From assembly GCF_034092375.1 (NCBI RefSeq), contig NZ_CP139302.1, forward strand, positions 930,001-994,000: 64,000 nt of DNA. The letters run 5' to 3'. The position numbers were made by a program, and so were the translations under genes. The stretch comes from Prochlorococcus sp. MIT 1300. GTDB taxonomy: Bacteria > Cyanobacteriota > Cyanobacteriia > PCC-6307 > Cyanobiaceae. The stretch's first letter is position 1. Each line of letters starts with the position of its first letter. This document shows, piece by piece, positions 1-64,000 of the stretch. The notes under the pieces are model-generated. The model made no database searches, was not told the origin of the DNA, and was given only the letters and a program-made list of their open reading frames with translations.

Positions 1-2241
1 TCTAACGCTCAAAAGCCCCAAGAAAACATTCAAGAACAAAATCAAGCCAATAATGATTTCTCAATAAAGAAATCAATCCTAAATAATGAAGACGAACCAA
101 CAGCAACAGCTCTTGAGATATATTGCAGAGACCTCACATCTGCCGCAAAACTTGGAGAATTAGATCCAGTCATTGGTAGAGACGTAGAGATTAGACAGTT
201 AATAAAAGTCCTCTCTCGCAGAAGCAAAAATAATCCTGTATTAATAGGCGCTCCAGGTGTCGGGAAAACAGCCGTTGCAGAACTTTTTGCCCAAAGGATA
301 ATCTCTGGCGATGTTCCTGACACCTTAAAAGGTTTAAGACTAGTTTCCCTAGACCTGGGAGCATTAATTGCAGGTGCAAAATTCAGAGGTCAATTTGAGG
401 AGAGATTTCGTTCTGTCTTAAAAGAAGTTAGCGAGTCAAACTCAGGAGTAGTGTTATTTATCGATGAGTTGCATACAGTTATCAGCTCAGATCGATCAAG
501 TGCCGAGGCAGGAAGTCTTTTAAAGCCAGTTCTTGCAAGAGGTGATCTACGCCTTATTGGTGCAACAACTGCCGAAAGTTATCGTCAGACCGTTGAGAAA
601 GATCAAGCACTTAACAGGCGATTTCAACAAGTTTTGATTAAAGAACCTCATCTTGAATTAAGCATAGAGATTCTTAGAGGTTTAAAAGGAAGGTATGAGC
701 TTCATCATGGAGTGACAATTACGGATGCAGCAATAGAAGCCGCAAATCGGCTTTCAGATAGATATATCAGTGATCGTTGTCTGCCGGACAAAGCAATCGA
801 CCTAATTGACGAAGCGTCAGCTCAATTTAAAATGGATATTTCATCAAAACCTCAAGTCATTGAAGAGGCTCAGGCAGAACTGAGAAAAATTGAAGTTGCT
901 TTACTTGATAACAAAAAAATATCAGAACAAGAAAAGTTTGAGCTTGAAGAAGAAAAAAAAATCGCCATGCAATATTTTGAAGAGCTGAATACATCCTGGG
1001 AAGAAGAACGGCAATATCTCATGGAATTGAAAGGGCTAGTTCAAGAAATTGAAGATCTCGAAATTTCTATCCTTGATGCAGAAGATAAAGGAGATTTAGA
1101 AGAGGCTGCAAGATTAAAGTATGATGAGTTAAATGTGGTTCAAATCAGAAAATCCTTCATAGAAGATGAAATAGCGAAGAAAAGATCTTCAGGAACCGCT
1201 TTGCTCCGTGAAGAAGTAGAAGCCGAAGATATAGCTGATGTTGTAGCCAGATGGACAGGCATCCCAGTGCAACGTCTTCTAGCAGGCGAAAGACAAAAAT
1301 TATTACGACTCGAAAAACACTTATCTGAAAAAGTAATTGGCCAGCCGAAAGCCGTACAAGCTGTTGCAGCTGCTATTAGACGCGCAAGGGCAGGGATGAA
1401 AGATCCCAAAAGGCCTGTTGGGTCATTCCTATTTTTAGGGCCTACCGGAGTTGGCAAGACCGAACTTGCCAAAGCACTGGCAGATTCACTTTTTGATGAA
1501 GAAGAAGCACTTGTCAGACTAGATATGAGTGAATTCATGGAGCGCAATGGAGTAGCAAGACTGATTGGAGCACCCCCTGGATATGTTGGTTATGAAGAAG
1601 GTGGTCAATTAACCGAAGCTGTCAGACTTCGTCCATATGCAGTCTTGCTTCTAGACGAAATTGAAAAAGCCCATCCAGATGTATTCAATCTGCTCCTTCA
1701 ATTACTCGATGAGGGACGACTAACTGATTCACAGAGCCGAACAGTTGATTTCAGACACACTGTGATAGTGATGACTAGTAATCTTGCAAGTAGGGCAATA
1801 CTTGATTCTTCAATATCCTCTAAGGAAAGTGGTGCAGATTTACATAAGATCAGTCTCGAACTAAAAGATCAAATAGATCAAGCATTAAATAAACAGTTTC
1901 GACCTGAATTTTTAAACCGTATTGATGAAATTATTAGATTCAATCCACTACAAGCTAAAGATCTCCAACAGATCGTACGCCTCCAATTAAATGATCTTGG
2001 AAAGCTTCTGGCCGAACAAGGATATGAGCTCAGAGTTGATGAATCAGCAATAGAACTTCTTGCAAAAGAAGGCTATGAACCTGAATATGGGGCCAGGCCA
2101 TTAAGGAGAGTTGTAAGAAGAACTATAGAAAACCCTCTCGCAACAAAGCTTCTAGAAGAACATTTCATAGGTGCCAATGCTATTCGGGTGAGACAAGAGC
2201 AAGAAGAATCATCATCACTACTTTTTATTCCAGAGCAATAA
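1..2241 (+). CDS. clpB: ClpB-type AAA+ disaggregase, 5' truncated by window
   Basis: Hsp100 chaperone that threads aggregated proteins through a hexameric ATPase ring. The frame is open from base 1, so the N-terminal domain and start lie outside; 746 codons are visible. The first AAA+ module has a Walker A motif GAPGVGKT (247-270) and a DELHT Walker B. A charged middle region (about 840-1230) rich in Glu/Lys looks like the ClpB coiled coil. The second module has GPTGVGKT (1438-1461), LLLDEIEKAHPDVF and the C-terminal EYGARPLRR sensor region. No ClpP-binding IGF/LGF loop was recognised, which favours ClpB over ClpC, but I did not align it. It lies just upstream of secE on the same strand. Confidence 0.9.
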   Translation, partial: SNAQKPQENIQEQNQANNDFSIKKSILNNEDEPTATALEIYCRDLTSAAKLGELDPVIGRDVEIRQLIKVLSRRSKNNPVLIGAPGVGKTAVAELFAQRIISGDVPDTLKGLRLVSLDLGALIAGAKFRGQFEERFRSVLKEVSESNSGVVLFIDELHTVISSDRSSAEAGSLLKPVLARGDLRLIGATTAESYRQTVEKDQALNRRFQQVLIKEPHLELSIEILRGLKGRYELHHGVTITDAAIEAANRLSDRYISDRCLPDKAIDLIDEASAQFKMDISSKPQVIEEAQAELRKIEVALLDNKKISEQEKFELEEEKKIAMQYFEELNTSWEEERQYLMELKGLVQEIEDLEISILDAEDKGDLEEAARLKYDELNVVQIRKSFIEDEIAKKRSSGTALLREEVEAEDIADVVARWTGIPVQRLLAGERQKLLRLEKHLSEKVIGQPKAVQAVAAAIRRARAGMKDPKRPVGSFLFLGPTGVGKTELAKALADSLFDEEEALVRLDMSEFMERNGVARLIGAPPGYVGYEEGGQLTEAVRLRPYAVLLLDEIEKAHPDVFNLLLQLLDEGRLTDSQSRTVDFRHTVIVMTSNLASRAILDSSISSKESGADLHKISLELKDQIDQALNKQFRPEFLNRIDEIIRFNPLQAKDLQQIVRLQLNDLGKLLAEQGYELRVDESAIELLAKEGYEPEYGARPLRRVVRRTIENPLATKLLEEHFIGANAIRVRQEQEESSSLLFIPEQ

Positions 2242-2269
2242 CGATGCTGTTATCCGTTAATGTGTCAAG

Positions 2270-2569
2270 TTGGCAGTGTATGTCAAAGCATCAGCGCCAT
2301 CCTCCGGCTTCAATACTGTGACAAGCCCATCTTCTGAGGAAAATTCAGCTGAAACCAGCGAAATCCCTGAATTAAAGGAGCTAGAGGCCACCAATCAACG
2401 TGGTTTTCTATCAAAGACCCTTGAGGAATTAAAGCTGGTTGTTTGGCCAAGTCGCCAGCAACTGTTCAGCGAATCAATTGCCGTCATACTGATGGTCACC
2501 CTTTCAGCTGCATCGATTGCAGCAATAAGTCGTTTTTACGGTTGGGGGGCTTCTCAATTATTTGGTTAA
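2270..2569 (+). CDS. secE: Preprotein translocase subunit SecE
   Basis: Small subunit of the SecYEG channel in the membrane. The conserved SecE core is visible near residues 50-65 (EELKLVVWPSRQQLFSES), followed by one transmembrane helix (IAVILMVTLSAASIAAISRFY). The first 40 residues are Ser/Glu-rich and variable. The start is uncertain: no ATG is in frame upstream of the core, so TTG at 2270 or GTG at 2276 must be used, giving 97-99 residues. It heads the secE-nusG-rplKAJL series typical of cyanobacteria. Confidence 0.9.
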   Translation: MAVYVKASAPSSGFNTVTSPSSEENSAETSEIPELKELEATNQRGFLSKTLEELKLVVWPSRQQLFSESIAVILMVTLSAASIAAISRFYGWGASQLFG

Positions 2570-2620
2570 ACCAAAAAAACCCTCAAAAAATCAAAACACC
2601 ATTCACCGTTCTTCTAGAAA

Positions 2621-3292
2621 GTGACAGACTTCGATATCACCCCTCAAGAAACTTCAGAAGCAATTACTGCTGCCAATGAAGCAAGTATTGAGGATGTGAA
2701 TAATTCCTCAACACCAAAAGCACAAACGGCAATTTCTCGTTGGTATGCAATACAAGTTGCATCTAGTTGCGAAAAAAAAGTAAAGGCTACTTTGGAACAA
2801 AGAGCTGTAACCCTAGGCGTTAGCAATAGGATCTTAGAGATTGAAATTCCGCAAACACCAGCAGTGAAATTAAAAAAAGATGGTAGCCGACAATCAACTG
2901 AGGAGAAAGTCTTTCCTGGCTATGTTCTAGTTCGAATGGTTCTCGACGAAGACACAATGATGGCAGTTCGTAGTACACCAAACGTAATTAATTTTGTAGG
3001 TGCTGAAGATCGACGAGCAACTGGCAAATCAAGAGGACATATCAAACCAAGGCCTTTAAGCCGCAGTGAGGTTGATAGGATTTTCAAACGTGCAGCAGAG
3101 AAAAAGACAGTAGTTAAACTCGACCTAGCAGAAGGGGACCAAATTATTGTCACATCAGGTCCTTTCAAAGACTTCCAAGGAGAAGTAATAGAAGTTTCAG
3201 GAGAAAGAAGCAAACTAAAAGCACTGCTCTCTATCTTTGGAAGAGAGACCCCAGTGGAACTCGAATTTTCCCAAATCAACAAACAGAACTAA
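2621..3292 (+). CDS. nusG: Transcription termination/antitermination factor NusG
   Basis: NusG binds RNA polymerase and couples it to the ribosome or to Rho. The protein (223 residues) has an acidic N-terminal tail of about 40 residues, then the NGN domain starting at SRWYAIQVASSCEKKV and including EKVFPGYVLVRM. It ends with a KOW domain (EGDQIIVTSGPFKDFQGEVIEV). The start is GTG at 2621; the tail before the NGN domain is usual in picocyanobacteria. It sits 51 bases after secE and before the structured rplK leader, so it is probably co-transcribed with both. Confidence 0.95.
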   Translation: MTDFDITPQETSEAITAANEASIEDVNNSSTPKAQTAISRWYAIQVASSCEKKVKATLEQRAVTLGVSNRILEIEIPQTPAVKLKKDGSRQSTEEKVFPGYVLVRMVLDEDTMMAVRSTPNVINFVGAEDRRATGKSRGHIKPRPLSRSEVDRIFKRAAEKKTVVKLDLAEGDQIIVTSGPFKDFQGEVIEVSGERSKLKALLSIFGRETPVELEFSQINKQN

Positions 3293-3402
3293 AAAAAGGT
3301 GGTCGTCTCCCTGTGGAGGGCGGCCAAAGAGGTAGGTTCAACACCTCACCGCACTTGCCCAAATAGGCCAAGTGATCCACAGTCGTCCAATCCCCTTAGC
3401 AG
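3293..3402 (+). promoter_or_regulatory. Structured leader between nusG and rplK
   Basis: This 110-base gap can fold into three consecutive hairpins: 3301-3325 (about 10 bp, tetraloop CUGU, one bulged G), 3329-3347 (GAGGU with ACCUC) and 3352-3374 (CACUUG with CAAGUG). None is followed by a T tract, so they do not look like terminators. In many bacteria L1 represses the L11-L1 mRNA by binding a leader that mimics its 23S site; this gap is the right place for such control. That link is inference, as I did not match the L1 consensus. Confidence 0.5.
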
Positions 3403-3828
3403 ATGGCAAAGAAAGTTGTAGCAGTGATCAAGCTGGCCTTACAGGCCGGCAAAGCGAACCCAGCTCCTCCTGTAGGTCCTGCACTAGGCCAACATGGGGT
3501 GAATATCATGGCGTTCTGCAAGGAGTACAACGCTCGCACTCAGGACAAGGCCGGTTTTGTAATTCCAGTAGAAATTTCGGTCTTCGAAGACCGCAGTTTC
3601 ACCTTCATTACTAAAACCCCTCCTGCTTCTGTTCTCATTACTAAAGCAGCTGGTATTGAAAAAGGTTCTGGCCAGTCCTCACATGGCAATGTTGGCTCAA
3701 TCGACAGAGCCCAACTTGAAGAAATTGCCAAAACTAAATTGCCAGACCTCAATTGCAATAGCGTTGAGTCGGCGATGAAAGTTATTGAGGGCACAGCCCG
3801 AAATATGGGCGTTTCCGTTAAGGATTAA
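3403..3828 (+). CDS. rplK: 50S ribosomal protein L11
   Basis: L11 builds the GTPase-associated centre of the large subunit with 23S rRNA. At 141 residues it has the usual length. It begins [20 protein letters not shown], followed by [22 protein letters not shown], the typical N-terminal domain, and it has the RNA-binding C-terminal half ending GTARNMGV. The ATG at 3403 gives the family-standard N terminus. It is followed after 81 bases by rplA in the same direction. Confidence 0.98.
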
Positions 3829-3865
3829 AGTCTTTACCCAAACCTATTCTTTATTTAGTTCTTTC

Positions 3866-3896
3866 TTCTGGGGGAGACATCTTTTTGTCGCCAGAA
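3866..3896 (+). promoter_or_regulatory. Hairpin in the rplK-rplA spacer
   Basis: UUCUGG (3866-3871) pairs with CCAGAA (3891-3896), and inside it GACA (3876-3879) pairs with UGUC (3886-3889). The hairpin lies 13 bases before the rplA start, so it could shield or space the ribosome-binding region or slow RNA decay. No U tract follows it. Its role is inferred from position only. Confidence 0.4.
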
Positions 3897-3909
3897 CCCC
3901 GTTAATAAC

Positions 3910-4614
3910 ATGAGCAAACCATCCAAACGCATCACTAGTCTCCTTGCAAAAGTCGAGGATCGCATTTATCTCCCCGCAGAAGCTGTCCAGCTTGTCAAAG
4001 AAAATGCGACAGCAAAATTCGATGAAACAATCGAAGCGCATATTCGCCTTGGTATTGATCCTAAATACACCGATCAACAGCTCAGGACTACGGTCGCCCT
4101 TCCTCAAGGAACAGGGCAAAGTGTTCGAATCGCCGTGATAACAAGTGGCGAAAAAGTTAGTGAAGCCAAAGCTGCTGGAGCTGAACTAGCCGGAGACTCA
4201 GATCTTGTCGAAACTATTAACAAGGGTGAAATGGATTTTGATCTCTTAATAGCAACGCCTGACATGATGCCAAAAGTCGCCAAGCTTGGCCGTGTATTAG
4301 GTCCGAGAGGACTTATGCCCAATCCCAAAGCGGGGACTGTAACTACAGACCTTGCGGCTGCAATCAAAGAATTCAAAGCAGGGAAACTCGAATTCAGGGC
4401 AGATCGCGCCGGTATTGTGCATGTCCGTTTTGGTAAAGCAAGCTTCTCAGCAGAAGCCCTGCTAGAAAACCTAAAAACACTTCAAGAAACTGTCGATAGG
4501 CATAAACCTAGTGGTGCTAAAGGTCGTTATTGGAAAAGCCTTTTTGTCACTTCCACTATGGGACCTTCAATCGAGGTTGATGTAAATGCTCTGCAAGAGA
4601 TGCAACAAGACTGA
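3910..4614 (+). CDS. rplA: 50S ribosomal protein L1
   Basis: L1 forms the mobile stalk beside the E site and is usually the autorepressor of the L11-L1 operon. The 234-residue protein carries the family signature around [20 protein letters not shown] with [12 protein letters not shown] next, plus [16 protein letters not shown] near the C terminus. The ATG at 3910 gives [12 protein letters not shown]. The closest upstream gene is rplK. Downstream lies the 238-base rplJ leader. Confidence 0.98.
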
Positions 4615-4635
4615 TAGCCACATTGTTGTATCCTT

Positions 4636-4761
4636 ATCAATTGGCGTAAGCCAACGGGCATGCGCCCGGCCCAAGACAGCAGGTTTTTAATTATTTCCAG
4701 CGCAATCTTGCTCAGGAAGTTTTTTTTATAAGCCCTGCCGAGGCAAATGCAACGGTTTTTT
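4636..4761 (+). promoter_or_regulatory. L10-type ribosomal protein leader of rplJ-rplL
   Basis: The leader contains the L10 leader hallmark AGACAGCAGG (4675-4683), whose GCAGG pairs with CCUGC at 4734-4738 just before CGAGGCAA. Upstream are two tandem hairpins, UUGGC-GUAA-GCCAA (4641-4654) and CGGGC-AUGC-GCCCG (4655-4668). Between the arms is another hairpin (4695-4718) followed by eight T (4720-4727). In known L10 leaders the L10(L12)4 complex binds this fold to repress its own operon. The family assignment is from motif recognition; exact ends are approximate. Confidence 0.75.
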
Positions 4762-4852
4762 CCCACGTGGATTGGATCGACCTGCGAGCCTCGTCTCCTC
4801 ATTGGAGGGCAAATCGGCCGTATGTCCAGCTTTTTCCCTCAATCCGATCCCT

Positions 4853-5380
4853 ATGGGCCGCACGCTGGAAAGCAAGCAAGAAATCGTCAAGGAACTCAAA
4901 AGTCTCCTTGACGATGCAGAAATGGCACTAGTCCTTGATTACAAAGGACTGACCATCAAGGAAATGTCTGATCTGCGGACGCGTCTGCAGGCCAGTAATG
5001 GTTTGTGCAAGGTTGCTAAAAACACCCTTATGCGCAAAGCAATTGATGGCAATAGTGCATGGTCAAGTCTCAACTCTTTACTGAGTGGCACCAATGCATT
5101 AGTCCTTGTAAAAGGTGATGTTGGTGGTGCAGTTAAAGCTGTACAGACGTTCCAAAAAGAAACAAAGAAATCCGAGACGAAAGGCGGCCTTTTCGAAGGC
5201 AGGCTGTTATCTCAGGACGAGATCAAGGCTATAGCCCAACTTCCTTCCAAGGAAGTTCTCATGGCTCAAATCGCCGGTTCCATTAATGCAGTAGCAACCA
5301 AAGTTGCTGTTGGGATTAACGAAGTACCTTCGGGTCTTGCCCGAGCTTTACAGCAACACGCTGACAAAAGCGCAAGCTGA
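4853..5380 (+). CDS. rplJ: 50S ribosomal protein L10
   Basis: L10 anchors L7/L12 dimers on the ribosome. The ATG at 4853 gives [19 protein letters not shown] and 175 residues, the expected length. The frame is open further upstream to a possible start at 4772, but that would run through the L10 leader and add an unrelated 27 residues, so it is rejected. Conserved parts include [18 protein letters not shown] and [12 protein letters not shown]. The C-terminal helix carries the L7/L12-binding region. rplL follows after 55 bases and is expected to share repression by the leader. Confidence 0.97.
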
Positions 5381-5435
5381 TCTCATTAGGACTACCAAAC
5401 TTTTTCACTCTTAAACAGTTGCTCTGAATTCCAAA

Positions 5436-5828
5436 ATGTCTGCAAAAACCGACAAGATCCTTGACTCTCTCAAAGAGCTTTCTCTGCTTGAAGCCTCTGA
5501 GCTTGTAAAGCAAATTGAAGAAGCGTTTGGGGTATCAGCCGCAGCATCTGCTGGTGTTGTCATGGCCGCGCCTGGAGCCGCTGGTGCTGCTGGTGGCGAG
5601 CCTGCCGAAGAAAAGACTGAATTTGATGTTGTTTTAGAAAGCTTTGAAGCCTCTGCAAAGATCAAAGTACTAAAAGCTGTTCGTGAAGCCACAGGCCTTG
5701 GTCTTGGTGATGCAAAAGCCATGGTGGAAGCAGCTCCAAAAACCATTAAGGAAGGGATCTCTAAAGACGATGCCGAAAGTCTTAAGAAGGCCATCGAAGA
5801 AGCCGGCGGCAAAGTCACTCTTAAGTGA
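5436..5828 (+). CDS. rplL: 50S ribosomal protein L7/L12
   Basis: This is the multi-copy stalk protein that recruits translation factors. The 130-residue product has the N-terminal dimerisation helices (to about residue 35), an Ala/Gly/Pro-rich hinge, and a C-terminal domain beginning [40 protein letters not shown] with its usual spacing. The protein ends GGKVTLK. It is the last gene of the cluster; rpoB does not follow, as is usual in cyanobacteria. A tandem hairpin region lies about 45 bases after the stop. Confidence 0.98.
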
Positions 5829-5874
5829 ACTAGCTAATTACTTGGAACTTCAAAGTTTCAAGCCGATTCCAAAA

Positions 5875-5912
5875 ATGGGATAAGCCAGTCTTGAATGACA
5901 GTTTTATCCCAT
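5875..5912. repeat. 9-bp inverted repeat after rplL
   Basis: ATGGGATAA (5875-5883) is perfectly complementary to TTATCCCAT (5904-5912), with a 20-base loop. It directly precedes the A tract and the rplL terminator. It could protect the 3' end of the ribosomal mRNA or help termination. It is visible in the sequence; its function is inferred. Confidence 0.5.
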
Positions 5913-5920
5913 AAAAAAAA

Positions 5921-5945
5921 AGCCCTGCTTCAGGCAGGGCTTTAT
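5921..5945 (+). terminator. Rho-independent terminator of the rplJL unit
   Basis: AGCCCTGC (5921-5928) pairs with GCAGGGCT (5934-5941) around a five-base loop, followed by TTTATT. A run of nine A immediately precedes it, so on the minus strand the same stem is followed by nine T, an even stronger terminator. It therefore looks bidirectional, although no minus-strand gene was found nearby. Confidence 0.85.
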
Positions 5946-6304
5946 TAGTGGAAGAATCTCAGGAGTCTTTCCTTGTTTCGACCCTGAAATTCTTCATCAC
6001 TCCTCACACGAATGAACCTTATCTAAAAATTACCAAAATCTATAAAGCGATAGGTGCGCTAATTGAACTGGCCTATATCTATCAAAGATTGAGGTCAAAT
6101 CCGAGTCTGCTTAATCCAGTGAATCTGTAGGGACTCTCAAAAGTACAAAAACAAACTTCAAGCAGAAGCAAATGGACTCATAGCAACAATGAGAGATTGC
6201 CTAAAAAGAACTAACAAAATGATGATGAAACTCAAAACAAATGAGGAAAATCCTGTAGACATTCAAAATAATGATGCTTTGAATACAACAACCACTATCT
6301 TGAA
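5946..6304. other. Gap before rnhA without a convincing gene
   Basis: Apart from the Yfr1-like element I see no gene here. A GTG-started frame of 60 codons (5948-6130) has no recognisable motif and crosses the hairpin, so it is not called. No ribosome-binding site is obvious before rnhA at 6305. The rnhA promoter presumably lies in the AT-rich part after 6130, but I could not pick a -10 box with confidence. Confidence 0.5.
5951..6009 (+). other. Hairpin plus Yfr1-like 11-base motif
   Basis: A hairpin (GAAGAAT 5951-5957 with ATTCTTC 5989-5995; CAGG 5960-5963 with CCTG 5983-5986) is followed three bases later by ACTCCTCACAC (5999-6009). That 11-mer is the conserved single-stranded core of the cyanobacterial small RNA Yfr1, where it follows a first stem. 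The second stem with terminator that ends known Yfr1 genes is not evident after it here, and canonical Yfr1 has a different genomic context. It may be chance or a relic. Confidence 0.3.
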
Positions 6305-7075
6305 ATGTCAAAACCTCCTGGGCGAGTAATAGCTGCGGCCACAGACGGAGCATGTAGTGGTAATCCTGGGCCAGGAGGATGGGCAGCACTCATACGTTTT
6401 GAAGATGGCAGTATTGAAGAGTTTGCTGGTTTCGAACCAGCAACTACTAATAATCGAATGGAACTACAAGCAGCTTTAAATCTCCTCAAAACATTAAAGT
6501 CACTTCCTATTCACCCAAACCTGAAAATTAGAACAGATAGCAAATATCTCATTGATGGCTTAGAAAAATGGATGCCAAATTGGAAACGCAAGGGTTGGCT
6601 AACAGCAGCAGGCAAACCAGTTATGAATCAGGATCTCTGGAAAGAGCTTGATCAAGCAAATATAAACGAAGTAGCTTTTAGCTATGTAAAAGGACATAGT
6701 GGAGACCCTGACAATGATCGCGTAGACAAAATTGCAGTAAGTTTTTCTAAAGGGCAGTCCATAGAGTTACACTCTAGAGTGAAAGGTAAAGTAGACTCAC
6801 TAGATGCTTTGCCATTCCAGACAGAGGATACTGATATTAAAAATAAAGGACTTAGAGATTTAAATACTTTACTTTCTCGCTTGGAAATTGTTAATAAAAT
6901 TTCAACGGAAGGCTATAGCCTAGAAGATGCTGAATTAGCTGAATTAGTAAACCTATCTATTAAAGATATTAAAAACAAAACAGCTTCCTGGTATTGGCGA
7001 GATTGGCTTATAGAGCCCATAACAAGTGGTCGATGGAAAATTATAAGCCTTATTAAAGACAATCAAAAACCCTAA
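6305..7075 (+). CDS. rnhA: Ribonuclease HI with a C-terminal extension
   Basis: Degrades RNA in RNA-DNA hybrids. The type 1 RNase H fold fills roughly residues 1-145: [13 protein letters not shown] (first catalytic Asp), NNRMELQAA (Glu), RTDSKYL (Asp), and [17 protein letters not shown] (His and last Asp), so the active site is intact. Residues 150-256 form an extension absent from E. coli RNase HI, with an acidic helical stretch ([20 protein letters not shown]) and a Trp-rich end. I do not recognise this part. The stop overlaps the pyrD start by one base (TAATG), suggesting translational coupling. Confidence 0.92.
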
Positions 7076-8253
7076 TGAATAAATCATCTAAAACCACTTT
7101 TTTTAGTTTCTCAAAGTTTTACAAAGTCCTCTTCGGTTCATTACTGTTGCAAGACGGCGGAATAGATGCAGAAGATTTAACTAATGCCGCACTATTAGCA
7201 TTGGGACAAGCTTCTCTTTTAAGAAACTCGCCATTCGTGTCAAAAGTAATCGAAAATATGGGCAATGAGCTGAACGTTGAAGATAAAAAGCTTGAACAAT
7301 TACTTTTTGGATGCAACTTCAAAAACCCAGTAGGTCTAGCCGCTGGGTTCGACAAAAACGGCGTCGCAGCAGGCCTATGGCATCATTTTGGGTTTGGTTT
7401 TGCAGAGCTAGGCACAGTTACTTGGCATGCACAACCAGGTAACCCTCGCCCAAGACTTTTTCGCCTTTCAAATGAACAAGCGGCACTTAATCGGATGGGG
7501 TTTAACAACAAAGGTGCAGAGATTATGCGTAAAACTCTCAAACGTCAGCATCTTCCACCACCTGGACAGCGGGATGCCATCCTTGGGATCAATCTGGGCA
7601 AATCTCGCAAGACTTCTCTCGATCTAGCAGCTGACGACTATGCCTGCTCCTTAGAACGATTAGCCCCTCTAGCAGATTATGCAGTGATCAATGTGAGTTC
7701 TCCAAATACACCTAACCTGCGTGATCTTCAAAGCCCCAAGCAATTAAGAAAGCTCATTGAAAAATTACGAAAAGTCCCAAATTGTCCCCCATTACTAGTA
7801 AAAATTGCTCCAGATCTTCAAGATAAAGATATCGACAATTTAGCAAAGCTCGCCTATCAAGAAAGAATCGCAGGGCTAATCGCAGTCAACACTAGTCTCA
7901 ATCGACTTGGCTTAGAAGAGAGAGTTATTCAGCAAACTGGGCGCAAGCTCTCTCTTGAAACAGGAGGATTAAGTGGTTCACCTCTGCGAGCAAGATCAAC
8001 AGAAGTCATAAAAAGACTCTATAAAAATACTGGCTCAAATCTGCCCATCATTGGAGTAGGAGGAATTGACTGCCCAGAAGCTGCTTGGGAAAAAATTACA
8101 GCAGGTGCCTCACTCTTACAGATTTATACCGGTTGGATTTTTCAAGGTCCTCATCTTGTTCCAAGAATTCTTGAGGGGCTTTCACATCAACTAAACAAAA
8201 ATGGGCTCAACAATGTCTCAGAGGCTGTAGGGACAGGGATACCCTGGAATTAG
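7075..8253 (+). CDS. pyrD: Dihydroorotate dehydrogenase (quinone), class 2
   Basis: FMN enzyme that oxidises dihydroorotate to orotate in pyrimidine synthesis and passes electrons to quinone at the membrane. The 392-residue protein has an N-terminal amphipathic extension (first 70 residues) typical of class 2, then [37 protein letters not shown] and VKIAPDL, and the C-terminal [29 protein letters not shown]-phosphate region. Class 2 uses a catalytic Ser, consistent with the motifs here. It begins within the rnhA stop codon. Confidence 0.95.
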
Positions 8254-8264
8254 TAAATTTAATC

Positions 8265-8291
8265 AACTAAATTTAGAAAAAAAGTTTAGTT
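8265..8291. repeat. AT-rich inverted repeat after pyrD
   Basis: AACTAAA (8265-8271) pairs with TTTAGTT (8285-8291) around an A-rich loop, 12 bases after the pyrD stop. There is no T tract, so it is a weak candidate for a 3' end element rather than a clear terminator. Confidence 0.3.
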
Positions 8292-8385
8292 AGTAAAATT
8301 CCTCCTCAAACACTCCTTCTAATAAAACTTTGCCAAGGTTAATTCCAAGCGAATAACATTACTCAACAAATTTATTGTCACCGGC

Positions 8386-9468
8386 TTGAGCTCACCCCCC
8401 CCTATCCATGGCGGCAATGTTGCCCAAGAAGCCCAAAGATTAGGTTGCAAACCCAATGACCTTTTAGATGCAAGCGCATCAATCGTACCTTTCGCTATTC
8501 CCAAGGATCTCAAAAGCTGCCTAAAACAAGCCTTGCATAGGAGTCCTCTAAGAGATTATCCAGATCGAAACTACGAAGAACTACGAAAAGCAATAGCTTC
8601 TTGGCACGGAATAAATCCTAATTTCGTTTTACCTGGCAACGGAGCAGCTGAACTTTTTACCTGGGCAGCACGCGATGCTGCAAGAGAAGGTTTAAGTGGC
8701 TTACCTTCTCCTGGTTTTGCGGACTACAAAAGAGCACTTCGTTGCTGGCATGGTACATATCAAAACGAAGAATTACCTCTTTCTTGGCCAGAGGAATTCC
8801 CACAGCCCTTTCCAATAACACCAAATACAGAGGTGTTATGGATAACTAATCCCCATAATCCAACAGGCCAACTGTGGAGTAAACAATCCATCATTCCATT
8901 AGTTGAAAAATACAAACTGGTAATTTGCGATGAGGCATTTCTACCCTTGGCTCCAGTAGGCGAAAAACAATCACTGATACCATTTACAGAAATGTGCCCC
9001 AATCTAATTGTCATTAGAAGCCTCACAAAACTCTTTGGGATAGCAGGCTTAAGGCTTGGATATGTAGTTAGCAATGAGAAGCGTCTACACCATTGGCGAG
9101 AATCTCGAGACCCATGGCCAGTCAATGGATTAGCCATGACTGCAGGGGAAATGCTTATGAAAGACACCGCTGGCCTTCAAAAGTGGCTAAAAAAAGTACA
9201 TAATTGGGTTCTCCAAGAAGGCAGCTGGTGTCAACGTAAATTCAAACAAATCCCTGGGATTACTCCACATCCATCATCTACTAATTTCTTCTTAATAGAA
9301 AGTCAACATTCACTAGTTTCACTCAGAGAAGAACTTGCACAGAGACACATTCTACTTCGTGATTGTCGGTCATTTAACAAGCTTGGAGGAAACTGGCTGC
9401 GAGTAAGTCTTCAAAATAGAAAAGGAAATAAGAAGATTCATAAAGCAATTAGAGGTCTACTTACTTAA
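8386..9468 (+). CDS. cobD: CobD-like threonine-phosphate decarboxylase / class I aminotransferase
   Basis: PLP enzyme of the HisC/CobD group, probably making aminopropanol phosphate for the cobalamin (or pseudocobalamin) side chain. Visible are the N-terminal HGGN motif typical of Cob[13 protein letters not shown], the cofactor region CDEAF, and [15 protein letters not shown] with the PLP lysine. The only start matching homologous N termini is TTG at 8386, immediately before a run of eight C (8395-8402). HisC activity is less likely because another hisC is at 23929. The 3' end overlaps convergent murG by 8 bases. Confidence 0.75.
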
Positions 9469-10534
9469 ATTCCGTAACCAAATTAATCAATCTTTGTTGT
9501 GCATCAGCAATTGCAAATTGCTTCATAGCCCTACTCATTGGAATCAATGGATCAGACATATTCTCAACCTTATTCAAGCGTACTTGCAACAATCTCCAAA
9601 CGGTTTTGCTGAGGGCATCTTCCCCAGGTAAATGTTGATGAATTATCACTGCAGCTCCTGTCTCTGCAGCACACATAGCATTTACTTCTTGATGCTGATC
9701 AGTTGCATATGGATATGGAACCAAAATAGCTGGAGTACCCGATATAGCTAATTCACTGAGGCTCCCTGCCCCTGCCCTACTAATAGCAAGATCAGCGTGT
9801 TGAAACAAACCAGGGATTTCATATGTAAAGGTTTTTTCTACAAAATTGGGATTACTTAACTGGCAAAGCTCATGATCATTCTCACCAGTTATATGAACAA
9901 CACGGCAACCTGCATCTAACAAAGAAGCAAAAAGAGGTCGAACCATTTTATTGAGCCCCAAAGCACCTTGACTACCTCCAATAATTACCAACAAAGGTCC
10001 TTCCCCAACAGGAACCCAGATTGGCAACGGCTGAGGCGACAGAAACTTTTCTCTAACAGGAGTACCTGTTAGAACAGGATGACAATTCTTCAGTTTGCTA
10101 CCTGCCAACGGCAAGCCAATAGCAACTGATTGGCACAAACCTGCCATCAACCGAGTAACGCGACCTGGGATAGCGTTTGATTCATGCAATACAACAGGTA
10201 TCCCACAAAACCATGCAGCAAGAATTGCTGGTGCAGCAATATATCCACCAGTAGTGAAGACCACCTCAATACGATGTCTTCGCAAAAAAAACATCACACT
10301 CCCACTCGCTAAAAGCAACTGAAAAAACTGGCTAAAGCGACGAACTCCCTTACCATGCAGGCCGCCTGCTCGAACAGTTAACAGCTGATAACTATCTGGG
10401 ACTAAACTTGTTTCAAGCCTATCTGGAACGCCAAGCCAACTGACTGTCCAAGACGAGGGCAAGGCCTTCGCCACGGCAAGGGCTGGGAAAATGTGTCCAC
10501 CAGTCCCACTTGCGGCAATAAGAAGCCTGGGCAT
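9461..10534 (-). CDS. murG: UDP-GlcNAc:lipid I N-acetylglucosaminyltransferase
   Basis: Adds GlcNAc to lipid I to give lipid II at the inner face of the membrane. The 357-residue protein has the N-terminal GT-B motif [15 protein letters not shown], the second domain [10 protein letters not shown], and the nucleotide-sugar region [33 protein letters not shown]. All are MurG hallmarks. ATG at 10534 is used. It is divergent from the secreted unknown, with only 44 bases between starts. No other mur genes are adjacent. Confidence 0.96.
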
Positions 10535-10578
10535 TTACCTCATCACAAAGATTTGCCGCTTAACTTATCTGGATTGCA

Positions 10579-11334
10579 ATGACTTACAAAGTGCACCAGC
10601 GACTGCAATTAATACTCGGCTCATTATTCCTAGCTACTGTTCTGGCAGTCAATCCCACTTCTACACGCGGGGAGGACTTTGAAACACTCAAGAACCGTCT
10701 TGAAAAGGCACTTTCCAACCCAAGCTCACAAACGTCAAAAGGGCTACTTTCAAGAGAGTTATCTGCTGAGCTCGAGAGCAAATATCGCAACTTCCTAGCT
10801 CGCTTCCCTAATTCAAACTGGATTATAAAAAGATCTCCAGATCTTGAGGACGGTAGAAAAATGGTTGAAATCCTTATTAAAGGAAAACAATATTCAAAAC
10901 ACCAGGAATACACTTTAGAAGCGACTCAAAAGATTGCATTTAGAAGCAATGGCAATCAAATTATTAACCAAGAGATTCTCCATGAGCAATCAGTACTGCG
11001 AAGTAATGATAATAAACTTTCTATAAGTTTATTAATTCCAGACGAAGTACTAACTGGAACTAAATATGACGTAGATATCATTTTTGACAAGCCTCTAGGC
11101 AGAGCAATTGTTGCCGGTGGCTTAATTGCGCTTAGCGAGGATGAGGTTCGCAACCAAGTAAACCCTGTCATTGAAATTTCCCCAATGGCAGGAGGCGGAT
11201 TATTCAAATCAGTACAAGCTCCTATCACTCCAGGGGTGCAAACCTGGTCAGCGCTGTTAACTCATCCAGATGGAATCATTTCAGTAACTAAACGAGTACG
11301 TGTTGTGACAACTCCAAGGGGTATATCTCCTTGA
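10579..11334 (+). CDS. Hypothetical exported protein
   Basis: 251 residues of unknown function. The N terminus has basic residues then a hydrophobic run LILGSLFLATVLA ending near a possible cleavage site around residue 30, so export is likely. The mature part is mostly beta-like with no Cys and no catalytic motif I recognise. A conserved-looking stretch EISPMAGGGLFKSVQAPITPG precedes a C-terminal immunoglobulin-like strand pattern. It faces murG divergently. It is probably a lineage-conserved picocyanobacterial protein, which is inference. Confidence 0.6.
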   Translation: MTYKVHQRLQLILGSLFLATVLAVNPTSTRGEDFETLKNRLEKALSNPSSQTSKGLLSRELSAELESKYRNFLARFPNSNWIIKRSPDLEDGRKMVEILIKGKQYSKHQEYTLEATQKIAFRSNGNQIINQEILHEQSVLRSNDNKLSISLLIPDEVLTGTKYDVDIIFDKPLGRAIVAGGLIALSEDEVRNQVNPVIEISPMAGGGLFKSVQAPITPGVQTWSALLTHPDGIISVTKRVRVVTTPRGISP

Positions 11335-11463
11335 TACTTGTACAAAAGAAACCTACAAATAAATATCTAGAACAAGTGGCAGACAATTATCAATTAGGAT
11401 TGATCTGTAAGCACATTAAGCAAGCCAACTTATTATAGAAGGTATTAATTTAGAAACTTACTT

Positions 11464-12672
11464 TTAAGAGGCATCATCTAGTGCCGATACTCCAGGGAGC
11501 ACTTTCCCTTCAAGCAACTCTAGACTAGCCCCTCCGCCTGTAGAAATGTGTGACATCTTTTCAGCCAACCCTGCCTTTTCTACAGCAGCTACAGAATCTC
11601 CACCTCCAATAATCGTGCAACAGCCTTTTGTACCTATTTCAGCAAGAGTATTGGCTATAGCGTTAGTCCCAGCAGCAAACTTGTCAAATTCAAAGACTCC
11701 CATGGGACCATTCCAAATAACAGTTTGACAATCAGCTAAAGCATCTTGAAAAGCCTTCACTGAATCTGGTCCAATATCTAATCCCATCCAGCCATCTGGT
11801 ATCGAATCAATTGAGGCAGTTTGACTATTTGCATCAGGGGAAAAGTTATCTGCCAAAATAACATCATTAGGTAGTAATAATTGAACACCTTTTGCTTTGG
11901 CCTTTTCTTCAAGCTCTTTAGCCAAATCAAGCTTATCTTCTTCAACTAGACTCTTGCCAACTGAAAGGCCACGTGCCTTATAAAAAGTAAATATCATCCC
12001 TCCTCCTATGAGGACCTTGTCACACTTATCTATCAAAGATTCAAGAACACCTATCTTACTACTTACTTTTGAGCCCCCAACAATTGCTGCTAAAGGGCGT
12101 TTGGGCTCATCAACAGCTCCTTGAAGGTACTGAAGTTCTTTCTCCATTAGATAACCAGCCACACTTGGACTCAGGAATTTGGCCACACCCTCAGTCGAGG
12201 CATGAGCTCTATGAGCTGCTCCAAAAGCATCATTCACATATACCTGTGCAAGGCTGGCAAGTTGCTTAGCAAAGTCAACATCATTCTTTTCTTCTTCCGC
12301 AAAAAACCTCACATTCTCCAAAAGCACTACATCTCCATCTTTCATCGAATTGACCTTTGACTGAGCATCACCACCAACACAGCTTTCTGTCTTAACAACC
12401 GGTTTTCCTAATAAATCACTCAATCGTGCAGCAACTGGTGTTAACCGCATAGCTTCATTAACCTTTCCTTTGGGACGGCCAAAATGAGCTGAAAGAATCA
12501 CCTGTGATCCTTTCTCAACAAGATCTTGAATTGTCGGCAATGCTGCTCTAATACGAGTGTCATCAGTTATTAAGCCTGAATCGTTTAAAGGTACGTTGAA
12601 GTCAACTCGCACTAAGACACGCTTTCCGCGTAAATCAACTGCTTTAAGGCTAGACAGAGAGCGCTTGGCCAT
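11464..12672 (-). CDS. pgk: Phosphoglycerate kinase
   Basis: Interconverts 1,3-bisphosphoglycerate and 3-phosphoglycerate for the Calvin cycle and glycolysis. ATG at 12672 gives [28 protein letters not shown] (shown in part by [10 protein letters not shown]) and 402 residues, the normal length. Upstream in-frame codons would add 27 unrelated residues and are rejected. Other motifs are [44 protein letters not shown] and [13 protein letters not shown] (ATP site). It is divergent from the usp gene. Confidence 0.96.
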
Positions 12673-12806
12673 GAGAATTTTTGAGAACAATATCAAACGC
12701 GCTGAGACTAACCCTTGGGCGGAATTATTTGGAATAGCTGAAAGGAAGGCCAATCTTTCCAGACTGAGCTAGTAAGCAATTAAGTCCTGGCATAACAAGG
12801 ATCTCA

Positions 12807-13190
12807 ATGTTCGAAACCATTCTTTTCCCAATTGATCAGAGCAGGCAGGCTATTGAAACTGCTTGTAAAGCCTTAGAACTGGCTAGAAAAGATGGGAGCC
12901 ACTTAACAATCCTTTCCGTTGTTGAGCCTGATAGCGCAGAAGTCAATACTTCTGAATCAGTTTCCGCACTTTTAGCAAGTGTTCGAGAAAAATTTGAACA
13001 AGGAGGCGTCTCATGTGATGCAATCGAACGCAAAGGTAAGCCTGCGTTTGTGATCTGCGATGTAGCTGATGAACTAAATGTAGATTTAATTATTATGGGA
13101 ACAAGAGGGATCAATATCGAAGGCAAAACTGAAAGCACAGCTTCAAAAGTGATACAACTGGCACCATGTCCAGTTCTTGTAGTGCCGTGA
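12807..13190 (+). CDS. Universal stress protein family (UspA)
   Basis: 127-residue single USP domain. It starts ETILFPIDQS and has the late motif IIMGTRGINIEGKTESTASKVI and ends CPVLVVP, the classic last strand. The usual ATP-binding pattern G-2x-G-9x-G(S/T) is present except that the last Gly is Thr, so nucleotide binding is uncertain. It is the first gene of an overlapping set with rbgA and rluD. Its stop TGA lies in a GTGA overlap with the next gene. Confidence 0.85.
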   Translation: MFETILFPIDQSRQAIETACKALELARKDGSHLTILSVVEPDSAEVNTSESVSALLASVREKFEQGGVSCDAIERKGKPAFVICDVADELNVDLIIMGTRGINIEGKTESTASKVIQLAPCPVLVVP

Positions 13191-14053
13191 GCACTCCAGC
13201 AATACAGTGGTATCCAGGCCACATAGCCAAGGCAGAGCAACAACTTAAATATCAACTTGAAAAAGTTGATCTAGTTATTGAAGTGAGGGATGCACGTATA
13301 CCTATCTCAACATCTCATCCTCATCTCGATCGGTGGATTCAAAACAAGAAACATCTCCTAGTTATCAACCGTCGAGACATGATCACGCCTGAAGCAATGA
13401 AAGCTTGGGACGAATGGTTCCGCCATGAGACTCTCCTACAGCCTTGGTGGTGTGATGCAAAATCGGGAACAGGAACAAAGCAATTACTTCAAGCTGCAAT
13501 CAAAGCAGGAAGTCAACTCAATCAACGCAGAATGAGACGGGGCATGCGCCCAAGAGCCGTAAGAGCTCTAACTCTCGGCTTCCCAAATGTTGGTAAATCT
13601 GCATTAATCAATCGACTAGTAGGTCAAAAAGTCGTAGCCAGTGCAAGAAAAGCTGGAGTTACCCGAAGTCTTCGCTGGGTACGTCTCGGGAAAGAGCTAG
13701 ATCTGTTAGATGCTCCTGGGGTACTACCCCCTCGTCTAGACAACCAAAAGGCTGCTCTGAGGCTTGCTGTTTGTGATGACATTGGACAAGCTGCCTATGA
13801 CGTGGAGTCAGTAGCTTTGGCATTTTTAAATTTATTGAGCTCCCTACCAGAAAGAAGCTTTAAAGGAGCTCCTCAAGTCGTTCTAGGGAACAGATACGGG
13901 GCTCCATATCCTCAAGAATCCGACCAAGTGCATCAATGGCTTATACAAGTTGCTGCCACCCATACATCGGGAGATACGGCAAGGATGGCTCAGAGGCTGC
14001 TTGATGACTTTAGAAAAACATTACTGGGGGCAATCTCCCTTGAATTGCCGTGA
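13187..14053 (+). CDS. rbgA: Ribosome biogenesis GTPase RbgA/YlqF
   Basis: Circularly permuted GTPase needed for late 50S assembly. Order of motifs is G4 (NRRDM at about residue 63), G5 (DAKSGTG), then G1 (GFPNVGKSALINRL) and G3 (DAPGVLPP), the expected permutation. The N terminus STPAIQWYPGHIAKAEQQL is diagnostic. The start is set at GTG 13187, which overlaps the usp stop as GTGA; ATG at 13166 would add seven residues. It overlaps the next gene by four bases. The neighbour makes rRNA pseudouridines, fitting a ribosome-assembly unit. Confidence 0.9.
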   Translation: MSTPAIQWYPGHIAKAEQQLKYQLEKVDLVIEVRDARIPISTSHPHLDRWIQNKKHLLVINRRDMITPEAMKAWDEWFRHETLLQPWWCDAKSGTGTKQLLQAAIKAGSQLNQRRMRRGMRPRAVRALTLGFPNVGKSALINRLVGQKVVASARKAGVTRSLRWVRLGKELDLLDAPGVLPPRLDNQKAALRLAVCDDIGQAAYDVESVALAFLNLLSSLPERSFKGAPQVVLGNRYGAPYPQESDQVHQWLIQVAATHTSGDTARMAQRLLDDFRKTLLGAISLELP

Positions 14054-15051
14054 ACCTCACAAACTCCCATCACACTGCCTTTGGAGAAGGAGAGGGACAA
14101 CTACTCAAACTCCACTATCCAAAGCCATTGCCAATGAGATTAGATAGATGGCTAGTAAGCCAAAGGAAAGAACAAAGTCGAGCCAGGATTCAAAAGTTCA
14201 TTACTGCCGGTTTTGTTCTTGTTAACGGCGTCACAGGTAAAGCCAAAACCCCTCTTCATCAAGGAGACGAGGTGTTGCTGTGGATGCCACCACCAGAACC
14301 CTTAGAACACCTCAAGCCTCAAGAAATGAAGCTAGATGTGCTTTTTGAAGACTCACATCTCATCGTGATCAACAAAACAGCTGGGCTGACAGTTCATCCT
14401 GCACCTGGTAATAAAGATGGGACCTTGGTAAACGGTCTCTTACATCACTGCAAAGATTTGCCAGGGATCGGTGGTGAACTTCGACCTGGGATAGTGCATC
14501 GGCTAGATAAAGACACGACAGGTTGTATTGTTGTCGCCAAAAGTCAAGAAGCACTAGTAAAACTACAACTTCAAATTCAAAAGAGAATCGCATCAAGAAA
14601 CTACTTAGCCATAGTCCACGGGGCCCCGACAGAAGAAAAAGGAACAATTTCAGGGGCAATAGGACGCCATCCAATAGACCGAAAGAAATACGCAGTTGTT
14701 AATGAGGAAAAGGGTAGAAAAGCAATTACTCACTGGCATCTTATCGAGAGACTTGGTGATTATTCCCTACTAGGGTTTAAATTAGACACTGGAAGAACTC
14801 ACCAAATCCGTGTACATTGTGCACACATAGGGCATCCTATTCTGGGAGACATTACTTATAGCCGCTGCAAAAAACTGCCAATACCTCTCAAAGGCCAAGT
14901 ATTGCATGCAATAAAACTTGAATTAGATCATCCTGCAAATAAAAATCGAATGAAGTTCGAGGCTCCACTGCCTGAATATTTTCAACATTTGATTGACCTG
15001 TTACGCAAAAGATATCAATCAACCATTTACCAAAGGGACTCTAGGGCATGA
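14050..15051 (+). CDS. rluD: RluD-family 23S rRNA pseudouridine synthase
   Basis: Converts uridines in 23S rRNA to pseudouridine. An N-terminal S4 domain (RLDRWLVSQRKEQSRARIQKF, VLVNG) is followed by the catalytic core VHRLDKDTTGCIVVAKS, containing the essential Asp, and RTHQIRVHCAHIGHPILGD. GTG at 14050 overlaps rbgA as GTGA; an internal ATG near the S4 domain (about codon 29) is an alternative start. Exact target uridines cannot be read from sequence. Its 3' end overlaps the convergent ABC gene by 33 bases. Confidence 0.9.
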   Translation: MNLTNSHHTAFGEGEGQLLKLHYPKPLPMRLDRWLVSQRKEQSRARIQKFITAGFVLVNGVTGKAKTPLHQGDEVLLWMPPPEPLEHLKPQEMKLDVLFEDSHLIVINKTAGLTVHPAPGNKDGTLVNGLLHHCKDLPGIGGELRPGIVHRLDKDTTGCIVVAKSQEALVKLQLQIQKRIASRNYLAIVHGAPTEEKGTISGAIGRHPIDRKKYAVVNEEKGRKAITHWHLIERLGDYSLLGFKLDTGRTHQIRVHCAHIGHPILGDITYSRCKKLPIPLKGQVLHAIKLELDHPANKNRMKFEAPLPEYFQHLIDLLRKRYQSTIYQRDSRA

Positions 15052-16638
15052 GGCCAACAATTTCTGCGTAACCAAATTTCGAGGTGATTTAAGCACCAGA
15101 TCTGCAGGCCCTTCTTCAACAACTTTGCCCTTATCTAAAACAATAATACGATGGCAAAAACTGGCTGCAACTACTAAATCATGGGTTATGAACAACACTG
15201 CCAAACCAAGCTCTTTCTGGATTTTCCCTAACAACCTTAATACATCCATTTGTATTATCGAATCCAACATACTTATACTTTCGTCGCAAATAAGGACTTT
15301 AGGATTTAGAGCCAATGCCCTTGCTATAGATACACGTTGCTGCTGACCACCTGAAAGTTCTCTAGGGAAACGATTCTGATATTCCTCAACTGGACTCAGT
15401 CCAACCTGTTCAAGAAGTTCGCGTGCTCTTTCCTTAGCTTGAACAACGCTACACAAATTGTGAATCAATAAAGGATCAGCTACTGCCTCCGCGATGGTCA
15501 TCTTGGGATTCAGGCAAGCAGATGGATCCTGAAAGACCATCTGCAAAGCCATGCGAGCATTTCTCAAAGCCTTTCCCTTCAAACGAAATAAATCCTTGCC
15601 TAGAAGATTTACTCGCCCCCCTCTTAAAGGCTCAAGTCCTATCAAAGTTCTACAAAGGGTGCTTTTGCCGCAGCCCGATGCCCCTACTACTCCAAGACAC
15701 TCGCCTGCATGAAGATCAAAAGTTACAACCTCAACTGCCTTGAACCATTTTGGGGCCCATGGCCAACCGCCCTGCGGATACCAACACCTCAGACCCTCCA
15801 CTTCTAAAACAGTTCTGGAAGCATTTGCATTTGGTTTAGAAACAAAAATGCCTTCTCTCTCTCGTGCAGCCTTAACCAATCTCTTCGCAGTATCAGATTG
15901 AGGAGCTAAAAGAAGATCTTGAGTTTTGCTTTTCTCAACAACCTTGCCATTAGCAATTATTGCCAGTTGTTCACACCACCTATTAGCAATTGCCAAGTCA
16001 TGCGTTATTAAAAGAAGCGCACTGCCCAGTTCAATGCATAAGCTCTTAAGTTCTAACATCACCTGATTGGCGACAGCAACATCAAGGCTGGTTGTGGGCT
16101 CATCAGCAATTACGAGAGAGGGACTTAAAGCAATCGCCAAAGCGATAGCAAGTCTCTGTCGCATACCACCACTAAATTCATGAGGATATGAATTAAATCG
16201 ATTAGTCCCTATTTTGACTTTGTCTAGTAATTCCTGAGCTTTTCGCTCTCTCCAACTGCGGTCAGTTTCTGGCCGATGTCTACTCAAGGTGTCCAGAAGA
16301 TGTTCTCCTGCGGTCATTAGAGGGTTCAAACGTGTCATTGGGTCTTGATAGACCAAGCCAATTGTTTGACCTCGTACTTTTCTTAGGTTGCTTTCTGTTA
16401 TTGATCTGAAATCAATCCCCGCCACACAGACTTCTCCTTCACATTTAGAACCAGAAGGAAGAAGTCCTAAAAGAGTCCTCGCCAAAGTGCTCTTTCCACA
16501 ACCAGACGGACCAGCTAAAGCCAGGCACTCTCCTTGCGAAACCTGCAAAGTCAAACCATCCAGGGTCCAATCAAGGTTCTTTGGATAGCGCACACGTAGC
16601 TGATTAATTTCTAGTAGCCGCCCTGAGGAATTGGGCAT
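15019..16638 (-). CDS. Fused double ABC transporter ATPase, Dpp/Opp type
   Basis: Two nucleotide-binding domains in one 539-residue chain, similar to YejF or a DppD-DppF fusion, powering import of peptides or nickel-like substrates. Domain 1: GPSGCGKST, FSGGMRQRLA, LVIADEPTTSLD. Domain 2 (from about residue 275): GASGCGKST, LSGGQQQRVS, VLICDESISMLD. Both sets are intact. ATG at 16638 is chosen over TTG at 16650. No permease or binding protein is nearby, so the partner and substrate are unknown. Confidence 0.88.
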   Translation of the reverse strand: MPNSSGRLLEINQLRVRYPKNLDWTLDGLTLQVSQGECLALAGPSGCGKSTLARTLLGLLPSGSKCEGEVCVAGIDFRSITESNLRKVRGQTIGLVYQDPMTRLNPLMTAGEHLLDTLSRHRPETDRSWRERKAQELLDKVKIGTNRFNSYPHEFSGGMRQRLAIALAIALSPSLVIADEPTTSLDVAVANQVMLELKSLCIELGSALLLITHDLAIANRWCEQLAIIANGKVVEKSKTQDLLLAPQSDTAKRLVKAAREREGIFVSKPNANASRTVLEVEGLRCWYPQGGWPWAPKWFKAVEVVTFDLHAGECLGVVGASGCGKSTLCRTLIGLEPLRGGRVNLLGKDLFRLKGKALRNARMALQMVFQDPSACLNPKMTIAEAVADPLLIHNLCSVVQAKERARELLEQVGLSPVEEYQNRFPRELSGGQQQRVSIARALALNPKVLICDESISMLDSIIQMDVLRLLGKIQKELGLAVLFITHDLVVAASFCHRIIVLDKGKVVEEGPADLVLKSPRNLVTQKLLASCPRVPLVNG

Positions 16639-16693
16639 TATCTGTAGCAAGGGGTACTGGATCTGAATACCATAGATTTATCCGAAGGTTCGG

Positions 16694-19024
16694 ATGCCAG
16701 ATGTCACCTCTGCACCTGATTCCTCACAAGCCTATATGGTTTGTGAGGAATCAGGCTGTGATTCAACTGCAGAAGGTCCAACTCCAATCAAGGATATTGA
16801 TGATTATGGGGTTCCTATCCCAACTTGGTTAAAAAATTGTCTTGAAAAGGTCCCACCTGAACTTGGCAAAAGTTGTCCAAGAGATTCAGATGCATTATTA
16901 GCAGCATCTTTTGACTTGGCCTTCCGGCTACATGAAGGGCAATTTCGTGCAAGTGGAGACCCTTACATTGTTCATCCCATTGCTGTAGCTGACTTATTAA
17001 GAGATATAGGAGCAAGTTCCAGCGTTATTGCAGCAGGTTTTCTGCATGATGTAGTTGAAGATACAGATGTAACTCCTCAGCAACTTGAGGAATATTTTGG
17101 TAGCGAAGTTCGTGGTTTAGTTGAAGGCGTCACAAAATTAGGAGGGATTCATTTCAATAATCGAACAGAAGCCCAAGCGGAAAATCTCCGCAAGATGTTT
17201 TTAGCAATGGCTAGTGATATCAGAGTAGTTCTTGTCAAACTAGCTGACAGACTGCACAACATGCGGACAATCGGATCCTTAAAATCTGACAAGCAGCAAC
17301 GAATAGCTCGTGAAACGAGGGAAATCTACGCTCCGCTAGCAAATCGTCTTGGGATAGGCAGATTCAAATGGGAACTTGAAGATCTCGCCTTCAAACTGCT
17401 CGAGCCAGATGCCTTCCGAGAAATACAACAAGAAGTAGCGACGAAAAGAAGTAAGCGCGAAGAACGATTAGCCGTAACTGTTCAATTGTTAAAAGATCGA
17501 CTTGCCTCTGCAGGACTTGAAAATTGCGACATTAGTGGACGACCTAAACATCTCTATGGAATTTGGAGCAAAATGCAACGGCAACAAAAAGCCTTTCACG
17601 AAATTTTTGATGTCGCGGCTCTAAGAATCATCGCTCCCAATGTAGAAAGTTGCTATAGAGCTTTAGCTGTGGTCCACGACACTTTTAGACCCATACCAGG
17701 CCGTTTTAAAGATTACATTGGGCTACCTAAACCAAACGGCTATCAGTCACTTCATACTGCAGTGATTGGTCGCCATAGGCCGATTGAAGTACAAATACGG
17801 ACTCCTGAAATGCACCAAGTCGCCGAATTCGGGATCGCCGCTCATTGGAAATACAAAGAAGGTGGGTCCCCTGCTATAGGCGACACAGAACGCTTCAATT
17901 GGCTCCGCCAATTAGTTGAATGGCAACAAGAGGGAGGCAATGATGATCATAATGACTACTTAGCCTCAATAAAAGAAGATTTATTTGATGAAGAGGTATT
18001 TGTATTTACTCCAAAAGGCGATGTTGTCGGCCTACGCAAAGGGTCAACTGCAATCGACTTTGCTTATCGAATTCACTCAGAAGTAGGGAATCATTGTCAT
18101 GGCAGTCGAATCAATGATCGCCTGTGTTCTTTATCAACTCTTCTTAAAAATGGTGATTTTGTAGAGGTTCTTACAAATAAGGCAGCTCATCCAAGTCTCG
18201 ATTGGTTGAATTTTGTAGCCACACCTACCGCTCGAAATCGAATTCGACAATGGTACAAACGTAGTCATAGAGATGAAACCATACTCAGGGGCAAAGAATT
18301 ATTAGAACGGGAGCTTGGACGGAGTGGGTTTGAAGCATTACTCACCAGTGATGCAATGACACGGGTATCAGAGCGATGCAACTTAAAAAGCACTGAAGAT
18401 TTATTAGCTGCACTTGGATTTGGCGCTGTCACCCTTCAACAAGCATTAAATCGACTTAGAGAAGAAGTCCGACTAAATAGCGAACCCCCTCAACAAACCT
18501 TGAGCAATGATGATGTTGCCAAGAAATTAACTAATCAAAACGAAGCTAATCATTCTAAGCAAACTAATAGAGAGAATATTCCTATTCTTGGAGTTGAAGG
18601 ACTGGACTATCGACTTGGAGGATGCTGCAGTCCATTGCCAGGCGAATTAATACTAGGCACTGTTGCACTGGGCAACCATGGGATAACCATTCATCGTCAA
18701 GATTGTCAAAACATACTGTCTACGCCGAGCGAACGTCGACTTCCAGTGCGCTGGAATTCAAGTAATGCCCTAGCGAATGAGCGCTTCCCCGTGCAATTAA
18801 GAATAGAAGCAATTGATCGAGTAGGAATTCTCAAGGACATCTTGATGCGCCTTTCAGATAGCGAAATAAATGTGAGCGATGCCCGCGTCAAAACTGCCTA
18901 TAGCAAACCAGCGTGCATTGACCTCCGTGTAGAACTAAATAACGCAGAGCAATTGTCGAAAACGATCGATCAAATCAAATCTATAGCTGACGTGTTAGAT
19001 ATTGCTCGCACTGGGTTGAGCTAA
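16694..19024 (+). CDS. spoT: Bifunctional (p)ppGpp synthetase/hydrolase Rel
   Basis: Makes and destroys the alarmone (p)ppGpp. Order in 776 residues: HD hydrolase (FLHDVVEDTD near residue 117, KLADRLHNMRT), synthetase (IFDVAALRII, FKDYIGLPKPNGYQSLHT near 337), TGS (EVFVFTPKGDVVGLRKGST near 432), a Cys-containing segment (YRLGGCCSPLPGE), and a C-terminal ACT domain. Both catalytic regions look intact, so it is probably the only long RSH. The N-terminal 50 residues are variable. It is divergent from the ABC gene with about 55 bases between. Confidence 0.93.
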   Translation: MPDVTSAPDSSQAYMVCEESGCDSTAEGPTPIKDIDDYGVPIPTWLKNCLEKVPPELGKSCPRDSDALLAASFDLAFRLHEGQFRASGDPYIVHPIAVADLLRDIGASSSVIAAGFLHDVVEDTDVTPQQLEEYFGSEVRGLVEGVTKLGGIHFNNRTEAQAENLRKMFLAMASDIRVVLVKLADRLHNMRTIGSLKSDKQQRIARETREIYAPLANRLGIGRFKWELEDLAFKLLEPDAFREIQQEVATKRSKREERLAVTVQLLKDRLASAGLENCDISGRPKHLYGIWSKMQRQQKAFHEIFDVAALRIIAPNVESCYRALAVVHDTFRPIPGRFKDYIGLPKPNGYQSLHTAVIGRHRPIEVQIRTPEMHQVAEFGIAAHWKYKEGGSPAIGDTERFNWLRQLVEWQQEGGNDDHNDYLASIKEDLFDEEVFVFTPKGDVVGLRKGSTAIDFAYRIHSEVGNHCHGSRINDRLCSLSTLLKNGDFVEVLTNKAAHPSLDWLNFVATPTARNRIRQWYKRSHRDETILRGKELLERELGRSGFEALLTSDAMTRVSERCNLKSTEDLLAALGFGAVTLQQALNRLREEVRLNSEPPQQTLSNDDVAKKLTNQNEANHSKQTNRENIPILGVEGLDYRLGGCCSPLPGELILGTVALGNHGITIHRQDCQNILSTPSERRLPVRWNSSNALANERFPVQLRIEAIDRVGILKDILMRLSDSEINVSDARVKTAYSKPACIDLRVELNNAEQLSKTIDQIKSIADVLDIARTGLS

Positions 19025-19137
19025 TCTTCATAGCCTGAATAATAGAAACATTTAAAATCTATGAGGCCCAAAAAATCAAAGTAGCAATTGACAACTTTTA
19101 CATGATTAGCTCAAGAATATAATCATTAAACAACTAA

Positions 19138-19177
19138 ATTCGTATAGAGAGACGAATCAATAAATCTTTCTTTGATT
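19138..19177. repeat. Overlapping inverted repeats between convergent genes
   Basis: ATTCGT (19138-19143) pairs with ACGAAT (19152-19157), and AATCAA (19155-19160) pairs with TTGATT (19172-19177), so two mutually exclusive hairpins are possible. The site lies in the 181-base gap between the 3' ends of rel and the DUF2062 gene. It is a weak candidate for a transcription end; no long T tract follows either stem. Confidence 0.3.
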
Positions 19178-19205
19178 GACAATGTATGTTTGGAGGCTGC
19201 TAACT

Positions 19206-19652
19206 TCAATTTGTTTTCTTAAAAGCACGATATGAAATAACTCCAACAAAACCAGCAACAAAGCAACCTATTAAAGCTGACCCAAGCATCAGCCTTTGAC
19301 TAAAAATCCAACCTTGATGCCAAAGGCTCTGAAAAGTAACCTCTCTAAGCTCAGGTAACGTTTCAGCCTCTCCAAGCACTGCACATCCAACTTTGTAGTT
19401 CAACCAATACAACGGCAAATAAGTCACTGGATTACTAATCCAAGTCCCTATTACAGCTAAGAGACGATTGCCATGGAAAATAGTAGCAAGAGAAAGACCT
19501 AATAAGGTCTGAAAACCAAATAGTGGGAAACAACCACTAAAGGCACCTAAGGCCAAGCCTATTGCACGCTCCACTGGTGTACCTTCTTGTTGCCACAACC
19601 AAACCAACCAACGACGAAACTTACGCCTCATTGCTCGAAGGGGAGGAACCAT
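19206..19652 (-). CDS. DUF2062 membrane protein
   Basis: 148 residues with a basic N terminus (AMRRKFRRWLVWLWQQ) and the DUF2062 signature: EGTPVERAIGLALGAFSGCFPLFGFQ, then IGTWISNPVTYLPLYWLNYKVG, and a C-terminal transmembrane helix. About three membrane segments are visible. The biochemical role of this family is unknown. ATG at 19652 is used; ATG eight codons later is possible. It is divergent from mnmE with 67 bases between. Confidence 0.85.
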   Translation of the reverse strand: MVPPLRAMRRKFRRWLVWLWQQEGTPVERAIGLALGAFSGCFPLFGFQTLLGLSLATIFHGNRLLAVIGTWISNPVTYLPLYWLNYKVGCAVLGEAETLPELREVTFQSLWHQGWIFSQRLMLGSALIGCFVAGFVGVISYRAFKKTN

Positions 19653-19719
19653 GAGAACCTCTAGGAATATTGCTACATGGTGTTTTGGATCGTAGTAAGG
19701 ATTGAGGAATTAATCATCT

Positions 19720-21108
19720 ATGGCTGATCCCACTGAAGAAACGATTGCAGCAATAGCTACGGCCTTATCTCCTAATGAAGGAGGAATTGCAGTGGTGAGA
19801 ATATCCGGTCCAGATGCTGAAAAAATTAGCAAAGAAATCTTATCGATACCCGGAAAACAAATCTGGGCAAGTCATCACATTGTCTATGGGTATGTAACTG
19901 ATCAAGACGGGAAAGATCATATAGATGAAGTATTGGTATTAATTCTGAAGTCACCGAGAAGCTTCACAGGAGAAGATGTCATCGAGATCCACTGTCATGG
20001 CGGGCTTGTCAATGTTGAACGTGTATTGCAACGAGTTCTTTCACAACCAGGAGTTCGTAGAGCTCTTCCAGGCGAATTCAGTAAGCGAGCTGTTTTAAAT
20101 GGCCGCATTGATCTAACCAGAGCTGAAGCGATCAGCCAACTAATAGCTGCACGTAGTCAAAGAGCTGCACAACTAGCTATGACTGGCTTAGATGGAGGCA
20201 TTCAAGCTCAAATTAACCCTCTCAGAGAACACCTACTTAACCAATTAAGCGAAATCGAGGCAAGGATTGACTTTGAAGAAGATCTACCTGCTCTCAATGA
20301 AATAGAAATACTAAGTCAACTAAACGAAGTTAAAGCTGGCCTTAGCAAGCTGATTGATGAAGCAAATAAAGGTCAAGTACTTCATAAAGGACTTCAAGTA
20401 GCCTTAATAGGTCTACCGAATGTTGGCAAAAGCTCGTTACTCAATCGTCTCTCTGGTCAAGAACGGGCGATCGTCACCTCCCATCCAGGTACAACAAGAG
20501 ACTTACTTGAAAGTGCAATCATTTTACAAGGAGTGCCTATTACTTTGCTAGATACAGCTGGAATCCGAACGACTACTAATGCAATCGAAAAGGAAGGCAT
20601 CAATCGTAGCCATCAAGCTTTAGGTAGTGCAGACGTTGTTGTCCTCATTTTTGACTTGTCGATTGGTTGGAGTGAAGAAGATGCTGCACTCTTAAGCAAG
20701 ATTCCTATAGATGTTCCAAAGCTGATTGTAGGGAACAAATCAGATCTCAAAGCTTCTCCAAAACGATTCCCTAAGGGCACACAATCCTCGAGAATCCTGC
20801 CTGATATAAGGATTAGCGCACTTAACGGTGAAGGTGAAAAAGAATTTATAGATGCTCTCTTAAGGGCCTGTGGCGCATCAGATCTTAATGGAATTGTACT
20901 TGCTCTCAATGACAGGCAAAAGGACCTTGCTGCTCAAGCAATTGGTTCACTAGAAAAAATCCAACAAACCGCAGAAAATAGGTTGCCCTTAGATTTTTGG
21001 ACAATTGACCTTCGTGAAGCGATACGGAGCTTAGGCGAAATAACTGGACAAGAGGTAACTGAAGAATTGCTAGACCGAATCTTTTCACGCTTCTGTATTG
21101 GTAAATGA
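19720..21108 (+). CDS. mnmE: tRNA modification GTPase MnmE
   Basis: With MnmG installs carboxymethylaminomethyl groups on U34 of tRNAs. The 462-residue protein has the N-terminal folate-binding domain (IAAIATALSPNEGGIAVVRISG), the helical domain, an inserted GTPase domain (LPNVGKSSLLNRL near residue 231, DTAGIR, NKSD) and the diagnostic C-terminal end FCIGK with the essential Cys. All elements are intact. ATG at 19720. mnmG is not in the window. Confidence 0.97.
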   Translation: MADPTEETIAAIATALSPNEGGIAVVRISGPDAEKISKEILSIPGKQIWASHHIVYGYVTDQDGKDHIDEVLVLILKSPRSFTGEDVIEIHCHGGLVNVERVLQRVLSQPGVRRALPGEFSKRAVLNGRIDLTRAEAISQLIAARSQRAAQLAMTGLDGGIQAQINPLREHLLNQLSEIEARIDFEEDLPALNEIEILSQLNEVKAGLSKLIDEANKGQVLHKGLQVALIGLPNVGKSSLLNRLSGQERAIVTSHPGTTRDLLESAIILQGVPITLLDTAGIRTTTNAIEKEGINRSHQALGSADVVVLIFDLSIGWSEEDAALLSKIPIDVPKLIVGNKSDLKASPKRFPKGTQSSRILPDIRISALNGEGEKEFIDALLRACGASDLNGIVLALNDRQKDLAAQAIGSLEKIQQTAENRLPLDFWTIDLREAIRSLGEITGQEVTEELLDRIFSRFCIGK

Positions 21109-21179
21109 ACTAAAACTCAAAGCGAATCAGTCTGACACTTAATAAGCTCAATAAAACAACTCTTCAACAACCCAAAGTA

Positions 21180-22052
21180 GTGGATTTGCTTACCCCTGGA
21201 TTAAACCGCCTTTTAGATACCTGGTTAGATGAAGATTTAGGGAGAGGAGATCTTACGAGCGTTGCCCTCAAAAACTTAGAAGGATCAGCTTATTGGATAG
21301 CAAAAGCAGAGGGAACCTTCTGCGGGGGACCATTCGTTGAACAGCTATTCAAAAAAGTGAATCAAGAAGTTCAAATAGAGCTGCTAGTCAAAGATGGAGA
21401 ACCAGTCCTCACAAACCAACGTGTACTTGAACTTCACGGCCCCGCATCTGCTCTTGTTGCTGGTGAAAGAACAGCATTAAATCTAGCCATGAGACTTTCA
21501 GGCATTGCATCAGCAACTGCTGAGCTAGTAAAACAACTTGAAAGGACAAATGTACGACTTGCCGACACACGCAAAACGACTCCAGGTATGCGTTTACTCG
21601 AAAAATATGCCATCAGATGTGGAGGTGGCGTCAATCATCGTCTTGGTCTAGATGATGCAGCAATGCTCAAAGAAAATCACATAGCTTGGGCTGGAGGAAT
21701 TCAGACCGCAATTGATGCAGTCAAAGCTTCGGCCCCATGGACATCTAAAGTAATAGTGGAAGCTGAAACCGCTAACCAAGCCAAGGAAGCTGTCCTCGCT
21801 GGTGCAGATGGAGTCCTCTTAGATGAATTTTCTCCTGAAGAACTTAAATTGCTTATACCAAAATTACGAGAACTGGCTAAAAGTCGTTCCTGCCCTTACA
21901 CCTCTAAAGAAATTGTGATTGAGGCTTCAGGCATAAGAACCGATGAGCTCAAGGCTTTTGCTGCAACAGGAGTGGACTTGATTTCAACTAGTGCGCCAAT
22001 TACCCGTAGCTCATGGCTGGATCTCAGCATGAGATTCGACCAATTTAAGTAA
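21180..22052 (+). CDS. nadC: Quinolinate phosphoribosyltransferase
   Basis: Converts quinolinate and PRPP to nicotinate mononucleotide in de novo NAD synthesis. Signature regions are LDEDLGRGDLTS, ERTALNLAMRLSGIAS, ADTRKTTPGMRLLEKYA and GGVNHRLGLDDAAMLKENH, with a C-terminal barrel (VEAETANQAKEAV, LLDEFSPEE, IEASGIR). The length, 290 residues, is normal. The start is GTG at 21180, the first in-frame start before the conserved N terminus. Same strand as mnmE and argS, with gaps of about 70 bases. Confidence 0.95.
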   Translation: MDLLTPGLNRLLDTWLDEDLGRGDLTSVALKNLEGSAYWIAKAEGTFCGGPFVEQLFKKVNQEVQIELLVKDGEPVLTNQRVLELHGPASALVAGERTALNLAMRLSGIASATAELVKQLERTNVRLADTRKTTPGMRLLEKYAIRCGGGVNHRLGLDDAAMLKENHIAWAGGIQTAIDAVKASAPWTSKVIVEAETANQAKEAVLAGADGVLLDEFSPEELKLLIPKLRELAKSRSCPYTSKEIVIEASGIRTDELKAFAATGVDLISTSAPITRSSWLDLSMRFDQFK

Positions 22053-22117
22053 TGCACCAAAATTGCTCATCAGTGATCACTAAAGTCCACACTTTTTACT
22101 GAGGTCGATCCACTCTC

Positions 22118-23929
22118 ATGCTTACCCTTTCAACAACTCTAGGCAAGCAAGTAAAAACCGCCCTCCAGCAAGCCTTTCCTCAAGAGATTGAGGAGGCAAG
22201 GATTGCCGGAATATCTCTGGATCCGCAACTTGCCCCTGCCTCTAAGCCAGAGTTTGGTGACTTTCAAATCAATGGAGCACTCTCATTAGCAAAAGTAATT
22301 AAAAAACCTCCTCGACAAATCGCCCAAGCCATAGTGGAGGAGTTAATAACTGAAAAAAATTTTTTGAACATTTGCGAGCATCCAGAAATCGCAGGCCCAG
22401 GATTCATAAATCTCACTCTTCGACCAAATTACCTCGCTAAAGAAATCCAAACACGATTAAAAGATAAGCGCCTAGGTGTACCTGAAATAAGCAAAAAGAG
22501 GGCTCAAGAGGAACCCCAGTCAGTAATCATTGACTTTTCTAGCCCAAATATTGCCAAGGAAATGCATGTTGGGCATTTACGTTCAACCATTATTGGAGAT
22601 TCGTTGGCTCGAATCCTTGAGTTTCGCGGACATAAGGTTCTACGAATAAATCACATAGGGGATTGGGGCACACAATTTGGGATGCTAATTACTCATCTAA
22701 AGGATGTGGCACCAACTGCACTTAACACTCCCGAAGCATTTGACTTAGGAGATTTAGTCACTTTATACAGAGAATCAAAAATACGTTTTGATTCTGATAA
22801 GGCTTTTCAAGCCAAATCGCGTGATGAAGTGGTAAAGCTCCAAAATGGTGACCCCATCTCAATTAAGGCCTGGCAGCTGCTATGTGATCAATCACGTAAA
22901 GCCTTTCAAAATATATATACAATTCTAGATATTCAACTAACAGAGCGAGGAGAGTCTTTCTATAACCCCTACCTGCGAGGAGTTATAGATGATCTACAAA
23001 GCTGTGGGATGCTCACTAAAGACGATGGAGCTAAATGTGTCTTCTTGGAAAGTGCAACCCAAAAAGGGCATAAGAAACCTCCCGTAATAGTTCAAAAGCG
23101 AGATGGAGGTTTTAATTATGCCACCACTGATCTTGCGGCTATTCGCTACCGGTTTGGAAAGCCACCAAAAGGAGATGGGGCACGTCGAATAATTTACGTA
23201 ACCGATTCTGGCCAAGCCAATCATTTTGAAAGCGTTTTCGAAATAGCCAATCGAGCCAATTGGATTCCTAATGGAGGTGAATTACAGCACGTACCATTTG
23301 GTCTTGTCCTAGGAGAAGACGGGAAGAAACTCAAAACTCGCTCAGGAGATACCGTCAAGCTTCGGGATCTGCTAGACGAGTCAATATCAAGAGCGGAAAG
23401 AGATCTGCGATGCCGATTAAAGGATGAAAAGCGCAAGGAAGATGATTCATTCATCAAACATGTCTCAAAAACGATAGGTTTGGCTGCTGTCAAGTACGCC
23501 GACCTTAGTCAAAACAGAATTACCAGCTACCAGTTCAACTTTGATAGAATGTTATCTCTACAAGGTAATACTGCACCTTATTTACTATATGCAGTAGTAA
23601 GAATTGCGGGCATAATTAGAAAAGGAGGTGAGTGGAAAATATCTTCAGATGATATTTCTTTCGAGGAGCCACAGGAGTTAGCACTAATTAGACAATTGCT
23701 CAAATTTGATGAGATTATAGTAGAGGTTGAGCAAGATTTACTACCCAATCGTCTCTGCAATTACTTATTTGAACTGAGTCAAAGTTTTAATCGCTTCTAT
23801 GACCAAATCCCCGTCATCAAAGCAAAAGATCCTACTCGCCAAAATCGTCTTAGCCTCTGTCTAATCACCGCAAATACCCTAAAACTCGGATTAAGTCTTC
23901 TTGGAATTCCCACATTAGAGCGAATGTAA
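22118..23929 (+). CDS. argS: Arginyl-tRNA synthetase
   Basis: Class I synthetase charging tRNA-Arg. The N-terminal Add1 domain fills the first 120 residues. The HIGH-like motif is [17 protein letters not shown], followed by [14 protein letters not shown]. The KMSKS position reads [14 protein letters not shown], the normal degenerate form for ArgRS. The C-terminal DALR anticodon-binding domain includes [11 protein letters not shown] and ends LGIPTLERM. 603 residues is typical. Its TAA overlaps the hisC ATG by one base. Confidence 0.97.
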
Positions 23930-25047
23930 TGGATCTCGAACGCAAAAATTCTTTCAAGAAGTTCCCACCGCCAAGGAAGGAAGTTGAGGACTTAAAAAGT
24001 TACTCAGCTCCTGTAGAAGGCCGACGCAAACTTCTTAGACTTGATTTTAATGAAAATACCATTGGGCCAAGTCCGCTAGTAGTTCAGGCACTTCGCAATA
24101 TTCCAGCCAATCAAATCGCCATATATCCAGAATACAATGGCCTCCGAGAGGCAATGGTTCAAAATTTAAATACAAAGAGGCCCTCCAGTAATTTAAACTC
24201 ATCGCACATTGGCTTATTTAATGGAGTCGATGGGGCAATTCATGCAATCTTCCATGCTTATGGGGATCGTAAAGATCAACTTTTAACTACATCTCCCACC
24301 TTTGGTTACTACAAACCATGTGCTGAGATGCAAGGCATGAAAGTCAAAGCAATCCCTTATAAAAAAAAGAATTTCCTCTTCCCTGTAGATGAATTTAATG
24401 CGTTTCTAATAAAGAACAAACCTCGAATTTGCATGATCTGTAACCCTAATAATCCCACCGGGACAAGGCTCTCTCCTCAAAAAATAATTGAATGGGCAAA
24501 TCGATCTTCAAATACACTTTTTGTAGTTGATGAATTATATGAAGCATTTACTAGCGACAGTCTTTTGTCTCAATTAGATTTTACGGCTTTTCCTAACATA
24601 GTAATCTTGCGTTCTTTTTCAAAAACGGCTGGATTGGCTGGGCTAAGGATTGGATTTGCAATAGGGAATTCTCAAGTAATTGAAAGAATTAATAGAGTGA
24701 CTGGGCCTTATGACATTAATAGTTTTGCAGTGATAGCAGCATTTCAGGCCTTAAAAGATCAGGAATATATAGACACTTATGTTAAAGAAGTTTTGAAAGC
24801 TAAGAGTTGGATGATCAATCAACTAGAGAATAGTGGGGCAATTTATCACGCTGATGGAGGAAATTACTTGCTCATATGGCCTAATAGAAATCCTCAAGAA
24901 ATTACTAAGTTATTAAAAAAGGATGGAATACTTATTAGAGATATGCAAGGCAAGCCACTAATCGAAGGGTCTTTAAGAGTAAGTATTGGAACTACTGAGC
25001 AAATGAAACAATTTTGGCAGGTATTTTCAAAGCATGAGATTCAATAA
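23929..25047 (+). CDS. hisC: Histidinol-phosphate aminotransferase
   Basis: PLP enzyme of histidine synthesis. The 372-residue protein has LDFNENTIGPSP, ICNPNNPTGT, VVDELYEAF and SFSKTAGLAGLRIGF with the PLP-binding lysine, then a C-terminal LRVSIGT typical of HisC. It begins one base inside the argS stop (TAATG), so its translation is probably coupled. A related PLP enzyme at 8386 carries the CobD-type HGGN motif, which supports hisC here. Substrate is inferred from family similarity. Confidence 0.85.
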   Translation: MDLERKNSFKKFPPPRKEVEDLKSYSAPVEGRRKLLRLDFNENTIGPSPLVVQALRNIPANQIAIYPEYNGLREAMVQNLNTKRPSSNLNSSHIGLFNGVDGAIHAIFHAYGDRKDQLLTTSPTFGYYKPCAEMQGMKVKAIPYKKKNFLFPVDEFNAFLIKNKPRICMICNPNNPTGTRLSPQKIIEWANRSSNTLFVVDELYEAFTSDSLLSQLDFTAFPNIVILRSFSKTAGLAGLRIGFAIGNSQVIERINRVTGPYDINSFAVIAAFQALKDQEYIDTYVKEVLKAKSWMINQLENSGAIYHADGGNYLLIWPNRNPQEITKLLKKDGILIRDMQGKPLIEGSLRVSIGTTEQMKQFWQVFSKHEIQ

Positions 25048-25101
25048 TTCTTTCATAAATCATATAGTTAATGCCAGGACCAGCCTCTACGAATAGATCT
25101 G

Positions 25102-25914
25102 CTACAAACGAATTACATCTATAATTGTTTGGCTGGGCAAAGATTTAGGTACCCGGTATGTGTTGCCAACTTCCTGAATTTTTGTACCCTCCATTGCATC
25201 CAGAAAAGGCTTCAAACCTTGCTCAAGTTGACAATCTTTAGGTGCCTTCTCATTCCTCAAAAATTGAACTGGTATTACTCTACGAGGGTTCAACTCTTCA
25301 ATAATCTTAGCTGCTTCTTGTGCATTAAATACTTTAGGGCCTCCACCTACGCCAATAATCAAAACATCAGATCTTGCCAAAAGTACTTTCATTTCGCTAG
25401 TCAAAGGCGCTGCTGTACCACCTAAATGGGCAAAAGTCAGTCCAGCCTGTTTCCAACGCCATACGGTTGCCTGGCCAAAACGTCTGCCCCCCAATCGATC
25501 ATGAGGGAAAGCAAGTCCCTCAAGTTTCAACAACCCAACTCGATAAGAACCAGGTTGAGCAAGAAACTTCCCTTGAGCGACTTTGGCCCCCTCATCGGCA
25601 AGTTCTGAACTCGCAAGAATAACGTTGGCACTAATTCTTGGCTCAATTAAACCCTTTGCACATGCAACTGCTTTAAATGGATTAATTAGAACGGAGTGAC
25701 CGCCGCCCTTAATCAATAAAGAGCTATGACCATAACTTTTAATAGTTACACCCTCTCTAACTGAACTCCACCAACTGGAAAAAAATATTCCAAAGCCAGA
25801 AGACACAACCAAAACCGCTGCTAAAGGAATTGGCTTACGCCCAAAATCTTTGAATTGTGAAGGGATCTCAGAAAAGGAGATTTTCCCAATAGCCTTTTGT
25901 AATCGATCAAACAT
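25102..25914 (-). CDS. Membrane-anchored degenerate metallo-beta-lactamase-fold protein
   Basis: 270 residues from ATG 25914; TTG at 25944 would give a TTGA overlap with trpG. A transmembrane helix lies near residues 30-50 (PLAAVLVVSSGFGIFF). The rest follows the UlaG-like pattern (SYGHSSLLIKGGGHSVLINPF, AHLGGTAAPL, NPRRVIPVQF). The usual HxHxDH position reads ASSELADEG, and the later His of IPMH is Gln, so the metal ligands appear lost. It may bind a ligand or act as a scaffold rather than hydrolyse; the role is unknown. It is last in the minus-strand run from prfB. Confidence 0.65.
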   Translation of the reverse strand: MFDRLQKAIGKISFSEIPSQFKDFGRKPIPLAAVLVVSSGFGIFFSSWWSSVREGVTIKSYGHSSLLIKGGGHSVLINPFKAVACAKGLIEPRISANVILASSELADEGAKVAQGKFLAQPGSYRVGLLKLEGLAFPHDRLGGRRFGQATVWRWKQAGLTFAHLGGTAAPLTSEMKVLLARSDVLIIGVGGGPKVFNAQEAAKIIEELNPRRVIPVQFLRNEKAPKDCQLEQGLKPFLDAMEGTKIQEVGNTYRVPKSLPSQTIIDVIRL

Positions 25915-25940
25915 GAATTTAGGCACGCAGAGTGAAGAAA

Positions 25941-26549
25941 TCAAAGATGCTGATTATGTTGATCAGCTAAACGTAAAAAATTACTCAACATGTGATGACC
26001 TGATTGAGTTAAGACACTTTCAGGATGAAACTGAACTCCTTGTACATGTAGGTAATCACGATGCTGTAAGCCCATGATCGTCCCATCTTGCAGCCAAGCT
26101 GTTACCTCTAAACAGTCAGGCAAGCTTTTACGTTCCACAATCAAGCTGTGATATCTAGTGGCAGTAAGTGGTTTAGGTAAATCCAAAAATACACCCTGAT
26201 TACTATGAAGAACCGGAGAAGTTTTCCCATGCATCAACTCATGAGCACGCACAACTTTACCCCCAAAAACTTGTGCCAAGGCCTGATGGCCTAAACACAC
26301 TCCAAGAGTAGGTATCTTTGGCGAAAGTTTCTCTAACACATCCAAGCAAATTCCAGATTGATCTGGGTCTCCAGGACCAGGTGAGAGCAAAATCGCTTTA
26401 GGATTTAAAGTCTTTATCTGATTCAAAGAAAGCGCATCATTTCGCTCTACACGAACATCCTTAGCTAACGAATGAGATGTGGCCAACTCACCCAAATATT
26501 GGACAAGGTTGAATGTGAAACTGTCATAGTTGTCTATTACAAGAAGCAT
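25941..26549 (-). CDS. trpG: Anthranilate/aminodeoxychorismate synthase glutaminase subunit
   Basis: Class I glutamine amidotransferase that feeds ammonia to TrpE or PabB. The 202-residue chain begins MLLVIDNYDSFTFNLVQYLG, with the oxyanion strand LLSPGPGDP, the catalytic Cys in GVCLGHQALAQVFGG, and the His-Glu pair in VQFHPESVLTQSGH. It may serve both tryptophan and folate synthesis, as in many bacteria, because no trpE or pabB is adjacent to decide. It is six bases after dgkA and joined to the MBL-fold gene downstream. Confidence 0.92.
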   Translation of the reverse strand: MLLVIDNYDSFTFNLVQYLGELATSHSLAKDVRVERNDALSLNQIKTLNPKAILLSPGPGDPDQSGICLDVLEKLSPKIPTLGVCLGHQALAQVFGGKVVRAHELMHGKTSPVLHSNQGVFLDLPKPLTATRYHSLIVERKSLPDCLEVTAWLQDGTIMGLQHRDYLHVQGVQFHPESVLTQSGHHMLSNFLRLADQHNQHL

Positions 26550-26554
26550 TGTAA

Positions 26555-26998
26555 TTAAGGACTTGATAGACCAAGACGAATTAAGAAAGGAGGCAAAATC
26601 AACAGAAATCCAAGTAGCAAAGAGCTCATTGAAGCGAGTAAAACTGCTGCAGCTGCACAGTCTTTAGCAATTCGAGCCAAAGGGTGGAAACGAGGTCCGA
26701 TAGCCAGATCGACCACAGCCTCTACAGCAGTATTAATTAACTCCAACACTAAAACAGCAGTTACAGTTAATACTATCAACGCCAAATTACTACTACTGAG
26801 TTGTAGCCATAAACAAAGTCCAAAAACACATAAACCTAAGAAAACATGGATCCGAAAATTCCTCTGACTATGAAAAGAATATTTCAGGCCTTGTGCTGCG
26901 TAACCGAAACTGGCTGGTAAGTCGCCAGAGACACGCCAAGAACCGCTTTTGCCTGACCGAGTTCTGTGCTTGGAAAATGTTTTGATTTCGTCTGACAC
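26555..26998 (-). CDS. dgkA: Diacylglycerol/undecaprenol kinase family protein
   Basis: Small membrane kinase of the DgkA family, phosphorylating diacylglycerol or undecaprenol. After about 30 variable residues come ASFGYAAQGLKYSFHSQRNFRIH, the conserved active-site helix VLELINTAVEAVVDL and IAKDCAAAAVLL. Three or four transmembrane helices are visible. The start is GTG at 26998. The substrate cannot be decided from sequence; Gram-positive members prefer undecaprenol. It lies between ybeY and trpG on the minus strand. Confidence 0.88.
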   Translation of the reverse strand: MSDEIKTFSKHRTRSGKSGSWRVSGDLPASFGYAAQGLKYSFHSQRNFRIHVFLGLCVFGLCLWLQLSSSNLALIVLTVTAVLVLELINTAVEAVVDLAIGPRFHPLARIAKDCAAAAVLLASMSSLLLGFLLILPPFLIRLGLSSP

Positions 26999-27050
26999 CT
27001 AATTAATGGCTTTAGAGAACGTCACTAATCTCCGGGTCTCACACCCTGAA

Positions 27051-27605
27051 TTAAACCATACCTTCAATATTCAAAAGATGCTCCTGACATGTCAGCATCT
27101 TTTGGAGACTTTCTTCATCTGGATGGTCCCAACCTAATAAGTGCAGCAATCCATGACTAACAAGCCAGCGAAGTTCTTCCACCAAATCATGATGATGCTC
27201 ATGTGCTTGGCGCTGAGCCATAGGAACTGAGACAAAAATATCTCCAAGCTCCAGAAAGCCATCAAAAGGAACAAGCAGCTCCTGGTCTAATGCCGGGAAA
27301 GAAAGAACATCAGTTGATTGATTCTGTTGACGCCAAAATGAATTCAATTCAATCATTTTCTTATCATCTATTAACTCCAAACTCAAGCTAAGGTTTCTTG
27401 CCAAGAATAATACTTTAGGGCAATCATCTCTTTTATTTTCAAGCAAACTAATAATCCACTTCTTTATATCATATACCCAGGGCTCAGGATTGACTAAACG
27501 TATATTAGTACTAGAGCTAATATCACCAATAAGAAACAAGTCAGGGGCCGAATGAAAAGTAAGATCCACTTGAAGATCTATTTTCCCCAAATCATTTTGA
27601 TCCAT
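27051..27605 (-). CDS. ybeY: rRNA maturation factor YbeY
   Basis: Single-strand endoribonuclease in 16S rRNA 3' maturation and quality control. The zinc-binding signature HGLLHLLGWDHPDE is intact, preceded by STDVLSFPALDQ and LGDIFVSVPMAQ. ATG at 27605 gives 184 residues; a TTG 12 codons upstream is less likely. The first 60 residues are longer and more variable than in E. coli. It is eight bases after the DUF3285 stop, within the prfB run. Confidence 0.93.
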   Translation of the reverse strand: MDQNDLGKIDLQVDLTFHSAPDLFLIGDISSSTNIRLVNPEPWVYDIKKWIISLLENKRDDCPKVLFLARNLSLSLELIDDKKMIELNSFWRQQNQSTDVLSFPALDQELLVPFDGFLELGDIFVSVPMAQRQAHEHHHDLVEELRWLVSHGLLHLLGWDHPDEESLQKMLTCQEHLLNIEGMV

Positions 27606-27613
27606 TAAATATA

Positions 27614-27802
27614 CTATGGAAAGTTCGGACGACCAAACCAAGCAATGACCAATATGAACAATCCAAATCCAATTGCAGTCAGTGCAAAATGGGAGATACT
27701 CTGTTGCCCTTTTCGCACCATATTCCTCATCGCTAGCTTTACAAAACTTGGAGAAGGGCTCGCTGCCTTAGGAGAAGTTTCTTTAGATGAATTTTGTTCC
27801 AT
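27614..27802 (-). CDS. Small DUF3285 protein
   Basis: 62-residue cyanobacterial protein with a Ser/Lys-rich N terminus, the conserved stretch FVKLAMRNMVRKGQQS and one C-terminal transmembrane helix (FALTAIGFGLFILVIAWF). It is recognised as the DUF3285 family, which has no known function. It starts eight bases after the prfB stop and ends eight bases before ybeY, so it is almost certainly co-transcribed with these translation genes. Confidence 0.85.
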   Translation of the reverse strand: MEQNSSKETSPKAASPSPSFVKLAMRNMVRKGQQSISHFALTAIGFGLFILVIAWFGRPNFP

Positions 27803-27810
27803 AATTAAAA

Positions 27811-28939
27811 TTAGTTTTTAGAAGCCTCACCCGGAGTCTCGACCCCCTGGCGCAACAATGACTGAATAAATTGATCTAGCTCTCCATCCATAACTCCTTG
27901 AACATCAGTGGTCTCCTGGGAGGTCCGTAAATCTTTGACCATCTGGTAAGGATGAAAAACATAATTGCGAATTTGATTGCCCCAGGCAGCCTCAACAATA
28001 TCCCCCCGAATATCAGCAATCTCTGCCGCTCGTTGTTCCTGAGCAATTACAAGCAATTTTGCCTTTAGAAGAGCCATTGCCTTCTCCTTATTTTGAAGTT
28101 GCGAGCGCTCCTGTGTACAACGGACAGCCAACCCAGTCGGCATATGCAATATTCTTACAGCAGTTTCAACTTTATTAACGTTCTGTCCACCTGCTCCTCC
28201 TGAACGACTCGTTGTAATTTCTAAATCTTTATCTGGAATATCAAGCTCTACCTCATCATCAAGCTTTGGCATAACTTCAATCCCAGCGAAGCTTGTTTGC
28301 CTTTTCCCATTTGCGTTAAAAGGTGAGATTCTTACTAGACGATGAGTACCCTTCTCATGCTGTAGATATCCATATGCATAACGTCCTTCTACCTCAATAG
28401 TCGCGCTTTTGATTCCCGCTTCTTCTCCCTCAGACAATTCATCTATGGTGACTTTCATATTGTGATCTTCAGCCCAACGGGTGTACATCCTCAAAAGCAT
28501 TTGTGCCCAGTCCTGAGCATCTGTCCCCCCTGCTCCAGCATTAATTGATAAAACTGCACCTTCTTGGTCATAAGCCCCACTTAACAAACGTTCTAGTTCC
28601 CATAGATCAAGATCCTTTCCCAGCTTATCCAAGCCCAACTGCGCCTCTTCCAGCATCTCTTCATCAGGCTCAAAGTCATATAACTCAAGAGTTGCTTTTG
28701 CATCTTCAATAATTCTTTGCCAACCTGAAAACTGCTGTAACTGAGCTTTAACCTCATCCAGCTGACGCATTTGTTTTTGAGCATTTTTTTGGTCATCCCA
28801 AAAACCAGGCTGAGCAGCAAGTTGCTCTAAATCCTGCTGATGAGCCTTCAGCGCTGGCTCGTCAAAGACAGTCCTGAGCTTTGCTCAGGCGGTCAGTGAG
28901 CACGGAAAGATCTCGTTTGAATTCGATGAGGTCTGCCAA
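27811..28939 (-). CDS. prfB: Peptide chain release factor 2, with programmed +1 frameshift
   Basis: RF2 ends translation at UGA and UAA. The main part contains the codon-recognition motif SPF ([11 protein letters not shown]) and the GGQ loop [13 protein letters not shown]. Translation passes from a short upstream frame to the main frame at CTT TGA C (28861-28867), so the product is about 375 residues. Starting at TTG 28939 gives 25 codons before the in-frame TGA at codon 26, the same as E. coli. ATG at 28999 is an alternative but leaves only 20 bases to divergent grxC. Low RF2 lets the ribosome shift, an autoregulatory loop. Confidence 0.93.
28861..28871 (-). other. prfB +1 frameshift site
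   Basis: Read on the minus strand the site is CTGTCTTTGAC: the CUU codon slips into UUU and the frame resumes at GAC. An internal Shine-Dalgarno-like AGGA lies four bases before CTT, matching the spacing of the known stimulator. The downstream frame is open immediately ([18 protein letters not shown]), so this is not a random frameshift error. Confidence 0.93.
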
Positions 28940-29019
28940 AGATTGAACTTCTTTGTTCAGATTTGACGCTATCAGGGTAATCAACCTGAATAGGATCATT
29001 AACTACTCGTTGCAAACCC

Positions 29020-29280
29020 ATGCCAAAGATCGAAATCTATACATGGCAGTCATGCCCGTTTTGTATTCGAGCAAAGGCTTTACTTGAAAAGAAGGGGGCT
29101 ATCTATGAGGAATATCGAATTGATGGTGATCAACAAGCCCGAATAGCTATGGCCAAAAGAGCTGAAGGCCGCACTAGCGTTCCGCAAATCTTTATCAATG
29201 ATGAAGGTATCGGAGGTTGTGATGATTTGCATGCACTCGAAGAATCAAAGCAACTAGATGTCTTGCTTGAAATCGTTTAG
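29020..29280 (+). CDS. grxC: Glutaredoxin 3
   Basis: 86-residue glutathione-dependent thiol-disulfide oxidoreductase. The redox site is [14 protein letters not shown], a dithiol CPFC centre, with the glutathione-binding [10 protein letters not shown] and [13 protein letters not shown] at 29020 follows the 80-base divergent region shared with prfB. gshB begins seven bases after the stop, so the pair makes glutathione and uses it. Confidence 0.96.
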
Positions 29281-29287
29281 TGAAACC

Positions 29288-30214
29288 ATGCGACACCTCT
29301 TCGTAATTGACCCTCTAGATCAAATCAAACCCCTAAAGGATTCCACAGCAGCATTAATGCAAGCCACTCAAAGAGCCTCAATTGAGGTTTGGGCCTGCAC
29401 GCCGGCTGATCTTCAAGCCCGAGGAGACGAGGGATGGGTCTCAGCGATGCATGTACTTACTGAGCCTTGGGTCAGTAAAAAAGAACAAAGAAATATGCCC
29501 TTAATAGACTTTGAATGTATCTGGATGCGAAAAGACCCTCCAGTAGATGAGGTTTACCTATATGCGACTCATTTACTTGAACTTGCAGAAAGGAATGGAG
29601 TAAAGGTTTTAAACAAGCCTTCTTCGTTGCGTGCTTGGAATGAAAAATTAGGTTCACTTCGCTTTAGCACTCTAATGGCACCAACTCTGGTTGCTAGCAG
29701 AGTGGAGCAGCTAGCTAATTTTGCCAAAGAACAAAAAGAAATAGTTTTGAAACCAATTGGGGGCAGAGCCGGACAAGGGGTAATTCGAATTAACTCAGAA
29801 GCTCCTGGTCTGGAAGCATTGCTTGAGTTAGTTACTGATCAAGAGAGGTTGCCAATTATGGCTCAGCGCTTTCTCCCAGCCGTTGTAGAAGGCGATAAAC
29901 GGATCCTCTTGGTCAATGGCGAAGTCCTAGGAGCAATAAATCGCAGACCTAAGTCAGGGGACTTCAGAAGCAATCTCGCCGTAGGTGGCAATCCTGAGCC
30001 AACTCAACTCACTAAAAAAGAACAACTCATCTGCGATCAATTGTCGCCAGTTTTAAAACAGCACGGACTCTTTTTTGTTGGTATAGATGTTATTGGTGAA
30101 ATTTTGAGTGAAATCAACGTAACAAGTCCTACTGGAATAAGAGAAGCAGAGTTATTTATGGAATCTCCTCTAGCAGACCATGTAATTAAATCACTAATCA
30201 ATACTTTGAGATGA
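29288..30214 (+). CDS. gshB: Glutathione synthetase
   Basis: ATP-grasp ligase joining gamma-glutamylcysteine and glycine. ATG at 29288 gives [20 protein letters not shown] and 308 residues, the bacterial GshB length. Motifs: [20 protein letters not shown], the ATP-grasp loop [14 protein letters not shown], and the metal-binding [19 protein letters not shown]. An upstream in-frame start inside grxC is rejected. gshA is not in the window. The 3' end overlaps convergent menF by 21 bases. Confidence 0.95.
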
Positions 30215-31609
30215 AGAAATTGGTTTGATATCAAATTGATCAGCCAAAACAGCTAATTTCAAAGAAACCTCGTCTAACTCCTTGTCTGGCAAAGACCCTC
30301 TAACTAATCCTGCCCCTGCAGTTAAATCAAGAATCTTTCCACGCATATTTCCACATCGAATAGCGACCCTAAGTTCACAATCCCCAGAGCTATCAATCCA
30401 ACCAATAGGACCAGCGTAACCACCTCTTTCAAAAGGTTCTAACGTACGAAGCCATGACATTGCCTCTTTTCGAGGTAAACCAGCGACTGCTGGAGTTGGA
30501 TGCAATGCATCTGCTAAACCAAGAGGCTTATACCCATCTGCTTGAGCTGTAATTGGGGTGTGAAGATGAATTAAACGCCCATGCTTCGCCAATTGAGGCA
30601 TACGTGTACGAAAAGGCCTAATTCCTTGAGCAACAAGCTGGTCAATTATTGAAGTCACAACAAGTTCATGCTCTCTTAAATCCTTATCCGAACTAAGCAA
30701 TTCCTCACCATTATCAAAGGCAGTTGCCGTTCCAGCCAAAGCATCACTACATAAACGGCCTCTGCGAAGACTTAGAAGTCGTTCTGGTGAAGCTCCAAAA
30801 AAAGCCTCTGTAGCATTTTGCTGCCACAAAAAACGACAACTCCCCGCCTGTTGAGAACGCAATCTAGCAAGCAAATTAAGAGGCTCTAAAGAGTCCGACA
30901 ACTCAATTGATTGACGAACAGCAAGTACTAATTTATGAAGCTGATTTGTATTAACTAATTCAATTCCACGTGCAAGCGCAGGTCTATAACATTTCTGCCA
31001 TTCGTTTGTTCCTGAACTAATTACTGGAACAGAACCATTTGAAAATGATTCAGGTAAATCACTGGAATTGGCATTAACGAGACATTGGCTCATCATGCAG
31101 AGCTCTTCAGCAAGCTCCCTTGCTTCAGCCTCTTGAGTGACTACACCATTAAGTCTTAACCATGCAAATCGTCCTTGGCGACTCAATTGCCATCGTGGTA
31201 ATACACAATGAACTGAAGGAGGGACTCCTTCAGTTCTCAACCTTTCTGCCGTGTATTCAAAAAACGAAAAAGCAAGCATTATCCGTGGGCGGGCCTGTGC
31301 TGGAGCCTCTGGATTTACATCCGTAATCCGTCCCAATGTGTTATCGGCAAATTTTTGGGCAGCAGCAAATCTTCTAGGTCCAACAAGATCTAATTGCTGG
31401 CACACCCCAGCCGCAGCAATAGTTAGCCCTGGGGCCCCATCCCAAAGGAACCTAAAGGAATTTTCTACAGCTATCAAAGGCAAATGGTGGAGCGGATCAA
31501 TCCCTTGAAGCCGCAACGCAAGGCTTAAAACACCTTCTTCACTATCCCTCTCTCGCCAGCCCTTAGCTGCCGAGGTCACAATATTGCTGAAATGGCTACC
31601 AGCTGTCAT
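30194..31609 (-). CDS. menF: Isochorismate synthase
   Basis: Converts chorismate to isochorismate, the first step to phylloquinone. The chorismate-binding C-terminal half is clear: [51 protein letters not shown] and [12 protein letters not shown]. The N-terminal half is poorly conserved, as usual. ATG at 31609 gives 471 residues; TTG at 31642 would crowd divergent menA. Context with menA, menC and menE decides MenF over anthranilate or salicylate synthase. Confidence 0.9.
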
Positions 31610-31682
31610 CCGATTCGCGAGGTAATCGCAAGGACTTCTCAAATGTATAAACCGTACTTACTTGCATAGGGGGCTCAATTCC

Positions 31683-32657
31683 ATGCGAAAGCACCAGGCT
31701 GTTGCAACCCTTTACGCCAGCAGCACTAATCGACGCACCCTTTGGAAGGCAGCGATCAAATGGCCGCTTTACTCAGTCGCTGTTATGCCAGTGCTTTTGG
31801 CTGCTGGATGGAGACTTGGAGCCAGACAAGAAGTCAGATTCGATCAATTAATTGGTTTTCTTCTAGCTTCAGTACTGCTTTTACTTTGGGAAAATCTTAC
31901 AAATGACCTATTTGATGCCGACACAGGCATAGATCAAGACTCAAAACCTCACTCAGTAGTCGCATTAGTTGGATCAAAAGAGCCAGTACGTTTCTTGGCA
32001 TATATCTCCCTCACCCTAGGTCTGCTGATAATACTTTTTTTGGCTTTGCGAAGTAATTCTTCTGTGGTGGTACTAGTTTTTATCAGTTGTTTCCTTGGTT
32101 ATCTATACCAAGGCCCTCCCTTTCGTTGGGGATATAAAGGACTAGGTGAGCCACTTTGCTGGCTCGCCTTCGGGCCTTTTGCTACAGCAGCTTCACTATT
32201 GGTAGTAGCTCCCAAATTGGATTATGGCCAAAATATTCCATGGGGGCGAGCTTTAACTCTTGGGACAGGGCCAGCACTAGCTACGACATTGGTACTTTTT
32301 TGTTCACATTTTCATCAAGTTGCAGAAGATGCTGCACATGGGAAAAAATCTCCATTAGTGCGTTTAGGTACTCGCAAAGCCGCCAATCTTGTACCTTGGT
32401 TAATAGTCCTAACATTATTATTTGAATTTGTACCTGTGCTTCTTGGGACATGGCCAATTACTGCTCTTCTAGGAATTGTTGGCCTACCTGCTGGACTATC
32501 TCTAATTCGATTACTAAATCGATATCATAATCAACCTGAAAAGACATATATCAGCAAGTTTTTTGCCTTGCGTTTTCAAGCCCTTAATGGCATAGGGTTA
32601 AGTATTGGACTAGCAATTGCACCTCTGTTTAACATTGAAGTAGCGAGTCTAAGCTAA
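31683..32657 (+). CDS. menA: 1,4-dihydroxy-2-naphthoate phytyltransferase
   Basis: UbiA-family membrane prenyltransferase that attaches the phytyl chain to DHNA in phylloquinone synthesis. First Asp motif NDLFDADTGIDQD and second DAAHGKKSP are present, with about eight or nine hydrophobic helices. ATG at 31683 (324 residues) is chosen over a TTG seven codons upstream. It is divergent from menF and four bases ahead of menC. The first, cytosolic steps feed the DHNA to it. Confidence 0.92.
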   Translation: MRKHQAVATLYASSTNRRTLWKAAIKWPLYSVAVMPVLLAAGWRLGARQEVRFDQLIGFLLASVLLLLWENLTNDLFDADTGIDQDSKPHSVVALVGSKEPVRFLAYISLTLGLLIILFLALRSNSSVVVLVFISCFLGYLYQGPPFRWGYKGLGEPLCWLAFGPFATAASLLVVAPKLDYGQNIPWGRALTLGTGPALATTLVLFCSHFHQVAEDAAHGKKSPLVRLGTRKAANLVPWLIVLTLLFEFVPVLLGTWPITALLGIVGLPAGLSLIRLLNRYHNQPEKTYISKFFALRFQALNGIGLSIGLAIAPLFNIEVASLS

Positions 32658-32661
32658 GTGT

Positions 32662-33630
32662 ATGGAAGTCAATATTCAATCAAAACCTTTCTCTTTTCAA
32701 CTTATAAAAAAATTAAAAACCTCACAAGGATTTCTTAAATTCAGGCGCGGCTTTTTACTTAGATTAGAGACCAGTTCTGGTCAATCTGGCTGGGGGGAAG
32801 TCTCACCATTTCAACCCAATGAACTCAGAGAGTGCAAAGAACTACTAACATTGATTGGTAAAAAGACTTCGCGTTCTAACTTAGAGAGTCAAATCAGTCA
32901 ATTACCTGGAAGCTTAGCTTTTGGCATTGGAGCAGCTCTAGCAGAAATAGATCATTTTAATGGGGGCAAGGCTAAAGGCAATTGGTTAAAGGCACCAAGA
33001 TCTGCAGTATTACTCCCAGACCCAGAAAAGCTTCTAGATGTAATTCACTCAACTATTTCGAAGTCACAAAAAGAAGATTATGCACCTACATTCAAATGGA
33101 AAGTCGGAATTAGGTCAAATTCTGAAGAACAAGAACTTCTAAATGAAATCCTGAGCTGCTTACCCTCGAATGCAAAGTTGAGGTTAGACGCCAATGGTGC
33201 ATGGAATCGCAAAACAGCATATCAATGGGTTAATTCTCTAATCAATCAACCATCAGTCGAATGGCTTGAACAACCTTTACCAACTCTTGATATTGAGGGA
33301 CTATTGAAACTATCTCAAAAGATTCCCATTGCTCTAGATGAATCCTTAACTACTGATAAATCACTTATTAAATCTTGGAAATCATGGCAAGTTCGCAGAC
33401 CCATCTTAGAGGGAGACCCAAGAAAACTACTACAAGAATTGGAAGCCAGATCTTCTCACAAAATGTTAAGTACATCATTCGAGACTGGCATAGGGCAACG
33501 TTGGGTGCATCATCTATCAGCTTTACAACAACAAGGACCTACGCCTACTGCACCGGGTTTAGCAGAAGACTGGTTTCCAGATAATGATCTATTCAGTTCA
33601 AACCCAATTACTGTTTGGGAGGCTGCATGA
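32662..33630 (+). CDS. menC: o-Succinylbenzoate synthase
   Basis: Enolase-superfamily dehydratase making o-succinylbenzoate. The KxK catalytic pair is FKWKVGI, and the metal ligands follow in RLDANGAW, WLEQPL and ALDESL. The position of the second catalytic Lys of the family reads QVRRPILEGDP, so Arg appears to replace it. 322 residues is normal. It ends in an ATGA overlap with menE and starts four bases after menA. Confidence 0.88.
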   Translation: MEVNIQSKPFSFQLIKKLKTSQGFLKFRRGFLLRLETSSGQSGWGEVSPFQPNELRECKELLTLIGKKTSRSNLESQISQLPGSLAFGIGAALAEIDHFNGGKAKGNWLKAPRSAVLLPDPEKLLDVIHSTISKSQKEDYAPTFKWKVGIRSNSEEQELLNEILSCLPSNAKLRLDANGAWNRKTAYQWVNSLINQPSVEWLEQPLPTLDIEGLLKLSQKIPIALDESLTTDKSLIKSWKSWQVRRPILEGDPRKLLQELEARSSHKMLSTSFETGIGQRWVHHLSALQQQGPTPTAPGLAEDWFPDNDLFSSNPITVWEAA

Positions 33631-34853
33631 AGAATTTAATTTCTCTACCATGTCAACCTATTGAATACAAAGATTGTGCTTTAAGCCTTTATAAATCAAT
33701 TAATGAAGGGCTTTGGGTTCAACTAATGCCCGACTCACATCAGCAAGCGACTTTATTACCTCAAAAGATTTCCCTTCAAGGGCCTGGTGTGGCCATCCAA
33801 AGTGGCGGAAGTAGCGGTGGAAAACATTACTGTTTTCAGCCAATTGATCACCTCAATCAATCAGCCTTAGCGACTTCTGAATGGCTTAAATTGCAAGGGA
33901 TAGAACCCCAAAATTGTATTATTCTTAACCCCTTACCCCTTCACCATATAAGTGGATTAATGCCTTGGTGGAGAAGCCAATGCTGGAAATCTGAACACAT
34001 TTGGCTACTCCCAAAAGCAATGCGAGATCCAGTCTTAATAAAGGAAATAATCCACAATCTGAATTCAAAGCCAATATTAATCTCTCTTGTACCTACTCAA
34101 CTTAAACGCTTACTATCTCATAAAATAGGAATAAATTTATTAAAACTGTGCGATATTATTTGGGTTGGAGGTGCACATCTAAACGAATCCATTGCAAAAT
34201 TTGCGAGAACACAATCTATTCGGTTAGCACCCTGTTATGGGGCAACAGAAACAGCAGCAATGATTACAGCAATGCATCCCCAAGACTTTTTAAAAGGAGA
34301 ATCTGGCTGTGGCTCGCCATTAGGCGACATAGACTTAACGATAGGAGAAAATAACTCACTGAAAATAAAAACATCACGGCTCGCTGTAGCTCGCTGGAGC
34401 CCTCAAGGGATCGAAAGAATTACGAATAAAGAAGGATGGTGGCAGTCTGGAGATTCTGCTCAAATTATTAATCTCAGCAAAAAAAAATGTCTAATAGTTA
34501 AAGGTCGGCTAGACAATGCGATTAATTCTGGTGGCGAAACAATTTTCCCCGAACAATTAGAAGAAAAACTACTTGGCAAATCAAAAAAGGCTGGTTTAAA
34601 ACTTGAAAGCGTATTACTTCTCCCTATTAAAGATGATGAATGGGGAGAAAGAATTGTCGCACTAATTCGATGGGAACCAACAATCTCTCCCAACGAATTG
34701 GAAAGATCTTTCCGTTCCCTCCAAAATATTGTCGCCAAATGGATGAAGGCCGAACAACCTGTTGCTTGGCATAATTGTCCTGAATTATCGCCTAACAAAT
34801 CAGGCAAATGGGAACGGAATAAATGGCTAGAATGGTTAAAGCTGAAAAGCTAA
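33627..34853 (+). CDS. menE: o-Succinylbenzoate-CoA ligase
   Basis: Acyl-adenylating enzyme that activates OSB with CoA. ATG at 33627 overlaps the menC stop (ATGA). Motifs: P-loop QSGGSSGGKH, PCYGATETAAMIT, WWQSGDSAQ and KGRLDNAINSGGETIFPEQLE. At 408 residues it is a short, divergent member, as in other cyanobacteria. menB and menD are not in the window, so the cluster is incomplete. The C-terminal lysine region (NKSGKWERNKW) is present. Confidence 0.9.
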   Translation: MKNLISLPCQPIEYKDCALSLYKSINEGLWVQLMPDSHQQATLLPQKISLQGPGVAIQSGGSSGGKHYCFQPIDHLNQSALATSEWLKLQGIEPQNCIILNPLPLHHISGLMPWWRSQCWKSEHIWLLPKAMRDPVLIKEIIHNLNSKPILISLVPTQLKRLLSHKIGINLLKLCDIIWVGGAHLNESIAKFARTQSIRLAPCYGATETAAMITAMHPQDFLKGESGCGSPLGDIDLTIGENNSLKIKTSRLAVARWSPQGIERITNKEGWWQSGDSAQIINLSKKKCLIVKGRLDNAINSGGETIFPEQLEEKLLGKSKKAGLKLESVLLLPIKDDEWGERIVALIRWEPTISPNELERSFRSLQNIVAKWMKAEQPVAWHNCPELSPNKSGKWERNKWLEWLKLKS

Positions 34854-34876
34854 GTCTTTCATCAATAGAAAGCTTT

Positions 34877-35356
34877 TTAAACCGGTCTAGGCCCATCGAA
34901 TAAGGATGATGCTTCCAGCCAAAGGTCAATCTCATGGGGCAAAGTAGACCTATGTCTTGTCTTGCTATCAATAGCCACATGGCGAAGAACAACCTCCGCA
35001 ACTAATTTCTCTTCTATGCAAAACTTTGTTTGAACTCCAAAACAACTTTTATCTAATTTCTCAGGTCTCAAATCCACAATCAACTGGTCACCAGCTTGAA
35101 TTGGATGTCGAAAGTCTGCATGACAATGAATAATTGGAAGGCTGACTTTTAATCCTTCAGGTTTGTTACTTAAGCAAGGAAAGATATTACTTGAGGATAA
35201 ACCATACTTTTGAAGGCTCTCTTCCCAGGACTCATGTGCCCAACGGAAAAGTTGGTGAAAATGAACTACACCTGCCCCATCGCTATCGCCAAAGCGAACA
35301 TCCCTTCGAAAACTCAACCAATCAATTTGATGTTTTGAATCCACCTCAAATTTCAA
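34877..35356 (-). CDS. 1,4-Dihydroxy-2-naphthoyl-CoA thioesterase
   Basis: Hotdog-fold (4-HBT family) hydrolase that frees DHNA from DHNA-CoA before prenylation. The active-site stretch [28 protein letters not shown] has the catalytic Asp and the family VVHF. 159 residues. It resembles the Synechocystis enzyme Slr0204 (inference from memory). It starts by an ATGA overlap with ndhH on the minus strand and lies tail to tail with menE, completing the local phylloquinone set. Confidence 0.87.
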
Positions 35357-36537
35357 CGATCAACTGAACCCATTATCACATCAATAGATCCCAGTATTGC
35401 CATTATATCTGCCACCTTATTACCCTTCAAAATATGAGGGAGAATCTGCAAGTTATTTAAATCTGCGGCGCGAATTTTAAAACGCCAAGGAGTAACATCA
35501 TTATTACCCTGTAAAAAGACACCTATCTCCCCTTTCCCCGACTCCAAACGAGTATAAAGCTCTCCGTTTGGAATTTTAAAAGTGGGAGCAACCTTTTTCG
35601 CTACGTACTGATAATCAAACTCTGAGAATATACTTTTCTTTCCTTCTGCTATTCGTCTAGCTTCCAGATTTTCAGTAGATCCTCCAGGAATCATTTCACA
35701 AGCTTGACGGAGAATCTTTAAAGATTGGCGCATTTCTTCCATTCTTACTCGGTATCTGGCATAACAATCTCCTTCATTTGCAATAGCAACATCCCAGTCA
35801 AAGTCGTCATAACACTCATAGTGGTCTACTTTTCTTAGGTCCCAGGGCACACCAGAGGCTCTAAGCATTGGTCCTGACAAGCTCCAGTTGATAGCTTGTT
35901 CAGTAGTAATAGTGCCTAAACCCTCAATACGCCTTCGAAATATTGGATTATTAGTAATTAACTTTTCATACTCATCAATCTTTGGCCCAAACCAATCACA
36001 AAAGTCCTTACATTTTTCTAGCCAACCCCAAGGGAGGTCACAAGCAACTCCACCTATCCGAAAATAGTTATTGTTAATTAACCTTTGGCCAGTCGCTGCC
36101 TCCCAAAGATCATAGATCATTTCCCTTTCTCGAAAAATATAAAAGAATGGAGTTTGAGCACCAACATCCGCCAAAAAAGGACCTAGCCATAGCAAATGAT
36201 TAGCAATCCTATTTAACTCAAGCATCAGTACTCGGATATAACTAGCTCGTTTAGGCACAGGAATATTTGCCAGTCGTTCCGGAGCATTGACTACTATCGC
36301 CTCATAAAACATGCCTGCCGCATAGTCCATACGGCTCACATATGGCACAAACATTACATTTGTTCTGTTCTCGGCAATTTTTTCCATCCCTCTATGGAGA
36401 TAGCCAATTACAGGTTCGCAATCAACCACATCTTCCCCATCAAGAGTCACCACCAACCTCAATACACCATGCATCGAGGGATGATGGGGGCCAAAATTGA
36501 CCACCATGGGCTCCGTTCGAGTTTCAAGCTGCGTCAT
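35353..36537 (-). CDS. ndhH: NAD(P)H-quinone oxidoreductase subunit H (49 kDa)
   Basis: Peripheral-arm subunit of photosynthetic NDH-1, close to the plastoquinone site. ATG at 36537 gives [20 protein letters not shown] and 394 residues, as in other cyanobacteria; an in-frame upstream extension of 29 residues is rejected. Motifs: [41 protein letters not shown], and the end [14 protein letters not shown]. It is divergent from rsmH (45 bases) and its stop overlaps the thioesterase start. Confidence 0.97.
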
Positions 36538-36582
36538 TACGCCTTGATAAAAAGAGCATTTGTACGATCTTAGGAAGAACCC

Positions 36583-37506
36583 ATGCCAAAACCTGCATTG
36601 GTTTCTAACTACGATTTTCATCATCTACCAGTTTTGGCAGATGAAGTATTGACAACTCTAGAAAATTTGCCTTTAGAACTAATAAATGATGGCCTTTTAA
36701 TCGATGCCACCATTGGCGGCGGTGGCCATAGCAGCTTACTTTTGGAGGCTTATCCAAGCTTGAGGTTAATAGGGTTGGACCAAGACCCTGTAGCCGCAGC
36801 AGTCGCAACCGAGAGACTGGCTCCTTACTCAAGTCGTGTAGAAATTATTTCGAAAAATTTCGCAGATTTCACCCCTCCGGAACGCGCTGTCATGGTCCTA
36901 GCCGACCTAGGAGTCAGCAGCCCACAATTAGACGACGGTGCAAGAGGTTTTAGCTTTCAACTTGACGGCCCCATAGATATGCGGATGAATCCCTCTAAAA
37001 ACATAACTGCTGCCAAACTTCTGGATAGCTGTAATGAAAAAGAACTAGCCGAAATCATTTTCATGAATGGAGAAGAACGTTTTTCACGGCGCATCGCAAG
37101 AAAAATAAAACAAGACCTGCTAAAAAAAGGACCATATAAGGGTACAAATTCTTTGGCCTACGCAATAGCAGGATGCTTTCCTAATAAATTACGCTATGGA
37201 CGAATTCATCCTGCAACTAAAACCTTCCAAGCATTAAGAATCGCTGTTAACAATGAACTTGATGCTCTGGACAAACTTTTACAAAAATCCCCTGATTGGC
37301 TTATTCCTCAAGGCCTCTTAAGGCTAATCAGTTTTCATTCTCTTGAAGATAGGAAGGTCAAGCAGGCATTCCTAGGAGATTCACGACTTGAGCGTATAAC
37401 TCGCAAGCCCATTACAGCAAAACAAGAAGAAATCTCTAAAAACCCTAGAAGTCGATCTGCTAAATACCGTATTGCTCGTAGGAAATCATCCGTCAATCTT
37501 TTGTAA
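36583..37506 (+). CDS. rsmH: 16S rRNA (cytosine1402-N4)-methyltransferase
   Basis: SAM-dependent enzyme modifying C1402 in the decoding centre. [12 protein letters not shown] begins the domain, then [16 protein letters not shown] (SAM loop), [25 protein letters not shown], and [19 protein letters not shown] near the end. 307 residues is standard. No mraZ or ftsL lies beside it, so it is uncoupled from the usual division cluster. The 3' end overlaps the convergent cysteine desulfurase by 21 bases. Confidence 0.96.
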
Positions 37507-38646
37507 TTTCTCAATAGAGTTTACAAGCACTTTAACAACCTTATGTACATCATCAAGAGTAGTATCACGACCCAAACTAAGTCTTAAAGAAGATCTTGCT
37601 TCTTCTTTAGTTCTTCCTAAAGCTTGCAATACATGCGAGGGCTCACCCATACTACATGCAGAGCCACTACTACAAGAAATTAAAGGGCGAATTTCTCGAA
37701 GAAGTTTCCTGCCATTGATCCCAGGAATAGTAATATTAAGGTTGTGCGGTAAACGATCCTCTAAAGACCCATTAAGCATCAGATTTGGGACATTAACTCT
37801 AAGCAAATCCCACAGTTGATTCCTAAGAAATTTCAACTTTTTACCCCTCGCAATAATTTCAGCGAATGCGAATTCTGCAGCCTTAGAGAAACCAACAACT
37901 AAAGGTACAGGCACAGTTCCAGGTCTAAGTGACCTTTCCTGACTTCCTCCCCAAGCAATTGGCTCAATAGCTACATCTGGACAAAATAACAAAGCACCTA
38001 TACCTTTAGGACCATATAATTTATGGGCACTTAGACTTAATAACTTAATACCACAAGAGTCAGGAAACAAGGGAATATGGCCAAAAGACTGTGCAGCATC
38101 ACTGTGAAAAGTAATATTGTTAGCTTTACAGATGGAACCAATTTCCGACAAAGGTTGTATTACACCAATTTCATTATTTCCCGCCATGATGCTTACCAAG
38201 ATTGTGTCCTTTTGAATGGCCTCTATTAACTGGTTCATATCTAAAAGACCATCTGCACCAGGAAGAAGCTCAGTCAATGTGAAACCTTCTCTTTGCAACC
38301 TTCGCAAAGGATCTAAAACAGCTCTGTGCTCGGTAGCCAAGGTAATCAAGTGCCCAGGCCCGCCACGTCTCATTGCCGAGGCACGTGCATGACCAAGTAA
38401 GGCCAAGTTATTCGCTTCTGTAGCTCCACTAGTAAAAATCAATCTCTCAGGAGTTGCCCCTAAAAACGAGGCCAACCGATCCCTAGCAACACTTACTGCT
38501 GCAGAAGCATTTAAGCCATCAAGACTATGTCTACTTGAAGAGTTGCCCCAATGCTCCGCCCAATAAGGTGCCATTGCCTCCTGGACTTCATCAAGACAAG
38601 GGGTGGTGGATTGATAATCAAAATTTAGTGGAGGCTCTTCTAGCAA
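37486..38646 (-). CDS. Cysteine desulfurase, NifS/IscS-like
   Basis: PLP enzyme taking sulfur from cysteine for Fe-S clusters or thio-modified tRNA. Begins [15 protein letters not shown], with [22 protein letters not shown], the PLP lysine in [14 protein letters not shown] and the mobile Cys loop [21 protein letters not shown], which puts it in the IscS/NifS group rather than SufS. 386 residues. iscU/iscA are not adjacent, so its acceptor is unknown. Confidence 0.92.
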
Positions 38647-39008
38647 TGCTTCAAATACTCTTCACCTCATTGTGATCATTTCTTTGGTCTCGTGGTACAT
38701 ACATCCAAAACTCAGAACCATAAGAGTGAATTTTTTTATTTTCAGCTCATTTCTAAAAAGAACAATGAATTCTTATAAATCACAAATTTTGAAAAAAGGG
38801 GGTGAAATAATAAGCCCAAGGAGCTTAGAGAACCTGAATGCCTACAAGGAATAGTAGAAACAAATCAACAGCGGGGTTGAACCCGAAGAAGAGTATCCCT
38901 ATTAATAGCTGAAATTTCTTTCAGAAAATCAGAATTTTGAACTAATTTACCCTTGTACCTGTTGAAGAAATACCGTCTAGATTTTCTCAACACTTCTCTG
39001 TTTGGTCT
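38647..39008. other. Gap between desulfurase and response regulator
   Basis: Divergent 362-base gap, AT-rich, with T-tracts near 38729-38738. I see no open frame with a recognisable product, and no tRNA. A perfect 6-bp inverted repeat CTGAAA-TTTC-TTTCAG lies at 38909-38924, about 85 bases before the regulator start, and could be an operator or a leader hairpin. Promoters for both genes must be here, but I could not assign boxes. Confidence 0.4.
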
Positions 39009-39734
39009 ATGAGAGAACCGATCCCTGAAAAGCCCAGTTCGACCGTATCACCAAGGCTTTTATTGGTTGACGATGAACCAGGCCTTCGCACTGCTGTACA
39101 AGCCTATCTGGAAGACGAGGGATTCGAGGTTAATACCGCAGTAGATGGCGAAGACGGTTGGCAAAAAGCCCAAGAACTTCTTCCAGATCTAATTATTAGC
39201 GACGTAATGATGCCTCGTTGTGATGGATATGCACTTTTAAAAAAGCTAAGAGATGATGAACGCTTAGGAGGCACACCAGTTATCTTCCTTACTGCAAAAG
39301 GCATGACAATAGATCGGACTCAAGGATATCAAGCAGGGGTAGATGACTATATTCCTAAACCATTTGACCCAGAAGAATTGATAGCGAGAGTGAGAAATGT
39401 AGTGCGAAGACAAAATAGATTACTGGCTGAGGCTGCTCATTTTGCAGATGCAGATATGGGGCAAATTGCAAGACAAATAACAGAAATCCGCTCCTTATTA
39501 GCTCAGGGAGACTCTCCTCAATCCAAAGAGGTTCAGCTCCACAACTTCACTCCCCGAGAAGAAAGTGTGCTGCAACTTGTTGCAGAAGGATTAATGAACA
39601 AAGAAATAGCCAGGAAATTAGAAACATCCATTAGAAATGTTGAAAAGTATGTCAGCAGATTATTTAATAAAACTGGAACATCTAGCAGAACTGAGCTGGT
39701 TCGCTATGCCCTTGAAAATAAATTAGTCAAGTAA
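39009..39734 (+). CDS. NarL/FixJ-type response regulator (Ycf29-like)
   Basis: Two-domain transcription regulator. Receiver: LLLVDDEPG (acidic pair), the phospho-acceptor in DLIISDVMMPRCDGY, and the Lys in YIPKPFDPEEL. Output: LuxR-type HTH, FTPREESVLQLVAEGLMNKEIARKLETS. It resembles the plastid/cyanobacterial Ycf29 group (inference). No histidine kinase is next to it, so the partner is unknown. Ten bases separate it from the downstream RluA-family gene. Confidence 0.9.
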   Translation: MREPIPEKPSSTVSPRLLLVDDEPGLRTAVQAYLEDEGFEVNTAVDGEDGWQKAQELLPDLIISDVMMPRCDGYALLKKLRDDERLGGTPVIFLTAKGMTIDRTQGYQAGVDDYIPKPFDPEELIARVRNVVRRQNRLLAEAAHFADADMGQIARQITEIRSLLAQGDSPQSKEVQLHNFTPREESVLQLVAEGLMNKEIARKLETSIRNVEKYVSRLFNKTGTSSRTELVRYALENKLVK

Positions 39735-39743
39735 TCATTTGAA

Positions 39744-40748
39744 ATGCTAGAAGAAAATCTAAAGCAAGATTGGCTACCCGCGCAAATGAATAATGGCTGG
39801 GCCTATAGTTATATAGTAAAACCAGTTGATAGCGGCTCTAGAGTTGTTTACCTATTAGCGAAGAGATATGGCCATTCCTCAGTAGACGAATGGCAAGGCA
39901 GACTTGACGCCGGCGAAATCCTTCTAAACGACATAGTATTAAGGCAAGATAAAATAATCGTCGTAGGAGACAATATCGTCTGGGAAAGACCACCATGGGA
40001 AGAGCCATCAATTCCTCATAAATGGGAGGTTGTATTTGATAATGATGACCTATTAGTTATTAATAAGCCATCTGGCCTGCCTGTTATGGCTGGTGGTGGC
40101 TATTTACAGCACACACTTACTACCCTGCTTAAAAAGGAAGCAGTCACCAAAAAAAAATTATTATTTCCAGCCCCTGTTCATCGACTGGGAAGATTCACTT
40201 CAGGCTTAATAATTTGTGCAAGGAAGCCAGAAACACGAGCACTCTTATCCGCGATATTTCGCAGAAGTACAACTCAGAGTAATTCCATCAAGAAGGTATA
40301 TCGTGCATTAACGATGATCAACAAGAATCTAGTTCCAGGAAAGATATTAGAGTTAAATCAACCAATAGCAGAAAACAGTCATCCTCTCATAGGAAAGATA
40401 TGGGGACCCCCAATGAAAGAAAGTAAAGACTACAAAAAGGATTTTAAAGGGCGCCTACTTAAAGCCAGTTCACATATAAAGCTTATAGAGCGACGTGAGG
40501 ACGCAGACCTTTTAGAAATTACTATAAAGACAGGACGACCTCACCAAATTCGCATACACCTAGCAATGCTGGGTTCACCCTTAATAGGAGATCCACTATA
40601 TAAATCTCATGGAAAAATTGCACAAAATGCTGTACCTGGGGATGGAGGTTATTTATTACATGCCTATCAGCTAAATCACCTTGAAATACTAGGAGAAAGA
40701 TACTCTTTTAAAGCGAACCTGCCAAAAAGACTAATCGCACAGAGATAA
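39744..40748 (+). CDS. RluA-family pseudouridine synthase-like, catalytic Asp replaced
   Basis: 334-residue protein with an S4-like N terminus (SVDEWQGRLDAGEILLND) and an RluA core: LLVINKPSGLPVMAG, then PVHRLGRFTSGLIICARK, and TGRPHQIRIHLAMLGSPLIGDPLY. The core motif in active enzymes is HRLDxxTSG; here the Asp position is Gly (HRLGRFTSG), read directly at 40178-40206. It may be inactive or use a different residue. It is probably co-transcribed with the response regulator. Confidence 0.85.
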   Translation: MLEENLKQDWLPAQMNNGWAYSYIVKPVDSGSRVVYLLAKRYGHSSVDEWQGRLDAGEILLNDIVLRQDKIIVVGDNIVWERPPWEEPSIPHKWEVVFDNDDLLVINKPSGLPVMAGGGYLQHTLTTLLKKEAVTKKKLLFPAPVHRLGRFTSGLIICARKPETRALLSAIFRRSTTQSNSIKKVYRALTMINKNLVPGKILELNQPIAENSHPLIGKIWGPPMKESKDYKKDFKGRLLKASSHIKLIERREDADLLEITIKTGRPHQIRIHLAMLGSPLIGDPLYKSHGKIAQNAVPGDGGYLLHAYQLNHLEILGERYSFKANLPKRLIAQR

Positions 40749-40761
40749 GATTATGTATTAG

Positions 40762-41481
40762 CTAAACAGAAGTTTTTGATTTCCTAAACTCTATTAATTT
40801 TGAAAAGTAAAATGGAGCTTGATTTAACTTCATTCGTGCGGGCTCAAAGCCGCATTTCCTTGCAGAATTAATAATACCTGCCTCGCGCAGAGTATATGCT
40901 CGAGTCGTCTTACTAGGGCCTGGGAAAAGCTGACCTACTTTCTTTAAAAGGGCCAGAAATGGAGTAAAAGGAGCAAAACTTACTATCAACCTTTCCTGAG
41001 TCAGATTACAGAGGTGTGCAACCATTTCCTCTGCTGCTTCTTGGGGGTAGTGAATAAATACATCCAAGCAAATCACTGTATGGAAAGAGCCTGAAAGACT
41101 TTCCAAATCAGAAGTATCAAAAGTCAATTTGCTTAAATCTAATCCAGCTTCTGTTGCACGTCGTTTGGTTTCTTCGACCATGGCCTGAGAAATGTCACTA
41201 GCAGCGATAGAACCAGCGCCCATCGCCGCCAATGGCAAAGAAAGGCTGCCAACACCACAGCCTGCGTCACAAAAGCTCAATGACCGCAAATCGCTTTCCT
41301 CATCCAACCAGGAAAGAACGTCATCAACTGTCTTTTGATGTCCTAGTCGAATGTTTTTCTGAACTTTGTTGACCTCATCACTTTCGCTGTAGATACGATT
41401 CCATCGTTCAAAACCCATTCCATTGAAGTAATTGGCGACCTCCGCCTTCTCTGCTTGTTTAAGCTCCTTGAACTTTTCCAT
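40762..41481 (-). CDS. chlM: Magnesium protoporphyrin IX methyltransferase
   Basis: SAM-dependent enzyme that methylates the C13 propionate of Mg-protoporphyrin IX in chlorophyll synthesis. 239 residues. Motifs: VANYFNGMGFERWNRIYSES, the SAM loop FCDAGCGVGSLSLPLA, ICLDVFIHYPQE, and SFAPFTPFLALLKKVGQLFPGPSKTTRAY, typical of ChlM. Convergent with the RluA-like gene (13 bases) and 39 bases after nagA on the minus strand. Confidence 0.95.
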   Translation of the reverse strand: MEKFKELKQAEKAEVANYFNGMGFERWNRIYSESDEVNKVQKNIRLGHQKTVDDVLSWLDEESDLRSLSFCDAGCGVGSLSLPLAAMGAGSIAASDISQAMVEETKRRATEAGLDLSKLTFDTSDLESLSGSFHTVICLDVFIHYPQEAAEEMVAHLCNLTQERLIVSFAPFTPFLALLKKVGQLFPGPSKTTRAYTLREAGIINSARKCGFEPARMKLNQAPFYFSKLIEFRKSKTSV

Positions 41482-41520
41482 AATGATGGACGCGAATCAG
41501 TTGATCAGTTGATCGAGATA

Positions 41521-42678
41521 TTAGGCAGCAAGCTTCCAACTTAGTCCTTTCAATTCTTCCTCCCATTGCCAACGCAACAAGTGCTTCAGTGGCTTGCCAA
41601 GCAAAAATTCTTTTATCGAAATCTCCGAAGCAAAAATTTTTCTAGGCGCCATAGTCGCTGACCAAATAGAAGCAGAAGGTTCATTGCCCCACAATGCCAA
41701 GCGACGACAACCTTCTAATAAAGACAAAGTGGAGCCAGCCAAGGTCCCATCTTCTAGGAAACAAGTTCGATTTTTAACACAAACTTTTCTGTGATCCCAT
41801 TGATATTTGCTTTCCTCCATCCCATAGGGTGCGAGAGCATCACTAACCAAAACCAGACGTTTCGAAGCCAATTTTTGCAAGATAACAAGCACTTCAGGAG
41901 CTACATGAACCCCATCAGCAATTAACCCAAAGGCAATCTTCTTATTGCTCAATGCTGCCCCTATTGGTCCAGGATCCCTATGAGTCAAAGCAGGCATGGC
42001 ATTAAAGGTGTGAGTCAACATGCTCACCCCATTACTAAAAGCAGATGATGCCTCTTTCGCATTAGCAGTCGAATGTCCAAGGCAAACTACAATTCCCAGT
42101 TTGGTCAGTCTTTTAACAACCTCTCTAGATCCCGGTAACTCTGGAGCCAAAGTCACCAAACTAATTTCATTTTCAAATCCCCTAATTCTTTTTTCAATAG
42201 CCTCATAGCTTATCTCAGATAAATATTGACAAGGATGGGCACCATTTTTTCGGGGAGAGATAAAAGGCCCTTCTAGATGGGCACCTAAAAGTCTGCAACA
42301 CCTCTCACCAATATGACTACGAGCCTTATGAAGAACCTCTAAAGAATAACGAAGCTTCTCGGGCTCACAACTCACAATTGTTGGACAAATTGCATCAACT
42401 CCATCAATCCAAAGTTGGTTTAATAAAGAAAGCAAACTTGTGATATTTGAATCATCCAAGTCAGAGAAACTTAATCCAAACCCTCCATTCATTTGAAGGT
42501 CCATGCCCATTGGACTCAACCAATCACCATGCCAGTCATCACCTGACATGGCTGACCCTGGTGGCATAACACCAAATTCCAAAATCAGATCTTCTTCATC
42601 CAATCGAATCCACCAAAGTTGCTCTGAGAAACAATCTTCTAAATGGCTTGGGAGACGTACGTTTGTAATACGACGCAT
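41521..42678 (-). CDS. nagA: N-acetylglucosamine-6-phosphate deacetylase
   Basis: Amidohydrolase that deacetylates GlcNAc-6-P in amino-sugar recycling. 385 residues. Motifs: LQMNGGFG, the metal Glu in GAHLEGPFISPRKNGAHP, GHSTANAKEA (His), MLTHTFNAMPALTHRDPG (His) and the catalytic Asp in LVSDALAPYGM. The active site looks complete. The N-terminal 70 residues are divergent. No nagB or transporter is next to it, so the source of substrate is not shown. Confidence 0.88.
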   Translation of the reverse strand: MRRITNVRLPSHLEDCFSEQLWWIRLDEEDLILEFGVMPPGSAMSGDDWHGDWLSPMGMDLQMNGGFGLSFSDLDDSNITSLLSLLNQLWIDGVDAICPTIVSCEPEKLRYSLEVLHKARSHIGERCCRLLGAHLEGPFISPRKNGAHPCQYLSEISYEAIEKRIRGFENEISLVTLAPELPGSREVVKRLTKLGIVVCLGHSTANAKEASSAFSNGVSMLTHTFNAMPALTHRDPGPIGAALSNKKIAFGLIADGVHVAPEVLVILQKLASKRLVLVSDALAPYGMEESKYQWDHRKVCVKNRTCFLEDGTLAGSTLSLLEGCRRLALWGNEPSASIWSATMAPRKIFASEISIKEFLLGKPLKHLLRWQWEEELKGLSWKLAA

Positions 42679-42754
42679 TAGGGAAAAGCAACTGAACTAG
42701 TGCGGAAGAGTGACAGTGTCGTCATCATTCATAGTGAACCCCGAAAATCCTCAT

Positions 42755-43291
42755 ATGGCTTCAGAACTTCAAAATCAAAGCCCACTTGTTGCTGTAGTAA
42801 TGGGAAGCGATTCAGATCTCTCAACACTCCAGCCAGCCATACAAATCTTGAAGAAATTCAATATTGGTGTAGAGGTCAGAATTCTTTCTGCTCATAGAAC
42901 TCCAGCAGAGATGTTCCACTTTGCTCAAAATGCTAAAGACAAAGGATTCAAAATCATTATTGCTGGTGCTGGTGGCGCCGCCCACCTTCCTGGGATGGTT
43001 GCTTCTCTCAGTACAATTCCTGTTATTGGTGTACCAATTCAAAGCAAAGCCCTTTCAGGGGTCGACTCATTGCATTCAATAGTTCAAATGCCAAATGGGA
43101 TACCGGTAGCCACAGTAGCTATTGGGGGAGGACTCAATGCTGGTTTATTAGCCGCACAAATACTAGCCATAGAAGATCAAAGACTAGAAACTCAAGTATC
43201 AAATTACCGCAAGGATCTTCATAATAAAGTTATTTCAAAAGACAAAAAACTTATCGAATTAGGCGTGGACGACTATTTACATAGCATGTAA
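42755..43291 (+). CDS. purE: N5-carboxyaminoimidazole ribonucleotide mutase
   Basis: Class I PurE moves the carboxyl group from N5 to C4 in purine synthesis. Motifs: VAVVMGSDSDLSTLQPA, ILSAHRTPAEM, IIAGAGGAAHLPGMVAS and GVPIQSKALSGVDSLHSIVQMPNGIPV (shown by parts). The ATG at 42755 gives 178 residues; a GTG at 42710 would add 15 variable residues. It is divergent from nagA. purK is not in the window. Confidence 0.95.
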   Translation: MASELQNQSPLVAVVMGSDSDLSTLQPAIQILKKFNIGVEVRILSAHRTPAEMFHFAQNAKDKGFKIIIAGAGGAAHLPGMVASLSTIPVIGVPIQSKALSGVDSLHSIVQMPNGIPVATVAIGGGLNAGLLAAQILAIEDQRLETQVSNYRKDLHNKVISKDKKLIELGVDDYLHSM

Positions 43292-43328
43292 ATAGTCAAG
43301 CCTGAAAACTATTTTCAATGCCTATTCT

Positions 43329-43964
43329 TCAGGAGTTAGGTATTATTTCCTTGGCTACTAAATGACCAATCACAATATCAACACATTCTTCAATTGCCAA
43401 ACTGCCAGAATCAAGTTTCAACTCAGGATCCACTGGTTCTTCATATGGACTAGAGATGCCTGTGAAATCTTTAATTTCTCCCGCTCTTGCTTTTAGATAA
43501 AGGCCTTTTGGATCACGCTCCTCACAAATAGAAAGATCTGCTGCACAATAAATTTCTAAGAAGTCTTCTTTATCCACTAAGGATCTTGCCTTTTCTCTAT
43601 CCCTTTTAAAAGGAGACACAAAAGCAGTCAGAACAATTACACCTGCATCTAGAAAAAGTTTCGCGACCTCGCCTATTCGGCGAATATTTTCTTCTCTGTC
43701 TAAATCTGAAAAACCAAGATCTTTGCAGAGCCCATGCCGAATGTTGTCACCGTCCAGTACATAAGTCGCTAAACCACGATTAAAAAGATCTGCATTTACA
43801 GCATTCGCCAAGGTGCTCTTGCCTGAACCAGACAAACCGGTGAACCATAAGATCACACTGCGATGACCTCTTTGGTTAGATCGAGCCTGACGATCAACCG
43901 AAGCTTCATGCCAAACAATGTTTGCAGCCTTGGAGTTGTTCTCCCTTGATGAAGCTGAAGTCAT
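43329..43964 (-). CDS. cysC: Adenylylsulfate (APS) kinase
   Basis: Phosphorylates APS to PAPS in sulfate assimilation. P-loop FTGLSGSGKSTLANA, then LDGDNIRHGLCKDLGFS, REENIRRIGEVAKLF, and FVSPFKRDRE. ATG at 43964 gives 211 residues, as usual; an open frame further upstream (43 residues) overlaps the SUI1 gene and is rejected. Other sulfate genes are absent nearby. The domain order is that of the stand-alone enzyme. Confidence 0.94.
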   Translation of the reverse strand: MTSASSRENNSKAANIVWHEASVDRQARSNQRGHRSVILWFTGLSGSGKSTLANAVNADLFNRGLATYVLDGDNIRHGLCKDLGFSDLDREENIRRIGEVAKLFLDAGVIVLTAFVSPFKRDREKARSLVDKEDFLEIYCAADLSICEERDPKGLYLKARAGEIKDFTGISSPYEEPVDPELKLDSGSLAIEECVDIVIGHLVAKEIIPNS

Positions 43965-44022
43965 AATCACAAAACTATTTTTCACTATTCTCCATCCCAA
44001 GGGCCTCAACAAATCAATCAGG

Positions 44023-44340
44023 TCATCCGCCTGCCCGTTTAGGTCTATAACCATCATCATGTAGAACCTCCAACAAAATCCCCACTTGATCACCTTGGAG
44101 CTCCAAGCGATCCCCTTTCAAAGTGCCTCCAGTGCCACATCTACTCTTAAGACTCTTAAGTAATGCTCGCAATGCAGCCTCATCAAGCTCAAGCCCTGTT
44201 ACCAGAGTGACAGTCTTACCGCCCTTGCCATTCTTAAGTTTCTGCACACGAATTCTCTGAGCATTTTTTGGAGTTGTTGCTTTAGCTGATAAACCTTCAT
44301 TGAAAGGTTGACCAAATTCACACCAATTTCCTTTACTCAT
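44023..44340 (-). CDS. SUI1/eIF1-family translation factor (YciH type)
   Basis: 105-residue eIF1-like protein. After about 30 residues beginning MSKGNWCEFG comes the SUI1 domain: QRIRVQKLKNGKGGKTVTLV, CGTGGTLKGDRLELQGDQ and LLEVLHDDGYRPKRAGG. ATG at 44340 matches homologous N termini; ATG at 44349 is possible. Bacterial members may tune initiation fidelity but their role is not settled. It is divergent from trpB, with about 42 bases between starts. Confidence 0.9.
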   Translation of the reverse strand: MSKGNWCEFGQPFNEGLSAKATTPKNAQRIRVQKLKNGKGGKTVTLVTGLELDEAALRALLKSLKSRCGTGGTLKGDRLELQGDQVGILLEVLHDDGYRPKRAGG

Positions 44341-44382
44341 TGCACTCATTCTTAGGCTGGAGCATATTCTCCAATCAAAACA

Positions 44383-45633
44383 GTGACTAGCACAATTCCA
44401 TCCCAACCCAAGGAGTCGGATCTGGAGATAGGTGTACGTCCTTCCAACCTTGGTCGCTTTGGCAGGTATGGAGGGCAATACGTCCCTGAAACCCTTATGC
44501 CAGCACTGTCTGAATTAGAACAAGCAGCCAAAGCTGCTTGGAAAGACGAGAAATTTACATCCGAATTACACAACTTGCTCTGCTCGTATGTAGGCCGTGC
44601 AACTCCACTATATGAAGCTGTAAGGCTTACAAAGCACTATCGCAACAAGGAGGGGGGACCAAGAATTTGGTTAAAGAGAGAAGATTTAAACCACACTGGT
44701 GCTCATAAAATTAACAATGCACTTGGGCAAGCTCTTTTAGCAATAAGAATGGGCAAAAAAAGAGTTATTGCTGAAACTGGAGCCGGGCAACATGGAGTAG
44801 CTACAGCAACTGTCTGTGCTCGTTTTGGCCTGGAATGTGTGGTTTATATGGGGGCAGAAGATATGCAACGACAAGCTTTAAATGTTTTCCGCATGCGTCT
44901 ACTTGGTGCAAGAGTTGAACCAGTCACCAGTGGCACAGCGACACTAAAAGACGCAACAAGTGAAGCAATTAGAGATTGGGTTACAAATGTAGAAAATACT
45001 CACTACATTCTTGGCTCTGTAGCAGGGCCCCATCCCTATCCAATGATTGTTAGAGATTTCCACGCAGTCATTGGGGAAGAGACCTTAAAGCAATGTAGAG
45101 ATGCTTTTGGGGGATTACCAAACATCTTGCTCGCATGCGTTGGAGGTGGTTCTAATGCAATGGGACTCTTCCACCCATTTGTCCCCAAAACCGCAGTAAG
45201 AATGATTGGTGTAGAAGCAGCGGGTGATGGGGTCTCAACTGGAAGGCATGCCGCAACTATCACAGAAGGTCGTGATGGTGTTCTACATGGTGCAATGAGC
45301 CTTTTGCTACAAGACCCAGATGGACAAGTGCAGGAAGCCCACTCAATTAGTGCAGGCCTCGACTATCCTGGAGTAGGCCCAGAACACAGTTACCTCAAAG
45401 AAATTGGGCGAGCAGAATATGTTGCTGTAACTGATCAAGAAGCTTTAAAAGCACTTCAATTAGTGAGCGAACTTGAAGGTATTATTCCTGCTCTAGAAAC
45501 CGCACATGCATTTGCTTGGCTAGAAAAGTTATGCCCTACTCTTCAAAATAACGAAGAAATTGTTATCAATTGTTCGGGCAGGGGCGACAAGGACGTTAAC
45601 ACCGTTGCAGCAAAACTTGGCGAAAAAATTTGA
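44383..45633 (+). CDS. trpB: Tryptophan synthase beta subunit
   Basis: Condenses indole and serine to tryptophan. 416 residues from GTG 44383. Motifs: [35 protein letters not shown] (PLP lysine), [28 protein letters not shown] and [12 protein letters not shown]. All match TrpB1, the form working with TrpA, which is not adjacent here. The convergent hrcA gene begins four bases after its stop. Confidence 0.97.
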
Positions 45634-45637
45634 CAAT

Positions 45638-46648
45638 TTAATGCAAGATTCTTTCCAGATGATTCGCAACTGTCTTCACGGCTGCCATGCAAGTCGAATA
45701 AGCCATGCGCATTGGGCCAACAAGGGCAACATTGCCTATTTGGTCATCCGAGACCCTATAAGGAGCATGTACAACTGAACAGCCTTCCAAAGCTCTTTCT
45801 GGATGTTCTGCACCAATTAGCACCCCCCCTAACTGATTTGAAATTAAAGGAACAACTGCTGCAGGCTTTCTGTCCATCAGATCTAAAAGAGGCAAAAAAC
45901 TATCAGTTGTACTGAACTCAGGTTGCGAAACCAATCGAGAAATACCATGAAATAATGCATTCTCCTGAGCCATGCCTTTAGCTTGAGCATGACTCTGAAT
46001 CGCCTCACGAAGCACCGCTCCACTCAGTTTCAAATGAGGAGGTAATGCAGCCCAACGAATACTCCCATCTCGAGAGTGCTGTAGCTGTTCCATCAGCCAT
46101 TCTTCAATGGCATCAAGCTCAATTAAAGCTTCACTTGGCAATCGAAGATTTAAATGACTGGCATGATTTGAACTATCTACCAACATCACTAAAAGTCTGT
46201 CATCACTGTTCACAAGGCGAATTTTCTGGAGAGTTGGTTGTACTAGAGCAGGTCTGGTAATCAAACTCATTAAACCTGTGAAATCTGTCAATCTTCTTGC
46301 CAGCTGCCACAACAGATCATCCAAAGAAGCCCATTGCAAACTCAAACTGGTCAATTCTCTTTCCAGGCGAAAAGCTGCAGAGCCCGGAGGCGGCAATAAA
46401 CAATTCACATAATGTCGATAGCCCTGTGGGCTTGGAACACGTCCAGCAGAAACATGCGGCTGGATAAGAAGTCCACGCTGCTCCAAAACACCCATGACTG
46501 ATCTAACGGTGGCCGAACTGACTTTCAAGCCAAACCGTTGAACCAAAGTCTTACTGCTAACAGGCTCAATAGTATCCACGTAATGATGCACCGTGGCTCT
46601 GAGTATCTGCTGTTGTCTTTGCGGCAGAGTTTCCAAAGGGCTGAGCAC
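45638..46648 (-). CDS. hrcA: Heat-inducible transcription repressor HrcA
   Basis: Repressor of chaperone operons that binds CIRCE elements. 336 residues from GTG 46648. The winged helix has YVDTIEPVSSKTLVQRFGLKVSSATVRSVMGVLEQRGLL and HVSAGRVPSPQGYRHYVNCL. A dimerisation region follows, ending AYSTCMAAVKTVANHL. I saw no CIRCE repeat (TTAGCACTC and its complement) in this window, so its targets lie elsewhere. 68 bases separate it from the rhodanese on the same strand. Confidence 0.9.
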   Translation of the reverse strand: MLSPLETLPQRQQQILRATVHHYVDTIEPVSSKTLVQRFGLKVSSATVRSVMGVLEQRGLLIQPHVSAGRVPSPQGYRHYVNCLLPPPGSAAFRLERELTSLSLQWASLDDLLWQLARRLTDFTGLMSLITRPALVQPTLQKIRLVNSDDRLLVMLVDSSNHASHLNLRLPSEALIELDAIEEWLMEQLQHSRDGSIRWAALPPHLKLSGAVLREAIQSHAQAKGMAQENALFHGISRLVSQPEFSTTDSFLPLLDLMDRKPAAVVPLISNQLGGVLIGAEHPERALEGCSVVHAPYRVSDDQIGNVALVGPMRMAYSTCMAAVKTVANHLERILH

Positions 46649-46716
46649 CTATGGGTATTAATCGTAAGAGGAGTAATGCTGGATAAGGCGATCGTCACGA
46701 AAGCCTTTGTTGCTAT

Positions 46717-47070
46717 TTAATAACGTGGAACACTTGAATCAACCTCAACACTCCAAGCGTCTATACCCCCTTCTAAATTCCAAACTTCTAGTTGCCAATC
46801 CTGCTCAAGCAGCCAAAGAGCAAAGTTCCAACTACGAATTCCCGAATGACAAATAACAACAACATTCTGAGGATCTTCAAATCGCTCTGAAAGAGAGTTA
46901 AGCCAAGCTGAAGACTTGCTTAAAGGCAAATGAAGAATTGAAGCAGGGAATGGGGCCAAAGCGACTTCCTCATCTTCCCTTACATCTACCAACAAAGGTA
47001 ACGGCGATTTCTCTAATAGCCATTGATGCAGATCCTTAGCTGAGATAGTCATGGGAATTTTCTTTTTCAT
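46717..47070 (-). CDS. Single-domain rhodanese-like protein
   Basis: 117-residue rhodanese fold, probably a sulfurtransferase in the cytosol. Begins after MKKKIPMTISAKDLHQWL with PLLVDVREDEE, and the active-site loop is VICHSGIRSWNFALWLL, with the catalytic Cys present. The end reads VWNLEGGIDAWSVEVD. The substrate is unknown. It is divergent from the DUF3352 gene, with 76 bases between. Confidence 0.88.
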   Translation of the reverse strand: MKKKIPMTISAKDLHQWLLEKSPLPLLVDVREDEEVALAPFPASILHLPLSKSSAWLNSLSERFEDPQNVVVICHSGIRSWNFALWLLEQDWQLEVWNLEGGIDAWSVEVDSSVPRY

Positions 47071-47146
47071 GCAACCATTTTGTGGGAATTAATAGTCAAA
47101 ACATCACTTTTGCATAAAGATAAACCAAAAGGCCTAACCACTTGAT

Positions 47147-48754
47147 ATGCAAGCTCGTACCCTCATGGGCACACTTGGTGCAGGACTACTTTCGTTAATC
47201 TTGATCAGCCTGGCTTTGTGGCCAGGCTTTACAATAAAACAAAATATTAATAACGCTCAACTAGAACTCAAATCCATACAACTACCACGAACAGCCGTAT
47301 TTACCCCTAGAGATGCATCATTAACGGTTCATTGGTTAATTAATCCAAAACTAATACCAACTTATATAGGGACTCAAGCTCAACCCAAGTTTCAAAAAGC
47401 AGCCAGAAAAAATGCTCAAGACCTAATAGACGGTATTTTTGCATTAGCAGGTCTTAATTTTCCCTCAGATATAGAAAATTGGATAGGGAGCGAAGTCAGC
47501 TTCTCACTAATCGCACCCAAAAACAAAGAAGGTAAAGCTGGCTGGGTGCTTGCACTTGCAAGTGAAAACAAAAATGAAGTAAAAAATTTCTTAGAGCGTT
47601 TTTGGCAGGAACAAGCTCTTGCAGGAGAAAATGTTCATGTCACTATCTATCGTGGACTTAATTTAATAAGCAAAGAAAAATCTCTTGATGATAATCTCAA
47701 ACAGACATTCTCGACTGCCTTAATTGATGATGATCTCCTTTTGGTTGGCTCAGGAGAAGGGATTCTTGAGCAAGCTTTAGACGTATCACAATTGCCAGGT
47801 CAGAATCAAATTGGAAATGAAATACTAAGACATTCAGCTGAAAGTCTCGGAGATGGCATTGCTTTAATTACTGCAAAACCTAAAGCCCTTTCATCTTTCT
47901 TAGGTTTTCCAGCGCGACTGACTAGTAGAAAAGATTTTATTGGCTTATTGGCAGGCATAAAGCCCATAAATAATCAAATCCAAATCAAGGGATTATTACA
48001 ATTCAAGGGAGCTAAAAACGTCGACAAAGAAGAGTCCTTTGAAAACTTGTTATTTCTTTCTAATCCCTATGTTGAATCCAACTTAATCGCGCTAATAAAT
48101 AATCCTTCGCGATTCATGGATCAAAATGATTTAACATCTGGGGAACAATTATTAGGGCCAATAATTCGCGATAAAGTCAGAGAAATAAAATCACTTGCCC
48201 CAAAAATAATTTCCAAACTTGACCAAGGCTCATTATTTGTTTTATCCAATCAAAAGGGCTGGCTATTAGGAACAGAGCCAATGCAGCCACCAACATCAAA
48301 TGTAGCTAAGTTACTAGAAGATAATGGGCTTAGCCAAGCAAATTTATCTACTGAAGATCAAAGCTTAAAAATATGGTCAAAACTGATAGCTAAAAGTGCA
48401 AAAGACACTAAAGAAGTAGATACAAATTTAGACGTGATTCTAGCTGAAACACCACAAATCAACTGGTGGGCAGAAGACATTGCTAATCTTCCTATAGATA
48501 AACAATCAAACTATAATCTTAAGGAATTAAAAGATCTTCAGAATTCACGCAAAAACATCTCTTATGAGCAAATTTATCTTAATAAAAACCTTGCCAAAGA
48601 GCAATTGAGACAATGGCAGGCTTGGCGTCTAATTCAAGCTCTTGCCGGAAATTCATTGGAAGAAAATATACAAGAAATGTCTATTGCAGTAGGCGAGGGG
48701 ACAAGCATTGATGAATCTAATATACAATTAAATATCGGAATCAAACTTGGTTAA
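47147..48754 (+). CDS. DUF3352 family membrane-anchored protein
   Basis: 535 residues, recognised as DUF3352, a cyanobacterial family with no known function. One N-terminal transmembrane helix (GAGLLSLILISLALWPGF) is followed by a large, probably lumenal or periplasmic domain of alternating helices and strands. No enzymatic motif and few Cys are visible. The start is ATG 47147, with a second ATG six codons on. A long structured gap separates it from gltA downstream. Confidence 0.7.
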   Translation: MQARTLMGTLGAGLLSLILISLALWPGFTIKQNINNAQLELKSIQLPRTAVFTPRDASLTVHWLINPKLIPTYIGTQAQPKFQKAARKNAQDLIDGIFALAGLNFPSDIENWIGSEVSFSLIAPKNKEGKAGWVLALASENKNEVKNFLERFWQEQALAGENVHVTIYRGLNLISKEKSLDDNLKQTFSTALIDDDLLLVGSGEGILEQALDVSQLPGQNQIGNEILRHSAESLGDGIALITAKPKALSSFLGFPARLTSRKDFIGLLAGIKPINNQIQIKGLLQFKGAKNVDKEESFENLLFLSNPYVESNLIALINNPSRFMDQNDLTSGEQLLGPIIRDKVREIKSLAPKIISKLDQGSLFVLSNQKGWLLGTEPMQPPTSNVAKLLEDNGLSQANLSTEDQSLKIWSKLIAKSAKDTKEVDTNLDVILAETPQINWWAEDIANLPIDKQSNYNLKELKDLQNSRKNISYEQIYLNKNLAKEQLRQWQAWRLIQALAGNSLEENIQEMSIAVGEGTSIDESNIQLNIGIKLG

Positions 48755-49091
48755 TTTACTACATCAGCAAAATACCAATACAAAGCTAATGTTTCATGTT
48801 GATTCGACTCTAAGCCGAAGGCCCTTGATCAAGAAATTAGCTTATTCTAAACTTCATTTAAGGCTGCCCAATAATTTCGTCGCCGCCGCTTTCCCTGGAC
48901 CATATAGCATCAATGCTTACTGAGGTAAACAACCGTTCATATCACTCAGGCAAATCTTTTAGCGCAAACCCATGTCCATCTGCTCAAAAAAACAAGCAAA
49001 GCGAATAGGAATGCAAAACTTTGTGCTTTGCTTACAGTCGGCTCAGTAGAATAGGATTCTGCTTAAGTTTCCAAGTAGTTGAAAATAGTCG
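48755..49091. other. Structured gap upstream of gltA
   Basis: 337 bases with no convincing gene. Two long perfect inverted repeats stand out: AAGCTAAT (48783-48790) with ATTAGCTT (48836-48843), enclosing TTGAT (48799-48803) with ATCAA (48828-48832), and AAGCAAAGC (48994-49002) with GCTTTGCTT (49025-49033). A G+C-richer patch (CGTCGCCGCCGC, near 48878) lies between them. The second repeat is about 60 bases before gltA and may be a leader hairpin; the first could mark a DUF3352 3' end or a small RNA. No T tract follows either. Confidence 0.5.
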
Positions 49092-50282
49092 GTGGAGACA
49101 AAAGCACCTAAAGCGAAACACCGTAAAAGTACTTCAATGATTTTTCGACCAGGATTAGAAGGAGTTCCCGTCACTCAATCTGCAATTTGTGATATTGATG
49201 GACTCAAAGGAGAATTAACTTATAGAGGTTATCCACTAGCCGACTTGGCTTCGAATAGCAACTTTCTAGAAACCGCCTTCTTACTGATCTGGGGGGAGTT
49301 ACCAGACCCCAAACAATTACGCGAATTCGAACATCAAGTACAGATGCATCGAAGAGTGAGTTTTCGAGTCCGCGACATGATGAAGTGCTTCCCTGCCTCA
49401 GGACATCCAATGGATGCCCTTCAATCCAGTGCAGCATCACTAGGGCTCTTTTACTCAAGAAGAGCAATTGATGATCCTCAATACATCTATGACGCTGTAG
49501 TGAGATTAATAGCCAAAATCCCAACTATGGTCGCAGCCTTTCAACTAATCAGAAAAGGCCAAGACCCAATTCAACCAAAAGACAATTTGGCATATTCAGA
49601 CAATTTTCTTTATATGCTGACTGAGCGTGAACCAGATCCATTAGCTGCAAGAATTTTTGATCGCTGTCTCATCCTGCATGCAGAACATAGTTTAAATGCA
49701 AGCACCTTTAGTGCACGTGTTACAGCAAGCACTCTTACTGACCCATATGCAGTCGTAGCTTCAGCGGTTGGGACTCTTGCAGGGCCGCTACATGGTGGTG
49801 CCAATGAAGATGTATTGGCAATGCTGGAAGAAATAGGAAGCCCTGAATGTGCAGTGCCTTATTTAAATAAAGCCATTGCAGAAAAAAGAAAAATCATGGG
49901 TTTTGGTCATCGTGAATACCGCGTTAAAGACCCAAGAGCTTCAATTCTGCAAAGCTTGGCAGAAGAACTATTCGCAAGATTTGGTAAAGATGAAATGTAT
50001 GACGTAGCAAAGGCTCTCGAAGAAGCCGCTGAAGCTCGTTTAGGGCCTAAAGGTATTTACCCAAATGTAGACTTTTACTCTGGGCTCGTGTATAGAAAGC
50101 TTGGAATCCCCAGGGACTTATTTACACCTGTATTTGCAATTTCTCGTGTAGCTGGTTGGCTCGCTCACTGGCGAGAACAACTAGGCGCCAATAGAATTTT
50201 TCGTCCTTCTCAAATCTATACAGGGTCTAAACCTCGTGACTGGAGCAATCCAGAGAGTCGCACCCCTTCAAAAGAGAACTAA
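49092..50282 (+). CDS. gltA: Citrate synthase
   Basis: Condenses acetyl-CoA and oxaloacetate at the head of the (incomplete) TCA cycle. Motifs: LEGVPVTQSAICDIDGLKGELTYRGYPLADLA, RVRDMMKCFPASGHPMDAL, GPLHGGANEDVLAML (catalytic His), and GFGHREYRVKDPRA (catalytic His), each quoted in part. 396 residues from GTG 49092; ATG at 49137 is an alternative that loses 15 basic residues. It resembles the Gram-positive/cyanobacterial type without an NADH site. ndhA follows after 18 bases. Confidence 0.95.
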   Translation: METKAPKAKHRKSTSMIFRPGLEGVPVTQSAICDIDGLKGELTYRGYPLADLASNSNFLETAFLLIWGELPDPKQLREFEHQVQMHRRVSFRVRDMMKCFPASGHPMDALQSSAASLGLFYSRRAIDDPQYIYDAVVRLIAKIPTMVAAFQLIRKGQDPIQPKDNLAYSDNFLYMLTEREPDPLAARIFDRCLILHAEHSLNASTFSARVTASTLTDPYAVVASAVGTLAGPLHGGANEDVLAMLEEIGSPECAVPYLNKAIAEKRKIMGFGHREYRVKDPRASILQSLAEELFARFGKDEMYDVAKALEEAAEARLGPKGIYPNVDFYSGLVYRKLGIPRDLFTPVFAISRVAGWLAHWREQLGANRIFRPSQIYTGSKPRDWSNPESRTPSKEN

Positions 50283-50300
50283 GTTGCCATCATCTCAACC

Positions 50301-51461
50301 ATGACAATGGTCACACACCTTGCTACTGCAAATCCAGCTTTGGTAACGCCAGGTATAGATCTCGAATTGAGCTTCACCCATGCTCTAGAAGGATTAGGTT
50401 TCTCCTCTGAACTTGCCCATATCCTTTGGTTACCTTTGCCAATGCTGCTGGTACTAACAGCTGCCTTAGTCGGAGTGTTAGTAACAGTGTGGCTAGAAAG
50501 AAAAATTTCTGCTGCCGCACAACAACGAATAGGGCCTGAATATGCAGGCGCCCTAGGAATTCTTCAACCAATGGCTGATGGCTTGAAATTATTAGTGAAA
50601 GAAGATGTAATACCAGCAAAAGCAGATGGAGTTTTATTCACGGTTGGTCCTGTACTTGTACTAGTTCCGGTAATACTTTCATGGTTGATAGTTCCATTTG
50701 GACAAAATCTACTTATTAGCAATGTGGGGATTGGCATATTCCTTTGGATCTCACTAAGTAGCATTCAACCTATTGGCCTTTTAATGAGTGGTTACGCCTC
50801 AAATAACAAATACTCACTGTTAGGTGGTCTACGAGCAGCGGCACAATCCATCAGTTACGAAATCCCTCTTGCTCTCTCAGTATTAGCCGTTGTAATGATG
50901 AGCAATTCCTTAAGCACTGTCGAGATTGTTGATCATCAAAATAGTGCTGGGTTCCTTAGCTGGTATGTCTGGCGACAACCAGTGGGATTTTTAATTTTTT
51001 GGATTTGTGCCCTAGCAGAATGTGAACGACTGCCATTTGACCTTCCAGAAGCAGAAGAAGAACTTGTGGCTGGATATCAGACTGAATATGCTGGAATGAA
51101 ATTTGCTTTATTTTATTTAGGTAGTTATATAAATTTAATTCTTTCTGCTCTACTAGTTTCAGTTCTTTATCTGGGAGGGTGGGGGTTTCCTGTCCCAATT
51201 GAATGGTTTGCAACTGTCATAGGCCAATCAGTAGATGCACCAATAATTGAGCTAATAAATGCTTCCGTGGGCATCGTAATGACAGTGCTTAAGGCATATT
51301 TGCTAGTTTTCTTAGCAATTCTTCTGCGGTGGACTACCCCTCGAGTACGAATTGATCAACTGCTAGACCTAGGCTGGAAATTCCTTCTTCCTGTTTCTCT
51401 TGTTAACTTACTTGTTACAGCTGGTTTAAAGCTTGTGCTTCCAAGCGCCTTTGGTGGATAA
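50301..51461 (+). CDS. ndhA: NAD(P)H-quinone oxidoreductase subunit 1
   Basis: Membrane subunit of NDH-1 at the junction with the peripheral arm and the quinone channel. 386 residues with about eight helices. Conserved loops: [54 protein letters not shown], and [27 protein letters not shown], quoted in part. First gene of ndhA-I-G-E. ATG at 50301, 18 bases after gltA. Confidence 0.97.
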
Positions 51462-51573
51462 ATGAACAAACCCTCATTTCCCAAGCTTCTTGTAAGCACT
51501 ATTACTTATAGCCTTCAAAAAACTAGTAGGATTTTGTTTATGAACATAGTTAGCCTTCATTAGGTACCTATCA

Positions 51574-52224
51574 ATGCTCGGGTTCCTCAAAAAAGTTGCT
51601 GACTACTCCCAGGATGCAGTTGATGCAGCGAAATATCTAGCCCAAGGGCTTTCGGTCACTTTTGACCACATGCGCCGTAGACCCATCACGGTTCAATATC
51701 CCTATGAAAAACTCATTCCTTCGGAACGTTATAGAGGAAGGATTCACTATGAATTCGACAAATGTATCGCCTGTGAGGTCTGTGTAAGGGTTTGCCCAAT
51801 CAATCTTCCAGTCGTTGACTGGGTAATGAATAAGGAAACCAAGAAAAAGGAACTCAAAAACTACTCCATAGATTTTGGTGTATGCATCTTTTGCGGAAAT
51901 TGTGTTGAATATTGTCCAACAAATTGCCTCTCTATGACTGAAGAGTATGAACTTGCGGCCTTCGACAGACACAGCCTAAATTTCGATAATGTTGCCCTTG
52001 GCCGCCTCCCAACAAGTGTAACCACAGACCCATCTATTACCCCTCTTCGTGAACTGGGTTATCTGCCTAAAGGAGTTATGGATCCCCATGGAGTATCTAG
52101 CGCCAATAAACGTGCCGGAGAACTACCACTTGAAGCACTTAAGAGAATAAATGAAGAAACAAACTCAGAAGAGCAAAATCCTTCTTTAAAAGCAGATTGC
52201 GAAGAGAGGCCTACATCCAAATGA
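51574..52224 (+). CDS. ndhI: NAD(P)H-quinone oxidoreductase subunit I, 2[4Fe-4S]
   Basis: Ferredoxin-like subunit that carries electrons within the peripheral arm. Two cluster motifs are intact: [16 protein letters not shown] and [15 protein letters not shown]. The N-terminal helix ([32 protein letters not shown] region) binds the membrane arm. 216 residues, with a Glu-rich variable tail. It lies 112 bases after ndhA, a long gap for this operon, and overlaps ndhG by ATGA. Confidence 0.97.
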
Positions 52225-52823
52225 CAATTGCAACTTCCACAGAGTTAATTTGCTTTCTACTGCTATCAACAGTTGTAATAGCTGGAAGCATTGCTGTCGT
52301 TTTATTGGAAAACATTGTCTATTCAGCCTTTTTACTAGGTGGAGTATTTATGGCAGTAGCAGGGTTATACCTTTTACTAAATGCAAGTTTTGTGGCTGCA
52401 GCTCAAGTTTTGGTTTATGTAGGAGCAGTCAATGTCCTAATACTTTTCGCAATAATGCTAGTTAATAAACGCGAGCCTCTCAAAGAAATTGAAGGTTTAC
52501 GGCTGCAGAAAATACTTTCAGGGGGAGTATGTCTAGGTCTTCTAACAATACTTACTAGAGTAGTAATAACCACTCCATGGGCGACTCCTGGGCCAGCATC
52601 TATTGGCGAAATGGCAACAGAGCGCATTGGGGAGCATCTTTTTAGTGATTACCTGCTTCCTTTTGAACTCGCATCTGTGCTCCTATTAATGGCAATGATT
52701 GGAGCAATAGTTCTCGCTCGGAAAGATTTCCTTCCTGACGGTATTGGAACAGATGCCGTCACCAAACAAAGCATTGTAGAAAAAGAAAGAACCCCACTAC
52801 TAATTGAGCAACCGAAGCAGTGA
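52221..52823 (+). CDS. ndhG: NAD(P)H-quinone oxidoreductase subunit 6
   Basis: Membrane subunit of NDH-1 with five helices. ATG at 52221 overlaps the ndhI stop (ATGA) and gives 200 residues. Typical features are [60 protein letters not shown], quoted only by its ends, and [16 protein letters not shown]. The C-terminal 20 residues are variable and charged. ndhE follows closely. Confidence 0.96.
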
Positions 52824-52849
52824 TTCATCTCTATCTTTCTCTAGCTACT

Positions 52850-53179
52850 ATGATTCAAACATCTTCTGGCCTAGTTCCACTTCAAGCATATTTATTACTT
52901 GCTGCCTTGCTGTTTTGTATTGGAGTATGGGGATTAGTTAATAGCAGAAATGCAGTAAGAGTTTTAATGAGTATTGAGCTGATGCTCAATGCTGTTAATA
53001 TTAATTTAATGTCATTCTCCTCATATCTTGATGGTGATTTAATTCGAGGTCAAGTTTTTGCTGTATTTGTAATTACAGTTGCAGCAGCCGAAGCAGCTGT
53101 TGGGTTAGCCATCCTTCTATCTTTATATAGAAATAGAATAACAGTCGACATGGAAAGTTTTAATCTTCTGCGATGGTAA
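52850..53179 (+). CDS. ndhE: NAD(P)H-quinone oxidoreductase subunit 4L
   Basis: Small membrane subunit with three helices. ATG at 52850 gives [19 protein letters not shown] and 109 residues, the family length; a GTG at 52820 overlapping ndhG by four bases would add ten residues and cannot be excluded. The conserved Glu helices are visible in [14 protein letters not shown] and [14 protein letters not shown]. It is followed by nadK after 15 bases. Confidence 0.95.
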
Positions 53180-53194
53180 AGCAGTAGCCGCATC

Positions 53195-54139
53195 ATGCGC
53201 CTTAACTTAATTTGGGTTATATATAGATCTGAAAGTAGCAAAGCATACCAAAAGGCTACTTTATGCTCAAACAAATTAACTGCTTTGGGAATCAAAGTTG
53301 TTATCGCAGAAAGTGGTATAGGAAAGAACCCATTCCCAAAATTAATTTCTGAGCGAAAGAAACTTCCTGATTTAACAGTAGTTCTTGGAGGTGATGGGAC
53401 TGTATTGGGAGCAGCGCGTCATCTTGCTATATACGGTGTTCCGATACTTAGCTTTAATATAGGTGGCAATTTAGGTTTCCTTACTCAAGAAAAGGTTCTT
53501 TTAGATGATGATCAACTTTGGGAAAGATTGCGGCAGGATAGTTATGCAATAGAAAGCAGAATGATGCTCCAAGCCAATGTAAAACATTTTTCTAATTACA
53601 ATTTGAGCGAAACAATAACTGAAGTTCAATCTAGAGATGATTGCTCTAATCCACACTGGGCCTTAAATGATTTTTATGTGCGTGCGTACCAAGACGAAAT
53701 CTCACCTACATGCACTGTTGAACTTGAAATAGATGGAGAAGTAGTTGATCAATACAAAGGAGATGGCTTGATCTTTTCTACTCCTACAGGCTCCACAGGA
53801 TATGCAATGGCTACTGGTGGTCCAATCTTGCATCCTGGCATTGAGGGAATAGTAATCAGTCCGATATCTCCTATAAGTCTTTCGAGTCGAACGGTAGTTG
53901 TTCCACCTGCATCACGACTAATCCTTTGGCCCAAAGGTGATAAAAAACGCCGCATCAAACTCTGGAAGGATGGTGCAAGCGCGGATTTACTAAAGCCAGG
54001 TGATTGTTGCATTGTTCAAAGAGCACGTCACAATGCTTTGATGGTTGTTCTAGAACAAAACCCCTCCTACTACAGAACTCTTTCACAAAAACTCCACTGG
54101 GCAGGAAGTTTTTCCAACAAGAAAGAAGAACGCAAGTAG
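53195..54139 (+). CDS. nadK: NAD kinase
   Basis: Phosphorylates NAD to NADP. Motifs: [29 protein letters not shown], the fold core NDFYVR, and the substrate loop [18 protein letters not shown], all intact. 314 residues from ATG 53195. Cyanobacteria often have two NAD kinases, and this cannot be assigned to one by sequence alone. It sits directly behind ndhAIGE, so the pool of NADP(H) and NDH-1 may be set together. Confidence 0.95.
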
Positions 54140-54143
54140 CTCA

Positions 54144-54644
54144 ATGGCTTTGGAAATTGAACGACGGTTTCTCGTCTCAAATACAAGCTGGCGTGAATTG
54201 ACCAATCCAGGCATCCAATTACGCCAGGCTTACTTAGCGACTGGCCACAGTGGCTGGACAATCAGAATAAGAATCAGTGATAAAAACCAAGCATGGATAA
54301 CACTCAAAGCACCTGCAGAAAAGATTTCAAGCCACGAATTCGAGTACCCAATTGCAATCAAAGATGCTGAAGAAATCTGGGAACTCGCTCTCTATCGCCT
54401 ACACAAAATCAGGTATCAACTAAATCTCGATAACGGCGAGTGGATCGTGGATTCCTTTGAAGGCGACAATTCTCCTTTAATAATCGCTGAAGTGGAACTC
54501 TCATCCCCAAGCCAAATGATTGAAATACCTCCATGGTGCGGCCAAGAAATCACTGGGCAAACTGACTTAAGCAATGCAGCACTAGCCCAAAACCCTTTAA
54601 AGGACTGGCCTAATAGCAAGCTGAGAAAAAACGGGCTCACCTAA
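54144..54644 (+). CDS. CYTH-domain protein, probable inorganic triphosphatase
   Basis: 166-residue CYTH tunnel protein. It begins with the signature ALEIERRFLV and continues with paired basic and acidic strands (WTIRIRISDKNQAWITLK, HEFEYPIAI, WIVDSFEGDN, IAEVELSSP). Bacterial members hydrolyse triphosphate, and the charged residues that bind it appear present. The adenylate cyclase role is less likely. It begins four bases after nadK and is likely in the same transcript. Confidence 0.88.
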   Translation: MALEIERRFLVSNTSWRELTNPGIQLRQAYLATGHSGWTIRIRISDKNQAWITLKAPAEKISSHEFEYPIAIKDAEEIWELALYRLHKIRYQLNLDNGEWIVDSFEGDNSPLIIAEVELSSPSQMIEIPPWCGQEITGQTDLSNAALAQNPLKDWPNSKLRKNGLT

Positions 54645-54731
54645 AGAAGCCTGGCGCTTGCCCGTTTCTTTATATTCTGTTTATAATTCATATTCTCTTA
54701 ACAAGTGCTGTCGTATTGGCGCTGTTCCACA

Positions 54732-54738
54732 AAGGAGG
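54732..54738 (+). promoter_or_regulatory. Strong Shine-Dalgarno deciding a TTG start
   Basis: AAGGAGG at 54732-54738 sits five bases before TTG at 54744. Most genes here lack such a clear site. It fixes the start of the next small gene at 54744 rather than at GTG 54705, which would place the site inside the coding region. Confidence 0.7.
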
Positions 54739-54743
54739 AAATT

Positions 54744-54929
54744 TTGTTTGGGTTGTACGACACAGATGGAATCCTTCGCTACATAGGACGGGATAAAGAA
54801 GCGTGCCTGGACTACGCGAGGCTATTTGAGCTGCCACCTGTGGAATGCTCACTGATGCCACTGCCAGAGCCGAAGCTCCTGTCAATCAGGAGTCGGAAGG
54901 GGACGCGTCAGGAAGTGTGCAGCAATTGA
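54744..54929 (+). CDS. Small conserved-looking unknown protein
   Basis: 61 residues, start TTG 54744, chosen for the AAGGAGG site. The sequence FGLYDTDGILRYIGRDKEACLDYARLF looks like a compact conserved domain of picocyanobacteria, then a Pro-rich region and a basic tail. No known motif. The last 44 bases overlap the end of pedR on the other strand. A GTG at 54705 is an alternative start. Confidence 0.6.
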   Translation: MFGLYDTDGILRYIGRDKEACLDYARLFELPPVECSLMPLPEPKLLSIRSRKGTRQEVCSN

Positions 54930-55164
54930 AGCCATCTCGGCAGATTTTGCCGTGATCCATTGCCCAATTCAGAAGAGCCACACGATTTTTGGACCCTGTT
55001 TTTGTAAACATATTGCTCACATGATTGTCGACAGTCCTTTTACTAATGGTCAACTTTTCAGCAATTTCCTGATTTGTAAGCCCTGCGGCAACAAGTTCAA
55101 TGATTTCCATCTCCCTTGCAGAAAGGGACATTTGAGCTGAATTGGAGATGTCGCCAGTGATCAT
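54886..55164 (-). CDS. pedR: Small LuxR-type regulator, PedR-like
   Basis: 92-residue protein that is nearly all a LuxR-type helix-turn-helix (LSAREMEIIELVAAGLTNQEIAEKLTISKRTVDNHVSNMFTKTG, quoted to show the domain only in part). Without a receiver domain it resembles Synechocystis PedR (Ssl0564), a regulator that responds to photosynthetic electron transport through thioredoxin. Cys residues lie near the C terminus (GKICRDGFNCC), fitting redox control by inference. It is divergent from metF and tail-overlaps the small gene at 54744. Confidence 0.8.
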   Translation of the reverse strand: MITGDISNSAQMSLSAREMEIIELVAAGLTNQEIAEKLTISKRTVDNHVSNMFTKTGSKNRVALLNWAMDHGKICRDGFNCCTLPDASPSDS

Positions 55165-55251
55165 GCCCTCCTCTCAACCCTTTTCCGCCATAATAGGCAG
55201 ACATAAGGTTCCTCGATCATTCATAGTAATTAGGGTTACAGGTAAAGCGGT

Positions 55252-56145
55252 TTGAGATCAGCTCTGCAGCGCTCCTTAGAGGCTGGAGCGGTAACAGTTA
55301 CTGCTGAAATCATGCCCCCTCGAGGGGCTAATCCTGGCCATGCAATTGCAATGGCCAATACTCTGAAAAATCGCGTTCACGCAATAAATGTTACCGATGG
55401 CAGTAGAGCTGTCATGAGAATGAGCAGTCTTGCTCTATGTAGCTTGCTCTTGCGAGAAGGACATGAACCTGTTCTCCAAATGGCTTGTCGAGATAGAAAT
55501 CGAATAGCTCTTCAGGCAGATTTACTTGGAGCAAATGCCCTGGGAATAAAAAATGTTCTTTGCCTTACAGGCGATCCAGTCAGAGCTGGAGATCAACCTT
55601 TGGCTCGCCCTGTTCATGACTACGAATCAGTCAAACTCCTTAAACAAATCAAAGAACTTAACAATTCCAAGGATCCTCTTGGCACTTTGCTCCCCGATGG
55701 AGGAACTAATTTATTTGCTGGGGCCGCTGCAGATCCAAATTGCAAAAGCCTCAAAAGCCTGCGCAATCGCTTAGAACGAAAACGTGAAGCTGGAGCACAG
55801 TTTCTTCAAACACAAATGGTTATGGATGCTGTAGTACTAGAAAAATTCTGCAAAGAAATAGCTACTCCACTTCAACTGCCGGTATTAGCGGGTGTTTTCT
55901 TACTCAAGTCCGCAAAAAATGCACAATTTATCAATAAAGTTGTACCAGGTGCATGTATACCTCAAACCATTATCAGTCGCTTGGGTAATTCTAAAGATCC
56001 AATCGCAGAAGGAATTCAAATTGCGGCAGAACAAACTAAGCAATTTTTAAATATCTCACAAGGTGTTCATTTAATGGCGATAAAAGCAGAACAGAAAATC
56101 CCAGCGATCCTCGATCAGGCAAATATTAACTTGCAGCAGAAGTAA
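55252..56145 (+). CDS. metF: Methylenetetrahydrofolate reductase
   Basis: Reduces methylene-THF to methyl-THF for methionine synthesis. 297 residues from TTG 55252, the only start near the conserved N terminus TVTAEIMPPRGANPGH, with the catalytic Glu. Later come CLTGDPVRAGDQP and AGAQFLQTQMVMD. The C-terminal end is somewhat short. The 3' end overlaps the convergent nucleotidyltransferase by 20 bases. Some homologues are called MTHFR-like only. Confidence 0.87.
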   Translation: MRSALQRSLEAGAVTVTAEIMPPRGANPGHAIAMANTLKNRVHAINVTDGSRAVMRMSSLALCSLLLREGHEPVLQMACRDRNRIALQADLLGANALGIKNVLCLTGDPVRAGDQPLARPVHDYESVKLLKQIKELNNSKDPLGTLLPDGGTNLFAGAAADPNCKSLKSLRNRLERKREAGAQFLQTQMVMDAVVLEKFCKEIATPLQLPVLAGVFLLKSAKNAQFINKVVPGACIPQTIISRLGNSKDPIAEGIQIAAEQTKQFLNISQGVHLMAIKAEQKIPAILDQANINLQQK

Positions 56146-57304
56146 TATCAGTCCCAAGCAATTCAGCCATAGCTTTTTGCTGAGGAGAAGGTTCTACTAA
56201 ATCCTGACGTCTTGCATCAGTAATTAGCCAATCCAAAGCTGCCTCTTGAAGATCAAAATGATTTCCATTCTTTCCTACACAATATCTTCCAAAGACCAAC
56301 TTCTCAACCAACTGAACACCAGCTCCAATCCTAGAATAATCAAATATGATCGAGTTATCTATTGTTGCGCCCTCACATATACAACAACTAGGTCCAATCA
56401 TCGATGGCCCAATAATAGTAGCCCCATCCTCTATTCGAGTCATGCCTCCCACATAAATAGGGCCCTCAACATGAATCTTATCCCAATTTGCAGCAACATT
56501 TAATCCGGTATAAATCCCTGGCCTAATTTCTTTACCCGGAACACTCACCTGCCTTACTTCGCCTAGCAAAACACTCCGTATAGCTTGCCAATAATCAGGC
56601 ACTTTACCGATATCAACCCATTCAAAATCCATGGGAAGGGCATAAAAAGGGGCTCCCATCTCTACCAATTTTGGGAATAGATCAGAACCAATATCGAAAG
56701 GCTTGTTTGATGGTATATGCTCAAATACTTCAGGTTCGAATAGATATATACCAGTATTAATAGTGTCGCTTAAAGCAACATCAACAGACGGTTTTTCCTG
56801 AAAAGCCTTTACACGGTCTTGATCATCAGTAACAACAACACCATAACTACTAACTTGCTCTTTAGGGACTCTTTTAGTTATCAAACTCGCCATAGCGCCT
56901 TTGGATTTATGTCTCCTTACTGCTTCCGTGAGATCTAAATCAATTAATGCATCACCACACAACACTACAAAAGTATCATCAAAAAATTGCTGAAAGTCTT
57001 GAATCTTTTTTAGACCACCTGCCGATCCCAGAGCATCGCCAATAAGCTCCCCTTCTTCTATACGACCCTCAAAACTATACGCAATCTCTACTCCAAAACG
57101 CTGTCCATCCCTAAAATAATTCTCTATTTCTTCAGCCAGGTGAGACACATTCACCATAACTTCTTTGAAATTGTGCTCCTTTAACAATTCCAAAAGAAAC
57201 TCCATGACGGGTTTCTGCAAAATTGGAATCATCGGTTTGGGGATCACATGAGTGATCGGCTGGACACGAGTTCCTTTGCCTGCCGCCAGGATCATCGCCT
57301 TCAT
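56126..57304 (-). CDS. NDP-sugar nucleotidyltransferase with left-handed beta-helix
   Basis: N-terminal nucleotidyltransferase (AMILAAGKGTRVQPITHVIPKPMIPI, quoted in part; LCGDALIDLDL metal site) followed by a C-terminal hexapeptide beta-helix (GDGATIIGPSMIGPSC-like repeats at about residues 265-320). ATG 57304 gives 392 residues. The pattern fits a mannose-1-phosphate guanylyltransferase or glucose-1-P transferase. The substrate cannot be fixed. It is followed on the minus strand by no close gene, and it lies just behind scpA. Confidence 0.85.
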   Translation of the reverse strand: MKAMILAAGKGTRVQPITHVIPKPMIPILQKPVMEFLLELLKEHNFKEVMVNVSHLAEEIENYFRDGQRFGVEIAYSFEGRIEEGELIGDALGSAGGLKKIQDFQQFFDDTFVVLCGDALIDLDLTEAVRRHKSKGAMASLITKRVPKEQVSSYGVVVTDDQDRVKAFQEKPSVDVALSDTINTGIYLFEPEVFEHIPSNKPFDIGSDLFPKLVEMGAPFYALPMDFEWVDIGKVPDYWQAIRSVLLGEVRQVSVPGKEIRPGIYTGLNVAANWDKIHVEGPIYVGGMTRIEDGATIIGPSMIGPSCCICEGATIDNSIIFDYSRIGAGVQLVEKLVFGRYCVGKNGNHFDLQEAALDWLITDARRQDLVEPSPQQKAMAELLGTDITSAAS

Positions 57305-57362
57305 TGGCGTTGCAAGCCTCACCTAATTGGGACACAACATAGACGCCTAAGGGAATAGCCAT

Positions 57363-58304
57363 CTAAGCCGCGGCCGGCGTGACATCTGGCACGTCTATTG
57401 TCTCGAGTGGAAGTTGGGCAACTGTTCCTGGTTGCAGTAAGCGTTTTAACCTTAGAGGGGCATACAAAGATCCGTCTTGTTGAAGTTCTACTTTGCCTTG
57501 AGAAGAAAGAAACAATAATGCCCAAAAAACACCCACTCGATCAGTGTCTAGATCTTCCTTGGCGACCTCCTTCCAATTCAAGATCAAAGCCTCAAAGTCA
57601 ATCCAATGCATAGCCTGCTCCCAACCATTGAGGAAAACCCCTAGTGCTGCAGTAGTTTCTGGCAGTTTTTCTCTATGGGCAAGAGCCTTGACTTCTGCGA
57701 TAGCCTCACGTTCACTGTATCGCTTTTGTCTTTGGCGACGTCGATTTTGCAACTCATCTGATTCAAGCTGCTCTGCAATCGATTCCAATTGATCTATAAG
57801 CTCCCCAAGGGTGACCGGTCTTTTTAATGGTGGAGGTGCAACAGGTCGTCTAAGTAAATGGTTCTCAGGTTTACGAGGCAATTCGAACCTTGGGTCTAAC
57901 CAAGCCTGATCAACATAATCAGGCTCAAATTCGACTTCCACAGGTTCAGGAGGGAATGTCTGTATTTCTAGAGCTTCTGCCTTCAAGCCAACCAAAACAG
58001 ATGCCGCAAGAAAAGCCTCACTGCTATCCGCTAAATCAATTTCATAGCTTCCTCCATGAGCCTCTAACTGAGCTGCAACCTTTTTTGGAACTTCTATGCG
58101 CTGCCTAAGCTGATCCAAAAATCCATCTATCACTGAAATAACATCAACATCCCAAGGATCGAGCTGCCCACTTTGAGCTGCATCTTGCAAAAGCCTTATC
58201 GCTAAGCGAGCCCCAGATTGATTACCTTTATCATGGCAAATATCTTGCAAGATAAAACCCAGTCTTTTAAAAAGATATCGATAGTTCAGGGTTTGTGCCA
58301 GCAT
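57363..58304 (-). CDS. scpA: Segregation and condensation protein A
   Basis: Kleisin-like subunit that bridges SMC heads in chromosome condensation. 313 residues. The conserved N terminus begins ARLAIRLLQDAAQSGQLDPWDVDVISVIDGFL, quoted in part, then FLAASVLVGLKAEAL. A low-complexity Arg/Gln-rich linker (residues 190-215) and a winged-helix C terminus (VGVFWALLFLSSQGKVELQQ) follow. The region before the conserved start is longer than usual, so the true start may be downstream of ATG 58304. scpB and smc are absent nearby. Confidence 0.88.
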   Translation of the reverse strand: MLAQTLNYRYLFKRLGFILQDICHDKGNQSGARLAIRLLQDAAQSGQLDPWDVDVISVIDGFLDQLRQRIEVPKKVAAQLEAHGGSYEIDLADSSEAFLAASVLVGLKAEALEIQTFPPEPVEVEFEPDYVDQAWLDPRFELPRKPENHLLRRPVAPPPLKRPVTLGELIDQLESIAEQLESDELQNRRRQRQKRYSEREAIAEVKALAHREKLPETTAALGVFLNGWEQAMHWIDFEALILNWKEVAKEDLDTDRVGVFWALLFLSSQGKVELQQDGSLYAPLRLKRLLQPGTVAQLPLETIDVPDVTPAAA

Positions 58305-58408
58305 TAGTTAACCATGTTTAAAACTTCTAACAAGAAGTTGAAAAAACATATTAAACAATCGTCTTTTTTAATTATTTTACCTAATTCAAAATGGAATAAA
58401 GTAAAAAT

Positions 58409-60025
58409 CTAAGTGATGTTAGAAGCTTGCTCTTTAATTAAAGGGGTTAAAACAGTTGCTGAAGTGATTGCAGAATTGCCAACATTTTTTGGCTTTGCTC
58501 GAGTAACTCTTTCCATAGCCACAACGTCCCTAGATACAAGTGCTTCAATAGAAGCGCTATAACTATCTGTCATAAGACGTGGGTATAGTCCAATACCAAT
58601 AATTGGAACCAACAAACAGGCAATTATATAAACCTCCCTTGGTTCAGCATCGACAAGACTAGTCTGAGCAACAAGTTCATTATTTTCCTTGCCAAAAAAT
58701 ATTTCTCTAAGCATAGATAATAGATAAATTGGAGTGAGGATTACCCCTACTGCAGCCAAAGAAGCAATTACAACTCTAAAAGGCAATGTATAAGCTTCGT
58801 CAGTTACAAGACCCGCAAAAACCATTAGCTCTGATACAAAGCCACTCATGCCAGGCAATGCCAATGAAGCTAGTGCACAAACAGTCCAGAGAGCAAACAT
58901 GATTCTCATTTTTTGCCCTACACCTCCCATCTCATCCAATTGCAAAGTATGTGTCCTGTCATATGTCGCTCCTACAAGAAAGAAAAGGCTGGCCCCAATT
59001 AGACCGTGACTAATCATTTGGAGCATTGCCCCACTAGTGCCAAGGGTACTAAAGCTTCCAATTCCAATTAAAACAAATCCCATATGACTTATTGAACTAT
59101 ATGCAATCTTACGCTTTAAGTTTCTTTGTGCAAAGGAAGTTAAAGCAGCATAAATAATATTAACTACACCAAGAATAATGAGCAAAGGTGCGAACTGAGC
59201 ATGAGCCTCTGGCAAAAGCTGCGCATTGAATCGCAAAAGTGCATAACCCCCCATTTTCAACAGTATTCCTGCCAATAGCATATGGACAGGAGCGGTAGCC
59301 TCTCCGTGAGCATCTGGCAGCCAAGTATGCAAAGGAACTATGGGAAGTTTGACACCAAAGGCAATTAATAAGCCGCTATAACAAAGAAGTTGAAATCCTC
59401 CGCCAAAACTTTGTTGGGCCAGATGTGTGTACTCAAAATTTGGTGTTTCTCCACCAAAGAACCCCATCGCAAGTGCAACTAATAAGATAAATAATGAACT
59501 TCCAGCTGTATATATAATGAATTTTGTTGCAGCGTATTGACGCTTCTTGCCTCCCCAAATTGCCAAAAGTAGGTATACAGGTAAAAGCTCAAGTTCCCAA
59601 GCTAAAAAGAACAACAACATGTCCTGAACGGCAAAAACAGCTATTTGACCTCCGTCCATAGCTAACATCAAAAAGAAGAACAGTTTCGGCTTAAATGTGA
59701 CTGGCCAAGCAGCCAAAACTGCTAGAGCAGTTATAAAACTAGTTAGCAATATCAGAGGCATAGAAAGTCCATCGGCCCCAACAGCCCACGCCAATCCAAG
59801 GCCTGGCAGCCAATCAACCCGCTCAGCCAGCTGAAGACCTTCTAGCTGGGGGTCGTATCCATTTAGGTAAGCACCAACAGTAATAAGGAAAGTAATGAGT
59901 GCTATTACCAATGCAAACCACCTGACTTGTTTCCCCTCCCCTCTATCAGGGATAAAAGGCACCACAAATGCACCCGCAATGGGAAACAAAATAGACAGAC
60001 TCAGCCAGGGAAAACCTGCAATCAT
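58409..60025 (-). CDS. ndhD: NAD(P)H-quinone oxidoreductase chain 4
   Basis: Proton-pumping membrane subunit of NDH-1 (plastoquinone-reducing type). ATG 60025 gives [20 protein letters not shown] and 538 residues; GTG at 60037 is an alternative. The conserved parts are [63 protein letters not shown] and [14 protein letters not shown]. About 14 helices. It sits after ndhF with 154 bases between, so both may share a transcript. Confidence 0.96.
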
Positions 60026-60179
60026 CTGATCACCCACCAGTAATCCTCCAGCATCTAAAGATGTACCTGCTAAAGATTGCTAAACGTTTAAGGCGTTCAG
60101 CTCTTGTGGGAGTGTAGAAATGCTGAGCGTTATCGCATCACCTAAATAGGGGTTGACACACAGAAGGCAATGAAATGGG

Positions 60180-62201
60180 TCATGCAACTGGGGTTCCTAG
60201 AGCACCAAAAAGGACTACCAATGCAACAACTCCCCCAAAAACTATCAATGCATAAAACTGAGCACGCCCTGTTTCGAAGTACTTAAGTCCTTCCCCACTC
60301 CCAAGAGTTAACAGCCCAGTAAGATTCACCACACCATCTACAACCTTTGCATCAACTTCAAGGACCTCCTTAGCAAGCCTGCGACTCCCTTGAACAAAAA
60401 GCTTTTCATTAATCTCATCGAGATACCACTTTTTAGACAAGAATCGATTCACTTGAGGGAAACGAGCCGCACAAAGCTCTCCTAAATCAATTCTTTTGAG
60501 TGCATAAGCAAATACAGCCAAAGTAATACCTGCAACAGAAATTGCTACAGACAAAATGGCAAGCGGAAGGAATTCTCCCCAGCTGAAATTTTCTGCCATT
60601 TCTAAAGCCTCATTAGGATCCAAAAGTGCCCCAAATCTGCTATTCCAAGGGATTCCAAGCAAACCTATCAATACTGAAGGTACAGCTAATACAGCTAAAG
60701 GAATCGTCATTGACCAAGGAGATTCATGCAAGACACCCTGAATATGGCCCTCATGCACATGCTCATCCTCAAGCTCTTTCCCAGCAGCCAAAAGCAAATG
60801 TTTCTGTAGTTCTTTTTCTTCTCCTCTAAAATCGCCTTCAAAAGTTAGAAAATAAAGTCTAAACATATAGAAAGCAGTCATACCAGCAGTCAACCAACCA
60901 ACAACCCATAACAAAGGGAAAGAATTAAAAGCCTGACCAAGGATTTCATCCTTACTCCAAAAACCAGCAAGAGGAGGTATTCCACTGATAGCGACACAAC
61001 CAATGAAAAACGTAGTGGCTGTTATAGGCATCTTCTGGCGAAGACCACCCATCAATCGCATATCTTGAGCGAGAACAGGTTCATGACCAACAACGTCTTC
61101 CATCGCATGGATGACCGACCCTGAGCCAAGAAAAAGCATTGCCTTAAAGAAAGCATGGGTTACCAAGTGGAACATGCCTGCTATAGGCGCACCACATCCC
61201 ATAGCGAGCATCATGTACCCAAGCTGGGAAACAGTGCTGTAAGCAAGCCCCTTCTTCAAGTCCATTTGTGTCAGAGCAATAGAAGCACCCAAAAAACAGG
61301 TAATAGTTCCTACTAATGCAATGACAAAACCAACTAATGGAAATTGTGAATATATAGGCTGCAAACGAGCAACTAGGAAAACTCCAGCAGCGACCATTGT
61401 TGCCGCATGAATAAGAGCCGAAATAGGAGTTGGGCCTTCCATTGCATCTGGAAGCCAAACATGCAATGGAAATTGTGCAGATTTTGCCATGGGGCCCATA
61501 AATACCAAGAGGCATAAAACCAAAGCTGCCCAAAGCGGCACTGTCCCGTCACTTAACGCCGCCGAAAGCCCGTCAGCAATTCCCTGAAAATCAAAGCTTC
61601 CAGTAGCCCAGAACAATCCAAGGATTCCCAAGAGGAGGCCAAAGTCACCTACTCGATTAACAATGAAAGCCTTCTGGGCAGCATGGGCAGCTCCTTCACG
61701 GTCATACCAAAATCCAACGAGTAGATAGGAGCACATTCCTACAAGCTCCCAAAAAACATATATCTCAAGAAGGTTTGGGCTAACTATCAGGCCCAGCATC
61801 GAACTGGTGAATAAAGCCAAATATGTAAAAAAACGCACATAGCTTTTGTCGTGGGCCATATAGCCATGTGAATAAAGCATCACTAATAAGGCAATGGTCG
61901 TTACCAAAGCCAACATCACTGAACCCAAAGGATCCACCACATAGCCCATTGGCAAAACAAAGCTTCCTGCACTAGCCCAAACAAACAATCGCTCTATAGA
62001 AGGGGTACCAGCAAGCTGCTCAAAAAGAACCGCATAACTCAATACTGCAGAAGCACCCACACAGGTCAGGAGAATCCATGCAACAGGCTTCCGAAGCCTA
62101 TTGATAGTCCTATTGAAACTTATCAATCCAAGGCCTGTAGCCACTGCCCCAAGGAGAGGAAGAACAGGAATTAACCAGGCGATGTCAACTGCAGAGGGCA
62201 T
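60180..62201 (-). CDS. ndhF: NAD(P)H-quinone oxidoreductase subunit 5
   Basis: Largest membrane subunit, carrying the long lateral helix of NDH-1. 673 residues from ATG 62201. Motifs: NLLEIYVFWELVGMCSYLLVGFWYD, PLHVWLPDAMEGPTPISALIHAATMVAAGVFLVAR, AYSTVSQLGYMMLAMG, and IPPLAGFWSKDEIL, each quoted in part. NdhF1-like by its length and content, because no cupA-type partner is near. Thirty-four bases separate it from the NnrU-like gene. Confidence 0.97.
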   Translation of the reverse strand: MPSAVDIAWLIPVLPLLGAVATGLGLISFNRTINRLRKPVAWILLTCVGASAVLSYAVLFEQLAGTPSIERLFVWASAGSFVLPMGYVVDPLGSVMLALVTTIALLVMLYSHGYMAHDKSYVRFFTYLALFTSSMLGLIVSPNLLEIYVFWELVGMCSYLLVGFWYDREGAAHAAQKAFIVNRVGDFGLLLGILGLFWATGSFDFQGIADGLSAALSDGTVPLWAALVLCLLVFMGPMAKSAQFPLHVWLPDAMEGPTPISALIHAATMVAAGVFLVARLQPIYSQFPLVGFVIALVGTITCFLGASIALTQMDLKKGLAYSTVSQLGYMMLAMGCGAPIAGMFHLVTHAFFKAMLFLGSGSVIHAMEDVVGHEPVLAQDMRLMGGLRQKMPITATTFFIGCVAISGIPPLAGFWSKDEILGQAFNSFPLLWVVGWLTAGMTAFYMFRLYFLTFEGDFRGEEKELQKHLLLAAGKELEDEHVHEGHIQGVLHESPWSMTIPLAVLAVPSVLIGLLGIPWNSRFGALLDPNEALEMAENFSWGEFLPLAILSVAISVAGITLAVFAYALKRIDLGELCAARFPQVNRFLSKKWYLDEINEKLFVQGSRRLAKEVLEVDAKVVDGVVNLTGLLTLGSGEGLKYFETGRAQFYALIVFGGVVALVVLFGALGTPVA

Positions 62202-62235
62202 CCGGTCGGATCAATCTTCAGGGAGTGTACGCAGC

Positions 62236-62982
62236 TCAGCCGAGCAATTCCCCTAGCCAAGAAGAGAGAAACGCTTCGCTACCTAACGATATGAAGCGAT
62301 GCGACCACCAAAACAAGCCGACAGCTAGGGCAATTCCTAGCTGGGAAGGTCTTAAGAATTCTTGGACAATCAACTTTTGTCTTTTATCAATAACTGCAAG
62401 AAAAGGAACGACAGAAGTTTCCTCCTTCAACACCTCAAAGGCTGGTCCAAACTTACGCTTTAGTCTTTTATCCCCATGCCAAATCGCAAAAACATGATGA
62501 CCAATCAACCCCAAAGAAGTTACAAGCATGAAGCTACTGCCAATCCAAAGTTGATGCGTTAAACACCAAAGAATTTGGCCCACAGCCTGCGGATGACGAG
62601 TTACACGAATTATTCCTTTTGAATAAAGCCTTTGTTGTGGTTTCACCACAGCAGGGATTTCTAAAAGGTTGTAAGTAGCGGGATATAAGAAAAAGAAACT
62701 CACTGCTGTTAAGAACCAAACCAAAGGCACCATCCCGGTCAGGCCTTGAACATTCCATAGGCGTGCGCCGTCATAGCGATGTACAAGAAAATATCCAATA
62801 AGTATTGCAGCAAGTGGAATACTCACTATCGCAAAAATAATTCTCCAAAGCCTTGGCCCAACTAGCTCTTCAGCCCAAGGTCTCAACGCGGCACCGCCAC
62901 TATGAATTACAGCAAATAAAACGAGCAGCAAAAACATCACAAGACTGCTGTGATGTGGGCCACCCAAAAAAATGTTTTCCAC
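62236..62982 (-). CDS. NnrU / zeta-carotene isomerase-like membrane protein
   Basis: About 248 residues, six helices. N-terminal IFLGGPHHSSLVMF and FAVIHSGGAALRPW, then RVTRHPQAVGQILWCLTHQLWIGSS, with conserved His residues that bind haem in plant Z-ISO. Related to NnrU of denitrifiers. In photosynthetic organisms the relative isomerises 9,15,9'-tri-cis-zeta-carotene, so a carotenoid role is possible but unproven here. GTG 62982 is the start; TTG 62985 is one codon upstream. It is divergent from rbcR. Confidence 0.78.
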   Translation of the reverse strand: MENIFLGGPHHSSLVMFLLLVLFAVIHSGGAALRPWAEELVGPRLWRIIFAIVSIPLAAILIGYFLVHRYDGARLWNVQGLTGMVPLVWFLTAVSFFFLYPATYNLLEIPAVVKPQQRLYSKGIIRVTRHPQAVGQILWCLTHQLWIGSSFMLVTSLGLIGHHVFAIWHGDKRLKRKFGPAFEVLKEETSVVPFLAVIDKRQKLIVQEFLRPSQLGIALAVGLFWWSHRFISLGSEAFLSSWLGELLG

Positions 62983-63072
62983 CAAATCAGCTTATTGCGT
63001 TGGAGAAGTGTCCGCTCTAGCAGATTGCCGCTTAAAGTCTTTGTATTGTTGACGCCCTAACGGACGGGCCCA

Positions 63073-64000
63073 ATGGCTGAGCTGCCGTTCACTCTGGACC
63101 AGCTAAGAATCCTTCGGGCAATAGCACACGAAGGCAGCTTCAAAAAAGCTGCTGACAGTCTGTATGTAACCCAACCTGCGGTAAGTCTCCAAATTCAAAA
63201 CCTTGAAAAGCAACTAGAGGTTTCTTTATTTGACCGAGGAGGCCGAAAAGCTCAACTCACCGAAGCAGGGCAACTACTACTGAATTATTGCGACCGAATA
63301 CTTAGTCAATGCCAAGAGGCCTGCAGAGCACTTGAGGATCTGAACAATCTCAAAGGTGGTTCATTAGTTATAGGCGCTAGTCAAACCACAGGAACCTATC
63401 TAATGCCTCGAATGATTGGGGCGTTTCGACAAAAATACCCAGAAGTTTCTGTTCAACTCCAGGTACACAGCACACGTCGCACAGGCTGGAGTGTGGCCAA
63501 TGGCCAAATCGACTTAGCAATTATTGGCGGAGAGTTGCCTCCCGAACTCAAAGAAATCCTAGAAATCATCCCTTACACAACTGATGAACTTGCCCTAGTG
63601 CTACCAACCAAACATCCAATGAATAGACATAAGGAACTTACAAAAGAAGACTTGTATCGCCTGGGCTTTCTCAGTCTCGATGCGCAATCAACAACAAGAA
63701 AGGTTGTCGACAAACTTTTAACTAACTCAGGCTTAGAGGTTCAACGACTAAGAATCGAAATGGAACTAAATTCTTTAGAGGCAATTAAAAATGCTGTTCA
63801 ATCAGGTCTAGGCGCGGCTTTTCTCCCAGTAGTATCAATCGAAAGAGAAATTCTGGCTGGAACCATTTATAAGCCAATTGTGACTGATCTTAATGTAAGC
63901 CGCCAACTAAAATTGATTAGACATCCTGCAAGGTATTGCTCACGTGCAGCAGAAGCCTTTAGGAATGATATTCTTCCATCTTTTGCCGACATGAAAAGCC
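63073..64000 (+). CDS. rbcR: LysR-family regulator RbcR, 3' end outside window
   Basis: ATG at 63073 opens a frame that runs to the window end without a stop, 309 codons seen. The N-terminal HTH is [42 protein letters not shown], quoted in part. A LysR effector-binding domain follows ([31 protein letters not shown]). The name fits RbcR/CcmR-type regulators of Calvin-cycle and carbon-uptake genes (inference). It is divergent from the NnrU-like gene and so near ndhF-ndhD. Confidence 0.88.

Follow-up and report, generated by a model that had tools for sequence, protein, structure and literature searches.

What an RluA-family protein could do in a bacterium once its catalytic Asp has been replaced is the question raised by one gene in the window, that is, the whole stretch of 64,000 nucleotides from Prochlorococcus sp. 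MIT 1300 analysed here. The gene (39744..40748, + strand) is an open reading frame of 334 amino acids with the motif PVHRLGRFTSG. The catalytic Asp of HRLD is a criterion of the RluA family, and in this protein the corresponding residue 149 is Gly. An earlier note on this DNA had reported an Asp-less HRLG motif with a GGA codon at 40187-40189; the substitution is real, but the position was one base early, the codon of Gly149 being 40188..40190 (+).

The catalytic column and the pocket

In a Pfam search the protein matched PF00849 with 94.6 bits (cut-off 26.8), and residues 30-330 matched TIGR00005 with 156 bits (E 1.3e-45), which is below the cut-off of that model (192.7). The mean pLDDT of its AlphaFold2 model was 92.3, and Z scores of 19-21 against RluA, RluC and RluD chains assigned it, by prediction, to the RluA/RluD fold. 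Residues 16-334 could be aligned structurally to full-length Escherichia coli RluD (2ist; Z 19.4, rmsd 7.2); most structural matches covered residues 92-334, so that the N-terminal part was less probed. The trypanosome protein mt-LAF3 (6yxx) was also among the matches (Z 18.1, rmsd 13.9). No S4 match was obtained in Pfam at E 0.001, and it is the TIGR00005 alignment and the structural alignment to RluD that point to an S4-like N-terminus. Together with the PF00849 match, they bear out the earlier view that the fold is preserved, including this N-terminus. The same arrangement, an S4-like N-terminus followed by an RluA catalytic domain, is found in E. coli RluD (2ist, 1qyu) and the TIGR00005 subfamily, which, however, possess the catalytic Asp.

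Sequence and profile alignments, the latter to the five best solved chains (of both RluD and RluC types), placed Gly149 directly in the catalytic-Asp column without any shift, and residues 133-162 contain neither Asp nor Glu. A catalytic Asp at a shifted position, which the earlier note had considered, could therefore be ruled out. A sequencing error or local mutation was ruled out as well, because the same Gly occurs in independently found orthologues.

We then compared 51 Gly-bearing rows of the family with 28 canonical rows. All Gly rows shared Lys108, His146, Arg147, Tyr186, Gly264, Arg265, Gln268, Ile269, Arg270 and His272 (frequency 1.00); Lys184 and His267 were nearly as constant (0.98). 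These residues include Arg147 (codon 40182..40184, +), the Arg of HRLG and by motif the equivalent of the base-flipping Arg108 of RluB, and Tyr186 (codon 40299..40301, +), whose motif counterpart is the conserved active-site residue Tyr140 of RluB (PMC3919597); the conserved substrate-binding motif TGRPHQIRIH (residues 263-272; 40530..40559, +) is also retained. Among residues of known catalytic role, Asp alone was altered. Other canonical positions also differed, among them His115, which is replaced by Leu or Met, and Thr266, which is replaced by Pro. No acidic residue that could substitute for Asp was newly invariant in the alignment of the 51 Gly rows. The invariant Glu87 is also present in both Asp-bearing members of the family (see below) and is thus not a replacement for Asp. 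Judged from residue conservation, such an invariant pocket minus its Asp would fit a protein that still captures a flipped-out uridine.

Distribution and history of the family

Thirty genomes related to that of the window and 291 genomes drawn from the cyanobacterial phylum were searched with the whole protein, the motif being unused. A sharp gap in score separated strong members (E 7e-38 or better) from the next matches (E 7e-24), and the matches below the gap were canonical HRLD genes wherever they were read (L020-L031). Strong members were present in 49 of the 291 genomes. The window's family accounted for 20 of these (35 genomes searched) and the remainder of its class for 29 (103 genomes); the phylum outside the class had none (153 genomes). 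In one family, coded f18, none of 31 genomes had a strong member. All 32 loci read, out of the 49 strong-member genomes, carried HRLG, and Gly149 occupied all 40 rows of alignment A1, which consisted of the window protein and 39 loci from these motif-free searches. Because these orthologues were found without the motif, the Gly is more than chance, and the alignment confirmed the earlier expectation that cyanobacterial relatives share HRLG. A scan of named genomes confirmed 536 loci, and the 80 best of these likewise all had HRLG; because HRLG was also one of the two patterns used to seed the scan, this count is not independent.

Outside Cyanobacteria, loci titled Gemmatimonadetes (L116) and Candidatus Latescibacterota (L140) proved to belong to one phylum and to have neighbours unlike those in the window. 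In the phylum with the Latescibacterota-titled record, a strong member was found in 24 of 64 genomes (E 1.5e-88 or better; next match E 4e-41), each with Gly (23 HRLG and one HRIG). The phylum of a Phycisphaerae-titled record contained strong members in at least 6 of 246 genomes (E 2e-83 or better; at most nine candidates scored per genome). One of these six (L073, G313:C96; titled Phycisphaerae bacterium) lies on a Synechococcus-like contig with picocyanobacterial gene order, which is probably contamination. Among the other five planctomycete members, L181, L182 and L184 have HRLG and L183 and L185 have HRLD, the Asp of L183 being confirmed by reading its codon. The HRLG family therefore spans Cyanobacteria and two further bacterial phyla; the phyla are named here after the titles of their records. 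Two local variants were also observed in the planctomycete members: in L184, the first-branching HRLG member, TGRPHQIRIH is replaced by TGRPDQIRIH, and both L183 and L185 read GEPFF at a site that is GDPLY in nearly all other family rows and GD..Y in canonical rows.

Plasmids gave no match to the family at E 1e-25. Phage origin was rejected: none of 33 viral-contig stretches with a pattern match encoded a relative, and 50 phage records matching at E 1e-5 were all below 60% identity (25-30% among the 20 matches listed).

The family can be recognized independently of its Gly. The first 201 loci yielded 195 rows of enough length, duplicates included; six loci gave no row (L003, L019, L032, L033, L148 and L150), L019 being a split HRLG member. 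Against the A1 profile, 154 rows scored 280 bits or more (152 Gly and 2 Asp, duplicates included) and 41 rows, all with Asp, scored 176 bits or less. The two Asp-bearing members scored 287 and 280 bits and carry the signature residues shared by the family (Asn16, Gly18, Trp50, Arg82, Trp85, Glu87, Pro91, Gly302 and Tyr303), which is why membership does not depend on Gly. The 28 canonical rows, in contrast, lack the fixed Asn16, Gly18 and Tyr21 at the start and the Arg82, Trp85 and Pro91 linker pattern.

Phylogenetic analysis was based on 81 rows with the trait column left out (29 cyanobacterial, 19 Latescibacterota-like, 5 planctomycete and 28 canonical); removal of three long canonical rows gave a more careful tree of 78 rows. 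In this tree the family (51 Gly and 2 Asp rows) split from the 25 canonical HRLD rows at 100/99. Near-fixed Gly and this clade apart from the HRLD enzymes agree with the separate group that had been proposed. The two Asp rows were nested inside a 99/86 group of the best tree, and in none of 200 bootstrap trees did a single branch set the Gly rows apart as a whole, whereas a tree of that kind (a single loss) was not rejected by the AU test (p 0.31). Thus, the tree leans towards Asp having been lost and then regained in two rows, rather than lost once with the old state kept in these rows. The two planctomycete members with Asp make it very likely that the family descends from active enzymes. 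A single clade of all cyanobacterial rows was rejected (AU p 0.002), and L140 and L153 of the Latescibacterota-like phylum grouped with picocyanobacterial rows at 100/99, which together suggest transfer between phyla.

The same replacement has been described in plants. According to a 2022 paper (PMC8910892), RluA variants of an XXHRLG type, including AtRLUA7 (AT3G52260) and ZmRLUA7, occur from algae to seed plants, are probably defective and are absent from other organisms. The plastid relatives mentioned in the earlier note hold in so far as plant HRLG proteins are published, but plastid is just one predicted location in a table of that paper. Plant and bacterial proteins are alike in having Gly for Asp in an RluA-family protein; the former are described there in plants only, whereas the bacterial family is present in three phyla, which contradicts the plant-only statement in PMC8910892. 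An approximate sequence of AT3G52260 scored 297 bits against the bacterial family profile, compared with the 287 and 280 bits of the Asp-bearing members, which is a lead that the plant proteins may belong to the same clade. The name AT3G52260 is also reportedly linked to a survey, from 2010, of genes for tRNA modification. A search of the open-access literature found no published report of a bacterial HRLG family, which is largely a bacterial extension of the published plant observation.

Selection and gene neighbourhood

The NG86 dN/dS ratio ranged from 0.16 to 0.53 in 18 pairs of more than 72% identity, drawn from 28 sequences and not independent of one another; on these sequence comparisons, selection on the HRLG gene appears to be purifying but not tight. 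Across 43 loci with all seven neighbouring genes, the median identity to the window was 46% for the HRLG protein versus 51-78% for its six neighbours, making it the most divergent of the seven products. This comparison replaced one with the RluD-like paralogue (median 48% versus 74%), in which the genome sets shared the window's genome alone.

The gene was missing in 15 of the 35 genomes of the window's family. In the window it stands 9 bases downstream of a gene on the same strand for a response regulator with a LuxR-type output domain (39009..39734, +) and converges with the Mg-protoporphyrin IX methyltransferase gene (40762..41481, -). Of 78 loci whose upstream sequence was long enough, 69 had the regulator adjoining the HRLG gene. 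When seven gene-less genomes were viewed via the regulator, it lay directly beside the methyltransferase gene, the far edge of the empty site, in six (L221-L226); in the seventh (L227) the sequence stops too early. The HRLG gene is therefore cleanly absent there in six Prochlorococcus-like genomes. Damaged copies may also occur. One member (L019, G009:C1:1836747-1837662, in a 2.4 Mb genome) is split across two frames and is either broken or carries a frame error, G040 has a partial match only, and four genomes (G104, G121, G169 and G232) each have one in-frame stop within the matched stretch, which may simply be the gene end.

The response regulator was rejected as a clue to function, as it persists in genomes lacking the HRLG gene. 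We also compared the neighbours in 20 stretches (17 of them chosen for this comparison) from other cyanobacteria and the Latescibacterota-like and planctomycete phyla. This comparison was crude, since in several cases the longer overlapping frames of GC-rich stretches displaced the family gene from the list. Neighbours were shared mainly between near relatives (L116/L140, L206/L207 and L211/L212). The exceptions were pentapeptide-repeat proteins beside the gene in L207 and L219, which, for a repeat family, we attribute to chance; a protein of 646-660 aa of no Pfam family was common to L203 and L205, and a few further-off clusters were also shared. Gene context yields no functional inference for the HRLG gene. 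Also in the window, a 385-aa open reading frame (41521-42678, -) had no Pfam match at E 0.001, yet 54 of 80 loci have a relative near the HRLG gene; we take it to resemble N-acetylglucosamine-6-phosphate deacetylase (NagA).

Possible roles of the HRLG protein

We consider it probable that the HRLG protein is an RNA-binding pseudoenzyme acting as a chaperone, assembly or stability factor. Its S4-like domain and the pocket residues for a flipped-out uridine are retained, while isomerisation would not be possible without Asp. Such a protein would most likely bind a particular rRNA or tRNA stem-loop, still capturing the flipped uridine, and once bound would help with folding, assembly or stability. 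We infer the loss of activity, the RNA binding and the role from near-fixed Gly, the single clade, the invariant pocket, the predicted fold, the need for Asp in tested enzymes and several precedents. Between the two roles that had been offered at the outset, RNA binding is more likely than another chemistry.

Several precedents are known. The co-culture defect caused by deleting truB is rescued by inactive TruB, and TruB is a tRNA chaperone (PMC11301382). Both the plastid RsuA protein SVR1, of which an Asp mutant complements, and chloroplast Maa2, which works without isomerase activity, are discussed in PMC8910892. The trypanosome mitoribosome assembly factor mt-LAF3 is RluA-type like the HRLG protein and is needed, although its catalytic function reportedly is not (review PMC11469412); it differs in its mitochondrial location and its remote sequence, which scored 61 bits against the family profile.

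Several observations count against a pseudoenzyme. In PMC11194073, the D144A variant of RluC, itself of the RluA family, did not improve ribosome assembly and made growth worse, so that a catalysis-free role should not be assumed in this family. The highest divergence among the seven neighbours together with absence from the 15 genomes, and the changes at His115 and Thr266, also weigh against it, and the invariant pocket could equally mean a different reaction.

Indeed, the protein might still be catalytic, using another nucleophile or carrying out another reaction on the flipped uridine, for example via the conserved Tyr or a bound water. Besides the remaining pocket residues being invariant, this idea is favoured by RluB, whose Tyr140 was seen bonded to C6 of rearranged 5-fluorouridine (PMC3919597); Arg108 of RluB occupies the position vacated by the flipped base. 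However, the invariant acidic residue Glu87 is shared with the Asp-bearing members, and the same paper states that the catalytic Asp is conserved across all known pseudouridine synthase sequences and that its mutation abolishes the activity of TruA, TruB, RluA and RsuA. We therefore regard continued catalysis as unlikely.

It is similarly doubtful that the protein modulates an RluD-like paralogue or another synthase, either as a partner or by competing for a site and keeping its uridine unmodified. The 1.855 Mb single-contig genome has two further PF00849 matches, one canonical HRLD gene (L001) and an RsuA-type GRLD gene (L003), and a cooperating active partner was raised for the plant proteins (PMC8910892). 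However, some 25 kb separate the paralogue from the HRLG gene, so that they do not share an operon, and a paralogue match persists in gene-less genomes, some match being present in 290 of the 291 genomes and a strong one in 49.

Somewhat less probable still is a broader proposal that the family, perhaps including the plant proteins, kept an Asp-less pocket in order to react in another way with the flipped-out uridine or to read it tightly, even covalently, and that one planctomycete lineage regained Asp. The latter part draws on the nested Asp rows and the 200 bootstrap trees, with a single loss left unrejected by the AU test. Finally, a relic under weak selection that is being lost is very unlikely: clean absences, the split, partial and stop-containing copies and the high divergence would favour it, but full-length frames across phyla, the invariant pocket and the dN/dS values of the 18 non-independent pairs speak against it and support the earlier statement that the gene is not a decaying pseudogene.

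The HRLG replacement is thus not a peculiarity of plants: it characterizes a family in bacteria that has its own signature residues. The role of an Asp-less pseudouridine synthase becomes testable in bacteria, and the two Asp-bearing members lend themselves to a natural comparison of how, and at what point, activity disappeared or returned.
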